Source of the DNA: Flavobacteriaceae bacterium
GTDB taxonomy: Bacteria; Bacteroidota; Bacteroidia; UKL13-3
Assembly: GCA_009693575.1 (NCBI GenBank)
Contig: SHWZ01000007.1
Span: 1-64,000 of the forward strand
Direction of reading: 5' to 3'
Length of the DNA stretch: 64,000 nucleotides
Shown here: positions 1 to 64,000 of the stretch, in pieces
Position numbering within the stretch: the first letter of the stretch is position 1
How the letters are laid out: every line of letters starts with the position of its first letter
Position numbers and translations under genes: made by a program
The notes under the pieces: generated by a model
The model's input: the letters and a program-made list of their open reading frames with translations, nothing else
Told to the model about the DNA's origin: nothing
The model's database searches: none

Positions 1-1
1 A

Positions 2-292
2 ATACTGTTCTCGTTCGACCCCGTGGTGTGGGTGCCCAACGCGTTCAGCCCCAACGAGGACAGGCTCAACGACCTATTTCAACTCAAAGGAGGAAGCCTC
101 AAGCACTTTGAAATACACATATACAACCGATGGGGCGAAAAGATGTTTGAATCAACCTCCCTCGACAATAGCTGGAACGGCTACTTCCACGACCACCCAT
201 GCCAACAGGATGTGTATGTATATTACATCAAGTACTGGGGATTCGACAATGTACTCAAGACGAAGACTGGGAATATTACCTTGTTGAAATAA
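2..292 (+). CDS. Gliding-motility-type (T9SS type B) C-terminal sorting domain, 3' end of a larger secreted protein (truncated at window edge)
   Basis: Frame open from base 2: ..VVWVPNAFSPNEDRLNDLF..FEIHIYNRWGEKMFES..WNGYF..DVYVYYIKYW.., the classic FSPNxDGxND/IYNRWG signature of T9SS type B domains. Confidence 0.85.
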   Translation: MLFSFDPVVWVPNAFSPNEDRLNDLFQLKGGSLKHFEIHIYNRWGEKMFESTSLDNSWNGYFHDHPCQQDVYVYYIKYWGFDNVLKTKTGNITLLK

Positions 293-297
293 AAAAA

Positions 298-320
298 CCA
301 CTGCAATGCAGCGGCTTTTT
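298..320. terminator. Probable (bidirectional) rho-independent terminator between T9SS protein end and tRNA-Leu
   Basis: CCaCTGC-aat-GCAGcGG hairpin flanked by an A-run and a TTTTT run. Confidence 0.5.
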
Positions 321-323
321 ATG

Positions 324-405
324 TGCCCACAGGGAGAGTCGAACTCCCATACCTTACGGCACCACCCCCTCAAGATGGCGTGTCTACCAATTTCACCATG
401 TGGGC
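324..405 (-). tRNA. tRNA-Leu (GAG anticodon)
   Basis: Reverse complement GCCCACATGGTGAAATTGGTAGACACGCCATCTTGAGGGGGTGGTGCCGTAAGGTATGGGAGTTCGACTCTCCCTGTGGGCA: 7-bp acceptor stem, anticodon loop TTGAGGG, variable arm, GTTCGACTC T-loop; CCA not encoded. Confidence 0.93.
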
Positions 406-469
406 TATTTGAGGCTGCAAATGTAATAGGAATAGCTTGAATCTTGAAAAGCCAATTTCACAAAGCTAA

Positions 470-1334
470 TCAATCGGCAATTACAAATTTTCTTGAAATC
501 AAAACACTGTCCTGAATAGCTTTTACAAAATAAACTCCACTTGGCAAAGGAGGCAGTTCAAGCTTGGTGCTCATGCAGGAGGCGATTAGTTGTCCAGTAA
601 GTGAGTGCACCGAAATGCTGTTTGTATTACCCGCAACAAGGAATTTAATTTGGCAACTGCCATTGGTTTGTGTGATGAATAAATTATCACTTGCAAACTG
701 AGGAGTAATAATTCCAATTTTGGGGAGAAAACTACAATAGGAATCAGAATTAGGCTAGTCCTTTAAGTTGCTATCAGAGTAGTTGCAAGGTCCATGAAGA
801 AAATCGTCAATGCCTGGAGGTTGAGTACTGTAGGTATAGTTTCCCAATAGACCAATGCGTTCAAAAATTGTATCTAAGTCACCAACTCCATTCATTACTG
901 GAACATACTTAATGGCAAGTCAACGAAGCCAAATCCCATTAACTGTGCGGTGTCCAGTGTCAAGCACTAAAATTCTGTTGGAATCGTTTTGGGTAAAATT
1001 CCAGTGGTCGCCTGGCAAAGCCTTGAGGTTGAAAAGGGTGTCACAAACTATGCCGCCATGGTGGATAAGCACAAGTCCGCTTTGAATTTCGGAAGTAAAA
1101 TAATTGGTATCCTCTTCGTGCAGCTTCCCTGCAAACTGATCAACAAATTTGGTGTGGGCGTGCATTACTTGGCAAACCTGCCCTTGAATATTTTTATCCC
1201 TAGGATGAGTCACTTTCACAAAGCCGAGCAACCCACTAGGAGTGGCATACCCATGCACCCGGCATAGCCCACGATTGAGCATCGGAGGAAAACGATATTG
1301 AAATCAGAAAGAATAAAAAGCAGGTATGTTTCAT
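470..1334 (-). pseudogene. Decayed secreted protein with signal peptide and T9SS type A sorting domain
   Basis: Minus strand: signal peptide MKHTCFLFFLISISFSSDAQSWAMPGA, then a frameshift, then 'TPSGLLGFVKVTHPRD..NGIWLR' TGA 'LAIKYVPVMNGVGDLD..SNLKD' TAG 'PNSDSY..SISVHSLTGQLIAS..LPSGVYFVKAIQDSVLISRKFVIAD*'. Confidence 0.75.
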
Positions 1335-1426
1335 TCAAATTAAATTGGGAAAGCGAAGGTACTATGGTACTATTAAAAGTAATTTCATAGATAAAATCTC
1401 AATTAGGCTTTAAGATTGCACCCCAA

Positions 1427-2743
1427 ATGCAAGCCAACGCCAAGCATGATTTCACGTTCTTCGCCAAGCTATTTCTTGCGATTGGGATATTGGTATTCGT
1501 TGCTTGCTGCTGGAACTATTGCTACCAGAGCTACTTACTCCAGTCGGGGTATAAAGGAGATATCTTTAGACCCGGGTTGAAGGAGACTTTGCAACCTTTC
1601 TATATTTTGCCCGAAACCAATGCCGGACATACTTGGGCAGTTTATGTGGTAGGAGCAATTGCCTTGGCCTTGTTTGGCTTGTATGTGTTTGTTGAGGTAA
1701 GTCTTAAAAAGAAATATGCAATACTGTCGGTTGTTTATCTTTTGCTAGTATTGGTTTTCGCCGACAGCGAAAACGATGCAAGACTTTGCGGCATAAACAG
1801 CCATTACCAAACCTTTGCCAACGACCTTCATCTTTTTAGTGGACTTCGAGATTTGCTGGCAAATTATACCTCAAGGCAACATCTAATGGACGTACATGGG
1901 CAACATTACCCGCCCTTAAACCTTGTCCTACTTATGTTTTCTCAAAAACTAGGATGGCTTCCACTCGCTAAGGGCTTTTCTATTTTATCTGGATTGGCCT
2001 GCATACTAATTTGTCAAAAAATAAATCCAAAAAGTATACTTACACCGCTACTGGCCCTAAGCCCAGGAATGCTCATTTTTCCTAGCTTAGACTTCGTGCC
2101 TATACCTACACTGCTTGGGCTATGCTCATTTCTTGTCTTTAAAAAGGCTTTGAGATTAGGCAAGATAAAATGGTGGGTTCGCCTTGGAATATTATTGACT
2201 TTTTTTAGCCTTTTCAGCTACTCAGTCTCAGTACTAATATTGTTTTTTGGCGTGTGGTTTTTTGTAAAGAAGATTTCAATCAGAGTACACTTCAAGGGAA
2301 TTCTATTAGCTAGTGTTACATGTTTATTAGGCTTTGGAATGGTTTGGCTATTCACAGGTTTCAACCAATATGATTGCTTTATGCAAAGTATTTCCAATAA
2401 TTCAGAACTACTTCAATCGAACGGATTCGACAACTTTCTTAGATACTTTATTCGTTCAACTGGCAACCTTTTGGGCATATTTTTTTCAGGCGGATTACTG
2501 GTGTTTTTCTTGGTTGTTTCTCGACTAACCCTAGAAACAAAAACTTGGATCATCACCCTCATTATCGCTTCCTTCTCTGGGCTGTTCTTCGGAGAAACTG
2601 AACGCATTTGGTTATTTCTATTGCCACTTTGTATATTCGCTGACAACGTAATTCCACCTACCAAAATTAGCAGATACTTATTGGTTTCATTCGCACTTAC
2701 TATAGCAATTTGGCAAGAATTAGCCTACAAACATTTTTTGTAA
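1427..2743 (+). CDS. Multi-pass membrane protein, possibly GT39/GT-C-like glycosyltransferase
   Basis: 438 aa, many hydrophobic segments; 'MDVHGQHYPPLNLVLL' resembles the HYPP-type motif of GT-C membrane glycosyltransferases; next to an O-antigen ligase-like gene. Confidence 0.55.
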   Translation: MQANAKHDFTFFAKLFLAIGILVFVACCWNYCYQSYLLQSGYKGDIFRPGLKETLQPFYILPETNAGHTWAVYVVGAIALALFGLYVFVEVSLKKKYAILSVVYLLLVLVFADSENDARLCGINSHYQTFANDLHLFSGLRDLLANYTSRQHLMDVHGQHYPPLNLVLLMFSQKLGWLPLAKGFSILSGLACILICQKINPKSILTPLLALSPGMLIFPSLDFVPIPTLLGLCSFLVFKKALRLGKIKWWVRLGILLTFFSLFSYSVSVLILFFGVWFFVKKISIRVHFKGILLASVTCLLGFGMVWLFTGFNQYDCFMQSISNNSELLQSNGFDNFLRYFIRSTGNLLGIFFSGGLLVFFLVVSRLTLETKTWIITLIIASFSGLFFGETERIWLFLLPLCIFADNVIPPTKISRYLLVSFALTIAIWQELAYKHFL

Positions 2744-2783
2744 ATAACGCCATCCTCAAAGCTAGTTCATATTTGCACTTCAA

Positions 2784-4037
2784 ATGCACACCACAAGCAA
2801 CAGAAGATTCACCCCGGAAATAATATGTCTCATCGGCTCCTGTTCAGTGTCGACGGGATTGTTCTTGGGGCATTTCCCAGCTTTGATGAGCGTAGGTGCA
2901 GTGTTGATTTTCGGTGCGGGTTTGTTGAAAAGAAACCCAAAGGCATTCTTTCAAAATAGATTCGCATTATTCACAGGTTTGCTTTTTGCCATGAACTTGT
3001 TCAACGGCTTTTGGTGCGATGACACTCAAGGCTGGCTCAATATCAGTTTCCGAAAAATATCGCTACTGCTCATTCCGTTTGGCTTGGCCTGCTGCCCAAT
3101 CACCAACGCAAGACACCGCCTATGGATATACTCAAGTTTCTTGTTGTCCGCCTTTGCAGTCACACTTGCCACGCTCATCAATTATTTCATCCACAAAGCG
3201 GAATATGATCATGACCTCATTGTAAGCAAGCAGATTCCTGTACCCACAGGCATCATGCACATACAGTTTGCGGTGTTGATTGCCTTTGCGGTGTTACTGT
3301 GTTTTGTGATTTGGCAGAAAAGTAGAATGGGGCAAAAACACCAAATACCACAGCTTTACTCTTCCATCTTCCCGCTCCTCGGCCTCTTCCTCCTAGTCTC
3401 CCTTCACATCCTTTGTTCACGCACGGGCTGGGCTGCATTGTATGCAGGTGTTTTAGTGTTATTGGTGCAATATCTTTTGCAGGAACGGAAATGGCTGACC
3501 GGATTGATTGCCTTGGCAGCTAGCATTATTTTGCCAGTGGCTGCCTATAATTTTTCGGGCAGTTTCAAAAACCGATTGGACAATACAACCGAAGATATAG
3601 GCCGATATTTTCGGGGTGAATACCACGGCTACTATTCGGTCTCCATGCGGTTTGATGCTTGGAAATGTTGCTGGGAGGTGTCTAAGCAACATCCGCTTTC
3701 AGGTGTTGGCTGTGCCGATGTAAAAAAAGAAATGCTTGCCACCTACCCCAAGCTGGGTATGAATGAAACGCAATATGTTTACGAAGCCCATAACCAGTTT
3801 TTACAGGAGTTGGTAGCAAAGGGAATCATTGGTTTGCTGCTGCTGTTGACTGGTTTGTTTGTATTGCTCAGCAATGTCGGCCGTAGCAAACTGCAGTTGG
3901 CTTTTGTCGCAGTCATCATTGCTTCCTTCCTATTTGAAAACATGCTGGAGCACCAAGCGGGTCTGGCGTTTTATGCGTTGTTTGGGATGTTGGTGTTGGG
4001 GGAGCAATTCAGTCAGTCTGGTGAAACACCTGATTGA
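2784..4037 (+). CDS. O-antigen ligase family (Wzy_C/WaaL-like) membrane protein
   Basis: 417 aa polytopic; 'SRTGWAALYAGVLVLL' and 'HPLSGVGCADVKKEM..YEAHNQFLQELVAKGIIGLLL' typical of Wzy_C. Confidence 0.8.
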   Translation: MHTTSNRRFTPEIICLIGSCSVSTGLFLGHFPALMSVGAVLIFGAGLLKRNPKAFFQNRFALFTGLLFAMNLFNGFWCDDTQGWLNISFRKISLLLIPFGLACCPITNARHRLWIYSSFLLSAFAVTLATLINYFIHKAEYDHDLIVSKQIPVPTGIMHIQFAVLIAFAVLLCFVIWQKSRMGQKHQIPQLYSSIFPLLGLFLLVSLHILCSRTGWAALYAGVLVLLVQYLLQERKWLTGLIALAASIILPVAAYNFSGSFKNRLDNTTEDIGRYFRGEYHGYYSVSMRFDAWKCCWEVSKQHPLSGVGCADVKKEMLATYPKLGMNETQYVYEAHNQFLQELVAKGIIGLLLLLTGLFVLLSNVGRSKLQLAFVAVIIASFLFENMLEHQAGLAFYALFGMLVLGEQFSQSGETPD

Positions 4038-4049
4038 CCCTGAAAGAAG

Positions 4050-4107
4050 TGGTTGGCGATCCCGATAGCTATCGGGACCTGACCACAGGCAGCTTTACCG
4101 CCAACCA
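4050..4107. repeat. Nested inverted-repeat / three-way-junction element
   Basis: Outer 9-bp stem TGGTTGGCG(4050-4058)/CGCCAACCA(4099-4107); inside it the 18-bp palindrome TCCCGATAGCTATCGGGA (4060-4077) and CCTG-ACCA-CAGG (4078-4089). Confidence 0.7.
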
Positions 4108-4238
4108 AAAGCAAAGCATTGCCTTTTTGAAAAAAAAGAATCATCCCCTTTCCTATTTGTATATTATCTTTTTTGTTTTTGTTTTGATTTTCTATTTTTT
4201 CATTGAGTAGGGTAGTGTCCAAATGTCATCACGGGTAG

Positions 4239-4266
4239 TGAACCAGATTATCCCTAATCTGGTTCA
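4239..4266. repeat. 12-bp stem / 4-nt loop perfect inverted repeat
   Basis: TGAACCAGATTA-TCCC-TAATCTGGTTCA. Confidence 0.8.
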
Positions 4267-4344
4267 AGTCTTATTGACCAAAATCATTTTTATTGATGGG
4301 ATGCGATTGATACTTTTGAAGCCCGAGATAAATCGTACTTCCAA

Positions 4345-4362
4345 TCCCGTTAGCTAGCGGGA
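4345..4362. repeat. Variant of the CCCGATAGCTATCGGG-type palindrome
   Basis: TCCCGTTAGCTAGCGGGA; palindrome with one T/G position. Confidence 0.6.
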
Positions 4363-4382
4363 CTAAAATCTTAATTAAAAAA

Positions 4383-5510
4383 ATGAGCACCCTTGCCCAA
4401 CCCACTACTGCCGACACTGTGCATGATTTCCTCCCCATCAATGGTACCGACCATATAGAACTGTATGTAGGCAATGCTAAGCAGGCGGCACATTATTACA
4501 AGACCACATTTGGTTACCAAAGCCAAGCCTATTGCGGGCCAGAGACGGGTGTGCGTGACAGGGTTTCATATGTGCTGAGGCAAGGCAAAATCCGTTTGGT
4601 GCTCACCACTCCGCTCAACAGCGATAGCCTCATTTCTGAACATATAAAAAAGCATGGCGATGGAGTGAAGATCCTGGCCTTGTGGGTGGACGATGCCTAC
4701 GAAGCCTTTGCCAAAACCACTGCACGTGGCGGCAAGCCATACATGGAACCCAAAACCATTACAGATGATTTTGGCGAAGTGAAAATGGCCGGGATTTATA
4801 CGTATGGCGAAACGGTTCACCTTTTTGTGGAACGCAAAAACTACATGGGGCCATTCATGCCAGGCTACAAAAAATGGACGAGTGAATACAACCCCACCGA
4901 AACTGGACTTGAATACATAGATCATTGCGTAGGAAACGTAGGTTGGAATCGCATGAACGAAACCGTAAAGTGGTATGAGGATGTGATGGGGTTTCGCAAT
5001 ATCCTGAGCTTCGACGACAAGACTATTAATACCGAATACTCAGCCCTGATGAGCAAAGTGATGAGCAACGGAAATGGGTTTATCAAATTCCCCATCAATG
5101 AACCAGCGGAAGGAAAGAAGAAATCACAGATTGAGGAGTACCTTGATTTTTATGAGGGCGAAGGTGTGCAACACATCGCATTAGCTACGCAAGACATCAT
5201 CAAAAGTGTGACCCAACTGAAAGCCCGTGGCGTGGAATTTTTGCAAACTCCCACTACTTATTATGATGACTTGCTTGACAGAGTAGGACCAATAGATGAA
5301 GACCTCCAGCCCCTAAAAGACCTTGGCATATTGGTCGACAAAGACGATGAAGGCTACCTGTTGCAAATATTCACCAAACCTATTGAAGACCGCCCAACAT
5401 TGTTTTTTGAAATTATCCAACGCAAGGGAGCACAGAGCTTTGGTGCAGGCAATTTCAAAGCATTGTTTGAATGTATAGAACGAGAGCAGGCATTGAGAGG
5501 AAACCTATAA
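4383..5510 (+). CDS. hppD: 4-hydroxyphenylpyruvate dioxygenase
   Basis: 375 aa; 'INGTDHIELYVGNAKQAAHYYKTTFGY', 'IDHCVGNV', 'GEGVQHIALATQDI', 'LLQIFTKPIEDRPTLFFEIIQRKGAQSFGAGNFKALFE' signature C-terminus. Confidence 0.97.
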   Translation: MSTLAQPTTADTVHDFLPINGTDHIELYVGNAKQAAHYYKTTFGYQSQAYCGPETGVRDRVSYVLRQGKIRLVLTTPLNSDSLISEHIKKHGDGVKILALWVDDAYEAFAKTTARGGKPYMEPKTITDDFGEVKMAGIYTYGETVHLFVERKNYMGPFMPGYKKWTSEYNPTETGLEYIDHCVGNVGWNRMNETVKWYEDVMGFRNILSFDDKTINTEYSALMSKVMSNGNGFIKFPINEPAEGKKKSQIEEYLDFYEGEGVQHIALATQDIIKSVTQLKARGVEFLQTPTTYYDDLLDRVGPIDEDLQPLKDLGILVDKDDEGYLLQIFTKPIEDRPTLFFEIIQRKGAQSFGAGNFKALFECIEREQALRGNL

Positions 5511-5612
5511 AAATTATGATTTTGGAGGTACGTTGTACGAATTGAATAGCGTACATCGTAATTTGTAAATCTAAAATTGTAGGACTCTTCCCCCGTTACC
5601 TTTGCAGCCAGT

Positions 5613-5963
5613 ATGGTCATTTCTATATTAAAATCAAAAATACACCGGGCTAAGCTTACCCAGACTGAGCTACACTATGTCGGCAGCATAACAATAGCCG
5701 AAGACCTGATGGAGGCCGCCAACTTGATTGAGAACGAGAAGGTTCAGGTGCTAAATGTGAACAATGGCGAAAGGCTAGAAACCTACGTTATTCTTGGCGA
5801 ACGCAACAGTGGCATAATTTGTCTGAACGGACCTGCTGCAAGACTTGCAGTTGTCGGCGATATCGTCATTGTGATATCGTATTGTCAAATGGAGTTTGAA
5901 GCTGCTAAAAAACACAAACCTACAATCATTTATCCTGACGAAAACAATAAATTGATTAGGTGA
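5613..5963 (+). CDS. panD: Aspartate 1-decarboxylase
   Basis: 116 aa; '[27 protein letters not shown]', '[10 protein letters not shown]', '[12 protein letters not shown]'; YxGS self-cleavage site. Confidence 0.96.
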
Positions 5964-6967
5964 ATAAAAGCCTAAAAAAAACCATCCAGTATTCTAGTAT
6001 CCTTGCTATTGGTGGGGCTTTTCTTTGGTTTGTGTTTGCGGGTACTGACTGGACTGAACTTTGGAGCAAAATTATTAATGCAAACTACTACTGGATAAGT
6101 CTGGGTATGGCCATCGGCATTGTTAGCCACTATTTACGTGGCTTGCGAGCAGTGCTCTTGTATGAACCCATGGGTTTCAAAGTTCCAGTGAAACATAGTT
6201 TCTATGCCGTTTTAATCGGCTATTTTATTAACTATATTATTCCTCGTGCAGGCGAATTGAGCCGCTGTGCCTCTCTTTACAAAACTGATGATATTCCTGT
6301 AAATAAATCGCTTGGGACAGTGGTGGCTGAGCGGGCATTCGACCTTCTTTTGCTGGTATTAATCCTTAGTTTCATTACTCTTTCTCAATTAGATTTGATA
6401 AATAAAGTAATAACTAAACTGGGTGGGGAAACAGAGTCTGTAACTGAGCCTAGAAATTTTTACTTGAGTATTAAATTTATGTTGTTGGTCTTTGTGGTGG
6501 TTACTGGCTCTGTATTTTTATTGTTTAGAAAACGCTTACTTGCTGTGCCTTTGGTGCAAAAAGTATTGGTGTTAGCCAAGGGTTTCTGGGAAGGAATTAT
6601 GACCGTGCGAAAAGTTAGTAAACCTTCACTCTTTTGGATATATTCTTCAGGTATCTGGCTAGGCTACCTTATGATGATGTACTGCTGCCTGAAAGGAATG
6701 GATGCCACCAACCAACTAGGCATCATGGCCTGTGCCACCGTTTTCGCCCTTGGCTGTGTCGGCATTGTGATACCAGCCCCTGCTGCTGGTGCAGGAACAT
6801 ATCACTACTTTATTATCTTGGCTTTAAGTATGTACGATATTCCTCGAGAGGATGCATTGGCTTACGCCACTTTGGTGCATGGGGCTCAGATGATTCTGTT
6901 GATTGGTTTAGGTGCGGTCTCTTCGGTAATGGTATTATTGGTACAACGTAAAAAAATAACAGCATGA
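5960..6967 (+). CDS. Lysylphosphatidylglycerol synthase TM region / flippase-like (DUF2029/AglD2-like) integral membrane protein
   Basis: 335 aa polytopic; '[54 protein letters not shown]', '[12 protein letters not shown]' typical of the LPG_synthase_TM family; GTG start overlapping the panD stop. Confidence 0.85.
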
Positions 6968-7449
6968 AATACGGAGAATTTTCAGTCACTAAAATTGTGG
7001 ATGCAAAATCTTTAGAGGCCTTGCTTGAAAGCTGGCAAGGTAAAAAAATCGTGTTCACAAATGGTTGTTTCGATATACTCCACCGAGGACATATAGACTA
7101 CCTAGGCAAAGCCCGCGACCTTGGAGACAAACTATTTATTGGAGTAAATACCGACCGAAGTGTATCTGCCCTGAAAGGACCTAGCCGTCCTATTCAAGAC
7201 GAAAGAAGCCGGATGCTTATCCTGGCCTCACTTGCCTGTGTAGATGCAGTGATGTTGTTTGATGATGCCACTCCCTATTCACTTATCAAATCAGTTCAAC
7301 CCGATGTCCTAGTAAAAGGCAGCGACTACGACTACCGTGAAATAATAGGTTACGACATCGTAACTGCAAAAGGCGGCTCAGTAACCACCATTGAATTTCT
7401 TCCAGGATTTTCTACCTCATCCATTGAGGAAAAAATAAAAAAACTATGA
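6964..7449 (+). CDS. rfaE2: D-glycero-beta-D-manno-heptose 1-phosphate adenylyltransferase (RfaE2 domain)
   Basis: 161 aa; 'GKKIVFTNGCFDILHRGHIDYLGKARDLGDKLFIGVNTDRSVSALKGPSRPIQDE', 'VLVKGSDYD'. Confidence 0.95.
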   Translation: MKYGEFSVTKIVDAKSLEALLESWQGKKIVFTNGCFDILHRGHIDYLGKARDLGDKLFIGVNTDRSVSALKGPSRPIQDERSRMLILASLACVDAVMLFDDATPYSLIKSVQPDVLVKGSDYDYREIIGYDIVTAKGGSVTTIEFLPGFSTSSIEEKIKKL

Positions 7450-7751
7450 AAGAATCTGAGTTATTATCAGCTTGTGTAACTCTCACTTCAACCGAATTTG
7501 AATTATATACTGAAGGCCAACTCACTTATGAGGCATTTCATTACCTGCTTTCGCAAAAAATATTTAAAATGATGAACGATGGCAACCCTCAGCGATTACT
7601 GCAAGCCCTTTATCGAATAGATGTAAACGAGCTAAAATACAAAGAAGCCATAAGCCGCTTCATGGGCAAAGACCTAAGTGACCATATAGCCACGCTGGTA
7701 ATAGAACGGGAAATGCAGAAGGTAAAAACTAGAGCAGAGTATAGGAAGTAG
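7446..7751 (+). CDS. Small conserved-type hypothetical protein in panD operon
   Basis: 101 aa ORF with ATGA overlap to rfaE2; no recognised motif. Confidence 0.6.
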   Translation: MKESELLSACVTLTSTEFELYTEGQLTYEAFHYLLSQKIFKMMNDGNPQRLLQALYRIDVNELKYKEAISRFMGKDLSDHIATLVIEREMQKVKTRAEYRK

Positions 7752-7851
7752 AATATGTTGGTGGCGACTGCTGCTTAAACTTTAGTACAATGCTTGCGTC
7801 AGAGCCTGCGAAACACACTAATTATAAACCTAAAACAATCCAACAATCAGT

Positions 7852-8343
7852 ATGAAACGCATCCTTATCGCAGCACTGGCCTTCACATTGGCCACCACAC
7901 TTGCCCAGGCACAAAACACCCCCGACAGAAAAGGTAAGCCCTGTAAAGAACACAAGATGAAAAGCCCTGAAGACAGGGCCACCAAAGTAACTGACTGGAT
8001 GACTAAAGAGTTGGCACTTACGCCCGAACAATCAACCAAAGTGAAAGTAATCAACCTCAAGGCCTTCCTAAAACTAAAAACCCTGAAAGCTGATACTACC
8101 TTGGCCAAGGAACAACGTAAAGCCCAGCACAAAGCCATAAAAACAGAACGCCGCACCGAATTGAAAGCTGTGCTAACAAGTGAACAGACCGAAAAACTGA
8201 AAGCATCTGTGAAGGCTAAAAAGGAACTTCACAAAGAGAGAAAAGCAGCCAAACAGAAAGACGGAAAGGTAAATGTGCCTTCAAAGAAAATGGTTGGCCC
8301 AAGCCTGACAGACGAAGAACTTGACGACTTATTGGAAGATTAA
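7852..8343 (+). CDS. Small secreted Lys-rich protein, Spy/DUF4890-like
   Basis: Signal peptide MKRILIAALAFTLATTLAQAQ; 'WMTKELALTPEQSTKVKVINLKAF..LTSEQTEKLKA' repeated LTxEQ motif. Confidence 0.65.
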   Translation: MKRILIAALAFTLATTLAQAQNTPDRKGKPCKEHKMKSPEDRATKVTDWMTKELALTPEQSTKVKVINLKAFLKLKTLKADTTLAKEQRKAQHKAIKTERRTELKAVLTSEQTEKLKASVKAKKELHKERKAAKQKDGKVNVPSKKMVGPSLTDEELDDLLED

Positions 8344-8382
8344 ATTAAGGTAGATTAGATTTTTTTTTAGTTCAAACAAAGC

Positions 8383-8410
8383 CCCTGTCTGATTAGGCAG
8401 GGTTTTTTGT
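8383..8410 (+). terminator. Rho-independent terminator
   Basis: CCCTG..CAGGG hairpin followed by GTTTTTTG, downstream of the 7852-8343 CDS. Confidence 0.7.
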
Positions 8411-8415
8411 TGTGC

Positions 8416-9111
8416 TTAGGTAGCGGTTTCTGCCATCAGTTTGTGCTCCATCACTAAGTTATATAGCCAATCCATTTGCTGTTCTTTGCTTAGGTGGCTG
8501 TTGTCTAGTTCTATGGCCTCGTCGGCTTTGCTCAGCGGACTTTCTTTGCGGGTGCTATCAATATGGTCGCGTTCGGTGAGGTTTTGTTGCACATCTTCCA
8601 TGCTCACATCTTCGCCCTTTGCTTGCAATTCTTTGTAGCGGCGTTGCATCCGTATTTCCGGATGTGCAGTCATAAAAATTTTCACCTCAGCATCCCTAAA
8701 AACTGTAGTGCCAATATCGCGGCCATCCATCACGAGCCCACGATTGCGACCCATTTTCTGTTGTTGGGCTACCATGGCTTGTCTCACTTCTTTAATGGCA
8801 CTCACATTGCTGACATGCTGGCTCACATCCATGCCCCTGATATATTCTTCCACATCCACCCCGTTCAGGTATGTATCACTGTTTCTGGTCACTTTGTTGA
8901 GATGAAATTCGACGTGGATATTTTGTATAGCAGCTACCACTTCGTCCAGATCGTTGTAGTCCACCCCGCTTTGCATAAAATAATAGGTGACAGCACGGTA
9001 CATAGCTCCAGAATCTATGTAGCGGTAATGCAGCTTCTTGGCCAGGTCTTTGGCTAAGGTGCTTTTGCCGCAACTTGAGAATCCGTCAATGGCTATGATG
9101 ATTTTCCGCAT
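8416..9111 (-). CDS. cmk: Cytidylate kinase
   Basis: 'MRKIIIAIDGFSSCGKSTLAKDLAKKLHYRYIDSGAMYRAVTYY', 'MDGRDIGTTVFRDAEVKIFMTA'; ORF opens at 9171 but MRK start at 9111 fits the family. Confidence 0.96.
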   Translation of the reverse strand: MRKIIIAIDGFSSCGKSTLAKDLAKKLHYRYIDSGAMYRAVTYYFMQSGVDYNDLDEVVAAIQNIHVEFHLNKVTRNSDTYLNGVDVEEYIRGMDVSQHVSNVSAIKEVRQAMVAQQQKMGRNRGLVMDGRDIGTTVFRDAEVKIFMTAHPEIRMQRRYKELQAKGEDVSMEDVQQNLTERDHIDSTRKESPLSKADEAIELDNSHLSKEQQMDWLYNLVMEHKLMAETAT

Positions 9112-9400
9112 GGTGGCTACAAATTTCGGTAGGGCAGTTAGATATTTTTTTATTTCTTTTAAGAAGTACATAAAATTGGCTTCACCGATAGGGTTTATGT
9201 ATTAGTCCAATGTTCACTTACACTTTAATATGCACGTTATTAGCAATAACCATTACTTAGTATGAAATAGTCTTTGGGCTAACTTATACTAAAGTTATGG
9301 TAGTACTTGTTAATTTGGTAACTACTAATTATCCCGATGCTATCCAAACTAAAACTAAGAACTACTCACCCACGTATCTGTTCCTAAATTTGCAACCCAA

Positions 9401-9877
9401 ATGAACAAGCCAATTCTCACAACTGCCGTTCTTACCTACTTATTTGCAGCCGGAGGTCAAACACACCATTCAACTTTAAACAACCATTACAAAATTATGA
9501 AAACAGATGACGAATGGAAACAACACCTAAGTGATGAAGAATACAGAATTACCCGCCAAAAGGGAACTGAAAGAGCCTTCAGCGGAGCCTACAATAACAA
9601 CTACGAAAATGGCGAGTACCTATGTGTATGCTGTGGCCTGCAACTATTTGACAGCAAAGCCAAGTTTGATTCATCCACGGGTTGGCCAAGTTTTTATCAA
9701 GGAGTTGCCAAAGAAAGTTTAGAAGAAATAATCGACAACAGCCATGGAATGGTTCGAACCGAAATAAATTGCAGCCGCTGCGGGGCTCATCTTGGCCATT
9801 TGTTCGAAGACGGGCCGGAACCTACTGGACTTCGGTATTGTATGAACTCTGCAAGCCTAAAGTTCGTAAAAAAATAA
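9401..9877 (+). CDS. msrB: Peptide-methionine (R)-S-oxide reductase
   Basis: 'GTERAFSGAYNNNYENGEYLCVCCGLQLFDSKAKFDSSTGWPSFYQ', 'RCGAHLGHLFEDGPEPTGLRYCMNSASLKF'; alternative start at 9497. Confidence 0.96.
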   Translation: MNKPILTTAVLTYLFAAGGQTHHSTLNNHYKIMKTDDEWKQHLSDEEYRITRQKGTERAFSGAYNNNYENGEYLCVCCGLQLFDSKAKFDSSTGWPSFYQGVAKESLEEIIDNSHGMVRTEINCSRCGAHLGHLFEDGPEPTGLRYCMNSASLKFVKK

Positions 9878-9925
9878 CCATCAAATAACTCAGAAAAAAA
9901 AGGCGGGGCTTTCGTCTGGGTTTTT

Positions 9926-10462
9926 TTATTTCTTCTTTTTGTTCCGCTTTATCAAATCCAGACGGTAGATAACTGATAACTGGTATTTGTCGATCCGTGG
10001 CGACCATCTGTTTGATTCAAATAAATTGAGGTTGCGGCCAATGATAATAAACAGATTGCCATGCACCGATGCCCCAATATGTGTCCTTATAATAGGTAGT
10101 GTATTTGATGTCTTGAAATCAGTAAAAACCAATAAGTCACTTCCGAATCGTAAAAATTTGAATGCTTGCCCATGCCAGCCAATCTTGGGAGCATAAAAGT
10201 TAGTATCCTTTATATGTGTAAACTCCATCCCAGTCAAAACGGTTCTTGAAATAAATCTCGAAGCGGTATTCCTGTATAATCCTAAGTCGCCATACACATA
10301 GGTACTACTATACGATACCCCAACCTGAAGGCCGTAAGAAATTTTACCGTTTTCTTTTTTCTTCTTTTTCTTTTTGTCCCATTCATCTATGCCAGGAAAA
10401 GCGGAGACCGAGACGACGAAGCCTAGGAGTAACAGTGCTAGCAAGCGGTGTTTCATATTCAA
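9926..10462 (-). CDS. Secreted/outer-membrane hypothetical protein with poly-Lys tract
   Basis: 178 aa, signal peptide MKHRLLALLLLGFVVSVSAFPG, 'DEWDKKKKKKKENGK', beta-rich remainder. Confidence 0.6.
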   Translation of the reverse strand: MNMKHRLLALLLLGFVVSVSAFPGIDEWDKKKKKKKENGKISYGLQVGVSYSSTYVYGDLGLYRNTASRFISRTVLTGMEFTHIKDTNFYAPKIGWHGQAFKFLRFGSDLLVFTDFKTSNTLPIIRTHIGASVHGNLFIIIGRNLNLFESNRWSPRIDKYQLSVIYRLDLIKRNKKKK

Positions 10463-10581
10463 TTTGCAATAATCGGTAGAATGTTGGTCAAAATAAAATA
10501 GGCTGAGAGTGGAATGTGCAAAAACCTCATCAAAGGCAAAGATACCTTTGTACTTTCAATTATTCAGCTAAACTGCATTTC

Positions 10582-12228
10582 ATGTTTTCATTTTCACGCC
10601 TCTTTCTTTGTTTATTCTTATTCTGTGCTAAATTCCTTTTCGCTCAAAATGAATCCCGTTATTTTGTGGAATTCAGAGACAAAAAGGGCAGCAGGTACTC
10701 ATTGGCAAAGCCACAGAATTTTCTATCTGCAAAAGCATTGCAACGAAGAGAAACACAGAAAGTGTCATTGGATTCTACAGACTTGCCCATTTCTGAAATT
10801 TACCTGAAAAACCTATTGCCTTTCATCCAAAAACCACTAGGTAGCAGCAAGTGGCTGAACGGTGTCTTGGTGGTACTTTCATCTAAGTCGGAACTCGTGC
10901 ATATCCAAACTTCAATTGGGGTGAAAGCTATACATTATTTGGGTGCAAACCCTCAGCATCAAACAACAGACTCTACAGGCTATTTCTACCAACGCTACTT
11001 GGATGAATCCTTTTCCAAGGAAACGCGGGACAGTAACTTGTATGGCCAATCTATCAAGCAAATAACCCAACTAAAAGCCGACAAACTGCACCAAAAAGGA
11101 CTCGCCGGAAAGGGAGTGACAGTAGCGGTTCTGGATGCAGGTTTCAAGAATGTGAACAAACTTAAGCCCTTTTCTCACCTCTATGAAAGTGGTCAGGTGC
11201 TTGGTAGCCGTGACCTAGTGGCCGCCGACACCAATGTATATGACGATGACGACCACGGCACGCAGGTGCTCAGTTGCTTGGCTGCTGCCGATTCGGGTTT
11301 TATGATAGGCTCCGCTCCCGATGCAGCGTATTGGCTTATCCGCACTGAAGATGCGGCTACTGAATTACCTGCCGAAGAAATATACTGGGCCATGGGTGCC
11401 GAACTGGCTGACAGCCTTGGTGTTGATGTAATAAGTGCTTCGCTTGGATATACCACCTTTGATGAACCCGAACTGAACCATAGTCCTGAGCAACTGAACG
11501 GCCACAGCACTTGGGCTGCCCGTGCCGCAAGCATGGCCGTGAATAAAGGTATACTGGTGTGCGTAAGCAACGGTAACGAAGGCGATGGCACCTGGCAATA
11601 TTGCGGCACCCCTGCCGATGCCGATGGAGTTGTGAATATTGGGGCAGTGGACAGAGATGGATATATCGCACCTTTCAGCAGTATTGGCTTTGGCAAAAGC
11701 GGCCCCAATCCCGACTTGGTCGCCATGGGCGAAGGAACACTCACCGCCACGGCAGAAGGAACTTATCGAAAAGGCAATGGCACTTCGTATGCCGCACCGC
11801 TTTTGTGCGGGGCAATCGTCAGCCTAAAATCTGGCTACCCGAAATTGGGAAATGATAGTCTGATAAATATAGTAAAAAAAGCTTCCAACCATTATGCTTT
11901 TCCATGCGAAAAATACGGTAGTGGCATACCTGATATGAATGCGGCATGGATGATGGCAACGGGGTTGAAGGATACCTTAATAGCTTTAGAATATGATGAG
12001 ACTTTGAAAGGAATTACCTTGATTTTTCACTCATCGGTTGCGGGGGAGTTTGACTTCAAATTTTATAAAAAAGGGGAAACGCAATCCATGGATAAAATAC
12101 CTATGAAAGTAGGGTACAACCACTTTTTCATAGAAGATACCAAAGGAGAAGGTCACGGCATTTATGAAGCAACAATTGACTTTGGCGAAAAGAAGTGGAC
12201 TGGAAAGCTTGAGTTTTGGGAATGGTAA
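10582..12228 (+). CDS. S8 family subtilisin-like serine protease, secreted
   Basis: Catalytic triad motifs 'VAVLDAGFKNV' (D), 'DDHGTQVLSCLA' (H), 'GNGTSYAAPLLCG' (S); signal peptide from MFSFSRLFLCLFLFCAKFLFAQ. Confidence 0.92.
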   Translation: MFSFSRLFLCLFLFCAKFLFAQNESRYFVEFRDKKGSRYSLAKPQNFLSAKALQRRETQKVSLDSTDLPISEIYLKNLLPFIQKPLGSSKWLNGVLVVLSSKSELVHIQTSIGVKAIHYLGANPQHQTTDSTGYFYQRYLDESFSKETRDSNLYGQSIKQITQLKADKLHQKGLAGKGVTVAVLDAGFKNVNKLKPFSHLYESGQVLGSRDLVAADTNVYDDDDHGTQVLSCLAAADSGFMIGSAPDAAYWLIRTEDAATELPAEEIYWAMGAELADSLGVDVISASLGYTTFDEPELNHSPEQLNGHSTWAARAASMAVNKGILVCVSNGNEGDGTWQYCGTPADADGVVNIGAVDRDGYIAPFSSIGFGKSGPNPDLVAMGEGTLTATAEGTYRKGNGTSYAAPLLCGAIVSLKSGYPKLGNDSLINIVKKASNHYAFPCEKYGSGIPDMNAAWMMATGLKDTLIALEYDETLKGITLIFHSSVAGEFDFKFYKKGETQSMDKIPMKVGYNHFFIEDTKGEGHGIYEATIDFGEKKWTGKLEFWEW

Positions 12229-12480
12229 AAGGAGACTAGTTCTCAGGCTCTCGAAATGCATGTATAACTGCAAGCACACATCACAAATACCACAATCCCA
12301 AACTTCCTCGATTCTTTCCCCCAATATTTCCACAGCATCATTTATTGGCCAAAGATTTTGTAGGTTTGTGGTTCTTTAAGTTGCTTAGTAAATTGGGTAA
12401 AATAAGTACTAAGTTTGGGGTCTAGGCTTCTAGTCAATTCCCCATTCGTACTTCATAAATCCAAAATGGTACCTTCTCCA

Positions 12481-15400
12481 ATGTCTTTCTCCCACCTCCA
12501 CGTCCACACCCAATTTAGCCTACTCGATGGAGCTGCTTCCATCAAAAAGCTATACCAAAAAGCAGTTGCCGACGGGCAGCCCGCGATGGCCATCACCGAC
12601 CACGGGAATATGTTTGGTGTGTTCAAATTTGTGGCTGAGGCTTATGAACACAAGCACGAGGATGGAAGCCTAAAAGTTAAGCCGATTGTTGGCTGTGAAT
12701 TTTATGTAGTGGAGGATAGAACAGTTAGGCAATTTACCAAGGAAAACAAAGACATCCGCTACCATCAACTTTTTTTAGCGAAAAACGCCATTGGCTACAA
12801 AAACCTGAGCAGGTTGTGTTCATTAGGATATATCGAGGGGCTGTATGGCAAGTATCCACGTATAGATAAATCGCTAATTGAAAAATACCACGAGGGACTG
12901 ATAGCCACAACATGTTGCTTAGGAGCATCAGTGCCAAAGACGATATTGCGAAAAGGGGAAGATGCGGGTGAAACAGAGTTCAAATGGTGGTTGGATTTGT
13001 TCGGCGAAGACTACTACATAGAACTGCAACGGCACGGCATAGATGAACAAAATACAGTGAACGAAGTGCTGCTGAAATGGGCAATAAAGTATAACGTAAA
13101 AGTAATATGCAGCAACGACAGTCACTATGTAGATCAGGCCGATTCCAACGCCCACGACTTGCTGTTGTGCATCAACACAGCAGATATGCAGAGCACCCCG
13201 AAAGCTACAGACGAAGAAGGAGGAAAAGGCTACCGTTTTGGGTTTCCCAACGACCAGTTTTATTTTAAGAACAAAGCGGAGATGGCCGAAACTTTTTCGG
13301 ATATACCTTTTGCTTTGAGCAACACCAATGAGATAGTGGAAAAGGTGGAGTTGTTGAGCCTGAAACGTGATATACTTGTACCGGCTTTCCCAATCCCGGA
13401 GGGCTTTATGGATGCAGATGATTACTTGCGTCACCTTACTTATGAAGGAGCCCTAAAACGCTACGATGAAATAACTCCTGAAATAACAGAGCGATTGGAT
13501 TTTGAGCTACACACCATCAAAACAATGGGCTTCCCGGGCTACTTCCTTATCGTGGCCGATTTTATACAGGCAGGCCGCAACATGGGTGTACTCATAGGTC
13601 CAGGCCGAGGAAGTGCTGCAGGTAGTGCGGTGGCTTATTGTATAGGGATTACCAATATTGACCCTGTCAAATACGGGATGCTATTTGAGCGATTCCTGAA
13701 TCCTGAAAGGAAATCAATGCCCGATATAGACACGGACTTTGATGATGAAGGACGGGCAAAAGTTCTAAGTTATGTGATAGATAAATATGGAAAAAATCAG
13801 GTAGCCCAAATCATAAACTATGGTACGATGGCAGCCAAGAGTGCCATGAAAGACGTTGCTCGTGTGCTTGAATATCCACTAAACGATGCAATGGATTTAA
13901 CACGAAAATTTCCTGATAAGGCCAAAAGTTTATACAACGTCTTCAAAGTTCCGATTGAGCAATTGGCTAAAGACTCCGAACTTGATTTGTCGTCGGATGA
14001 TATGGAGGCTGTAAAAACTTTCCGCGAATGGGAGAAGGGAACTGACCTGCGGGCTCAAGTACTGCAAGAAGCCCAGAAGTTGGAAGGCTCCGTTCGAAAT
14101 ACTGGTATCCATGCCTCGGCGGTCATTATTGCACCAAGCGATTTGCTAGAGCATGTCCCACTTTCGGTGAACACAAAAGAAGGCGGTGCATTGCTGGTAA
14201 CACAGTGGGATGGAAATGTCGTAGAGAGTGCGGGCTTGCTCAAAATGGATTTTTTGGGATTGAAAACTTTAACAATTATCAAGAATGCGACTGAACTGAT
14301 TGAGCAAAACCATGGTGTAAAAATTGACCCGGATTCCATCCCGTTGGATGATGCAAAAACTTTTGAACTCTTTCAGCGGGGTGACACCACCGCCATTTTT
14401 CAGTTTGAAAGTGATGGTATGAAAAAGCATTTGAAAGAACTAAAGCCCAACCGCTTTGAAGACCTGATAGCCATGAACGCTCTTTACCGTCCGGGGCCAA
14501 TGGAGTATATCCCAAGCTTTATCAAACGCAAGCACGGCATCGAAACTGTGACCTACGACCTTGCAGACTCAGAAGAGATTTTGAAAGAAACATACGGCAT
14601 AACAGTATATCAGGAGCAGGTAATGCTGCTATCACAAAGGTTGGCCGGATTTACAAAAGGTGATGCCGACACTTTGCGAAAAGCTATGAGCAAAAAGAAT
14701 AAGCTTGTGCTTGACAAAATGAAGCCCCAATATTTGGAAGGTGGAATTGCCAACGGTCATCCACAAGAGAAACTTGAAAAAATATGGACTGACTGGGAAG
14801 CCTTTGCCCAGTATGCGTTCAACAAGAGTCACAGCACCTGCTATGCATTTTTAGCCAACCAAACTGCCTACCTTAAAACTCACTACCCAGCAGACTTCAT
14901 GGCGTCGGTACTGAATAACTCGGGCAACATCGAAGATATTGCTTTTTTTATGGAAGAATGCAGGCGGATGGGCATCCCAGTTCTTGGGCCTGATGTGAAC
15001 GAAAGCTATATTCAGTTTGGCGTAAATAAAAGAGGAGAGATTCGCTGCGGGATGGGTAGGCTCAAGGGTGCAGGAGATTTAGCTGTAGGCCATATTATAA
15101 AAGAAAGGGCTATTAACGGGCCGTTCAAAAGTATTTTTGACATAACCAAACGTGTGAGTCTGAAAAACGTAAACAAACGAGTGCTCGAAGCCTTGGCATA
15201 CGGAGGGGCATTCGATAGTTTGGAGGACGATAATCGTGCCCGTTATTTTGTGAGCAATGCAGGTGAAACCGAAAATGCAATCGAAAAAGCCCTTCGTTTT
15301 GGTGGTAACCATCAAGCAAATGAATCTGCCAACCAAGCAAGTTTATTTGGCGGAAGTTCATCCGTGGGCCTTGCGGAGCCTAAGCTCCCTCTATGTGAAG

Positions 15401-16050
15401 CATGGGGAATATTAGAACAACTGAACAAAGAAAAAGAAGTAGTGGGTATGTATATCAGCGGGCATCCATTAGATAAGTACCGCTTTGAATTGGATACATT
15501 TTGCCGCAACGATATGGCTGAACTTGCTGACCTTGCCCCGCTGAAAGGCAAAGACCTGACATTTGGTGGTATGATAACCAAAGTTCAACACCGCACTGGT
15601 AAAACGGGTACAAAATTTGGACTATTTATAGTAGAGGATTACTCGGGCAGCTTCGAGTTTCCATTGTTTGGCAAAGACTATATTGATTACAATAAATACA
15701 TGCTTGATGGCTTGTTTGTATATATGCGTGGCAAGGTAGACGAAAAATGGAATCGGCCCGGCGAATTGGAGGTAAAACTCAAATACATGAACGACCTCAC
15801 CATTGTGAAAGATGAATTACTAAAATCGGTAAGTGTGCGAATTGACCCTTCTAAATTGAACCCTGAGAAAGCCAATGAACTGCAACGAATCTTCAAGGAG
15901 CGTAAGGGTAATACCCCCCTCAAGTTTTTGCTCCACGACCCCGGCAAAGGCTGGAACGTGCATGCCATCTCCGCCAAATACCGCATCGATTTCAACGAGG
16001 AACTAAACAAAATATTAAAAGATATGGATTTTGATGTATTCGTGAATTAG
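12481..16050 (+). CDS. dnaE: DNA polymerase III subunit alpha
   Basis: 'FSHLHVHTQFSLLDGAASIKKL' PHP domain, 'GPGRGSAAGSAVAYCIGITNIDP', 'PDIDTDFDDEGRAKV', 'ALYRPGPMEYIPSFIKRKHG', 'YQEQVMLLSQRLAGFTKGDADTLRKAMSKK'; upstream ATG at 12466 also possible. Confidence 0.98.
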   Translation: MSFSHLHVHTQFSLLDGAASIKKLYQKAVADGQPAMAITDHGNMFGVFKFVAEAYEHKHEDGSLKVKPIVGCEFYVVEDRTVRQFTKENKDIRYHQLFLAKNAIGYKNLSRLCSLGYIEGLYGKYPRIDKSLIEKYHEGLIATTCCLGASVPKTILRKGEDAGETEFKWWLDLFGEDYYIELQRHGIDEQNTVNEVLLKWAIKYNVKVICSNDSHYVDQADSNAHDLLLCINTADMQSTPKATDEEGGKGYRFGFPNDQFYFKNKAEMAETFSDIPFALSNTNEIVEKVELLSLKRDILVPAFPIPEGFMDADDYLRHLTYEGALKRYDEITPEITERLDFELHTIKTMGFPGYFLIVADFIQAGRNMGVLIGPGRGSAAGSAVAYCIGITNIDPVKYGMLFERFLNPERKSMPDIDTDFDDEGRAKVLSYVIDKYGKNQVAQIINYGTMAAKSAMKDVARVLEYPLNDAMDLTRKFPDKAKSLYNVFKVPIEQLAKDSELDLSSDDMEAVKTFREWEKGTDLRAQVLQEAQKLEGSVRNTGIHASAVIIAPSDLLEHVPLSVNTKEGGALLVTQWDGNVVESAGLLKMDFLGLKTLTIIKNATELIEQNHGVKIDPDSIPLDDAKTFELFQRGDTTAIFQFESDGMKKHLKELKPNRFEDLIAMNALYRPGPMEYIPSFIKRKHGIETVTYDLADSEEILKETYGITVYQEQVMLLSQRLAGFTKGDADTLRKAMSKKNKLVLDKMKPQYLEGGIANGHPQEKLEKIWTDWEAFAQYAFNKSHSTCYAFLANQTAYLKTHYPADFMASVLNNSGNIEDIAFFMEECRRMGIPVLGPDVNESYIQFGVNKRGEIRCGMGRLKGAGDLAVGHIIKERAINGPFKSIFDITKRVSLKNVNKRVLEALAYGGAFDSLEDDNRARYFVSNAGETENAIEKALRFGGNHQANESANQASLFGGSSSVGLAEPKLPLCEAWGILEQLNKEKEVVGMYISGHPLDKYRFELDTFCRNDMAELADLAPLKGKDLTFGGMITKVQHRTGKTGTKFGLFIVEDYSGSFEFPLFGKDYIDYNKYMLDGLFVYMRGKVDEKWNRPGELEVKLKYMNDLTIVKDELLKSVSVRIDPSKLNPEKANELQRIFKERKGNTPLKFLLHDPGKGWNVHAISAKYRIDFNEELNKILKDMDFDVFVN

Positions 16051-16161
16051 GAAAGTGATAAAGTTGAGTGAGCAAAATATTACAATCTCACCAATTTCAA
16101 CTTTGCCATCAACGCTTATTAATATCTTACACAACCAACCTACTACATTTGCCCCAATAAT

Positions 16162-16926
16162 ATGTTGCAACTCACCCGCCCTATCATCGTGTTCGACTTG
16201 GAAACCACAGGAACCGATATATCCAAAGACCGCATTGTCGAGATTGGTATGGTCAAGCTTTTCCCTGAAGGGCATACCGAAAAACGCCGCCACTTAGTAA
16301 ACCCCCAACGGCCTATCCCGCATGAGGTTTCACTAATACATGGCATCACAGATGAGATGGTGAAAAACGAACCGCCATTCCCTCATTTTGCACTTGATTT
16401 ACTAAATTTTTTGCTTGATTGTGACTTGGCCGGTTTCAATGCTGCTCATTTTGATTTGCCGATGCTAGTAGAGGAATTTCTCAGAGCAGGCATTGACCCA
16501 CAATTGGAAAAAGCTAGAATGGTGGATGTGCAAAGGATTTATCATCAAATGGAACCACGAAATTTGGGGGCTGCCTATAAGTTCTATTGCGATAAAACCT
16601 TGGAAGATGCCCACTCAGCAATGGCCGACACCGAGGCTACCTTGGAAGTGCTACAAGCTCAACTGCAACGATACCCAGCCCTAAAAACAGATGTGAATTC
16701 CCTTGCGGACATGACAGGCAAAAGCAACCGCATAGACTTTGCTGGTCGTTTTGTACTTGGTAAATCAGGTAAGGCAGAGTTCAATTTCGGAAAACACAAA
16801 GGCAAGCTGGTGACCGATGTGCTGAAAGCAGAACCTGGTTATTTTAGCTGGATGATGCAGGGCGATTTTGCATTGGACACCAAACGCAAACTGAAACAAA
16901 TGCAGGAGAGTAATTTGGTAGTGTGA
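16162..16926 (+). CDS. DEDDh 3'-5' exonuclease, DnaQ/epsilon-like
   Basis: 'PIIVFDLETTGTDISKDRIVEIGMVKL', 'DCDLAGFNAAHFDLPMLVEEF', 'LEDAHSAMADTEATLEVLQAQL'; C-terminal 'FNFGKHKGKLVTDVLKAEPGYFSWMMQGDF' extension. Confidence 0.92.
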   Translation: MLQLTRPIIVFDLETTGTDISKDRIVEIGMVKLFPEGHTEKRRHLVNPQRPIPHEVSLIHGITDEMVKNEPPFPHFALDLLNFLLDCDLAGFNAAHFDLPMLVEEFLRAGIDPQLEKARMVDVQRIYHQMEPRNLGAAYKFYCDKTLEDAHSAMADTEATLEVLQAQLQRYPALKTDVNSLADMTGKSNRIDFAGRFVLGKSGKAEFNFGKHKGKLVTDVLKAEPGYFSWMMQGDFALDTKRKLKQMQESNLVV

Positions 16927-17059
16927 GGTGTTTTACGATTGAAAGATTTAGGACATTGGATTTTTGTGTTTAGCTATATGTGTTATTAAACAAGTCATCC
17001 AATCTATTCATAAAAAGTCCTTTTCTATCGTACTTCGTACCTCTAAAATCGTACCCCCT

Positions 17060-18328
17060 TTGTCCATCGGCCTCTTCTTCCGCCTGCTTATCGAGAGCGT
17101 CACCTTCGCTCTCCGTACATTGTGGCTCAACAAACTACGGACTTTCCTTTCCGTACTTGGCATCACCGTCGGCATATTCTCAATCATACTTGTCTTTACA
17201 CTGACGGATAGCATGGAGAAAAACGTGCGTAACAGTGTGGAAAGCCTTGGCACTGATGTAGTGTTCGTCCAAAAATGGCCTTGGGAATTTGGCGAAGACT
17301 ACCCTTGGTGGAAATATATGAACCGACCGACCGCCAGCAAAAGTGAAGAAGTATATCTGAGCAAACGGCTAAGCGATATTGCCTACACCACTTTTCAGAT
17401 ACGGATGATGCCCACCAATTTGAAATTTGCCAGCAACGCAGTAGAAGGAGTATATATGATGGGAGTAGGTTATGAGTGGAATAAAATACGCAGCATAGAA
17501 CTACAAAACGGACGATATTTCACTGAGGAAGAATCGGCGGCTGGACATGCCACTTGTATCATCGGTGCGGCATTGGCCAATGGTTTGTTTGGCGAAATGG
17601 ACCCGATAGGCCGCATCATTAAAGCCAAATCAAAGAAACTGAAAGTGGTAGGTGTGTTCAAGAAAGAAGGGGAAAGCCTGCTGCAAGGCACGAGTCTCGA
17701 CAACCAAATGGTAGTACCTGTGATGTATGCTCGCAACCTAGTGAACCTCGATGACGACCGCCTGGAACCAACCGTGATGGTGAAGGCAAAAGAAGGTACA
17801 ACACTTCTGGAACTCGAACAAGAAGTGCGAGGAAAGATGCGTGCAATTCGTAAACTAAAACCTGGCGAGGCAGACAACTTTGCATTGAACAAAATTACAC
17901 TTATATCAAAGGGACTTGATTCATTTTTTGGGGTGATGGGCATAGCCGGTTGGATAATAGGCGGACTTGCGACATTGGTTGGAGGCTTTGGCATAGCCAA
18001 TATCATGTTTGTTTCTGTACAAGAAAGAACACAGCAGATTGGTATCCAAAAATCGCTCGGGGCACGAAACAGTTTTATACTTTTTCAGTTCCTTGTTGAG
18101 TCTATCACACTCACCCTTATTGGTGGGGTGCTGGGTATACTATTGGTATATGGGGTTACGCAACTCACACAATCTGGCGAAGGGGCAAAACTGGTGATAT
18201 CGTTATCCTATAAAAATATTATCCTTGGAACTTTTATGTCAATCGGTATTGGGATAGTTTTCGGAATTATTCCTGCTTACTCCGCTTCACGGCTCAGCCC
18301 TGTGGAGGCTATCCGAAGTGGGATATAG
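17060..18328 (+). CDS. MacB/FtsX-type ABC transporter permease
   Basis: 'LRTLWLNKLRTFLSVLGITVGIFSIILVFTLTDSMEKNV', 'GIANIMFVSVQERTQQIGIQKSLGA', 'PAYSASRLSPVEAIRSG'; ORF open from 16964, but that extension contains a dispersed intergenic repeat, so a TTG start near 17060 is preferred. Confidence 0.88.
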   Translation: MSIGLFFRLLIESVTFALRTLWLNKLRTFLSVLGITVGIFSIILVFTLTDSMEKNVRNSVESLGTDVVFVQKWPWEFGEDYPWWKYMNRPTASKSEEVYLSKRLSDIAYTTFQIRMMPTNLKFASNAVEGVYMMGVGYEWNKIRSIELQNGRYFTEEESAAGHATCIIGAALANGLFGEMDPIGRIIKAKSKKLKVVGVFKKEGESLLQGTSLDNQMVVPVMYARNLVNLDDDRLEPTVMVKAKEGTTLLELEQEVRGKMRAIRKLKPGEADNFALNKITLISKGLDSFFGVMGIAGWIIGGLATLVGGFGIANIMFVSVQERTQQIGIQKSLGARNSFILFQFLVESITLTLIGGVLGILLVYGVTQLTQSGEGAKLVISLSYKNIILGTFMSIGIGIVFGIIPAYSASRLSPVEAIRSGI

Positions 18329-18331
18329 CGA

Positions 18332-18688
18332 TTACAGACCGGGGAAAAAGGCATCTTCAATATGGTGTACTTCGGTTTCCTTACCAAGAATGATTGATAT
18401 AATGTCAAACCTTATTTCGCCTTGATGGTTTGTTTGTTCAATATACTCAGCGGCAGCCTGAGCAAGTTTCTCTTCTTTCTTTGCTCCTACTGCTTCCTCG
18501 GGGTAGCCAAAGCGATCAGTGCTGCGGGTTTTTACTTCAACAAAAATGATAATACCCTCCTTGCGACATATCAAATCAACCTCTGATTTTTTGTGCCGCC
18601 AGTTTTGTTCCAGCAGTTCGTATCCCTTTTGCAACAAAAAAGTCTTGGCCAGTTCTTCTCCTTTGTTGCCGAAGGTTTGGTTGTGCAA
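18332..18688 (-). CDS. YraN family (UPF0102) endonuclease-like protein
   Basis: 118 aa; 'GNKGEELAKTFLLQKGYELLEQNWRHKKSEVDLICRKEGIIIFVEVKTR'. Confidence 0.94.
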   Translation of the reverse strand: MHNQTFGNKGEELAKTFLLQKGYELLEQNWRHKKSEVDLICRKEGIIIFVEVKTRSTDRFGYPEEAVGAKKEEKLAQAAAEYIEQTNHQGEIRFDIISIILGKETEVHHIEDAFFPGL

Positions 18689-18785
18689 AATGCTATCTTG
18701 TTAATTCCATGACTTGAAAATCAGCAGATGAGAAGACAGCAAACCTTAATCTACATGCTTCACATACTCTACCCATTTACCAAAT

Positions 18786-20030
18786 TCACCCAAACTCTGC
18801 AATACGCTCTTTCCTGTATTCCCCTGCTTCAAGTTTTTGCTTAATCTGTTTGTAGGCATCCAACGTGCGGTTCACGTCTTCAATGCTGTGCACAGCGGTA
18901 GGAATAAGTCTCAACATGATAACATCTTTGGGCACTACTGGATATACCACAATCGAACAGAATATATCATAGTTCTCACGCAAATCAAGTGTTAGGTGGG
19001 TGGCTTCGGGGATAGTGCCATTGAGCAGCACGGGAGTTACCGGGGTGGTGGTGATTCCAATATTGAATCCAGCCTCACGCAGCCCGCCTTGCAGGGCATT
19101 CACAATGTTCCAAAGGTTGGCTTTCAATTCAGGTCTGGTACGAAGCAATTCCAATCTTTTCCTTGCACCAACCACCAGCGGCATAGGAAGTGATTTAGCA
19201 AATATCTGCGAACGCATATTGTAGCGGAGGTAATTCACTACTCCGGGCTCGCCAGCGAAGAATGCCCCAATGCTTGCCATGCTCTTAGCAAATGTGCTAA
19301 AGTATATATCAATGCCATCCATGCAGCCTTGCTCTTCGCCAGTGCCTGCACCTGTTGCCCCCATCGTGCCGAAGCCGTGAGCATCGTCGACAAAAAGGCG
19401 GAAATTGTATTTGCTTTTAAGCGAGATGATTTCTTTGAGTTTGCCCTCAGCCCCACTCATTCCAAATACCCCCTCGGTAATCACAAGGATGACCCCACCC
19501 GTAACATCAGTGATGGCTTTGGCTCTTTGCAATTGCTTTTCGCAGCTCTCCACATCATTGTGGCGAAACACAAACCGCTTGCCTGCATGAAGCCTAACGC
19601 CATCCACAATGCAGGCATGACTTTCGGCATCATATACTATTACGTCGTGCCTGTCTACCAAGCAGTCAATAGCTGATACCATCGCTTGGTAGCCGAAATT
19701 TACTAGCACAGCGGCTGGTTTCCCAACAAAGGAGGCCAGTTCGATTTCCAATGATTCATGTTCGGTGCTTTCGCCGCTCATCATGCGGGCCCCCATTGGA
19801 TAGGCCATGCCCCAAGCAGCAGCTGCATCAGCATCGGCTTTCCGCACTTCTGGGTGATTGGCCAAACCAAGGTAATTGTTGAGGCTCCACACCAGTTTCT
19901 CTTTGCCCCTAAAATTCATGTGGGCACCAATGGGGCCTTCTAATTTAGGGAACATGTAGTAGCCGTGGCTTTCTTTGCTGTGCATGCCCAGCGGTCCTGG
20001 GTTGCGGGCGATTTTGTCGAATAAATCCAT
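18786..20030 (-). CDS. PLP-dependent alpha-oxoamine synthase, probable serine palmitoyltransferase / KBL-AONS family
   Basis: 'WSLNNYLGLANHPEVRKAD', 'HDVIVYDAESHACIVDG', 'FVDDAHGFGTMGATGAGTGEEQG', 'IDIYFSTFAKSMASIGAFFAG'; ORF opens at 20150, MDLF start at 20030 likely. Confidence 0.85.
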   Translation of the reverse strand: MDLFDKIARNPGPLGMHSKESHGYYMFPKLEGPIGAHMNFRGKEKLVWSLNNYLGLANHPEVRKADADAAAAWGMAYPMGARMMSGESTEHESLEIELASFVGKPAAVLVNFGYQAMVSAIDCLVDRHDVIVYDAESHACIVDGVRLHAGKRFVFRHNDVESCEKQLQRAKAITDVTGGVILVITEGVFGMSGAEGKLKEIISLKSKYNFRLFVDDAHGFGTMGATGAGTGEEQGCMDGIDIYFSTFAKSMASIGAFFAGEPGVVNYLRYNMRSQIFAKSLPMPLVVGARKRLELLRTRPELKANLWNIVNALQGGLREAGFNIGITTTPVTPVLLNGTIPEATHLTLDLRENYDIFCSIVVYPVVPKDVIMLRLIPTAVHSIEDVNRTLDAYKQIKQKLEAGEYRKERIAEFG

Positions 20031-20191
20031 TGATAATTTGCTAATGGGGTGATTTGTTAATTCAATAATGAATAATGATTTGTTTGGTAAACCAACTAGC
20101 ACATTTTTCAATTTAGCGAATTGGTATTGGGGCAAAGATACTTTTGGCAATCAAGCCAAAACCATGATTTAATTCACACAAACATTAAAAC

Positions 20192-20218
20192 TAAAAAAGG
20201 GCTTGGCAGCCCTTTCTA
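20192..20218 (-). terminator. Rho-independent terminator of pdxH
   Basis: Minus strand AAAGGGCT-GCCA-AGCCCTTTTTTAG. Confidence 0.75.
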
Positions 20219-20265
20219 TTTCAAGTCGATTATTCGGAAGAGAAAAATTCTAAACTATTTTCAAT

Positions 20266-20919
20266 TTATGGAGCCAATCTTTCCTTCTTCCAACTTCCTG
20301 CTCCTTGCTCCCCACTTCCATCTTCGAACTTATATTCAATCCTGTCATGTAGGCGATTTGGTCTGCCTTGCCAAAATTCGATGCAGGTGACTTCCACATT
20401 GTATCCGCCCCAGTTGTTGGGCATAGGTATTGGCTGACCTTCATATTTACTTTGTGCTTCAAGCCACAGCCTTTCCAGCACATCTCTCGATTCCACCCGT
20501 TGACTTTGTGGCGATATACTTGCACTCAACTGGCTTTGCCGTGGCCTGCTGCGGAAATAGGCTTCGTTTTCATCTCGCAAAAGTTTGGTGGCAATGCCAC
20601 ATACCCGCACCTGTCTTTGCAAAGCCTGCCAATGAAATACCAAACTGCAATGTGGATTTGATACAAGATTATTGGCCTTACTACTACCATAATTTGAATA
20701 AAACTGAAATCCCCTTTCATCTACTCCTTTTAACAAAACAATGCGGGCTGATGGTTTTCCTTCCTCATCTACAGTTGACAATGTCATTGCATTGGGTTCG
20801 TCCACTCCCGCTTTTAGGGCTTCGTCGAACCATGCAGAAAACTGTTTAATAGGGTCAGGGTTCATACCCTCTTCCAGTAGGATGCCTTTGTTGTAGTCTT
20901 TGCGTAGTTCGGAGAGCAT
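20266..20919 (-). CDS. pdxH: Pyridoxamine 5'-phosphate oxidase
   Basis: 'LRKDYNKGILLEEGMNPDPIKQFSAWFDEAL', 'NAMTLSTVDEEGKPSARIVLLKGVDERGFQFYSNYGSSKA', 'RSRPRQSQLSASISPQSQ', 'EFWQGRPNRLHDRIEYK'. Confidence 0.97.
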   Translation of the reverse strand: MLSELRKDYNKGILLEEGMNPDPIKQFSAWFDEALKAGVDEPNAMTLSTVDEEGKPSARIVLLKGVDERGFQFYSNYGSSKANNLVSNPHCSLVFHWQALQRQVRVCGIATKLLRDENEAYFRSRPRQSQLSASISPQSQRVESRDVLERLWLEAQSKYEGQPIPMPNNWGGYNVEVTCIEFWQGRPNRLHDRIEYKFEDGSGEQGAGSWKKERLAP

Positions 20920-20991
20920 GGTGTTCAGACTTAAGATTGTTAGATATAAGACTTAAGATATTTAGCTATATAAATCGTACTTCGTACCTCC

Positions 20992-21924
20992 TCAAAACCA
21001 TCTGCGACGGTAGAAATAATAGATAACACCAGATGAGAATAACATGCATACCACTATGATTGTTGCAAATGAACCGGGATTATTTTGTCCCGGCAGCGGT
21101 ACGTTCATTCCGTAGATGCTGGCTATCAAAGTGGGGATGGCCAGGGTGATGGTGATAATGGTGAGGAACTTGATAACAATATTCATGTTGTTATTGATGA
21201 TGCTGGCATAAGCACCCATCATCTGCGTAAGGATATTGTTTGAGATATTCGTCATCTCTATCGCTTGCTGAAACTCTACAATTACATCTTCCATCAAGTC
21301 GCTATCGTCGCTGTGGGCCTGAAAAGTGCCGCTGCGTTGGAGGCGTTCCATCATCAATTCATTGCTTTTGAGAGCGGTGGTATAAAACACCAATATTTTC
21401 TGAAATTTTAGCAATTCCATCAACTCCTTGTTTCGCATGCTAGCCTGCAGATTGTCCTCCAGCCCATCCACTATCTTGTTTATTTCTCGCAGGTGTGTCA
21501 GAAATTTTCCGGCTGCCTTGTGCAACAGTTTCAACACAAATCTGAATTTTTTACCTGGGTTACTATCCTTGCTGCGGCCATGCTCAAACTCTTCAATAAT
21601 GACATTTTCTTCTTTGCAAATAGAGATTACACAATCCTTCAAAATAATTAATCCAACGGGAATAGTAGTAAAAGGAATTTCTTCTTTTATCCCCACAAAA
21701 TGAGGCACACGCATCAGTAGGAAAAAGGCATCCTCATCTTTTTCGATGCGAGCTTTTTCGTCAATATCGAGCGGGTAGGTTACAAAGTCGTCAGGAATTT
21801 CATGCTCATCTATAAGTTGCCGTACCTCCTGATCGGTAGGGGCAACCACGCTCACCCAGCAGTTTCGCTCAAACTCTGGCACTTGCTGAAGTTTACTTTC
21901 TTTATATGAGTAATATTGAATCAC
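20992..21924 (-). CDS. CorA family divalent metal ion transporter
   Basis: 310 aa; C-terminal 'ASIYGMNVPLPGQ' (YGMN) plus two TM helices. Confidence 0.94.
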   Translation of the reverse strand: MIQYYSYKESKLQQVPEFERNCWVSVVAPTDQEVRQLIDEHEIPDDFVTYPLDIDEKARIEKDEDAFFLLMRVPHFVGIKEEIPFTTIPVGLIILKDCVISICKEENVIIEEFEHGRSKDSNPGKKFRFVLKLLHKAAGKFLTHLREINKIVDGLEDNLQASMRNKELMELLKFQKILVFYTTALKSNELMMERLQRSGTFQAHSDDSDLMEDVIVEFQQAIEMTNISNNILTQMMGAYASIINNNMNIVIKFLTIITITLAIPTLIASIYGMNVPLPGQNNPGSFATIIVVCMLFSSGVIYYFYRRRWF

Positions 21925-22117
21925 GGCGGGGCAAAGGTAAAGTTGAAGACCGAGGTACGAATTAGAAAATCAAGTTAGGACATACAAGCCACGAATTACA
22001 ATTGGAAAGTGATGCAGCAATTGGAACTGTACTTGCGGCAACTACGCCAAGCTGAAACACCAGAAACAATAAATTTTGGTAATACAAACTTTGTACTTCG
22101 TCTCTTGCACTGTTCCC

Positions 22118-23125
22118 TCAGTCTAGCCTGTCACACAATTTTCGCATTTCGGCAGCTACTGCTGCATTTTGGTAAAGTATATTGAACACGGCTTCCAAAA
22201 TTGGCAAATCTACTTTATGCTTTTTGTTTATCTCCGTCATTGATTTGGTAGCGAAATATCCTTCAGCCACCATATTCATTTCGGCAAGAGCTTCTTTAAC
22301 TGTGTAGCCTTTTCCTATCAATGTACCCAGCATCCGGTTGCGGCTGAAATGGCTATAGCTTGTCACTAGCAAATCGCCCAAGTAGGCACTCTCTTCAATG
22401 TCCCGCTCAGCAGGGCTCACGGTATTTACAAACCGCTTTATTTCTTTGAGTGCATTGGTGATAAAAAACGCGTGAAAATTGTCTCCATAGCCCAGCCCAT
22501 GGTAAATTCCAGAGGCCAAAGCAAACACATTTTTTAGCACTGTTGCATACTCAGCCCCGGCCAAATCGTTCGAGATAATGCTCTTGATATAATGGTTGGA
22601 AAATACAGCAGCCAATTGCTTGGCATACCCTTCATCAGGGCTGGCGAATGTCAAGTATGTCAGTTTCTCTAAAGCGATTTCCTCAGCATGGCTAGGGCCG
22701 GTGAGCATGGCCACGTTTTCCATTTTAGTATTATATGTATTACAGATATAATCGGCGATAATCTCGTTGGTTTGTGGCACTACCCCTTTTATCACAGTTA
22801 CCCAACGTTTTCCATCCAACCCCACCTTGCTAAGTCCCTCTAACGCATTGTGCAAAAAGGCGGAAGGAGTGCCAAGCAACAGTATATCACTGGCAGCAGC
22901 CACTTCGTTTATGTCGGTAAAAATATTGATCTTTTCGGGATGAATATCAACCGCACTCAGATAGCTCGGGTTGTGGTGGAATTGGCGAATATGCTGGGCG
23001 GTTTCCTCTTTGCGTATCCACCAGTTGATTGCTCCAATGCCTCTGTTGCCTGCCGTCTTGTTGTCGGTCAATATTTTGATGATGGCCGTGCAATAACTCC
23101 CCGAACCAATGATGCCTATGTTCAT
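22118..23125 (-). CDS. gpsA: Glycerol-3-phosphate dehydrogenase [NAD(P)+]
   Basis: 'MNIGIIGSGSYCTAIIKILTDN', 'VTVIKGV', 'MLTGPSHAEEIA', 'AEYATVLKNVFALASGIYHGLGYGDNFHAFFITNALKEI', 'YLGDLLVTSYSHFSRNRMLG'. Confidence 0.94.
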   Translation of the reverse strand: MNIGIIGSGSYCTAIIKILTDNKTAGNRGIGAINWWIRKEETAQHIRQFHHNPSYLSAVDIHPEKINIFTDINEVAAASDILLLGTPSAFLHNALEGLSKVGLDGKRWVTVIKGVVPQTNEIIADYICNTYNTKMENVAMLTGPSHAEEIALEKLTYLTFASPDEGYAKQLAAVFSNHYIKSIISNDLAGAEYATVLKNVFALASGIYHGLGYGDNFHAFFITNALKEIKRFVNTVSPAERDIEESAYLGDLLVTSYSHFSRNRMLGTLIGKGYTVKEALAEMNMVAEGYFATKSMTEINKKHKVDLPILEAVFNILYQNAAVAAEMRKLCDRLD

Positions 23126-23214
23126 GGGGCGAAGATAGTGGGGAGGGGTGAAGCCAACTGAACTCATTCCTGCTGAATGATTCCATCTAGTCATTGACTT
23201 CTTCGTGGAAGACC

Positions 23215-23251
23215 ACAAAAAAAGCCCATCAATTGATGAGCTTTTTTTTCG
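23215..23251 (-). terminator. Terminator
   Basis: Minus strand AAAAAAAAGCTCATCAATTGATGGGCTTTTTTT in the intergenic region between gpsA and the M4 protease. Confidence 0.55.
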
Positions 23252-23429
23252 TAATTCATTCGTGGCCTACAGAAGGCACGTAGCATATTCCATCTTCTCA
23301 AATCCTATCTCTGTACTCAAAGTAATATGACTAACGGTTTCAGCCATAAAATTTGGAATCATCGTTTGGGTAAAATGGTTAGAGTTGTTTCAAGGTTGTT
23401 GGACGAGAAGCATTTAGAGGGCTTGGCCT

Positions 23430-23530
23430 GCGTGAGGGATGGCAGCGGCATCCTCGTTCCGATAGCTATCGGGACGAGATACAGCGGACAGCCCGACCCC
23501 AGTTGTATTATGGTTCCACGGGGGGCACGC
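23430..23530. ncRNA. Candidate structured RNA element containing the dispersed palindrome
   Basis: Outer stem GCGTG(23430-23434)/CACGC(23526-23530); GAGGGATG..CATCCTC; CTCGTTCCGATAGCTATCGGGACGAG (23453-23478); CCCC(23497-23500)/GGGG(23520-23523). Confidence 0.5.
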
Positions 23531-23550
23531 CATCATTGGAATTTTTCAAC

Positions 23551-23582
23551 AAAAAACCCCGACTTCAAAAGCCGAGGTTTTT
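23551..23582 (-). terminator. Rho-independent terminator of M4 protease gene
   Basis: Minus strand AAAAACCTCGGCTT-TTG-AAGTCGGGGTTTTTT. Confidence 0.85.
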
Positions 23583-23602
23583 CAAATCATTCAAGTATTT
23601 TA

Positions 23603-26600
23603 CTATTCCTTCACCACCCTGTAATGGTTTCCGCCCACTTCAAGTATATATACTCCCGCTGCAAGGTTGTGTATTGGCAATGTGAAGCTGCCTTGCTTTT
23701 GCACTTGCAGGTATACTGTTTTACCTGAAATGTCGAACAGTTTGCAGGTGGCTGGGCTTTGCAATCCTTGCACATAAAGTATATCGGTGGCTGGGTTGGG
23801 GAAAAGCAGCAGCCCTGCTCCTACTGAAGCAATGCCCACATTGAAATTGACAGAGAACTTGTAGCTAACTGTATCGCTGCCACAGCCATTGATGGCTTTA
23901 AGCAACACACGGTAGCTGCCGGGAGTTTTGTAGGTGTGCTTGGGGCTGGTGAGGCTGCTGGTGTCGCCATCGCCAAAGTCCCAAATGTAGGAGATGGCCT
24001 GCGATGAGAAATTGAAGAAACTAACCATGGGGTTGCCATTAGGGGCACTCCAGTTGAACCCTGCAAGTGGCTTAGGCTTCATAGTGAGCAGCACGGGTTT
24101 GCTGGTCTGGTTGCAGCCATCAGCATTAGTTACTTTGCAAGTGTAGTTCATACCCGATTTGGCATACATGCTTGCTCCCGTTTTGTTATTGCTCCAGGTG
24201 TAGGTTGTAAATCCAGCGGTGGCGGTCAGTTGTACACTATCGCCCTGGCAAAAGTCTAGTGGCCCTGCCGGAGTAATGCTCACAGGGCTCATAGCTGGTT
24301 TCGAAATCACCTGTTCGGTGAGTGAATCATTGCTGCCATCCACATCCAAGCTCCACGATGTCCAGGCATCCATGACATGGTTTCCAAGTGTGCTGAGGTC
24401 GGCGGTGGTGGCGAATGTGAGGTCTTGGGTTGCATTGGGCTGTAGAGTGAAAGTAAAATTTTGGCTAACCACCGAACCATTGTCAAGTTTAAAGCTCACA
24501 GGAACGGTCACATTGTTCATTGGGCTACCAAAGTTCATTACTTGCACCTTCACCGTTTCGGCATTGCCCAGCCCGCAGTTACTCACAGGTGAAAGTATTT
24601 GCACCACACCTACATCAGGGTCCTCTTTCCAGATTCGTATATCATCGAAACTAAGACCATCGCCCTGTGTGCTTGGAGGGGGGTTGGCTTCCCCGTTATT
24701 CTCTTGCCCAAAACGCAATTGGAACGATTTGCTCAAGGTGGTTTGCCCAGCAGTGGCCAGTTTCCCTGAAATGTCAATAGCGGTCACGTCTTTGTATGCT
24801 CCCTGCACTGCATTACTAAATGTATTGTAAACTTCTACCCAGTTGTTGTTTTCGCTTGCTCTGGCCCACACACGGTCGTTGTTGTTGCTTTCATCGCCAT
24901 GGCTGGCAAATGAGAAGTCAAGGAAAATTTTGTTGTTTTTGTAGTTATCCATGTTCAGGGTAAGGTATAGGTAGTTAATAGGCCAAGTAGTGCTATTGGG
25001 GCTTTGGTCTAAGGTTATAGCTTTGCTCCCACTCCTTGCAAATCCTGTTGTCCCCACCCTCATACGTCCGTATCCTGGTTTGCTTGTATTAAAGTCATAT
25101 TCGTCAGTGCTATCTACTCCAATCATTTCCAATTGGGTTGAGAACTGTCCATCATTTTCAAAGTCCTGATAATAGGGTAGTGCTATTGGGTCGTTCTTTA
25201 TCTGTTTCAATTCGAAACCATAGATGACATTGTTCTGCGTGTTTACTGTGTCATTTGGGTATTTTACCCACGAGTCAATGCTATAATAACCTTGGCTACT
25301 TAGGTCGGCCTTTGTATTAAAAGTATAAAGCAAGGTATCGCCGCTATTAATGGTTTGGGTAATGGTTTCGCTCACCACAGAGCCACCGTTTATTTGGTAT
25401 TTCACAGGCACATTGCTAATCGTATTGCTGCCAAAGTTTTTCACTAGCACATTGATATTTTGGCTGCTGCCCAATGCAAGGCTTGTGTTCATCCTGCCAT
25501 TCCTGTTTCGCATTTCCACTACTCCGGCATCATCAGGTATCTTTAGGTAGCACTGCCAGTCCATTTGGAAACCTGAGAAATTCAACCCAGCATCACTCTG
25601 CTGCCTAATGGTGACTGAGCTGCCTGAGGTAACTAGTGTTCCTCCATTTGGTAATGAGTTCCCAGTATATCTTCCTATTAACTTCGCAGCAGTAGTTGTG
25701 CCATCATATACATATAGATAATCACCCGGATTTTCCATATTGAAACTAGAGAATGTGAGTTTAATATAGGAGGCGTTGGTAGGTGAAAGGGTGATATTTC
25801 CATCAGATCCATCAAAGTAATTATTTAGTCCTCCATTATCGAGCAATGTTCCTGTGCAAGCTGTCTGCACATTCCCAGTTCCTGTGCGTGGCACTATGAT
25901 AGATTTACAATAGCTAAGCCCACTATCCACTTGCACGTAAGCAACTTTGGTCATTGAATCACTTCCACCCAAACAACCTACAATTTTTAATTTAATAGTA
26001 AAATTGCCAAATTTGCCGTACACATGAGTTGGGTTTTCCGAGGTTGAAGTTTGTCCGTCACCAAAATCCCAACTGTAGGAAGCCGCCATAGAACTGTTGT
26101 TGAACAATTTCACTTGGTCGCTAGGAGAACAATACATAGTTGGATTGGCAATAAGGTCGGCCTTCATCATGGTGTCGAAAGCTCCGCCCACATTCACTGC
26201 ATACCAAGCATTTGTAGTATGCTTCACAACTTCGCTACATATTCCATACAAATCTTTAGCTGCCTTTATTGCGTAAAAACGGGCATCAATATATTTACTG
26301 TTCCGAGTCAAGTAAAAAGCATCGTTGCGGTAAGCTATTTGTCCAGCAGTATCAATTCCCAAGCCTTTTACATCGTAGGAATTCCCCTTGAAATTAGTGG
26401 CTTTCTCTCCTTTGCTCAATAGATAAAACCAATGATTTTGTACGCCACTATTCGTGTGTACTCCACCATTGTCTGCTGCACCTGTGTACCAATCTGCATC
26501 GCCGTATGCACCAGGGTCACCCATTTGATTTGGATTGGCCATATTCCTCAATCCATTTCCGCTTGTGGTTATCTCCTCCCCTATTCGATAATTAGCCTTG

Positions 26601-27853
26601 CTGCCTTTGTTGTTGAATTCGATGCATGTACCAAAAATATCAGAGAATGATTCATTCAATGCTCCCGATTCTCCGTTGTATACAAGGTTCGAGGAATTGC
26701 CTGTAACTCCATGTGCCATTTCGTGGCCAGCAATATCTACACTAACAAGTGGCTTAAACTGATTGCCATCGCCATACCTCATGCGTGATCCGTCCCAGGA
26801 AGCGTTGTCGTAGTTGGCACTATAATGTACATAGCTTAACAGTTTTGCATCATTATTATCGTAGCTTCTGCGGCCGAATGAATTTTTGAAGTAATCGTAA
26901 GTAATCTCTGCACCCCAGTGTGCATCAGTTGCTATTTCGTCTTCCTCTGCATTCACATTCTCCCACACATTGTTACTATCAATGAAATCGGTATTGGAAA
27001 AGTTGGTGCTTGTTTTCAAATTGTAAGTTTCAACGCCTTTGCCTCTTGAAGTCTCCCGAAGCCTATAGAGGCCATTATTCATACTATCAACCAGTATAGT
27101 TTGGGTGCCGCTGTACTTGGTTTTAGCAGTGCCAGGAACCGTTCCCGTGTGAATCAATTCTTGGTCGTCGACTATCTCGCCAGTGGTAGCATCCACATAC
27201 ACATTTCTACGCATAAGAGGCAGTTCTGCATAAATATTAAATTTGTAACACAAGTGAAAATACCCCTGTTTCAAGTTGTTCCTTTCGGCTTTAATTACCA
27301 GTTCTCCTTTTGGATAAAAGCTAGCACTAGGGTCGGTTTGTTCTTGTTTCAAAAAAGCTTCATTGGCAGCATCCTCCCACATATATTTTTCGGCACCCAT
27401 AAATGAAAGAGCTGCATTCAGGGCATGCACTTCGGAAAGGTTCGGGGTAAGACTACAATTTATTCCTGAAAAATATTCACCATTCACCGATTCTACCAAA
27501 CCGTTGCGGGTATGAACAATCACTTGACTTTCGTCCATTGGGTATTTTCCCCACATCTGCCTGAAGCGGAAATGCTCCCAGCCAATATGGTCAGATTCCT
27601 GTTTGTATAAAACAAAACCAGATTGATTGCTTTTGGTAAATTTATTCAATAAGTTGACTGCTTCCCAAGGGCTGGTTTTCTGGCCCCTTGCATACTGCAC
27701 AAAGTCAGGAACATTAAATGTCTTGCCCAAGCGGATGTGGTTTGCCCCAAATAGTATTTCATTGGCTGCAGCCCCTTTGTATTCAATGGATTCTTGTGCT
27801 GAAAGCCCTCCTGCAAGTAGTATGGTTGCTAAAAGATTGTAAAAATAGTTCAT
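23603..27853 (-). CDS. Secreted M4 (thermolysin-like) metallopeptidase with CUB-like, PKD repeats and T9SS sorting domain
   Basis: 1416 aa; 'DIAGHEMAHGVTGNSSNLVYNGESGALNESFSDIFG', 'SYSWDFGDGQTSTSENPTHVY' and 'YIWDFGDGDTSSLTSPKHTY' PKD domains, 'LLLFPNPATDILYVQGL..LFDISGKTVY..AAGVYILEVGG' CTD. Confidence 0.95.
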   Translation of the reverse strand: MNYFYNLLATILLAGGLSAQESIEYKGAAANEILFGANHIRLGKTFNVPDFVQYARGQKTSPWEAVNLLNKFTKSNQSGFVLYKQESDHIGWEHFRFRQMWGKYPMDESQVIVHTRNGLVESVNGEYFSGINCSLTPNLSEVHALNAALSFMGAEKYMWEDAANEAFLKQEQTDPSASFYPKGELVIKAERNNLKQGYFHLCYKFNIYAELPLMRRNVYVDATTGEIVDDQELIHTGTVPGTAKTKYSGTQTILVDSMNNGLYRLRETSRGKGVETYNLKTSTNFSNTDFIDSNNVWENVNAEEDEIATDAHWGAEITYDYFKNSFGRRSYDNNDAKLLSYVHYSANYDNASWDGSRMRYGDGNQFKPLVSVDIAGHEMAHGVTGNSSNLVYNGESGALNESFSDIFGTCIEFNNKGSKANYRIGEEITTSGNGLRNMANPNQMGDPGAYGDADWYTGAADNGGVHTNSGVQNHWFYLLSKGEKATNFKGNSYDVKGLGIDTAGQIAYRNDAFYLTRNSKYIDARFYAIKAAKDLYGICSEVVKHTTNAWYAVNVGGAFDTMMKADLIANPTMYCSPSDQVKLFNNSSMAASYSWDFGDGQTSTSENPTHVYGKFGNFTIKLKIVGCLGGSDSMTKVAYVQVDSGLSYCKSIIVPRTGTGNVQTACTGTLLDNGGLNNYFDGSDGNITLSPTNASYIKLTFSSFNMENPGDYLYVYDGTTTAAKLIGRYTGNSLPNGGTLVTSGSSVTIRQQSDAGLNFSGFQMDWQCYLKIPDDAGVVEMRNRNGRMNTSLALGSSQNINVLVKNFGSNTISNVPVKYQINGGSVVSETITQTINSGDTLLYTFNTKADLSSQGYYSIDSWVKYPNDTVNTQNNVIYGFELKQIKNDPIALPYYQDFENDGQFSTQLEMIGVDSTDEYDFNTSKPGYGRMRVGTTGFARSGSKAITLDQSPNSTTWPINYLYLTLNMDNYKNNKIFLDFSFASHGDESNNNDRVWARASENNNWVEVYNTFSNAVQGAYKDVTAIDISGKLATAGQTTLSKSFQLRFGQENNGEANPPPSTQGDGLSFDDIRIWKEDPDVGVVQILSPVSNCGLGNAETVKVQVMNFGSPMNNVTVPVSFKLDNGSVVSQNFTFTLQPNATQDLTFATTADLSTLGNHVMDAWTSWSLDVDGSNDSLTEQVISKPAMSPVSITPAGPLDFCQGDSVQLTATAGFTTYTWSNNKTGASMYAKSGMNYTCKVTNADGCNQTSKPVLLTMKPKPLAGFNWSAPNGNPMVSFFNFSSQAISYIWDFGDGDTSSLTSPKHTYKTPGSYRVLLKAINGCGSDTVSYKFSVNFNVGIASVGAGLLLFPNPATDILYVQGLQSPATCKLFDISGKTVYLQVQKQGSFTLPIHNLAAGVYILEVGGNHYRVVKE

Positions 27854-28073
27854 TTGATTTGTTAAAATTTGGGCAGCAATTTAGGCAGAATGGTTGGTTT
27901 GCATTTTATAAAAAATAATTTATTAATTATCAATTATTTATCTTTAATTCAACAACTGTTTTTAAAAAAGGCTTGTAAAGCAGTTGACATAAACCGTTTT
28001 TTGAAAAAAGTTACAGCAAGAAAAAGTGTAAATACACCTCTTACAAATTTTCAATCACCTACTAAACAAGGCT

Positions 28074-29522
28074 ATGTCTAAACTTAAAGGGATTATCCTG
28101 CAACTGCATCAGGAAGAATACGATGAAATGATGTGTGAATTTACACGCACAAGTGCCGACAAATTCCAAACCCTCTTCCGACTTTACCGCGAAAACACTT
28201 TGCGAGATGACAGCATAAAAGAGGAACTTAAGGTGAACAACTCAGCCTATTACACTCTCAAAAGCCGCCTGCTCGACAAAGTGCAGGGATTCTTAAGCAA
28301 CCGATTCAGTACACCAAACGTGGAAAGTATCCACAAAGTAGAAGATATTCCCGACCTGATATATGGCATGAGCCGCTACAAGGCTATTGCTATCCTGAAA
28401 AAGCTAGAGGTAGACATTGCGGTGCATGATAGCCCCTACAAACTGGCAAGTGTATATGACGCCTTAAAAAAGCTGCACATGCATACCCAGAAATATTATG
28501 AATACACACAGCTTTATAACCGCCACCTGGCTTACACCATTTCGATAGATAAGGCTGGAGATTTACTTAACGATTTTTTCTGCAAGTTGAGCGATTGGGA
28601 CTTTACCCGTAATAAGGATGAACTGCAAGTGATGAGCATGTTGCAGCAAGAACTCTACTATGTGTGTCAGCTTTATGATTCTCAACGACTCACTGTCTAT
28701 CGCTGCCTGATGGATATATCTTACTTACTTTTTTTACCTATAAAAAAAGAAATAGGCGAACAGGATATAGAAAAGATGCTCACCAATATGATGACCGTGT
28801 TCGAAACCGTGCCGCATGACAAATACTATCAGCACCAAAGGCTAGCCCATCACTTTCTCAGCTTTGTATATTTCGAACAGAACGGCAGCCCGCGTTTGGC
28901 AGCAGAACACTATGAAGCTGTAAACGAAAAGATTGATCAATTTTTGCTTTTCAACCATAGCAGTTACCCTTCCAAGTTTTTGATGCTGAAACTAGAAAGG
29001 CATATAAACCTTGGAACAGAAAACCGCCTGTACGATGACAATACCAAACTACTTGCTGACTATGAACCCGACCGTCGGGATATAGCCAACTATGTAAACT
29101 TTATGATATACCGTTCCGTGTCGGCCTACTATGTGAAACACTACTCAGAAGCAGCTGGTATATTGGTACGGCTGATGAACGAAGTGAGTTTTAAATATGG
29201 CCCAAGAATAGAATCGGAGATACGCTTGATGATGTCGTTATTCTATATTCTTGCAGGCGAAATAGATTTGGTACAGACACATCTTCGCAGCGTATCTCGC
29301 AAACTGCGGGAGATATCGAAAGAAGAAATCACCGACAATTTTACGTTCTTTTACAAACTGATGAGCCTGATGACTAACACTGCTCAACGCATAACCACTG
29401 CAAAAATTGAGCTACTGGTGCAACAATTTGATGCTGCCAACAAGACTAATCCCATCCTGAAATATATCCGCTCAGGCGAACACCTTGCCTTTTCATTAGA
29501 TATGACAAGGCAGAAGAAATAA
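28074..29522 (+). CDS. Conserved-type hypothetical alpha-helical protein
   Basis: 482 aa clean ORF with helix-rich composition; no recognised motif. Confidence 0.65.
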   Translation: MSKLKGIILQLHQEEYDEMMCEFTRTSADKFQTLFRLYRENTLRDDSIKEELKVNNSAYYTLKSRLLDKVQGFLSNRFSTPNVESIHKVEDIPDLIYGMSRYKAIAILKKLEVDIAVHDSPYKLASVYDALKKLHMHTQKYYEYTQLYNRHLAYTISIDKAGDLLNDFFCKLSDWDFTRNKDELQVMSMLQQELYYVCQLYDSQRLTVYRCLMDISYLLFLPIKKEIGEQDIEKMLTNMMTVFETVPHDKYYQHQRLAHHFLSFVYFEQNGSPRLAAEHYEAVNEKIDQFLLFNHSSYPSKFLMLKLERHINLGTENRLYDDNTKLLADYEPDRRDIANYVNFMIYRSVSAYYVKHYSEAAGILVRLMNEVSFKYGPRIESEIRLMMSLFYILAGEIDLVQTHLRSVSRKLREISKEEITDNFTFFYKLMSLMTNTAQRITTAKIELLVQQFDAANKTNPILKYIRSGEHLAFSLDMTRQKK

Positions 29523-29609
29523 GTTTAGACATGAATGATTGGTGATAACACCAACCATTGGAAATTGTTTCCTTTGTACCTCGCTCTATCTAATAATACT
29601 ACTTGTATT

Positions 29610-30215
29610 CTATTCGTATTTTTTTGTCATTTTTTTTTTGCTTATTTTTTTCGCTTTCTTCAAAAGGAATTTACCATCCATCTCTTTTATTAATGAGTAT
29701 TTTAGGTGCCCTAAATATTTAATAATTTGTATAATATTTCCTTCCTTATTATATGAAATTTTGTATTCAGTCTCACTATTCGAACGATTTACTATTGAAA
29801 CTAATTTCCCTTTTTTATAGTAGTATTAGTAATCCATTAGTTCAAAACTGCAAGCCATGCAACTTGACCTATAGTATCTCGACAGGTACCCATCCTTATC
29901 ATAAATTATTTCAACGGTGATGCGATGATATGGAGAATCTGGATTAGAAATATGTTCAATTGTGTCGCCTCCCTTCTTTGAACTTTTTAATGAATCAGGA
30001 GAAATAGGAATGAAGTGAAAGCGTTTTCTAAGAAATTTAATATTAATTTCAGATATATTGGAAACAGAATCAACGATAGTTTCTTTGATATCATTTAAGT
30101 AATCATACTTTATAAAATACACTTTTGAATATTTACTCGGAGACGCCTGAGCACAAATTACTTTAGATAGTATTAGTAAATTGATAATCAAAAGGATTTT
30201 AGGAAGAATATTCAT
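29610..30215 (-). pseudogene. Small secreted hypothetical protein interrupted by an in-frame TAA
   Basis: Signal peptide MNILPKILLIINLLILSKVICAQA; frame continues past TAA (29826-29828) as YYYKKGKLVSIVNRSNSETEYKISYNKEGNIIQIIKYLGHLKYSLIKEMDGKFLLKKAKK..KKYE* with plausible composition. Confidence 0.55.
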
Positions 30216-30283
30216 ATTTTGTTTGAACTTCTACTAAATTGCACTTGCGTTGCCCATTCTGCAAATTTAAGATGAAGCCAATT

Positions 30284-31090
30284 TTACACTGCCACCTTAA
30301 AATCCCTCAAAGCATCGTTGAGCGAAGTCTTCAAATCGGTACTGGGCTTGCGTTGGCCTATGATGATGGCACAAGGCACTTGATAGTCGCCAGCAGGAAA
30401 TTTCTTGGTGTAGCCACCTGGAATTACTACACTTCGTTCAGGCACATAACCTTTGTATTCTTTGGGTTCAGTTCCTGTCACATCTATTATCTTGGTGCTT
30501 TGGGTAATGGTGACTCCGGCACCCAGCACTGCCTCCTTCCCTACTCTCACACCTTCAACCACAATGCAACGGCTGCCTATAAAAGCACCGTCTTCTATAA
30601 TGACCGGAGCTGCCTGAATGGGTTCAAGCACTCCTCCCAAACCTACCCCACCACTGAGGTGAACATGTTTGCCCACTTGGGCACAAGACCCTACAGTCGC
30701 CCAAGTGTCCACCATGGTACCTTCATCCACATAAGCACCAATATTCACATACGAAGGCATGAGAATTACGCCCCTTGAAATATATGCACCATAACGAGCA
30801 ACGGCATGTGGCACAACTCGGATACCCAATTCAGCATAATTGCTTTTTAGTTTCATTTTGTCATGAAATTCCATTGGCCCGGCATGAAATGTTTCCATCT
30901 TTCGGGTAGGAAAATAGAGGATAACAGCCTTCTTCACCCATTCATTCACTTGCCAGCCATCCGCAATAGGCTGGGCTACCCGAAGGTGGCCTTTGTCCAA
31001 ATCTTCAATCACTTGTTCAATGGCTTGCAGATGTTCGGGGCTTTGCAGTAGGCTTCGGTCTTCCCACGCTTGTTCAATGAGTTGTTGCAT
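30284..31090 (-). CDS. dapD: 2,3,4,5-tetrahydropyridine-2,6-dicarboxylate N-succinyltransferase
   Basis: 'PMEFHDKMKLKSNY', 'VVPHAVARYGAYISRGVILMPSYVNIGAYVDEGTMVDTWATVGSCAQVGKHVHLSGGVGLGGVLEP'. Confidence 0.97.
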   Translation of the reverse strand: MQQLIEQAWEDRSLLQSPEHLQAIEQVIEDLDKGHLRVAQPIADGWQVNEWVKKAVILYFPTRKMETFHAGPMEFHDKMKLKSNYAELGIRVVPHAVARYGAYISRGVILMPSYVNIGAYVDEGTMVDTWATVGSCAQVGKHVHLSGGVGLGGVLEPIQAAPVIIEDGAFIGSRCIVVEGVRVGKEAVLGAGVTITQSTKIIDVTGTEPKEYKGYVPERSVVIPGGYTKKFPAGDYQVPCAIIIGQRKPSTDLKTSLNDALRDFKVAV

Positions 31091-31204
31091 ATTTGGCCGC
31101 AAATAACACCCACAAGTCAGCATATTGCCATGCACACTTGTGTATAAATGTGCAACAAATACTGAAAGACAATGCCTGTTATTTGTGTTCAACTATTTTT
31201 GATT

Positions 31205-32071
31205 ATGAAAAAAATACTCCTTGCTTCGGCGTTGTTTTTTGTTGGCTTCAAGGGCTTTTCGCAGCAAATGACTGCCGACTACTACCTCGGTGTGGGCGAA
31301 CGCTACCTTTCCAAACGAATGAATGATTCTGCCATTTACTGGTGGAAATATGTGATCCAAAACTTCCCGACTAAAAACAAGGAATGTAGCCGCAGCATGT
31401 TTCGCATAGCCAGTGCCTACGAAAGAGACAGCGTAGGCAAGGCAATCCGTTGGTACGAAAAAATATTGGCCGACCCGAAGGTGAATGATATGGATTTTGG
31501 AATGGACATATTAGAACCCTTTGCCAACTACCGCCATAATGCCTGCCTGCGGCTGGGGGCTATGAATGCCAAACGGCGTGACTATGCTGAGGCTATCTAT
31601 TGGATAAGGCAAGCTTACACTCCATATCGTTATATTACATATGTGGGTACTGCCTATGAAGCCCGTATGACATCAGTAGCCACAGCTATGAGCGATTACT
31701 ACAAGCAGCTTGGCCAAAAAGACAGTGCTGTATATACTATAGTACATAAAATTTTAGATACCGATATAAAACCACACCTGCCTGAATATGACCCAAGTAA
31801 GGATAATAAAACGGATCTTTATGGCAAATTTTCAATCTCTGCAGGCAAAATTATTGAAGAGACCTATAGCAAAACCGCTTTCAAATTCGAACTAAACAAA
31901 GCATTGAAAAAGCTAAAAGTGAAGAAAAGTAAGGACAATAAATGGCTAATTGCTACATTCAAACTATACAAAATCACTTATACAATCCCGCTCTCAGACC
32001 TCACTTTGAAAAAGCCCCAAGTTATAGAACGATTTAAGGCTTCGCCGCTGTTTGCGGAATTGGATAAGTAA
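31205..32071 (+). CDS. Secreted hypothetical protein, TPR-like
   Basis: Signal peptide MKKILLASALFFVGFKGFSQ; helix-rich; ORF opens at 31172. Confidence 0.6.
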   Translation: MKKILLASALFFVGFKGFSQQMTADYYLGVGERYLSKRMNDSAIYWWKYVIQNFPTKNKECSRSMFRIASAYERDSVGKAIRWYEKILADPKVNDMDFGMDILEPFANYRHNACLRLGAMNAKRRDYAEAIYWIRQAYTPYRYITYVGTAYEARMTSVATAMSDYYKQLGQKDSAVYTIVHKILDTDIKPHLPEYDPSKDNKTDLYGKFSISAGKIIEETYSKTAFKFELNKALKKLKVKKSKDNKWLIATFKLYKITYTIPLSDLTLKKPQVIERFKASPLFAELDK

Positions 32072-32079
32072 GCATTCTG

Positions 32080-33426
32080 CTATCGAACTGCCAACCGAAA
32101 AAACCGAATATTGAGCAGCAAGGCTGAGAATGTAAGCCCTGCAAGCAAAGCAATCCATACGCCGAGCGGCCCTAGCCCAAAGTAAAATCCCAAGAGATAA
32201 CCACCCGGCAAACCAATTACCCAATACGCAAATAGGGTTATGTAGGTTGGGAAATGTGTATCTCCTATACCACGCAATATGCCAAGTCCAACACATTGCA
32301 GGCCATCAGAAAGCTGAAAGAGGCCGGCTACGATAAGCAAGGTAGATGCGATAGAAACGACCTCCAAATCAGTTGCAAACCAGCCAATGAACCAATGCCT
32401 GCAAAGCACCAGTAGCAGCCCATTGAAAGCCATGAACACCAGTATGGTAACCAATGCTGTTTTTCCAGCTAGGTGTATCGCCTTCTTATCGCCACGGCCA
32501 AATGCATGACCGACTAAAATACTTCCTGCCGCACTCACGCCCGTAGCCGCCATATATGTAACACTGGCCAGTTGGATGGCAATAATATGTGCGGCACTTG
32601 CGTCCTTGCTTAGCCAGCCCATCATGATAGCCGCCCCAGAGAATGCTCCTATCTCAAAGAAATACTGCAAGCCACTTGGGACACCAAGACTTAAGATTTC
32701 CCTAATTTCTTTTTTGATATTTTTAGCCTTACCCATCCCTTTGCGAAGGAGAGAGTAAATAACACCTTTATATTTTTTTGAGGAATAAATATACACGTAA
32801 AAAACCAAAGCCATCAACACCCGCGAGGCCAAGGTTGCGTATGCAGCCCCTTCAAAACCCAGGGTAGGGAAGCCCCAATGCCCCCATATGAGCAGCCAGT
32901 TGAGAAGGGCATTGAGCCCGACAGCGGCCAGCATGATGACCATGCCGGGGTTAGTGTCTTCGCAGCCATCGCAAAATGCTTTGATACCAATACTGAGAAA
33001 CAACGGCACGAGTGAAAAGCTAAGTATCATCAGAAAGCGGCCTGCTACCTCATTCACCTCGGCTGCCTGCCCAAACCAATGAAAATTTTTACCCAAAAAC
33101 CATATAATGCCGCCGAACACTAACCCTGCTATCACACTCACCCATTCCATACCCCTGAACAAACCACCCTGCCGGTCTTGGTTTCCTTCGCCACGGTTCA
33201 TGGCCGTGAGGGTGCTTGTGGCCATCAATATACCAATGCCTATAATGCAGACAATGAAAAATACTGAGTTGGCAACCCCGCTTGCTGCTAGTTCTACTTT
33301 ACCAAGTTGCCCAATAAACAGCGTATCAGTAAAGCCCATCATCACTGTGCCCAACTGCCCCGCTATTATCGGAATGGCAAGGGTCAGCAGGTGTCTTACG
33401 GTTTTTCGGCAGATAGAAAGCCTCAT
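32080..33426 (-). CDS. MATE family efflux transporter
   Basis: 448 aa; 'LAIPIIAGQLGTVMMGFTDTLFIGQLGKVELAASGVANSVF', 'LVGHAFGRGDKKAIHLAGKTAL'. Confidence 0.94.
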   Translation of the reverse strand: MRLSICRKTVRHLLTLAIPIIAGQLGTVMMGFTDTLFIGQLGKVELAASGVANSVFFIVCIIGIGILMATSTLTAMNRGEGNQDRQGGLFRGMEWVSVIAGLVFGGIIWFLGKNFHWFGQAAEVNEVAGRFLMILSFSLVPLFLSIGIKAFCDGCEDTNPGMVIMLAAVGLNALLNWLLIWGHWGFPTLGFEGAAYATLASRVLMALVFYVYIYSSKKYKGVIYSLLRKGMGKAKNIKKEIREILSLGVPSGLQYFFEIGAFSGAAIMMGWLSKDASAAHIIAIQLASVTYMAATGVSAAGSILVGHAFGRGDKKAIHLAGKTALVTILVFMAFNGLLLVLCRHWFIGWFATDLEVVSIASTLLIVAGLFQLSDGLQCVGLGILRGIGDTHFPTYITLFAYWVIGLPGGYLLGFYFGLGPLGVWIALLAGLTFSALLLNIRFFRLAVR

Positions 33427-34751
33427 TTACTCTCCTCTTCAAATCGAATCCCGTGTTCGGCCAGCTCGGCCATCATGGGTTCATAGAGCGTTTTGCTAAT
33501 AGGGAGTTGCACACCACGGTCTTTTATCTTCCCTTCCAAAATGAGGCGGGTAGCAATGCCAAGTGGCAAACCAACGGTCTTGGCCATAGCAGTAAATCCT
33601 TTCGATTCACCCTTCACAACGAGGGTACTTTTCAAATGTCGCGATTTGCGGCCAAGGCTGTAATCAATGCTGTGATGCATCACTATCCTATCAACATCCT
33701 TCTCCCCCAGTTTCCATTTGTTTTGCAAATGCCACAGCAACACATTAGCTGGGCTGGGGTATTCCAGGTTACTTGGCAATGGTATCTCTTTTTCCAGTTC
33801 AAGCCATTTCAGCATCTTGAAAAGTTCCTCCTCTTTGTCATCGGGGTGGTTGGTAAAATTCCACACAAAGTCCTGAATGCTCTTGTTGTGCTGGCTCAGG
33901 AAACTGTCAGTCAATTCTTTCAAGGTGCGTATCTGTGTAGTGTCTATCGTGTAACTGTCATCGGTGTAACCCAACAGCACCAGAATATGCCAAGCATCGC
34001 AAAAGCCAGAGCCACGTAAGGTTCCCCGCAATACGGTTTCGGCTTTTTCCAGTCCATAAGGCTTCACATAGGCCAGCGAATCGCGGTTGAGGTAAGTGTC
34101 AAACCGTTCGTTTTTGCCCAGTTTTAGTTGTTCTATTTCGGTAAAAATGCGTTGGGGTGGCACATGCCTAACTTGCCCTTTCTGCTTGAATTTAGCAGTA
34201 GCTTGCCCAGCCAAAATCACATTCTTGGGGTTCCAGGTGAACTTGTAATGCCAGGGGTTGTCGTCGTGTTCGGAGGCTATGAGGCCGCCACAGTAAGACC
34301 GGAAGCCTGTGATTTCAGCTCCACTTGCCCGCAGTTTATCAAGCATTTGCATAGCACTAATGTGGTCGAGCCCTGGGTCGAGGCCGCATTCGTTCAGCAG
34401 CAGAACCCCATTTTTGCGGGCTTTGGCATCCAGTTTCTCCATCTCTGGTGAAATATAGGAAGCCGTGACAAGATGTTTGCTGTAGTCCACACAATCCTGA
34501 GCAACCTTGATGTGCAAGCTGGCTGGCAGCAAAGAAACCACCACATCTGCACGGTAAATTTCACTTTGGCGTTGCTCTTTGTTGTTTATGTCAATTTCAA
34601 TGGCACGGCCTTTCTTAAAGCCTTTCACACGGCTTTGAGCCAATGCCAAGTTGGTGTCGGCCACCGTCACTTGCCATTTATCTTTTTCCAGCAAATACCT
34701 GATGAGCCAAGGGGATGAAAGTCCCGCTCCAAGTACTAATATTTTTTTCAT
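33423..34751 (-). CDS. Saccharopine dehydrogenase family protein
   Basis: 'MKKILVLGAGLSSPWLIRYLLEK', 'VVSLLPASLHIKVAQDCVDYSKHLVTASYISPEM', 'LLNECGLDPGLDHISAM'; 4-nt overlap with the MATE gene. Confidence 0.92.
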   Translation of the reverse strand: MKKILVLGAGLSSPWLIRYLLEKDKWQVTVADTNLALAQSRVKGFKKGRAIEIDINNKEQRQSEIYRADVVVSLLPASLHIKVAQDCVDYSKHLVTASYISPEMEKLDAKARKNGVLLLNECGLDPGLDHISAMQMLDKLRASGAEITGFRSYCGGLIASEHDDNPWHYKFTWNPKNVILAGQATAKFKQKGQVRHVPPQRIFTEIEQLKLGKNERFDTYLNRDSLAYVKPYGLEKAETVLRGTLRGSGFCDAWHILVLLGYTDDSYTIDTTQIRTLKELTDSFLSQHNKSIQDFVWNFTNHPDDKEEELFKMLKWLELEKEIPLPSNLEYPSPANVLLWHLQNKWKLGEKDVDRIVMHHSIDYSLGRKSRHLKSTLVVKGESKGFTAMAKTVGLPLGIATRLILEGKIKDRGVQLPISKTLYEPMMAELAEHGIRFEEESK

Positions 34752-34923
34752 TTTGCGGGGGCAAAGGTCGGGCAAAGGAGTGGATGACTAAGCCTTAAAA
34801 TTAAATTTTTTAATAGCTGACATCATGAGTTTTACCATTCTTATTTAGAATTAATCCAAAAAAGATTTGCTGTGAAGAGCCATTCAAATTTAGCTTTGCC
34901 TAAAAATTGAATCATTCTAAATA

Positions 34924-36147
34924 ATGAAAAATCAAAGTAAACTCCTTCTCTTGGTATCGCTTAGTTTTGGCATACAAAAAGTTCATTCGCAGGTGCTTAC
35001 ACACGAAGATTCGCTGTCTGCTGGGCTACAAATTAGGGGAAACAAGGCCACAGCTATCTCTGGCTATGGTGAGGTTTTCTACAATCATAGTTTCAATAGT
35101 AAGACCGCTAAAGCCTCGCTACGCCGCAATGTGTTGTTCATTGGCCATCGATTCAACGAGAAGTTGTCATTCTTTTCAGAAATGGAAATAGAAAATGCCC
35201 GAATAGAAGGCGGTGAACCGGGTGGAGAACTTTCACTGGAGCAGTGTTTTCTCAAGTTCGACATCAACCGTAACCTTTACATCAACGCGGGTTTCTTCAC
35301 TCCCCGTATTGGCATTATGAACGAAAACCACCTGCCCACCACCTTCAACGGCAACGAAAGGCCCCTGCTGGAGCAACACCTAATAACTGCCACTTGGCGT
35401 GAAGTTGGTGTAGCCTTGTATGGAAGCAGCCGCAACTTGCCTGGCTTCAATTACAGCATAGCTCTCATGAACGGCCTTAACTCGGAAGGGTTTAGTTTGG
35501 AAGAAGGCATTCGAGGTGGAAGGGGCGAAGGGGTGAACGCACAGGCGAGGCAAAAGGCAATAACCGCCGCATTGCTATACTACCATGGGCCTTTCAGGTT
35601 TCAGTTGAGCAGCTACTACGGTGGCTCGGTGGGCTTGGATAATATTAATTCTGATTTCTTGGGGTTGAATAGCGGAGCATTTGGTACACCAGTGATGCTG
35701 AATGAGTTCAATGTTCAATTCCGCAAACGCGGCTGGACGATGAAAGCCATTGCCACCCAAACCAACATCAGGGATGCTGCAGCCATTAACACCGCCTACG
35801 CCAACAACACCCCTGAAAAGATGAGGGGTGCGTACATTGATATTGCAAAAAACCTATGGTTCAAACGCAACACCACCAAGCAACTGCTGCCGTTTGTCCG
35901 CTACGAATGGATAGACATGAACGCCAAAGTGCCAGTGAACGGCATCACGAATAAGTATTTCACCCAACATCACTTGTTTGCTGGCTTCATGTGGATGCCA
36001 CATCCGGGTGTAGGTGTAAAGATGGATTACCATTATGCAGAAAGCGGAGCCTACAATACTTCCCTCATCATTAACCCAACACCCTACGCCCGGCCTTGGT
36101 ACACCAATAGGCATGAGATGAACTTGGGGATTTGCTATAGTTTCTAA
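34924..36147 (+). CDS. Outer-membrane porin-like beta-barrel protein
   Basis: Signal peptide; 'EMEIENARIEGGEPGGELSLEQCFLKFDINRNLYINAGFFTPRIGIMNENHLPTTFNGNERP', terminal aromatic 'MNLGICYSF'. Confidence 0.75.
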   Translation: MKNQSKLLLLVSLSFGIQKVHSQVLTHEDSLSAGLQIRGNKATAISGYGEVFYNHSFNSKTAKASLRRNVLFIGHRFNEKLSFFSEMEIENARIEGGEPGGELSLEQCFLKFDINRNLYINAGFFTPRIGIMNENHLPTTFNGNERPLLEQHLITATWREVGVALYGSSRNLPGFNYSIALMNGLNSEGFSLEEGIRGGRGEGVNAQARQKAITAALLYYHGPFRFQLSSYYGGSVGLDNINSDFLGLNSGAFGTPVMLNEFNVQFRKRGWTMKAIATQTNIRDAAAINTAYANNTPEKMRGAYIDIAKNLWFKRNTTKQLLPFVRYEWIDMNAKVPVNGITNKYFTQHHLFAGFMWMPHPGVGVKMDYHYAESGAYNTSLIINPTPYARPWYTNRHEMNLGICYSF

Positions 36148-36352
36148 ATTTTAGTAAAATGTGTAAATTGTATAAAATGGTAAAGTAAGTTTATTTATTC
36201 AGCTAATTCTCCCCGCTTACATATTCCATCACTCCCTCGACTTCGATAATCCCGATAGCTCCTGAAGCCTTAGAACAGGGCAGACTGACAACCTTTCATC
36301 TTCCCGTTTCCATCATCCATCTCATCATCCATCTCCCATCTCCCAGCACCCC

Positions 36353-36787
36353 ATGAAATCCATCTCCCGCAAAGCATTTCTCTCCAACACCTGCAAGGCA
36401 GCTTGCATATTGGCGGGCGGCAGTGCGTTTCTGACTTTGCTGGAAGGATGTGCACCGTTCAAGGTTTACTCCACCAAAACGCAGGATGGAATATTGTCGG
36501 TGCCGCTGGCTGAGTTTGCCACCGAGAAAAGTAGGATAGTGAGAGACAACAATCTTGACAGTGATATTTTTCTATCAAAAACAGAAACGGGATACATAGC
36601 TCTAAAAATGAAATGCACCCACCAAGACTGGCTATTGACTGCCACTGGAAGCGGCTTTGCATGTTCGTCACATGGTAGCACCTTTGCTACTGACGGCAAA
36701 GTGACCAACGGCCCAGCGACCGAACCCCTCAAACAACTGAAAACCATAGTAACGAATACTACCATCCAAATATACCTAAACCAATGA
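36353..36787 (+). CDS. Rieske-type [2Fe-2S] lipoprotein
   Basis: Lipobox-like 'LLEGC'; 'MKCTHQDWLLTATGSGFACSSHGSTFATDGKVTNGPATEPLKQL' (CxH..CxxH Rieske ligands). Confidence 0.85.
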   Translation: MKSISRKAFLSNTCKAACILAGGSAFLTLLEGCAPFKVYSTKTQDGILSVPLAEFATEKSRIVRDNNLDSDIFLSKTETGYIALKMKCTHQDWLLTATGSGFACSSHGSTFATDGKVTNGPATEPLKQLKTIVTNTTIQIYLNQ

Positions 36788-37845
36788 ATATCAAACAGAA
36801 TACATTAATGCTAGCAGGACTTTTGATTTTTGCTTCTTGCAAAGAAAAAGAACCTGTAATAACTGACCCCAACATGCCCAAAAAGGTGCTGACTGACCTG
36901 CCGAGCAAAGTGTTTACTGAGAACATGTTCGACCTGAGTTCCAAGGCCGGGGCTTTGTATCGCTCAGTAGAAACATTGGTGCAAGCCAGCAACGATGTGA
37001 ACCTTGCCGCGGCTCAAAAAGACTGGTACGAAACCCGCAAAGCTTGGGAGCAAAGTGAGGCATTTCTATTTGGCCCCGTGGCCGACAAAGGCTACGATCC
37101 TGCCATCGATAGCTGGCCTGTGAATTTTGTGGAGATAGATTCAGTGTTGAACTCTAGTTCGGCATTCTCAGATGCCTACATCATAGGGCTTGGAAATACG
37201 CTAAAGGGCTTTCACCCGATAGAATACATGCTATTTAGCACGGGCAAAAGTCGAAAAGCGGCCGACCTCACCCAACGCCAAAAGGATTACCTGTTTGCCC
37301 TCACCAAAAACCTGTGGTACACCACGCAAGAAATGTATAATTCATGGGCTACCGCTGGCGGAAATTTCATTGGCCAAATGCAGCAGGCAGGCACAGGAAC
37401 CAGCACCTACAAAACCCGCAAAGATGCTTTTATAGAAATAGCCAATGCAGCTACTGGCATCGTTGACGAAGTATCTGCTGCCAAAATTGGGGAGCCTTTC
37501 ACCGCTCAAGATTCCATGTTGGAAGAGTCTCCATTTTCGAGTAACTCTTGGGCTGATTTTACCAACAACCTGCAAGGAGTGAAAAATGTATATTTTGGAA
37601 CATACTCCCAGGATGGACTTGGCCTACACGACTTTGTGACCCTGCATGACAAGTCGCTTGATCTAAAAATTCAGCAGAAACTGGACGCTGCCATCAACAG
37701 CCTGAAAGCATATACTACTCGCTTTGGCAAGGCTATTTTTACTGAGCCTGCTGCCGTCCAAAGCACCCAAACAGTGTTGAACGATCTAAAAACAGTGTTG
37801 GAAGATGAACTGGTGCCACTCATCCAATTGAAAGTAATAGACTAA
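36784..37845 (+). CDS. Imelysin family (M75) lipoprotein
   Basis: 'LLIFASCKEKEP' lipobox, 'GFHPIEYMLFSTG' (GxHxxE motif), 4-nt overlap with Rieske gene. Confidence 0.88.
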   Translation: MNIKQNTLMLAGLLIFASCKEKEPVITDPNMPKKVLTDLPSKVFTENMFDLSSKAGALYRSVETLVQASNDVNLAAAQKDWYETRKAWEQSEAFLFGPVADKGYDPAIDSWPVNFVEIDSVLNSSSAFSDAYIIGLGNTLKGFHPIEYMLFSTGKSRKAADLTQRQKDYLFALTKNLWYTTQEMYNSWATAGGNFIGQMQQAGTGTSTYKTRKDAFIEIANAATGIVDEVSAAKIGEPFTAQDSMLEESPFSSNSWADFTNNLQGVKNVYFGTYSQDGLGLHDFVTLHDKSLDLKIQQKLDAAINSLKAYTTRFGKAIFTEPAAVQSTQTVLNDLKTVLEDELVPLIQLKVID

Positions 37846-37849
37846 GACA

Positions 37850-39223
37850 ATGAAAACTGCAATACTACTTTTCGGGCTGGGGCTTTCGGGGCTGGCTATA
37901 TACTCGTGCCACAAAGCTCAGCCTTTTACCAAAGACCAACTTGACGAACGTATGAGTGGTGGAGATTGCACAGCGTTTGACGAAAGCAGCGGTGCGTATG
38001 GCAACCTTATTCCAGGGCTAAGTGAACGTGACGAGCAGTTTCACGATGTGGGCGACAAGTTTTTTGAGACTAGTTTTATACCTTCAGGTGGGCAGGCTAA
38101 TGGACTTGGTCCATTGTACCATCAGGTTTCGTGTGCCAGATGCCATGTGAACGAAGGCCGTGGGCTGCCGCCAATTGGGGGTGTGCCTACGGAGTCTTTT
38201 TTCCTGCAGTTGAGTATGCCTGGAGAGGATGCACACGGAGCCCCACTCAATGTTCCGGGCTTCGGCAGTCAGTTGCAAGACCGGGCCGTTACTGGTTTTC
38301 AGCCTGAGGGTTTGGTTGGCGTTTCCTATTTTGAAACCGATGAATTTTTAGCAGATGGGACAAAGGTGAGTTTGCGGAAACCGACTTATACTATTCTAAA
38401 TCCTTATACAAGTTTGCCTGCGGGAATGCTGATGTCGCCACGAATGGCAAGGCCAAACTTTGGGATGGGGCTAATAGAAGCTATTAGCGATGAAAGTCTT
38501 TTAAAAAACGAAGACCCGATGGATGCCAATGGCGACGGTGTTTCAGGGCGGGCAAACCGGGTGTACGACTATTTGATAAATCAAGCCAATGCCATTGGGC
38601 GAATTGGTTGGAAGGCGGCTGTGCCAAATATTAAAAACCAAGCGGCCAAAGCCTTGTTGGAGGATATAGGCATAACCACTTCTGTATTCGCGAAAAGCAA
38701 TGCAGTTGGGCAACCACAGGCCAAAGGAGATGTGGAGGCGGAACTTCACGACAGCATTCTTAATTCACTCACTTTCTATATGCAAACCCTTGCCGTTCCT
38801 GCCCGTCGCAAAGTGGATGACCCCGTGGTGAAACAAGGCCAGAAAGTGTTTGCCCAATCGGGCTGCATCAAATGCCATGTGGATTTGCACGAAACTAATG
38901 TGAACGTGGCTTTTAAGCCATTATCTGCCCAACTAATTCGGCCATACTCCGACTTTCTTTTGCACGATATGGGTGCAGGATTGGCCGACGGTAGGCCAGA
39001 GTTTAAGGCCAGTGGCAGCGAATGGAGAACCCCGCCTTTGTGGGGAATTGGCCTGAGTGAACGCGTGAATGGGCATACCAACTACCTGCATGATGGCCGG
39101 GCAAGAACTTTTTCTGAAGCAGTGATGTGGCATAGCGGCGAAGCTCAATCGGCGAAGAACAATTTCAAGAACCTGAGTACTGCTGAAAGGGAAGCTTTGC
39201 TGAAGTTTTTGGGGAGTTTGTAA
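37850..39223 (+). CDS. Di-haem oxidoreductase (DUF1111, cytochrome c peroxidase-like) putative lipoprotein
   Basis: Two c-haem motifs 'CARCH' and 'CIKCH'; 'EWRTPPLWGIGLSERVNGHTNYLHDGRARTFSEAVMWHSGEA'. Confidence 0.93.
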   Translation: MKTAILLFGLGLSGLAIYSCHKAQPFTKDQLDERMSGGDCTAFDESSGAYGNLIPGLSERDEQFHDVGDKFFETSFIPSGGQANGLGPLYHQVSCARCHVNEGRGLPPIGGVPTESFFLQLSMPGEDAHGAPLNVPGFGSQLQDRAVTGFQPEGLVGVSYFETDEFLADGTKVSLRKPTYTILNPYTSLPAGMLMSPRMARPNFGMGLIEAISDESLLKNEDPMDANGDGVSGRANRVYDYLINQANAIGRIGWKAAVPNIKNQAAKALLEDIGITTSVFAKSNAVGQPQAKGDVEAELHDSILNSLTFYMQTLAVPARRKVDDPVVKQGQKVFAQSGCIKCHVDLHETNVNVAFKPLSAQLIRPYSDFLLHDMGAGLADGRPEFKASGSEWRTPPLWGIGLSERVNGHTNYLHDGRARTFSEAVMWHSGEAQSAKNNFKNLSTAEREALLKFLGSL

Positions 39224-40564
39224 TCAAACTACCTGACCTATCAGGCTGGTAGTAGTAGTCTTTTCCACCAGCACATTCACGTAGTCGCCGGGCTTATGGT
39301 TACTTTTGGGGAAAACGGTCACGATGTTTTCATCGGAACGCCCCATCAAATCGTCCTTGCTTTTCTTGCTAAAACCTTCGACCAATACACGAACCGTTTT
39401 GCCAATAAAACGTTTATTCTGTTCAGTGCTTTTCCTAGTTTGCTGCAAAATAATTTCGGTGAGGCGGCGGGCTTTGTCAGCCTCGGACACATCATCCGCA
39501 AATTGACGGGCAGCCAGTGTGCCGGGGCGTTCGCTGTATGCATACATATAGGCAAAATCAAAATTTGCCCAGCCCATTAGGCTTAAACTGTCTTGGTGTT
39601 CTTCTTCTGTTTCGCCGCAAAAGCCCACTATCACATCGGTGCTGATGCCACAGCCTGGTATGATTTCGCGGATGCGATTCACTTTGTCCATATACCATTC
39701 GCGGGTGTAGTTGCGATTCATCAACTCCAGTATGCGGCTGTTGCCGCTTTGCATAGGCAGGTGTATATAGTTGCAAATGTTATTATACTTAGCAATCACG
39801 TGCAACACATCGTCCGTTATATCTTTAGGGTGCGAAGTGCTGAACCTTACCCGCAGCGTTGGACTGACCTGGGCAGTCATTTCCAGCAGATTGGCGAAGC
39901 TGATTCCTTCGTGGTTGTAGCTATCCACGTTTTGCCCAAGTAGGGTTACTTCTTTGTATCCATCGTTCCATAAATCCTGGGCTTCCTTTACAATGCTCTG
40001 TGCATCTCTACTGCGTTCGCGGCCACGAGTGAATGGCACTACACAGAAAGAGCACATATTGTTGCAGCCCCTCATGATGCTTATAAAAGCCGTCACACCG
40101 TTGCTGTTCAAGCGGATTGGGCTCAGTTCAGCGTAGGTTTCCTCACGACTCAGCAACACATTCACCGCCTTGTTGCCGTCCTCAGCTTGCATCACCAGAT
40201 TGGGTAGGTCACGGTAACTGTCGGGCCCTGCCACCACGTCCACCAGTTGTTCTTTTTCCAGCAACTTTGTTTTCAGCCGCTCGGCCATGCAGCCAAGCAC
40301 TCCTACCAAAAGTTCCGGTTTCTTCTTTTTCAGATGTTTCAATTGGGTCAGCCTATTCCAAATCTTAGTTTCGGCCCCTTCACGAATGCTGCAAGTATTA
40401 ATAAAAATCACATCGGCGTCAAACTCGTTGTCTATAGCGGTGAAGCCGCTCTCGAGCATCACCGAAGCCACAATCTCGCTGTCACTCACATTCATGGCAC
40501 AACCATACGTTTCTATGTACAGGTTTTTAGTTGCAGTCTTTACAGGTATTTCGTCGAGGAGCAT
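39224..40564 (-). CDS. miaB: tRNA-2-methylthio-N6-dimethylallyladenosine synthase
   Basis: '[21 protein letters not shown]', '[19 protein letters not shown]', '[27 protein letters not shown]' radical-SAM CxxxCxxC. Confidence 0.97.
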
Positions 40565-40747
40565 TTTGTTGATTCAGTGATTTGTCGATTCGGCAATATT
40601 ATTATAGGTCATTCTGAACTTGTTTCAAGATCCGAATTCTTGAATAGGCTTTTAGGTTGCAAAATTAAGGATTTGTACTATATCAAAGTATAAGTATTGT
40701 ATAAGACTCGGTATACAATAATACTTTATGTCACTTTTAAGGTGACC

Positions 40748-41524
40748 TCACCCCAAAAACCTATCAAGCAAAATGCCTGTAGCCACAGCAGCATTCAGCG
40801 ATTCGGCTTCGCCAAACTTAGGGATAGAAATAGGTTGAGTGATGTGTGGAAGTAGTTCTGGCCGAATACCTGATGCTTCATTGCCAATTACTAAAACAGA
40901 GTCACTACGCAGGTCGGCTTTGCCAATGTGCAGGCCATCAAGCACTGCCCCAAATATGCGTTCGGGGTGTTGACTCAATATAGTTTCAAACGGCACATAG
41001 TGTACCTGCATCCTAAAAAGAGAACCCATGCAGGCCTGGACCACTTTGGGGCTGTAGCAATCCACCGTATCTGGGCTGCAGAAAAGTTGGGTAAGACCAT
41101 ACCAGTCGGCAGTGCGGATGATGGTGCCGAGGTTGCCAGGGTCGCGGATGCCGTCGAGGTAGAGGGTAAAAGAGGAAGGGAGATTCGTTATGTTGGTTCT
41201 TCCTTCGGCGTTTGGTGGCTCGTTGTAAATTGGAATTTCTGCTATGGCAATGATTGCCTGTGGAGTCGTTAGGCCAGAGATTCGTTCGAGGTCGCGGGGT
41301 TTCATTGGAACTACGTTTGCGGTTTGGGGCAATTCGGCTTCATGGGCATCAAGCCAGTCTTTCAGCCCTAATAAATGGCTAACCCTTAATTTTGACCGCA
41401 AAAGCTCCCCAACCGACTTATCTCCCTCCACCACAAAATGCCCTTCCAATTGCCTGAACTTTTTGTCCTGAAGCGATTTGATGTATTTAGCAAGGGCAGC
41501 AGTGAGCATATTTTTTTTAGGCAA
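40748..41524 (-). CDS. TrmH/SpoU family RNA 2'-O-methyltransferase
   Basis: 'LDGIRDPGNLGTIIRTADWYGL', 'VLVIGNEASGIRPELL', 'ISIPKFGEAESLNAAVATGILL'; alternative start 41509. Confidence 0.94.
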   Translation of the reverse strand: MPKKNMLTAALAKYIKSLQDKKFRQLEGHFVVEGDKSVGELLRSKLRVSHLLGLKDWLDAHEAELPQTANVVPMKPRDLERISGLTTPQAIIAIAEIPIYNEPPNAEGRTNITNLPSSFTLYLDGIRDPGNLGTIIRTADWYGLTQLFCSPDTVDCYSPKVVQACMGSLFRMQVHYVPFETILSQHPERIFGAVLDGLHIGKADLRSDSVLVIGNEASGIRPELLPHITQPISIPKFGEAESLNAAVATGILLDRFLG

Positions 41525-43849
41525 AATAAAGCCATCCTTCTTCTAATTGGGCTATGTTGTCTTGGCTCTTGCCGATTACCCTTGATGCTACATCAAGGCC
41601 AATACTTGCTAGATGGAAATCGAGTGCGTGTGCAAGAACCTCCAAATACAGGAACAGCAGAGCTGCAGCCGGGCATGGAACTGAACTATAAACAGAAGCC
41701 AAATCGCAAAATTTTAGGGGCTATAAAATTTCACCTCACTATTTATAGGCTTGGTGCTATGTTTCGCAAGACGAATAAAGTAAGCAACTTTCTCACAAAC
41801 AAAGTGGGCGAAAGACCGGTAATTCTTGATTCTTCGCTGTGTGATGCAACAGTGAATTTGATAAGGCAATACCTGCTGAATAATGGATATATGCAGGCCG
41901 AAGTAAGTTATACTGTGAAAGTTTTTGCGGTGAAAAAACTGATACGAAATGCGGTGGTTACTTACAATGTAAAACTTGGCCCCGTCTACACCATCAAGCA
42001 TATTGACTATACTGTTGGCGATACTGCCATTGCCCTGATATTGGATGAAGCCAAAGACAAAAGGCTGATAGCTGATGGGCAAAATTTTGTTACTTCAAAA
42101 ATGGTGGCCGAGCGTCAACGTATCAACGATCTGCTAAAAACCAAGGGCTACTATCTATTTGCTCCTAATTACATCAGCTACGAATGGGACAGTACCTACA
42201 GCAAAGTGATGCTGACCATGCTCATACAAAATCCAACAGACAGAAACCATCACACGGCCTATCATTTCGGGAGGGTTTTTGTTGAAGTTGATACGAATTT
42301 GGTACAACATGCTCAGGGAGATTCGGTGGTGGCTGATGGAGTTAGCTTTATGTTGAATGGATACAATGTGGATGCCCATCTGCTGCGTAAAGCACTCAAC
42401 TTCGACCCTGGAGAAATGTATTCGCATACACGAGTGGAAGACACCTACAAAGCACTGGTGCAATTAAGCATTTTTAAGTTTGTAAATATAAGACTAGAAC
42501 CTGCCGACAGCTTAAGTGACCGATTGATTTGTCACATCAGACTTACGCCGCAAGTGAAACAAGATGTGTCGGTAGAGCCTACCCTGCAATTGGCCGACCA
42601 ACCAATTGCCAATGCAACCCAACAAGGCCGAAACTATGGCATTTCATTGGTGACTGGGTATACTAACAACAATATGCTAGGCAAGGCTGATATTTTCAAG
42701 CTGCGGCTTCGCAATTCGCTGGAATTTCAGTTTTGGGAAAATAAGACCACTGGCAGCAAAAACATTTATATCAGTTCAGAAAATAGTTTGAATGGCTCAT
42801 TGGAACTTCTAGGACTTCGGTTTGTGCCATTTAGACTGGCCAAAAATAACGGCAACCTATACAACCGAACCATTTTCGGTGCTTCGTTGATATATGAAAT
42901 AAACCGTGACTTCGACCGCAAATTGGCGGTTCTGAGTTATGGGTACCGCTGGAATCATGGCAACCATTATTATGCCCTTTTTCCTGCGGAGGTCAGCTAC
43001 ATAAAAACTGATAATTTGAGCCAACAACTCCAAATCTACCTAAATACTCCTGCTGGTGCCGTTCTGAGTAATTTGTTTGGCAAAAATTTTATAGCAGGGT
43101 CGCGTTTTGTGTATAGCTACAGCAATCAGCAAGTGCGTAATGGTAAAAGCTATTTTATACTAAAATCTACCCCACTAGAAGTAGCTGGGAACTTGTTCGA
43201 TTTGGCATATGGAATTATTGACAACAGCAAACCACATAACGAACGCACCATATTTGGGGTAAAGTATTTTCAGTATATCAAAACTGATTGGGATGTGCGT
43301 TACAATCAGCCCCTCCTTCGCCGCATCAGTGCGGTGTTTAGGCTCAATGCTGCTTGCGGACTTCCGTTTGGGAACTCGACCATCATTCCGTACGAAAAGC
43401 GGTATTTCAGTGGTGGGTCGGTGAGCTTGCGTGGGTGGCGGCCACGTACCCTTGGGCCAGGTGGTTTCAACGATGTAAACAACCCCTTGAACCGCACAGG
43501 CGAATTCAAACTTGAAAGCAATTTTGAGCTGCGTTTTCCAATCTATAAAAAAGTATTGGAGGGTGCGTTTTTCATAGATGCCGGAAATGTATGGAACATC
43601 CGCCACGACCCCCTGCTGCCCGATGCCGAAATAAACATCAATCGTTTCAAAAGTGAAATAGCCATGGATGGCGGAATTGGCTTACGGGTGAACCTGCCTT
43701 TCTTCATGATTCGGGCTGATGCTGCCATACAAATGCGTGACCCATCGCAACCGCTGGCCAACCGCTGGGTAGGCTACCAAAACCTGAAAGATATGAAAAC
43801 AGCCTACAATTCCATCAATTGGAGCTTCGGCATAGGCTATCCATTCTGA
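41510..43849 (+). CDS. BamA/TamA-type outer membrane protein (putative lipoprotein)
   Basis: Lipobox 'LLLIGLCCLGSC', POTRA-like N-terminal half, 'FSGGSVSLRGWRPRTLGPG' and C-terminal barrel 'NSINWSFGIGYPF'; start uncertain (ORF opens at 41438, inside trmH). Confidence 0.9.
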   Translation: MFFRQNKAILLLIGLCCLGSCRLPLMLHQGQYLLDGNRVRVQEPPNTGTAELQPGMELNYKQKPNRKILGAIKFHLTIYRLGAMFRKTNKVSNFLTNKVGERPVILDSSLCDATVNLIRQYLLNNGYMQAEVSYTVKVFAVKKLIRNAVVTYNVKLGPVYTIKHIDYTVGDTAIALILDEAKDKRLIADGQNFVTSKMVAERQRINDLLKTKGYYLFAPNYISYEWDSTYSKVMLTMLIQNPTDRNHHTAYHFGRVFVEVDTNLVQHAQGDSVVADGVSFMLNGYNVDAHLLRKALNFDPGEMYSHTRVEDTYKALVQLSIFKFVNIRLEPADSLSDRLICHIRLTPQVKQDVSVEPTLQLADQPIANATQQGRNYGISLVTGYTNNNMLGKADIFKLRLRNSLEFQFWENKTTGSKNIYISSENSLNGSLELLGLRFVPFRLAKNNGNLYNRTIFGASLIYEINRDFDRKLAVLSYGYRWNHGNHYYALFPAEVSYIKTDNLSQQLQIYLNTPAGAVLSNLFGKNFIAGSRFVYSYSNQQVRNGKSYFILKSTPLEVAGNLFDLAYGIIDNSKPHNERTIFGVKYFQYIKTDWDVRYNQPLLRRISAVFRLNAACGLPFGNSTIIPYEKRYFSGGSVSLRGWRPRTLGPGGFNDVNNPLNRTGEFKLESNFELRFPIYKKVLEGAFFIDAGNVWNIRHDPLLPDAEININRFKSEIAMDGGIGLRVNLPFFMIRADAAIQMRDPSQPLANRWVGYQNLKDMKTAYNSINWSFGIGYPF

Positions 43850-43852
43850 CAG

Positions 43853-44728
43853 ATGATACAAAACCTATTCAGGCTGGTGCGATTTGGCAATTTGCTCATC
43901 ATTGCCCTCACCCAATATTGCTTGGCAGGTTTCCTTAGCAAAGAAAAATTAAGTGTTACCTTACTGGATAAAAACCTTGCCCTGCTTTGCCTCAGCACCA
44001 TGCTGATAGCAGCAGCTGGATATATCATCAACGATTACCTTGACGTAAAAATAGACGAAGTGAACAAGCCCGACCGAGTGTTGGTGGGCAACAGCATCAG
44101 CCGGAAGTTTGCCATCCTGCTGCATGTTTCGTTGAACTTAATTGCAATTGCTTTGGTCATCACGGTATCCAGAACCATTGCCGTCATTGAACTTGGTACA
44201 GCCTTGTTGCTTGTGAAATACTCCAGCACCTACAAACGAAAATTGCTTATCGGGAATATAATCGTGGCTCTGTTTTGTGGGCTCTCTTTGTTTGTGGTAT
44301 GGCTATGGAAACCCGAACTAAGTCTGCTACATGTGATGGCCTACACCCTGTTTGCATTTATCGCCACCCTAAGCCGCGAAATAATCAAAGACATGGAAGA
44401 CATGAAAGGCGACCGCATAGCCGATTGCCGCACATTGCCACTGGTGTTTGGCATCAAACAAACCAAGAAAATTTTGTTCATCATCTCCTCGATGTTAGTC
44501 ACCGCCTGCATCATCTATTTCTACGAATTGATGAAAAGCCAGCATATCCTTGATGCCCTCAAACCAGTGTTTACAGCCTACTTAGCTTTTGCTTTGATAC
44601 TGCCGTTTTTCTTGCTCATCTATCAAGTAAACCAAGCCAATACCACCAGCGATTTTGCCCGCCTCAGCCGCCTCAACAAACTAATTATGCTAAGTGGCAT
44701 CCTGACTTTGGTGTTTTTTGGGGAGTAA
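43853..44728 (+). CDS. UbiA prenyltransferase family protein (geranylgeranylglycerol-phosphate geranylgeranyltransferase-like)
   Basis: 291 aa; 'AAGYIINDYLDVKIDEVNKPDRVLVGNSISRK' (NDxxDxxxD-type), 'SREIIKDMEDMKGDRIADCRTLPLVFG'. Confidence 0.92.
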   Translation: MIQNLFRLVRFGNLLIIALTQYCLAGFLSKEKLSVTLLDKNLALLCLSTMLIAAAGYIINDYLDVKIDEVNKPDRVLVGNSISRKFAILLHVSLNLIAIALVITVSRTIAVIELGTALLLVKYSSTYKRKLLIGNIIVALFCGLSLFVVWLWKPELSLLHVMAYTLFAFIATLSREIIKDMEDMKGDRIADCRTLPLVFGIKQTKKILFIISSMLVTACIIYFYELMKSQHILDALKPVFTAYLAFALILPFFLLIYQVNQANTTSDFARLSRLNKLIMLSGILTLVFFGE

Positions 44729-44755
44729 ACACATATATACATTATTACATACCCC

Positions 44756-45250
44756 ATGAACCCCTACATCGAAATCATTCTGCGAACGATTACTGTATAT
44801 GTAGCCATTGTGCTAGGCATACGGTTGTTTGGCAAAAAAGAGAAACGCCAACTGTCCATTACTGATTAGGTTTTTTTACTCCTTATTAGCAATGCGGTGC
44901 AAAATGCAATGGTGGGAGCTGGGGCTTCGCTCGTAGGTGGATTAATTGCGGCTACAACCTTGTTTGTAGCCAACTTTGTTTTTAAGAATCTCCTTTTCAA
45001 AAGCAAGAAATTTTCACAGTTGATGCAGGGTGAGCCGATGGTATTGGTGTATAAAGGTGCAGTGCGGCATCAAAATTTGGAAAGCGAGCGGATAACAATG
45101 CAGGAATTGGAAGCCGTAATACGCGAACACGGACTGTCTGAGACTAAAAAAGTAGAACTTGCCGTACTAGAGATTGATGGCAAGTTCAGTGTGGTTGCTA
45201 CGGATGAGCATAAACTAAAATCATATAAAAGGGAGGGAGGAGGTTCTTAG
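44756..45250 (+). pseudogene. DUF421 (YetF-like) membrane protein with in-frame TAG
   Basis: MNPYIEIILRTITVYVAIVLGIRLFGKKEKRQLSITD-TAG(44867-44869)-VFLLLISNAVQNAMVGAGASLVGGLIAATTLFVANFVFK.., same frame throughout; DUF421 proteins normally continue through this point. Confidence 0.82.
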
Positions 45251-45300
45251 TTAAAGGTTTTACAACTAAAACCTAAGGCCAATTAACTAATAACATTTTA

Positions 45301-47007
45301 CTATTCTGGCCTTATTTCCAATTCTTTGGCAAAGTTGCGAAGGGTTGGATAATCCTCAATCATCTTCTTGAATTTTTCCTCGGGGGTAAAGTAGGCGGGC
45401 TTGCCTTCTTTAGGCTCTATCACTACTATTTTCAATTCGGGGCGTATGCCTGTTTCTTTCAGAATGTGTGACATGAAAGCCATACGTTCATCTTCCATTA
45501 GTCCTACGTTATGGCCACCTTCCATCTCCACTATCAACTGACCATCAGTGTCTACTATAAAGTTAAAATTATCAATCACCGTATACAGCATTTTCTTATG
45601 CGAAGCCTGCAATTTTTCCTTGAATGAAACGAGCACTGAGGGCAACATTTCTACTGAAAGAATTTTATTTTCTGTGCTTTCTTCCGAATCGCTTTCGTAT
45701 TTTTTCGAGCTCAATTCCTGCTGCTTTTGTCGTTCTTGCTTCAGTATATCTTCATGCGAGAATCTAAGATTAATCTTATTTTTCTCTAGCTTGGGTAGTG
45801 GCACCGATTTATCGTAGCTCACTTCCGGTTCAGCTATTTTCACAGCATTATTCCCACCTTTGAACGCAACCGATGCCCGCTGTGGGACCACTTCAATTGG
45901 CCTCATTTCCATTACCTGTTTTATATGGCAAAGTTTTATCAAGGCCATCTCTACATGGAGGCGTTGGTTACGGGCTTCCTTGTATCGAACATCGGCATCG
46001 TTCACTATATTCATGGCATTCAGTAAAAAGGCTACACCCATCGACTGGGCTTGCTCTTGTGTCAGCTTGGCGATGCTTCCCGCAAGTTCAAGCAAGTGTA
46101 GTGTTTCTGGTCTTTGAGCAACCAACAGATTCCTGAGATGCTCCCCAAATCCAGCCAAAAACACATGCCCATCAAAGCCATTTTTGTATATTTCATCATA
46201 CGTATTCAAGGCAGTCGTCACTTCCTGCCCCGTTACCGCATCCGTTATCCTGAAATAATATTCGTGGTCAAGCACGTTTAGGTTTTCCGCTACCGATTTG
46301 TAGGTAATGTTGTTGCCTGAGAAACTCACCATCTGGTCGAGCATGGTGAGAGCATCACGCAAGGCACCATCTGCACGACGGCTTATCAGGTGCAAGGCTT
46401 CTTCTTCGGCGGTTATATTTTCTTTGGTGCAAATGCCTTGCAGATGCTTCACACTATCCTCAATTTTGATGCGGTTGAAACTGAACACTTGACAGCGGCT
46501 AAGGATGGTGGGCAAAATCTTATGCCGCTCAGTGGTAGCCAATATAAAAATGGCATACGATGGTGGTTCTTCCAATGTTTTGAGGAAGGCATTGAAGGCT
46601 GCTGCCGACAACATGTGTACCTCATCAATAATATACACTTTGTACTTGGAACCTTGCGGGGGGTAACGCACCTGCTCCACCAGACTGCGTATGTCGTCTA
46701 CCGAATTGTTGCTAGCGGCATCCAACTCATAGATATTGAATGACTGCGACTGATTGAAACTGCGGCAGCTATCGCATTCATTGCAGGGCTCAGCATCACT
46801 GCTTGGGTTCAGGCAGTTGATGGCCTTGGCCAAAATGCGTGCACAGGTAGTTTTGCCTACACCACGTGGCCCACAAAAAAGAAATGCCTGAGCTAGGTGT
46901 TCGCCCTTGATGGCATTCTTAAGGGTGGACGTGATATGCTCCTGCCCGATTACAGTGTCAAAGGTTCCCGGCCTGTATTTACGCGATGATACTACGAATT
47001 GTGACAT
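45301..47007 (-). CDS. dnaX: DNA polymerase III subunits gamma/tau
   Basis: 'VSSRKYRPGTFDTVIGQEHITSTLKNAI', 'FCGPRGVGKTTCARILAKAINC', 'YKVYIIDEVHMLSAAAFNAFLKTLEEPPSYAIFILATTE'. Confidence 0.97.
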   Translation of the reverse strand: MSQFVVSSRKYRPGTFDTVIGQEHITSTLKNAIKGEHLAQAFLFCGPRGVGKTTCARILAKAINCLNPSSDAEPCNECDSCRSFNQSQSFNIYELDAASNNSVDDIRSLVEQVRYPPQGSKYKVYIIDEVHMLSAAAFNAFLKTLEEPPSYAIFILATTERHKILPTILSRCQVFSFNRIKIEDSVKHLQGICTKENITAEEEALHLISRRADGALRDALTMLDQMVSFSGNNITYKSVAENLNVLDHEYYFRITDAVTGQEVTTALNTYDEIYKNGFDGHVFLAGFGEHLRNLLVAQRPETLHLLELAGSIAKLTQEQAQSMGVAFLLNAMNIVNDADVRYKEARNQRLHVEMALIKLCHIKQVMEMRPIEVVPQRASVAFKGGNNAVKIAEPEVSYDKSVPLPKLEKNKINLRFSHEDILKQERQKQQELSSKKYESDSEESTENKILSVEMLPSVLVSFKEKLQASHKKMLYTVIDNFNFIVDTDGQLIVEMEGGHNVGLMEDERMAFMSHILKETGIRPELKIVVIEPKEGKPAYFTPEEKFKKMIEDYPTLRNFAKELEIRPE

Positions 47008-47188
47008 GATTATTTACCCTAAAACTAAGGTTTGCGAAATAAGGTGACAACGGCTTTTGTTTATGCACAAATTTTAAGGAAAATGGCCACAAAGAAATGA
47101 GCCATTATGTTTATCCGGAAAGCATCACTCCCCCGGCTTTAACAGCTTGAACAAAAATGGTTTTTTGAAATCAATCCACCAAAACTCC

Positions 47189-48097
47189 TACATTTGCCTC
47201 ATGGAAAGTATCGTAACCGCTCCCAGCCAAAAACCGATTTCGGTAAGCAAATTCTTAACTGGCAGACTTTATGGCCTTGGCAGCGACAGCGTTATGACCA
47301 AGTTGCAGAAAGGCGAAATACTGCTGAATGGGCAGGTGGCCAAAGCATCGGATTTGGTGCAAGGCCACGACATTATCAGCATTGAAACCGATAACCGACC
47401 CAACATTGTGGCGGAGGATATTCCACTACACATCGTATTTGAGAACGAAAACGTGCTGGTGCTGAACAAACCCGCTGGCATGGCCATGCACAAAGGGCTT
47501 GGCGTTTATAACGGAACACTGCTAAATGCTCTGGCGGGATATTATGAAAAGTCGGGGCAGACCAGCAACGTGCCCAACGGCCTAGCTCACCGTTTGGACA
47601 AAAATACTTCGGGCTTGGTGGTGGTAGGCAAATCGGCGGAAGCAAGAAACCTACTTTCATTGCAGTTTGCCGATAAATCTGCCAAACGGATATACACAGG
47701 CTATGTGTGGAACAACCCCGGCAACAGCACCCTCGACCTACCCATTGGCCGCGACCCCAAGAACGAAACCATTATAAAGGTGTTGGAGGAAGGCGGCAAA
47801 GAAGCGGTGACGCATTTCCGCACACTGCACAGCAATGCCCTGTGGAGCAAAATGGAATGGGAACTGGAAACTGGCCGTACCCATCAGATACGTGTACACA
47901 TGCACCACTTGGTGTGCCCCATCCTAGCCGACGAACGTTACACCATTGAGCTTTCGGAGGAGCAGGCTCATTTGGAAAGGATATTGAAAGAAAACTACAA
48001 AGGCCACTTTCTGCACGCCACCAAACTTAGCTTCATTGAGCCAATCACCAAAGAGGAATTGAGCTTTGAATGTGCTGAGCCATTTAGGGTTGCGTAA
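47189..48097 (+). CDS. RluA-family pseudouridine synthase (S4 domain)
   Basis: 'ENENVLVLNKPAGMAMHKG', 'GLAHRLDKNTSGLVVVGKSAEA', 'WELETGRTHQIRVHMHHL'; ORF opens at 47147 but the start is probably near MESIVT. Confidence 0.94.
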   Translation, partial: YICLMESIVTAPSQKPISVSKFLTGRLYGLGSDSVMTKLQKGEILLNGQVAKASDLVQGHDIISIETDNRPNIVAEDIPLHIVFENENVLVLNKPAGMAMHKGLGVYNGTLLNALAGYYEKSGQTSNVPNGLAHRLDKNTSGLVVVGKSAEARNLLSLQFADKSAKRIYTGYVWNNPGNSTLDLPIGRDPKNETIIKVLEEGGKEAVTHFRTLHSNALWSKMEWELETGRTHQIRVHMHHLVCPILADERYTIELSEEQAHLERILKENYKGHFLHATKLSFIEPITKEELSFECAEPFRVA

Positions 48098-48359
48098 TCA
48101 ATCTACTAACCAATAATGCCTATACACAAATGTAGCCAAAGCTCTGCCAAAAGGATCGGTGCAGGTTTTGTTTGCTAACATACACTTCCAATGACCCCAC
48201 ATTCAATTGGGGATCAGCAAAAATTGAGGTGATAACGAAACAGATTGACGGTATTTTCTTCATTGAGTTAGGTAATTAGAACGGTAAATGTAACAAGACC
48301 TATCTGAATTACAATCCCAAATAATCCTCCTTCAAGCCCCTACCTTTGTTGCCAAGAAT

Positions 48360-49820
48360 ATGAGCGAAGAAATTTTCAAAAAAGTGGTATCGCACAGCAA
48401 GGAATATGGCTTTGTATTTCCGAGTAGCGAGATTTATGACGGACTTGGTGCAATATATGATTATGGTCAAAACGGGGTTGAGCTGAAGAACAATATTCGC
48501 CAGTATTGGTGGAAAAGCATGGTGAATCTGCATGATAATATTGTCGGGTTGGATTCTGCCATTTTCATGCATCCTAAGGTTTGGAAAGCGAGTGGCCATG
48601 TGGATGGTTTCAGCGATCCTATGATTGATAACAAGGACAGCAAGAAACGCTACCGTGCAGATAACCTTCTGGAAGAACGCATTGCAAAATATGAAAAAGA
48701 CGGCAAGACTAACAAAGCCGAAGAACTGCAAGCGGCTATGGATAAAGCTATCCTCGACAACGACTTACCAGCATTAAAAGCACTTATCGAACAGCATGAA
48801 ATAGCATGCCCCGTCAGTGGCACACGCACCTGGACGGATGTGAGGCAGTTCAACCTGATGTATAAAACACAGATGGGGGCTTTGGCCGAAGATGCCGAAG
48901 ATGTATATCTACGCCCCGAAACTGCTCAGGGCATTTTTGTCAATTTTTTAAATGTGCAAAAGACAGGAAGGATGAAAATTCCTTTTGGCATAGCCCAGAC
49001 AGGAAAAGCATTTCGCAACGAAGTGGTGGCCAGAGGATTTATAATGCGGATGCGTGAGTTTGAGCAAATGGAGATGCAGTTTTTTGTGCGTCCAGGTACT
49101 GAGATGGAATGGTATACCCACTGGAAAGAGCAACGCCTTAAATGGCATAATGCCCTTGGTGCAAACCCAGCCAATTACCGCTTCCACGACCATGTGAAAC
49201 TTGCACACTACGCCAATGCAGCAGTAGACATTGAATATAAATTCCCAATTGGTTTTCGGGAGGTGGAGGGTATACATAGTCGCACCGATTTCGACCTGAG
49301 CCAACACCAACAATTCAGCGGCAAAAAACTGCAATACTTCGACCCGGAAGTAAACCAGAATTATATTCCTTATGTGGTTGAAACTAGCATCGGGCTTGAC
49401 CGTATGTTCTTGCTCACCATGTGCGAATCTTTCAAAGAAGAGCAGGTACAAAACGGAGAACAAACAGAAACCCGTACCGTGCTGAACCTACCACCAGCCT
49501 TGGCTCCAGTGAAGTTGGCTGTATTTCCATTGGTAAAAAAAGATGGACTTCCCGAAATGGCCCGCACCATCATATCCGATTTGAAATACGAGATCAATTG
49601 CCAATATGAAGAGAAAGACAGCATTGGCAAACGCTACCGCCGCCACGATGCCATAGGCACACCCTTTTGTATAACAATTGATTACGAATCTTTGCAAGAC
49701 GAAAGTGTAACTATCCGTCACCGCGATACTATGACTCAAGAGCGAGTAAAAATAGCAGCACTAAAAGACCTAATTCTGCCCAAGGTGAGTATGACTGAGT
49801 TGTTGAAAAAATTGGGGTGA
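48360..49820 (+). CDS. glyS: Glycine--tRNA ligase (class II homodimeric type)
   Basis: 'EEIFKKVVSHSKEYGFVFPSSEIYDGLGAIYDYGQNGVELKNNIRQYWWKSMV', 'LRPETAQGIFVNFLNV', 'VVETSIGLDRMFL', 'YRRHDAIGTPFCITIDYES'. Confidence 0.98.
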   Translation: MSEEIFKKVVSHSKEYGFVFPSSEIYDGLGAIYDYGQNGVELKNNIRQYWWKSMVNLHDNIVGLDSAIFMHPKVWKASGHVDGFSDPMIDNKDSKKRYRADNLLEERIAKYEKDGKTNKAEELQAAMDKAILDNDLPALKALIEQHEIACPVSGTRTWTDVRQFNLMYKTQMGALAEDAEDVYLRPETAQGIFVNFLNVQKTGRMKIPFGIAQTGKAFRNEVVARGFIMRMREFEQMEMQFFVRPGTEMEWYTHWKEQRLKWHNALGANPANYRFHDHVKLAHYANAAVDIEYKFPIGFREVEGIHSRTDFDLSQHQQFSGKKLQYFDPEVNQNYIPYVVETSIGLDRMFLLTMCESFKEEQVQNGEQTETRTVLNLPPALAPVKLAVFPLVKKDGLPEMARTIISDLKYEINCQYEEKDSIGKRYRRHDAIGTPFCITIDYESLQDESVTIRHRDTMTQERVKIAALKDLILPKVSMTELLKKLG

Positions 49821-49830
49821 ACTTAAAAGT

Positions 49831-52200
49831 ATGAAATATATATATATTTTACTTTGGTTCTCTTATCCAAGCATCTTGCTTTCCCAATCTTTTGACACGC
49901 GAACAGACAGTGTGGATGTGAGCATGTATACCTTAAAAATGGATATGCGAAAGGTAGTCGCTAAGCAACTGATAGGCGATTGCATCATTAAATTTTCCAT
50001 CAAGCAATTTCAGGTGGATACCCTGCGGCTTGACTTGTTAGGCTTGACTGTGGACAGCATTGTAAACCACAAAAGCCAAACGGCTTTGCCATTCAGATAC
50101 ACTAGTAAGAACATATACATTTCTTTAGATAATTCGTTTCAATCGAATACTTTCAACAACCAAATAAGAATATATTACCACGGCACACCGGGTATGGATG
50201 CAAGTACCTGGGGCGGTTTTTATTTTGTGCCACCCTACGCATGGAATCTGGGTGTAGGTTTTGCCGCAGACCCGCATTGCTATGGCCGGGCTTGGTTTCC
50301 TTGCATGGACAATTTTACTGACAGGGCTGAGTACGATTGTGAGTATACCGTTGCGAAAGGCTTCGCTGCAACTTGTGCCGCTTGTCTGCCTACTTACCAA
50401 TTGAATGCCGACTCCTCACGCACCTATTTTTCGCAAAACACAACAGCAGAAAACTACCCAACTTACCTTGCTTCAATAGCCGTAGGACCCTACGAAATGC
50501 TGACTTGGCAGCATAGCAGCAATAATCAGCAAGTGCCTGTGGTACTCGCTGCCGAAGCCAAAGATACCAGCAATGTGAAAGCATCATTCAAAAATTTGGA
50601 TAGCTGTATTTCGGGCTATATAGAGAGTTATGGCCCTTACCGTTTCAACAAGGTTGGATATAGTTTGGTGCCGTTCAATAGCGGAGCAATGGAGCATGTT
50701 GGAAATATAGCATACCCCCGCTACGCTGCTGATGGAACATTGGCCTACGAACACCTATATGCCCACGAACTTTCGCACCAATGGTGGGGCGACAACACTA
50801 CCTGCCGCACCCCCGAAGACATGTGGCTGAACGAAGGCTGGGCAAGCTATTCGGAAGCATTATTTGTTGAGAAAGTATATGGAAAGGAAGCATACAAGAA
50901 ATATGTAGCTGACAACCACTTGGATGTGTTGCATTATGCCCACATTCGCGACAGCATATACTGGCCTGTGAGTGGTGTGCCACACAAATATACTTACGGA
51001 AACACGGTGTATAAAAAGGGTTCTGATATGGTGCATACGTTGCGGGGATACATGGGTGATAATGCATTCTTCAAAGCATGTAGGCATTTTCAAGATTCAT
51101 TCAGTTTCAGTGATGTTTCAAGTGACGATTTGAAACGGACTTTCCAACTGCATACCACTGCAGATTTGACTTCCTTTTTCAAGAACTGGATATACAGTCC
51201 GGGATTCCCTCATTACGAAGTTTACCTTAAAGGTGTCACAAAATCAGGAAATACCTGGAGTGCATTTTGTAAACTGGAAAGAAAGGGTATGGGTGGTTCA
51301 CCTATCCACAAGGATCAATTGCTTCACTACACATTAATTGGTGAAAATTTTGAAGAATTTGATGTAATCCAAAAAAATAATTTTGACCAAGATTCGTTTT
51401 TTGTTTTTTCTGTTCCTTTTAAGCCAGTCTATGTTTTGTTTGACAAGGAGGAAAACTGGAGTGATGCAATTTCAGATGATATACTTTTTGTAAAAGCCGA
51501 CAGCACATATAATTTGAAACATGGTTTAATGACAATATATTCACCTTTTTTCAATGATTCAGCTTTTCTTTTGGTGCAGCACCACTGGATAGCTCCTGGA
51601 GGAAATCCGCCTGCTGGCACCTTGCTTTCTCCTAACCGTTACTGGACAGTTGGAGGTGTGTGGCCTATTGGTTTTGAATTTTCTGCAAGTTTAAATTACA
51701 ATGGCCAACGGAACATGAGCGGTGGTTATTTGGATGATAAAATGCCATTCAAAGCGGAAGATAGTTTGCTGCTTTTTTACCGTTTAAACCCAAGTAAGCC
51801 TTGGGAATTATGTACTGATTATACCAAAACCATGGGCAGTAAGGCAGATAAAAAAGGCATCATGGATATCATCAAACTAAAACAAGGAGATTATGTGCTT
51901 GGCATTGGAAATCCTAAATTGGCGATTAATAAACTTGAACCAATTGACGAGAAAGGAATCCTTGAATTGATACCGAACCCAAGCAATGGTCAAGCAACAG
52001 GTCGACTTTCTGCTCCTTTGACCGAAGATGCCTTTGTTCGAGTTTTTGACAGCAGCGGCAAAGAAATTTTAGTAAAGAATCTACCCAAAAATACGAGGGA
52101 AATGAGCCTTCAAATAGGAACTTTAGGTGTATATTTAGTTTCAATTCATACTAAAACCGGGCGGCAGGTTGCCACCGGGAAACTCATCATCGGGCAATAG
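49831..52200 (+). CDS. Secreted M1 family aminopeptidase with T9SS sorting domain
   Basis: 'SGAMEHVGNIAYPRY', 'YAHELSHQWWGDNTTCRTPEDMWLNEGWASYSEALF'; C-terminal 'LIPNPSNGQATGRLS..VRVFDSSGKEIL..LGVYLVSIHTKTGRQVATGKLIIGQ'. Confidence 0.95.
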   Translation: MKYIYILLWFSYPSILLSQSFDTRTDSVDVSMYTLKMDMRKVVAKQLIGDCIIKFSIKQFQVDTLRLDLLGLTVDSIVNHKSQTALPFRYTSKNIYISLDNSFQSNTFNNQIRIYYHGTPGMDASTWGGFYFVPPYAWNLGVGFAADPHCYGRAWFPCMDNFTDRAEYDCEYTVAKGFAATCAACLPTYQLNADSSRTYFSQNTTAENYPTYLASIAVGPYEMLTWQHSSNNQQVPVVLAAEAKDTSNVKASFKNLDSCISGYIESYGPYRFNKVGYSLVPFNSGAMEHVGNIAYPRYAADGTLAYEHLYAHELSHQWWGDNTTCRTPEDMWLNEGWASYSEALFVEKVYGKEAYKKYVADNHLDVLHYAHIRDSIYWPVSGVPHKYTYGNTVYKKGSDMVHTLRGYMGDNAFFKACRHFQDSFSFSDVSSDDLKRTFQLHTTADLTSFFKNWIYSPGFPHYEVYLKGVTKSGNTWSAFCKLERKGMGGSPIHKDQLLHYTLIGENFEEFDVIQKNNFDQDSFFVFSVPFKPVYVLFDKEENWSDAISDDILFVKADSTYNLKHGLMTIYSPFFNDSAFLLVQHHWIAPGGNPPAGTLLSPNRYWTVGGVWPIGFEFSASLNYNGQRNMSGGYLDDKMPFKAEDSLLLFYRLNPSKPWELCTDYTKTMGSKADKKGIMDIIKLKQGDYVLGIGNPKLAINKLEPIDEKGILELIPNPSNGQATGRLSAPLTEDAFVRVFDSSGKEILVKNLPKNTREMSLQIGTLGVYLVSIHTKTGRQVATGKLIIGQ

Positions 52201-53670
52201 GCTTTCTGGACCATTGATAACGAATCTGAACGCATCACTAAAATAGTTGATGATGTCAGAAGCGGTCATCGTTTCCATGTCAAGAGTCTGCACTGCCAAA
52301 TCGCCTGCCAGTCCGTGCATATATACACCGGCAATGGCGGCTACATTTGGGGGCATCCCCTTGGCTAAAAATCCAGTGATAAGCCCAGTGAGCACATCTC
52401 CACTACCGCCTTTGGCCATGCCAGGGTTGCCGTTGGTATTTATACATATCTCACCTTCAGGCACACAGGTTATAGTATATGTTCCTTTCAATACAATGGT
52501 TACTTGTAGCTTGCTAGCCATTTCCTTTGCTTTCAAAAGGCGACGATAGCCATTTGCTGAAGGCCCAAAAAGCCTTTCGAATTCTCCAACATGCGGGGTG
52601 AGTATGCTTCCTTCGGGGATTTTTAGGTCTTTGTGTTTTGCAAAAAGATTCAATGCATCAGCATCAAAAACCATTGGGCAATCAAAGTTCTCCAACACAT
52701 ATTTCAAGCGGACTTTTGCCAATTCATCGGTACCCAACCCACAGCCACAGCCTACGGCAGTTATTTTCGGAATGATGACCTCATCAAAGATCATTGCTTC
52801 GGGCACACTCAATTGCATCATGTCGGACAGGTGTCCACATTCCACACTCAACAGCCCTGCACCACTTTTAGTGCAAGCCTCTGCCGCAAACCTAGCTGCA
52901 CCAAACTTGCCTTTACTACCAACAACTAGCAGTGCATGGCCATAATCACCTTTGTGCGAAAATTTTTGCCTTGGTTCGAGCAATCCTTCCATTGCTTCCA
53001 GTTCAAACGTATAAAAATCACTCGGTGTTTCATTGGCAAAATCAGGATGTAGACCAATTGGCAACATCAAAATATTTCCACAATATTTCCCAGTTTCAGG
53101 CAGTAACATACTTGGCTTTACCTGCTGAAAAGGGTAGGTTTCACTAGCTTTGATAATTGCCGAACCCTCAACGTGGTCGTGCATTTCTGGCTGAAGGCCG
53201 CTGGGCAAGTCCACACTCATAATGTAGCAGCCAGAGTCATTTATTTCTTCAATGATATTGGCCAAAATGCCTATGACTGGCTTGTTGACCCCCATGCCCA
53301 AAATCGCATCTATTATATAACCACCTTCTTCAAACTCTGGAAGGTCGGCAGTAGTGTTCACTTGGTTAGCATGTATTTTTAGCTTTTTCAGGTAATGCCT
53401 GAACTCCGGGCATTCGCTTCCCGTTCCGTTCACCACATATACTTCCACATGGTGAGTAGCCTTCAAAGAATCAGCTATGATGAGACCATCGCCGCCATTT
53501 TTGCCAGTGCCACAAAACACATAAACAGGGCAATCTTTCTCCATGTCCACGCTCATCACCATAGCACAAAATTCAGCTGCTCGTTTCATCAGCATATTGC
53601 CACTTATCGGTTCGTGCTTTATGGTATATGCATCCCAATCACGCAGTTGCTGTGCATCGTAAAACTTCAT
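52141..53670 (-). CDS. nnr: Bifunctional NAD(P)H-hydrate epimerase / ADP-dependent NAD(P)H-hydrate dehydratase
   Basis: 'VYVFCGTGKNGGDGLIIADSL', 'GDYGHALLVVGSKGKFGAARFAAEACTKSGAGL', 'NTNGNPGMAKGGSGDVLTGLITGFLAKG'; start MKFYDAQQL at 53670 (ATGA overlap with selD). Confidence 0.96.
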   Translation of the reverse strand: MKFYDAQQLRDWDAYTIKHEPISGNMLMKRAAEFCAMVMSVDMEKDCPVYVFCGTGKNGGDGLIIADSLKATHHVEVYVVNGTGSECPEFRHYLKKLKIHANQVNTTADLPEFEEGGYIIDAILGMGVNKPVIGILANIIEEINDSGCYIMSVDLPSGLQPEMHDHVEGSAIIKASETYPFQQVKPSMLLPETGKYCGNILMLPIGLHPDFANETPSDFYTFELEAMEGLLEPRQKFSHKGDYGHALLVVGSKGKFGAARFAAEACTKSGAGLLSVECGHLSDMMQLSVPEAMIFDEVIIPKITAVGCGCGLGTDELAKVRLKYVLENFDCPMVFDADALNLFAKHKDLKIPEGSILTPHVGEFERLFGPSANGYRRLLKAKEMASKLQVTIVLKGTYTITCVPEGEICINTNGNPGMAKGGSGDVLTGLITGFLAKGMPPNVAAIAGVYMHGLAGDLAVQTLDMETMTASDIINYFSDAFRFVINGPESLLPDDEFPGGNLPPGFSMN

Positions 53671-54713
53671 TGATTCAGAACGTAAATTATATTTTCTTTC
53701 TTTGAAATAAATCGTCCTATGGGCCTGCAATATTCCTCACGAAGTCCTGAATCTCGAATTAACGCACTAAACGAATCTAATGATTCAGCTCCAACAGCCA
53801 CCATCAGCCCACCGTTGGTTTGTGGGTCATTCAGCAGTTGAAATGCTTTCATGTTGGTGAGCCCATCTACTTTTTTTTCGTAGCCATTCCAGTTTCGGTA
53901 GCAATTATCTGGAATGCAGTTGGCAGCCAAGTACTTTTCTAAGTTTGGGTAAAACGGCACAGCCGCAAAATCCAATTCGGCACTGAGTCCAGAGGCTTCA
54001 GCCATTTCACAAAGATGACCCAGCAGGGCAAAACCTGTAACATCAGTCATGGCATTCACACAAGGCAATTGGGCTAATTCGGCACCTAGACTGTTTAGTC
54101 TAAGCATATTTTCAATATGAAAACTGTAGTCACTATCTTCAATCAAGTTGCGTTTAATGGCCGTGTTAAGTATCCCCGAGCCAATTGGTTTTGTCAGGAA
54201 AATGAGGTCGCCCTCTTTGGCTCCACCATTCTTTTTTAAGTTCACATTTTCAAGCAATCCATTCACACAAAGGCCAAAAAATGGCTCGGGTGATTCGATG
54301 GTATGCCCTCCTGCCAGCGGTATGCCTGCCTCTTTACATTTGCTTATGCCTCCATCCATTATTGCTCTGGCAGTCTTAGCATTCATCACCTCTGTAGGAA
54401 AACCCATCACCGCTAAGGCCAGCAATGGTTTGCCACCCATTGCATATACATCACTCAACGAATTGGCCGCAGCTATTTGCCCATAAACAAAAGGGTCGTC
54501 AACCACAGGGGTGAAAAAATCTACAGTGCTAATGAGGCTCTTTCCATTACCAAGGTCATAGACGGCAGCATCATCCTTTTGGCCGTTGCCTACCAGCAGT
54601 TTTGGGAAGCTTCCTTGCTCCAGTCCATGCAACACTTCTTCGAGCAATGCGGGTGCTATTTTGCAGCCACATCCTGCACCTTTCGTTAAACTTGTCAGTT
54701 TTATGCTTTCCAT
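53667..54713 (-). CDS. selD: Selenide, water dikinase
   Basis: 'LTSLTKGAGCGCKIAPALLEEVL', 'DDAAVYDLGNGKSLISTVDFFTPVVDDPFVYGQIAAANSLSDVYAMGGKPLLALAV', 'TDVTGFALLGHLCEMAEASG'; Cys version. Confidence 0.97.
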   Translation of the reverse strand: MESIKLTSLTKGAGCGCKIAPALLEEVLHGLEQGSFPKLLVGNGQKDDAAVYDLGNGKSLISTVDFFTPVVDDPFVYGQIAAANSLSDVYAMGGKPLLALAVMGFPTEVMNAKTARAIMDGGISKCKEAGIPLAGGHTIESPEPFFGLCVNGLLENVNLKKNGGAKEGDLIFLTKPIGSGILNTAIKRNLIEDSDYSFHIENMLRLNSLGAELAQLPCVNAMTDVTGFALLGHLCEMAEASGLSAELDFAAVPFYPNLEKYLAANCIPDNCYRNWNGYEKKVDGLTNMKAFQLLNDPQTNGGLMVAVGAESLDSFSALIRDSGLREEYCRPIGRFISKKENIIYVLNQ

Positions 54714-54948
54714 GGGGGCAAAGATGGGGTAATAACGGTGTCTTGGCCTAAAATATGTTTACACCAAAAAGTGTAACGCTGGGGCAAAAATAACTCAAAA
54801 CAAATTTGATTCTTAACCATTTACCATTACTTTCGCATACCCACATATCAAAACTCACTAACATGCGAAATGAAAACGTAGCAACCAAACCGAGGCCTAC
54901 TACTACATTATCCGCCGAGTCTCTTCCATGCTCAGGGTGACATAGGGT

Positions 54949-55182
54949 GAGGTTATATTCAAACCCAGCAGCACTACCTTGTTCATTTCCGACTTGCCTA
55001 ATGGTAATCATTCAATAAGTATAACGGACTTGGCAGGAAAACAAATCCTAACAACAAAGAGTAAAAACGAAACAGCTATTACCTTAGAGATAGAACAACT
55101 GGCCAGTGGCATTTATTTTATCGAAACCGCTGGGCAACATTTGAAGTTTGTGAAGAAATACTGCTTCCAAAAGGTCAAGTAA
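54949..55182 (+). pseudogene. Orphan T9SS type A sorting-domain remnant
   Basis: 'LYSNPAALP' (LYPNP-like) then a 1-nt shift to '..KPSSTTLFISDLPNGNHSISITDLAGKQILTTKSKNETAITLEIEQLASGIYFIETAGQHLKFVKKY'; no protein body upstream. Confidence 0.6.
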
Positions 55183-55203
55183 TTTTAGGAATTCAAAATC
55201 CAT

Positions 55204-55230
55204 AAAAAAAACCACTCGTAAGAGTGGCCT
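55204..55230 (-). terminator. Rho-independent terminator-like hairpin oriented to minus strand
   Basis: Minus strand GGCCACTC-TTAC-GAGTGGTTTTTTTTATG. Confidence 0.7.
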
Positions 55231-55370
55231 TAACTGAGATGTAATCACATCCCATTCTTTCCTCTGCTGCCTGCACCAATTGCTAGATTATTTTTCAATT
55301 TGTTGATTTTTAGTTAACTATATATACTTTCGAAAAGAAAACCAAACCTAGAGTCGCCTCCTATCGAACT

Positions 55371-55772
55371 TTGCTGTCAACTATGAAAAATTTCTCCTCC
55401 GAATTTCAGTTTGCAGCTAGCCGCAGCAGTGGCAAAGGTGGGCAAAATGTAAACAAGGTTTCAACCAAAGTTGAACTTAAGTTTCATGTGATGAATTCGG
55501 CTCTGCTTAATGAAGTAGAAAAGGAAATAATTACGACCAAGTTATTGGTTCGTATAAACTTAGAAGGTTACTTGCGGGTAGTGAGCCAAACAGAACGTAC
55601 CCAACTTGGCAACAAAGTAGTATGTAAAGCCAAGTTTTATGCATTGTTTGAAAAAGCATTGGCTCCAATCAAACCCCGCAAGCGAACCATGCCAAGCAAG
55701 TCTTCGGTGCGTGAACGCCTGAACGACAAGAAGAAATTGTCTGAAAAGAAACAAGAGCGGAAGAAGGTCTAG
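55371..55772 (+). CDS. arfB: Alternative ribosome-rescue factor / peptidyl-tRNA hydrolase ArfB
   Basis: 'FQFAASRSSGKGGQNVNKVSTKVELKF' GGQ motif plus basic C-terminal tail. Confidence 0.95.
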   Translation: MLSTMKNFSSEFQFAASRSSGKGGQNVNKVSTKVELKFHVMNSALLNEVEKEIITTKLLVRINLEGYLRVVSQTERTQLGNKVVCKAKFYALFEKALAPIKPRKRTMPSKSSVRERLNDKKKLSEKKQERKKV

Positions 55773-55819
55773 TCGAACTAAATTTTTGTTTCTTGCAGCT
55801 TCTCGCCAGTCTTAGAGAA

Positions 55820-55837
55820 TCCCGATAGTTATCGGGG
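55820..55837. repeat. Copy of the dispersed CCCGATAGCTATCGGG-type palindrome
   Basis: TCCCGATAGTTATCGGGG, followed by GGGCAGACTGACAA shared with 36278-36291. Confidence 0.6.
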
Positions 55838-55950
55838 CAGACTGACAAACTATGCTATTTACATCTCACAGCGTTAACAAATGTCATTTGCCAGACGTGC
55901 CCTTGAGTAGTAGTTTCGCGGCCTTTTTCAGCACTAATCTACTTTAACCG

Positions 55951-56754
55951 ATGAATTGGTTCATAAAAGCTTTTACCTCAACCCTTGGCCGCAAACTGGT
56001 AATGTCCCTCACAGGTTTGTTCCTTATCGCCTTCCTTCTTGTACACGCCGCCGGAAACTTACAACTTTTCCATAATGATGAAGGCATGTCGTTCAACATG
56101 TACACCGTTTTTATGACTGGCAATCCTATTATCAAAACCATTTCCTATCTTTTGTATGCCACATTTGTGGTACATTTTCTCCAGTCGGTTATTATCACAA
56201 TTCAAAATAGAAAATCTCGTCCACAAGGCTATGTAAAAAATGTAGCCAATGCCAACAGCAAATGGAGCAGCCGCAACATGGGTATTTTGGGAACTGTGAT
56301 TTTGGTTTTCTTGGTAACGCACATGGTCAATTTCTGGGCTCAGTACCACTGGAGTGAAATACCAAAGAAAACGTATTATACTATAACTTTTGACGGTGAT
56401 GAAATACATACGGCCATGAAGGATACTGTACAAAACATCTACACGCGTGAGCAATCGATGCAAATGCAAAATCCAACATACGAAAACAAAGTAACTGACA
56501 TAAAGGTACACCGTGTAAAAGACCTTTATAAAACGGTTGAAATAGCCTTCAAAGACGAGTGGTTGGTGATACTTTATCTTTTTGGGATGCTTGCTTTGTC
56601 GTTCCATTTACTACATGGTTTCCAAAGTGCCTGGCAAACTTTGGGGGTTAATCACCGAAAATATGTTCCCATCATCAAAACGGTTGGATGGCTTTATAGC
56701 ACCATCATCCCAGCATTATTTGCTGCAATGCCGCTTTATTTTTATTTTAAGTAA
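55951..56754 (+). CDS. sdhC: Succinate dehydrogenase/fumarate reductase cytochrome b subunit
   Basis: 'LGRKLVMSLTGLFLIAFLLVHAAGNLQLF', 'LLHGFQSAWQTLGVNHRKY', directly upstream of sdhA. Confidence 0.95.
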   Translation: MNWFIKAFTSTLGRKLVMSLTGLFLIAFLLVHAAGNLQLFHNDEGMSFNMYTVFMTGNPIIKTISYLLYATFVVHFLQSVIITIQNRKSRPQGYVKNVANANSKWSSRNMGILGTVILVFLVTHMVNFWAQYHWSEIPKKTYYTITFDGDEIHTAMKDTVQNIYTREQSMQMQNPTYENKVTDIKVHRVKDLYKTVEIAFKDEWLVILYLFGMLALSFHLLHGFQSAWQTLGVNHRKYVPIIKTVGWLYSTIIPALFAAMPLYFYFK

Positions 56755-56774
56755 AAAATTAATAGACCACCCCG

Positions 56775-58694
56775 ATGTCAATTCTAGATTCCAAAATTCC
56801 TGAAGGCCCATTAGAAACAAAATGGGAAGACTATAAAAGCCACATGAAGTTGGTGAATCCTGCCAACAAACGCAAGCTGGAAATAATTGTTGTTGGTACT
56901 GGTCTTGCTGGTGGTGCTGCCGCTGCTACCCTTGCCGAACTAGGCTACAAGGTAAAAACATTTTGCTACCAAGACAGTGCAAGACGGGCACACAGCATAG
57001 CAGCACAAGGCGGAATAAACGCAGCCAAGAATTACAAAAATGATGGCGACTCAGTATATCGTTTGTTTTACGATACCATCAAAGGAGGCGACTTCCGTGC
57101 CCGCGAAGCAAACGTATATCGTTTGGCTGAGGTGAGTGCCAATATCATTGACCAATGTGTAGCTCAGGGTGTTCCTTTTGCCCGTGAATATGGAGGCTTG
57201 CTCGACAACCGTTCGTTTGGTGGTGCTCAGGTAAGCCGCACGTTTTATGCCCGTGGGCAAACTGGGCAGCAGCTTTTGTTAGGAGCATATTCAGCTATGA
57301 AAAGGCAAGTAGGACTTGGAAATATTGAAGAGTATAACCGCCATGAAATGTTGGAAGTGGTGAAGATAGACGGCAAAGCCCGGGGCATCATAGCCCGCAA
57401 CATGGTGACAGGTGAACTGGAAAGGCATTTTGGTCATGCGGTGGTGCTTGCTACTGGTGGCTATGGCAATGTATTTTTTCTTTCAACGAATGCAATGGGC
57501 TGCAACGTAACAGCCGCATGGAAGGCTCACAAATCAGGAGCTTTTTTCGGCAATCCTTGTTATACACAAATTCACCCAACATGTATACCTGTGAGCGGTG
57601 ATTACCAAAGCAAACTCACCTTGATGAGTGAATCACTTCGTAACGATGGACGTGTGTGGGTCCCAAAAAGCCAAGTCGACTGCAAAAAGCGTCCACAAGA
57701 TATATCTGAAGATGATAGGGATTATTATCTTGAACGCAAGTATCCTTCTTTCGGAAACCTTGCCCCCCGAGACATTGCTAGCCGTGCAGCCAAAGAAGCC
57801 TGCGACGATGGTCGTGGTGTTGGCGAAAGCGGCCTTGCTGTATACTTGGATTTTTCGGATGCCATTAAACGTTTAGGGCAAGCAACCGTGCAAGCCCGCT
57901 ACGGCAACCTGTTCGATATGTATCACCACATTACTGGAGAGAATCCATACGAAACTCCAATGAGGATTTATCCTGCAGTACATTATACAATGGGCGGACT
58001 ATGGGTGGATTACAACCTCATGACGACAGTTCCCGGATTATACGCCGCAGGTGAATGTAATTTTAGTGACCATGGTGCCAACAGGCTGGGTGCTTCTGCA
58101 TTGATGCAAGGCTTGGCTGACGGATATTATGTTCTACCATATACAATTGGAAACTATTTGGCCGATGAAATTTTCACCAAAGCCATCCCGACTGACCATG
58201 AAGAATTTGAGGCTGCGGAAAACAAAGTACGTGAAAGGATAGAAAAATTACTAGCCGTGAAAGGCAACCAAACCGTAGATGATTTTCATAAAAAATTAGG
58301 CCGCATTATGTGGGACTATTGCGGCATGGCTCGCACCGCAGAAGGCTTAGACAAAGCAATAGTAATGGTGCGTGAACTAAGGGAAGAGTTTTGGAAAGAT
58401 GTGCGGGTCACAGGTCAAAACAACGAAATGAACCCAGACTTGGAAAAGGCTCTGCGAGTTGCCGACTTTATTGAGCTTGGCGAACTAATGATACTAGACG
58501 CCCGCAACCGAAACGAAAGTTGTGGTGGCCACTTTCGAACAGAGTTTCAGGATGAAGGCGAAGCCAAACGCAACGATGAGAAGTATGCATACGTGGCAGC
58601 TTGGGAACACAATGGAGTTGATGAACAGCCTACAATGCACAAGGAAGAACTGAAGTACGAAAATATTAAACTACAAACCAGAAGCTATAAGTAA
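56775..58694 (+). CDS. sdhA: Succinate dehydrogenase/fumarate reductase flavoprotein subunit
   Basis: '[22 protein letters not shown]', '[50 protein letters not shown]', '[30 protein letters not shown]'. Confidence 0.98.
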
Positions 58695-58706
58695 GCTATA
58701 TCAAAA

Positions 58707-59453
58707 ATGAAATTTCAACTAAAAATATGGAGACAAGCCAATGCAAGTGTGGCTGGCAAAATGGTAGATTATACCATTGATGGCGTAAATCCCGATATGT
58801 CTTTTCTGGAAATGATTGACGTGCTGAACGAAGAACTCATCCGCAAGAATGATACACCAGTAGCGTTCGACCACGATTGCCGCGAAGGTATCTGCGGAAT
58901 GTGTAGCATGTATATCAACGGACGTGCACATGGCCCACAAAAAGCTACCACCACTTGCCAACTGATGATGCGTCACTTTACGGATGGGGAAACGATATAT
59001 GTGGAGCCATTCAGAGCGAAGGCCTTTCCTATAATCAAAGATCTGGTGGTTGACCGTAGTTCGTTTGACCGCATACAGGATGTAGGTGGATTTGTGAGTG
59101 TGAACACAGGTCAGGTAAAGGATGCCAACAACTTGCCGGTAGAAAAAGAGAAGGCAGATATGGCCATGGATGCTGCTTCGTGTATCGGTTGTGGTGCATG
59201 TGTAGCTGCATGTAAAAATGCCTCGGCCATGTTGTTTGTTTCCGCTAAGGTTTCACAATATGCACTGTTGCCGCAAGGCCAACCAGAAAGAAAAATTAGG
59301 GTGCAGAAAATGGTAGCCCAAATGGATGCCGAAGGATTTGGCGGCTGCACCAACACAGGTGCGTGCGAAGCTGAATGCCCCAAAGAAATATCCATCAGCA
59401 ACATTGCTCGAATGAACCGCGAATACTTCTCAGCTGGGCTGTTGCAAGACTGA
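58707..59453 (+). CDS. sdhB: Succinate dehydrogenase/fumarate reductase iron-sulfur subunit
   Basis: '[24 protein letters not shown]', '[21 protein letters not shown]', '[24 protein letters not shown]'. Confidence 0.98.
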
Positions 59454-59466
59454 TTTTTTATATTGC

Positions 59467-60393
59467 ATGGAAGTTTTCCATTCGCTAGAATCGTTTCTCG
59501 AATGCAAAGGGAATGTAGTCACTTTGGGTGCATTTGACGGGGTGCATTTAGGCCACCGAAAGATTATTGAAAGGCTGATTTCGCAAGCAAAGGAACTAGA
59601 TAGTCAATCCACCTTAATCACATTTCATCCGCACCCACGCATGGTGCTCTATCCTGAGAACAAAAGCCTAAAATTACTTACTACCATTCAGGAAAGGATA
59701 AACCTGCTCGATAGGACAGGTATAGACAATTTAATACTTTTACCCTTCACTTTAGAATTTTCAAAAATATCAGCCGAGAAATTTATTCGAGATTTTTTGA
59801 TAGAAAAAATCGGTGCGGAGGTATTAGTAATAGGCCACGACCACCGCTTTGGGAAAAACCGGGAAGGAGATATTGATACATTGAAACAATTGAGTAAAGT
59901 TTATCCATTAAGAATTGAAGAAATACCTCCTCAGGAAGTGGACGAAATAGCCATTAGCAGTACTAAAATACGGAACTATATTCAACATGGGGAGGTAAAG
60001 GCAGCAAAGGGTTTACTTGGCAGAAACTATACCTTAACTGGTAAGGTAATAGAAGGTAAAAAGCTAGGAAATCAGTTGGGATTTCCAACGGCTAATTTGG
60101 GTGAGATTGACCCATGTAAATTAATACCCAAAGATGGTGTTTATGCTATCAAAGTTTATACAAGTGTAGGTGAGTTTGGCGGCATGATGAACATTGGTTT
60201 TCGTCCCACAGTTGATGGAATAATTCATGCGATTGAAGTACATATTTTCAATTTTGACCGAGATATCTATGGGCAGCCACTCACCATCGGTTTTGTAGAC
60301 AGGATAAGAGACGAGCATAAATTTGCCAACAGAGATGCGTTGAAAAGTCAGCTACATTCGGACAAGGCAACCGCCCTAAGTTTGCTGCTATAA
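59467..60393 (+). CDS. ribF: Bifunctional riboflavin kinase / FAD synthetase
   Basis: 'NVVTLGAFDGVHLGHRKIIERL', 'VIGHDHRFGKNREGDIDTL', 'SSTKIRNYIQHGEVKAAKGLLGRNYTLTGKVIEGKKLGNQLGFPTANL'. Confidence 0.97.
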   Translation: MEVFHSLESFLECKGNVVTLGAFDGVHLGHRKIIERLISQAKELDSQSTLITFHPHPRMVLYPENKSLKLLTTIQERINLLDRTGIDNLILLPFTLEFSKISAEKFIRDFLIEKIGAEVLVIGHDHRFGKNREGDIDTLKQLSKVYPLRIEEIPPQEVDEIAISSTKIRNYIQHGEVKAAKGLLGRNYTLTGKVIEGKKLGNQLGFPTANLGEIDPCKLIPKDGVYAIKVYTSVGEFGGMMNIGFRPTVDGIIHAIEVHIFNFDRDIYGQPLTIGFVDRIRDEHKFANRDALKSQLHSDKATALSLLL

Positions 60394-60401
60394 GTAAGCT
60401 C

Positions 60402-61364
60402 GTGTTTCGCAAACTATTTTACTCTCTTTTTCTATGCATTGGATGTTGTGTGGCCGCCCATTCTCAGGTGACACAGCGGCCTGATACATTGGCTGGCTAC
60501 ATAGTTGAGGAAGGAGAAGACGAGGATGATTCGGAGCTATCTGTTGATTCCCTTTTTATTGATGTAGCCCGACCATCCTCATTTCAGTTTGATACTATTT
60601 TTGCACCCTGCTTTGACTTGTATAAATGCTGGGATACGATTGTGATTGATCCTTACCGGGAAGGGCTAGTACCACTTACCGATACATTGAAGATAGTGCT
60701 GGGAGATAGCGACGATTGTTTCTTTTATCCGCCTTGCCTCAATAATATTACTTCTGGATTCGGCTATCGGCGTTGGGGCAGGCGATATATGAAATTCCAT
60801 TACGGAATTGACTTTAGCCTCAAAACTGGCGACCAAATTTATGCAGCATTTGATGGTGTAGTTCGAATTGCTAAATATAGCGATAGCTATGGATACATGG
60901 TGGTCATTCGTCACTACAATGGCTTTGAAACCTTGTATGGACATTTCAGTAAGCTATTGGTATATTCTGGGCAAAGCATTAGGGCAGGAGAAACGATAGG
61001 ACTTGGCGGCAGTACAGGGCACAGTACCGGGAGTCACCTACATTTGGAGATTCGTTTCAAGGGAAAACCTTTAGACCCATCAAAGATTATTGCGTTCGAC
61101 AGAAAGCAATTGTTTAGTGATACAGTCAACCTCAACTCTGACTATTTTGCTCACCTCAAACTGCATAAGGAATTATACAACAACGGTAAACGCTGGGGTA
61201 CATACAAAGCTCCTAAAGGAAAGTTGTATCATAAAGTTCGTCGTGGTGAAAGCATTTATCACCTAGCACATAAATACCACACTACGGTAGGCCGCATTTG
61301 CAAACTGAACCACATCAGCAAACGCACCAAGTTGAAGGCCGGAAGGAGGTTAAGGGTGAGATAA
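60402..61364 (+). CDS. M23 family peptidase with C-terminal LysM domain
   Basis: 'FHYGIDFSLKTGDQIYAAFDGVVRIAKYSDSYGYMVVIRHYNGFETLYGHFSKLLV..GSTGHSTGSHLHLEIRFKG'; 'YHKVRRGESIYHLAHKYHTTVGRICKLNHI' LysM. Confidence 0.95.
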   Translation: MFRKLFYSLFLCIGCCVAAHSQVTQRPDTLAGYIVEEGEDEDDSELSVDSLFIDVARPSSFQFDTIFAPCFDLYKCWDTIVIDPYREGLVPLTDTLKIVLGDSDDCFFYPPCLNNITSGFGYRRWGRRYMKFHYGIDFSLKTGDQIYAAFDGVVRIAKYSDSYGYMVVIRHYNGFETLYGHFSKLLVYSGQSIRAGETIGLGGSTGHSTGSHLHLEIRFKGKPLDPSKIIAFDRKQLFSDTVNLNSDYFAHLKLHKELYNNGKRWGTYKAPKGKLYHKVRRGESIYHLAHKYHTTVGRICKLNHISKRTKLKAGRRLRVR

Positions 61365-62114
61365 AAACGCACTGACTGTTTCAAAGAACAACTCAGGCTG
61401 CTCTGCATGAACCCAATGCCCTGCATTTGGAATTGAAGTCAAAGTAGCATTTGGAAACAATTGCTCCAAATCCATTTCTCCTGTAATATATTTCGAATTC
61501 TCACCTTTCACAAACAGAGTATCACCCATAAATGGCTTTCCGGAAACACCAGAACGAATATGCTCATAATTGTCCCAAATACCTTGTAGGTTGGGCTTCC
61601 ACTTAAACTTACCATTGTCACCACGGCTGAGGTTTTTTAGCAGGAACTGTCGTTCGCCAAAGTCGTTTATCCCGTTCTGTAACAATATTCCTTCTGCTTC
61701 TTTACGAGTAACTATTTCAGCAATCGGTATAGCAAAGAGTGCTTTGAAAATATGGTCGTGGCCTCTTGGGTAGGATTGGGGTTTTATATCTACTACAACT
61801 AATTTTTCTATCTTTTTAGAATGACTTTGGGCTAATTGCATGGCCACTTTACCACCCATACTGTGGCCAATAATATTTGCTTTTTCTATGTCTAGGTCTG
61901 CCATCAATTCAAGTAAATCGGCTACCATGCTTTGGTAACTTATTTCATCAGCATGGCCACTCCGTCCGTGGTTTCGCATGTCAGGCACATATACTTTGAA
62001 GTGTTCTCCAAACCGTTGTGCTATATGATGCCAGTTGTCGGCTGTGCCAAGCAATCCATGAATAATGATGAGCGGTTGACCTTGCCCTATGTAGGCTTTA
62101 TGGTATAGTTTCAC
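61350..62114 (-). CDS. Alpha/beta hydrolase
   Basis: 'PLIIIHGLLGTADNWHHIAQRF', 'ANIIGHSMGGKVAMQLA' nucleophile elbow GHSMG. Confidence 0.93.
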   Translation of the reverse strand: MKLYHKAYIGQGQPLIIIHGLLGTADNWHHIAQRFGEHFKVYVPDMRNHGRSGHADEISYQSMVADLLELMADLDIEKANIIGHSMGGKVAMQLAQSHSKKIEKLVVVDIKPQSYPRGHDHIFKALFAIPIAEIVTRKEAEGILLQNGINDFGERQFLLKNLSRGDNGKFKWKPNLQGIWDNYEHIRSGVSGKPFMGDTLFVKGENSKYITGEMDLEQLFPNATLTSIPNAGHWVHAEQPELFFETVSAFLSHP

Positions 62115-62896
62115 AACGCTTCTCGAAGTCTTACTAATTTCTCCAACAAGCCTTCTAACGAATCAAGCCTTAACATATTTGCACCATCACTTTTGGCCTT
62201 ATCTGGATCTGGATGTGTCTCAATAAAGAGTCCATCAGAACCGGCAGCGATAGCACATTTTGCAATTGTTTCTATCATTTCTGGTCTACCACCTGTGACT
62301 CCCGCCGCTTGGTTGGGCTGTTGCAAGCTATGGGTGCAGTCCATCACGACTGGGTAGCCAAAGGCTTTCATGATGGGGATGCCTCGGAAATCAACAACCA
62401 TATCCTGATAGCCAAACATGCTTCCACGTTCAGTAAGCATTATTTTATTGTTGCCAAAGTTGGCCACTTTGTCGGCTGTAAACTTCATGGCTTCTGGACT
62501 GAGGAACTGCCCCTTTTTAATATTCACTGTCAGGTTAGTCTTGGCTGCTGCTTCTAGTATATCCGTTTGGCGGCATAAAAAAGCAGGGATTTGAAGTATA
62601 TCTACATACTTGGCAGCAAGCTCTGCCTCCTCAGCAGAGTGAATGTCAGTAAGAACTTGAAGACCGATTGTATGTCCTACTTTTTTGATGATTTCCAACC
62701 CAACTTCGTCACCAATCCCAGTGAATGAATCCTTGCTGCTTCGGTTGGCTTTGCGATAGGATGCTTTGAAAATGAAAGGGATTCGAAACCTTTTTGTAAT
62801 TTCCGCTACTTTACCTGCTATGTCCATACAAAGCTGTTCGCTTTCAACTACACACGGACCGGCAATCAGGAAAAAAGGTTTTTGCATCTTAGTCAA
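62111..62896 (-). CDS. kdsA: 3-deoxy-8-phosphooctulonate (KDO-8-P) synthase
   Basis: 'FFLIAGPCVVESEQLCMDIAGKV', 'FKASYRKANRSSKDSFTGIGDEVGLEII', 'LTERGSMFGYQDMVVDFRGIPIMK', 'VMDCTHSLQQPNQ'. Confidence 0.97.
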   Translation of the reverse strand: MTKMQKPFFLIAGPCVVESEQLCMDIAGKVAEITKRFRIPFIFKASYRKANRSSKDSFTGIGDEVGLEIIKKVGHTIGLQVLTDIHSAEEAELAAKYVDILQIPAFLCRQTDILEAAAKTNLTVNIKKGQFLSPEAMKFTADKVANFGNNKIMLTERGSMFGYQDMVVDFRGIPIMKAFGYPVVMDCTHSLQQPNQAAGVTGGRPEMIETIAKCAIAAGSDGLFIETHPDPDKAKSDGANMLRLDSLEGLLEKLVRLREAL

Positions 62897-62994
62897 ATTT
62901 TACTGCAAACATATTGCACCAACAGTTGAGAATGGTACTTCAACTATTTACATTTGCTCTTTCATAATTTATTTAATCGGTTACAAATAAATTA

Positions 62995-63611
62995 ATGTCT
63001 TCCCCTCCTCCGCCCCTGGACACTTGACGACCTTGACAGCTTAATGCTTAATGCCAACAATCCTCATGTTGCTAAAACCATGATGAATGCCTTTCCAAAT
63101 CCTTACAATGAGGATAGTGGTAAGGCATTTATTGCTATTGCTAACGCGGACACTCCCATCCGCTTGTTTGCTATTGAAATTGATGGTAAGGCTGTTGGTG
63201 GTATTGGGCTGCATCAGCAACAGGATATAGCTTGCAAAAACATGGAGCTGGGGTATTGGCTTGGGCATTACTTTGAAAGGAGAAGACAAACTACTTGGTA
63301 CCCTCGGCCTGTGGCGGCTGGAAAAAGAAAACAACCGTGCCGAAATTGGCTACGCCCTTCGCTACGATTTTCAGGGAACAGGAATAATGAAAAAAGCCAT
63401 ACCACCTGTGCTTGCTTTTGGTTTTGAGCAAATGAAACTACATACCATCATGGGCTCTGCCAATCCCGAAAACACATCCTCCTGCTTGATGATGGAACGA
63501 AACGGATTTAACCGGGAAGGAACGTTGCGACAAAGCTGGTTTTTCAATGGTGTGTGTTCTGATTCGGCAATCTATGGAATGTTGGAGGAGGATTATTTTG
63601 CGAAGTCTTAG
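62995..63611 (+). pseudogene. Frameshifted chimera of two GNAT acetyltransferase gene pieces
   Basis: Frame A: '..RPWTLDDLDSLMLNANNPHVAKTMMNAFPNPY..IDGKAVGGIGLHQQQDIACKNMELGYWLG'; frame B: '..GITLKGEDKLLGTLGLWRLEKENNRAEIGYALRYDFQGTGIMKKAIPPVLAFGFEQMKLHTIMGSANPENTSSCLMMERNGFNREGTLRQSW'. Confidence 0.7.
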
Positions 63612-63656
63612 ACCTGTCATATATTTCTTCCATCAAGTATGAAACCTGACAGGTCT
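63610..63656. repeat. Inverted repeat AGACCTGTCA...TGACAGGTCT
   Basis: 10-bp perfect arms 63610-63619 and 63647-63656. Confidence 0.75.
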
Positions 63657-63696
63657 GAATAACTCAAGGTTGTTTGTGCAACCGGTTCAGTAATAC

Positions 63697-63745
63697 AAAA
63701 AAAAAACCACCTCTTCGCAGCGGCAGGGATAGGAGGGTTTGTATA
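63697..63745 (-). terminator. Probable terminator of the ABC-F gene
   Basis: Minus strand AAACCctCC..GAGGtGGTTTTTTTTTT, imperfect stem then T-run. Confidence 0.45.
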
Positions 63746-63769
63746 CCCTCTAGAAGTTTTCAGAGCATT

Positions 63770-64000
<231 letters not shown>

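Follow-up and report, generated by a model that had tools for sequence, protein, structure and literature searches.

The element between gpsA and an M4 metalloprotease gene in this Flavobacteriaceae bacterium is a copy of Flavo-1, and on balance we read Flavo-1 as a dispersed intergenic DNA-level repeat with constrained arms and an exchangeable tip. Its structure is most probably maintained at the level of DNA, both in the genome of the window (the whole stretch of 64,000 nucleotides that was analysed) and in its relatives. Flavo-1 (RF01705) was the sole Rfam family matched in the window. The match, at 23421-23502 on the plus strand, scored 48.2 bits against a gathering score of 42 and covered the whole model, positions 1-76. 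A preliminary description of this DNA, whose sequence and coordinates were found to be as described, had named Flavo-1 as one candidate beside an undescribed family, and the Rfam match identifies it as the former. Comparison with relatives showed that two stems, P1 and P3, reach beyond the 76-position model. The features of the window copy are:

23417-23531, plus strand: extended Flavo-1 element, predicted to form a three-way junction of P1, P2 and P3 (DNA similarity among copies of the same genome; covariation in relatives)
23421-23502, plus strand: match to RF01705 (48.2 bits, gathering score 42)
23430-23434 with 23526-23530, plus strand: P1 closing stem, GCGTG/CACGC (covariation in relatives)
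23436-23446 with about 23484-23494, plus strand: lower P2 arm, GGGATGGCAGC with GCGGACAGCCC (covariation)
23450-23480, plus strand: upper P2 arm and exchanged tip (arm common to the copies of the genome, tip different)
23457-23474, no strand assigned: 18-bp palindrome TCCCGATAGCTATCGGGA at the tip, with one change (TTCC...GGGA) (14-bp core present exactly at 28 genome sites; boundaries sharp at 18 bp)
23497-23525, plus strand: P3 hairpin, CCCC with GGGG (sequence and comparison with relatives)

Most of the helices drawn in the preliminary description were recovered. The closing stem GCGTG/CACGC covaries in relatives, the near-perfect hairpin is present around 23454-23477, and the CCCC/GGGG hairpin at the 3' side, with 23497-23500 pairing to 23520-23525, was confirmed though it is variable among relatives. 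The helix GAGGGATG/CATCCTC was not upheld; in copies from other genomes the conserved pairing is instead GGGATG with CAGCCC, and the pairs supported by these copies are GGG(23436-38)/CCC(23492-94), T23440-A23490, G23441-C23489 and GC(23445-46)/GC(23484-85). The RNA minimum-energy fold of the window copy favours the GAGGGATG/CATCCTC type of pairing, which competes with the conserved helix, and a fold with DNA parameters recovers the covarying P2 arm. Averaged across 55 full-length copies, the lower P2 pairs had a probability on the plus strand of 0.72 with DNA parameters compared to 0.50 with RNA parameters, a preference that is only suggestive since DNA parameters gave 0.24 on the minus strand. 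The RNA fold energy alone was not unusual (z = -1.56) and the structural case therefore rests on comparison between copies.

About 130 Flavo-1 copies from about 30 genomes were oriented. Most copies of the window subtype consist of P1 (5 bp), a single A, P2, P3 and the 3' side of P1, usually with CCCAAA, while a second subtype, TAGCC...AAGCTCC (found for instance in genome G046), has P2 in common and is without the P1/P3 layout. With tips and P3 removed before scoring, 10 of the 12 scored pairs had two-sided changes in 46 distinct copies and 99.1% of cells paired; none of 500 shuffles and none of six slid versions approached the observed pairing. This strong covariation agrees with the earlier proposal of a structured element. 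Covariation of the P2 base pairs contained in the Flavo-1 model was upheld in sets of 46 and 123 copies, and the AGCGG motifs in this arm were conserved and unpaired. Relatives have two-sided changes in all five P1 pairs (GCGTT/AACGC, GCGTG/CACGC, GCATG/CATGC, GCGTA/TACGC, GGCTT/AAGCC, GGGTT/AACCC and GCGAT/ATCGC), of which only the two inner pairs are unbiased because the three outer ones anchored the search for the partner strand. At the innermost pair 29 copies had T-A, 15 had G-C and two had A-T, and none had a wobble pair.

The strong covariation and the conserved unpaired motifs are also what would be seen if Flavo-1 were a structured RNA, either an sRNA or a UTR element, with a core that binds a protein or ligand and an outer tip free of constraint. 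We regard this as rather unlikely. Wobble pairs were few: the seven core pairs of 123 copies gave 845 Watson-Crick, eight G-T and two A-C cells (0.9% G-U), and in the first copy set the stems of tip and P3 gave 558, three and six, respectively, compared to 63 G-U to 698 Watson-Crick pairs (8.3%) in tRNAs from the same loci, the one class used for comparison. Summed over core, tip and P3, G-T and A-C cells numbered 11 to 8 with no clear strand preference. Taken by themselves, the core pairs tend towards G-T, 8 to 2 (p = 0.11), as expected of a plus-strand RNA, and this tendency counts against the DNA reading. Taken together, the rarity of G-U and the lack of a clear strand preference favour, without proving, selection or correction acting on DNA. 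In the published transcriptome of Flavobacterium psychrophilum, Flavo-1 matches were indiscriminately sense or antisense to transcripts, many fell outside any transcript, and no consistent transcript is tied to the family (PMC9723704).

In its distribution Flavo-1 is patchy and multicopy. The model found seven matches in the genome of the window, where DNA similarity revealed about 12 full or partial copies, some of the fragments being located near contig ends. Among 57 relatives Flavo-1 was found in 23, with 1 to 32 matches each, and in some genera one species had ten matches and others none; class-wide it was found in 92 of 290 genomes, with 1 to at least 15 matches each. As for MITE-like mobile elements, many similar copies thus lie at unrelated places and their occurrence is patchy between relatives. 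Copy numbers of up to 32 together with absence from close relatives, and an inconsistent orientation to neighbouring genes (a rough ORF count had the flanking genes pointing both ways), speak against a structured RNA. The proposal of an independently transcribed RNA is consequently not supported, given the patchy multicopy occurrence, both gene orientations, the near-absence of wobble and the published RNA-seq.

A role at transcript ends, as a terminator or an mRNA-stabilising hairpin resembling REP sequences, was also considered. The element is an intergenic hairpin, the window copy is located downstream of the M4 protease gene, and in G046 the right-hand gene is mostly directed at Flavo-1 (13 to 4). 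However, other genomes were without such an orientation, no T-run directly follows Flavo-1, and the protease gene has a hairpin with a T-run of its own, located between the gene and the element. We find this role quite improbable. Both neighbours are located on the minus strand: gpsA carries NAD_Gly3P_dh domains, and the large M4 metalloprotease carries PKD, CUB and Por secretion-tail domains. A plus-strand ORF that spans the element (23327-23728) matched no Pfam family and is likely to be spurious. Terminators for the flanking genes had been described on both sides of the element; inverted repeats are indeed present there (23217-23248 and about 23549-23582), whereas a terminator scan reported none by its criteria.

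The palindrome at the tip is itself dispersed. Its 14-bp core was counted 28 times in the genome of the window compared to none for a reversed control, an abundance far beyond chance, and the boundary is sharp at 18 bp, with the outer pairs changing together. The core was found in 25 of the 57 relatives, with up to 53 sites, and mostly lies between genes (of 65 genome sites, 11 were within ORFs versus 54 expected). Across the 57 relatives the correlation between palindrome and Flavo-1 counts was not significant. Among the matches listed from GTDB genomes, all palindrome records were from Bacteroidota except one titled 'uncultured bacterium'. The palindrome was present on 37 stretches of viral contigs, and the one exact Flavo-1 arm pattern searched there gave no match. 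A test for target duplication gave a weak 4-bp excess only. In the open-access literature we found no paper that prints the 16-bp palindrome or treats Flavo-1 as a repeat. Two more palindrome copies lie in the window, at 4062-4075 and, with one mismatch, at 55822-55835, each lying close outside ORFs of 80 codons or more.

Four of the 28 palindromes in the genome were located at Flavo-1 tips, in two intact and two degenerate copies, compared to about 0.1 expected for an assumed intergenic space. Other Flavo-1 copies of this genome have different tips at the same position, such as CCAACTTCCCCTTTGG. A complete Flavo-1 in a genome from an unrelated family (G325) carries the same palindrome as the window copy, and further genomes have other palindromes at the tips: in G042 a different one, CTTCGANNNNCTCAG, is at Flavo-1 tips at 7 of its 42 sites, and in G046 a palindrome other than that of the window is so located at 2 of 54. 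The palindrome had been suggested to be a swappable hairpin arm, and it behaves as one: copies keep their arms, their tips differ, and the tips in other genomes hold other dispersed palindromes. Within G000 or G042 the tip replacements may go back to fewer ancestral captures than were counted. Two matches to palindrome plus arm in G125 and G127 from the class-wide scan appeared by inspection to be due to chance. Judged by eye, the tips of Flavo-1 copies belonging to other families at seven loci (L404, L405, L412, L413, L414, L426 and L430) resemble further dispersed Bacteroidota palindromes.

The strongest individual case comes from an orthologous intergenic locus in the genus of G046, where tips could be compared at one position. 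In four species the two neighbouring genes lie close to each other there, and each of the four has Flavo-1 between them. The same arms are present in each, with compensatory changes (CCGG/CCGG, CCTG/CAGG and CTTG/CAAG), and the four species have four different tips. The tip of G450 contains AACTGAAGGTTTACGAACCTAGTTCAG, which the tip of G456, similar in other respects, does not have; allowing up to three mismatches, the AACTGAAGGTTTACGAACCTAGTTCAG hairpin was counted eight times across three of the four genomes, the one in G450 alone being inside Flavo-1. At another locus (L389) Flavo-1 lies about 100 bp from a AACTGAAGGTTTACGAACCTAGTTCAG hairpin. The one locus followed yielded no site that lacked the whole element, all four syntenic species being occupied. 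Occupation in all four also fits an old functional element, and retention at the same place is in agreement with a structured RNA.

Hairpin repeats in many copies bring to mind REP sequences moved by a RAYT (Y1_Tnp) transposase, either for Flavo-1 or for the tip palindrome. Palindrome counts rise with Y1_Tnp counts (rho 0.44, 57 genomes) and two palindromes adjoin Y1_Tnp genes (L144 and L146). In contrast, Y1_Tnp was not found in the genome of the window, which is 92% complete, and was missing from five of the nine genomes that had four or more Flavo-1 copies compared to 4 of 48 others (p = 0.003). The palindrome flanked 3 of 40 Y1_Tnp loci, once with a mismatch, and nearly all remaining loci examined were without it. 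Mobilisation by RAYT is accordingly very improbable, and RAYT was rejected as the driver, there being no link for Flavo-1 and a weak link for the palindrome.

Returning to the reading of Flavo-1 as a DNA repeat, the element would fold as a three-way junction made up of the closing stem P1, the long arm P2 with its AGCGG motifs, and the hairpin P3. The arms would be kept through strict Watson-Crick compensation with the P2 tip free to change, and other dispersed palindromes would repeatedly be inserted or exchanged at this tip, which here carries TCCCGATAGCTATCGGGA, a palindrome that occurs across Bacteroidota. The constraint on DNA may be exerted on a hairpin or cruciform, perhaps bound by protein, and copies may spread as a non-autonomous element. 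A tip could change when a hairpin-cutting nuclease opens it and repair inserts another hairpin fragment, or through template switching between hairpins during replication. A putative transposase or binding protein was not identified, which we count against the DNA-repeat reading. More tentatively, and with less than even confidence, Flavo-1 may be less an RNA than a recombining or mobile DNA three-way junction across Bacteroidia, with a tip that repeatedly docks or exchanges unrelated small palindromes through a hairpin-processing route and so builds nested repeats of interchangeable parts.

Compared to the Flavo-1 family, which belongs to the same phylum (RF01705; Weinberg et al., 2010, PMC2864571), the element has the same P2 arm, matches the whole model and is extended by P1 and P3. 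Rfam types the family as an sRNA gene, whereas in our reading it is a dispersed repeat whose tip can be exchanged. REP/BIME sequences with RAYT are partly alike, being multicopy intergenic hairpins with variable loops, but Flavo-1 is without a link to a RAYT gene and is not a member. Integron attC sites are imperfect hairpins with a variable tip, and Flavo-1 has both of these in common with them. Unlike attC, Flavo-1 is without a fixed recombination box, because the P1 bases vary with compensation, and this comparison was dropped. In so far as their published descriptions go, repetitive and double-hairpin elements of mitochondria are alike in outline, as scattered hairpins without an obvious enzyme, although they belong to other organisms and their sequences are unrelated (PMC2800124, PMC7218506).

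Flavo-1 is counted among the abundant sRNA families (PMC9029176). If it is a DNA repeat, the sRNA annotation in many Bacteroidota genomes is misleading. Tip exchange, if true, would document in nature the spread of short palindromes that lack their own genes, and orthologous loci allow this spread via tips to be tested directly.

Some further repeats were observed close to Flavo-1. Upstream of five of the seven copies in the genome of the window (L002, L004, L005, L006 and L007) is another repeat, GGTCACTGGTTGGCGTCCCCGCC or a sequence near it. In L007 a small hairpin, GTCCCGCTAAGGCGGGAT, on the 5' side separates the GGCTTGGCC leader from the P2 arm, and P1 is displaced. A stretch of 253 bp at 98% identity is common to L385 (1-253) and L380 (1279-1530) on contigs 11 and 34 of the same genome; its end falls within the 5' arm of one copy of Flavo-1, and the break represents either a rearrangement or an assembly junction.
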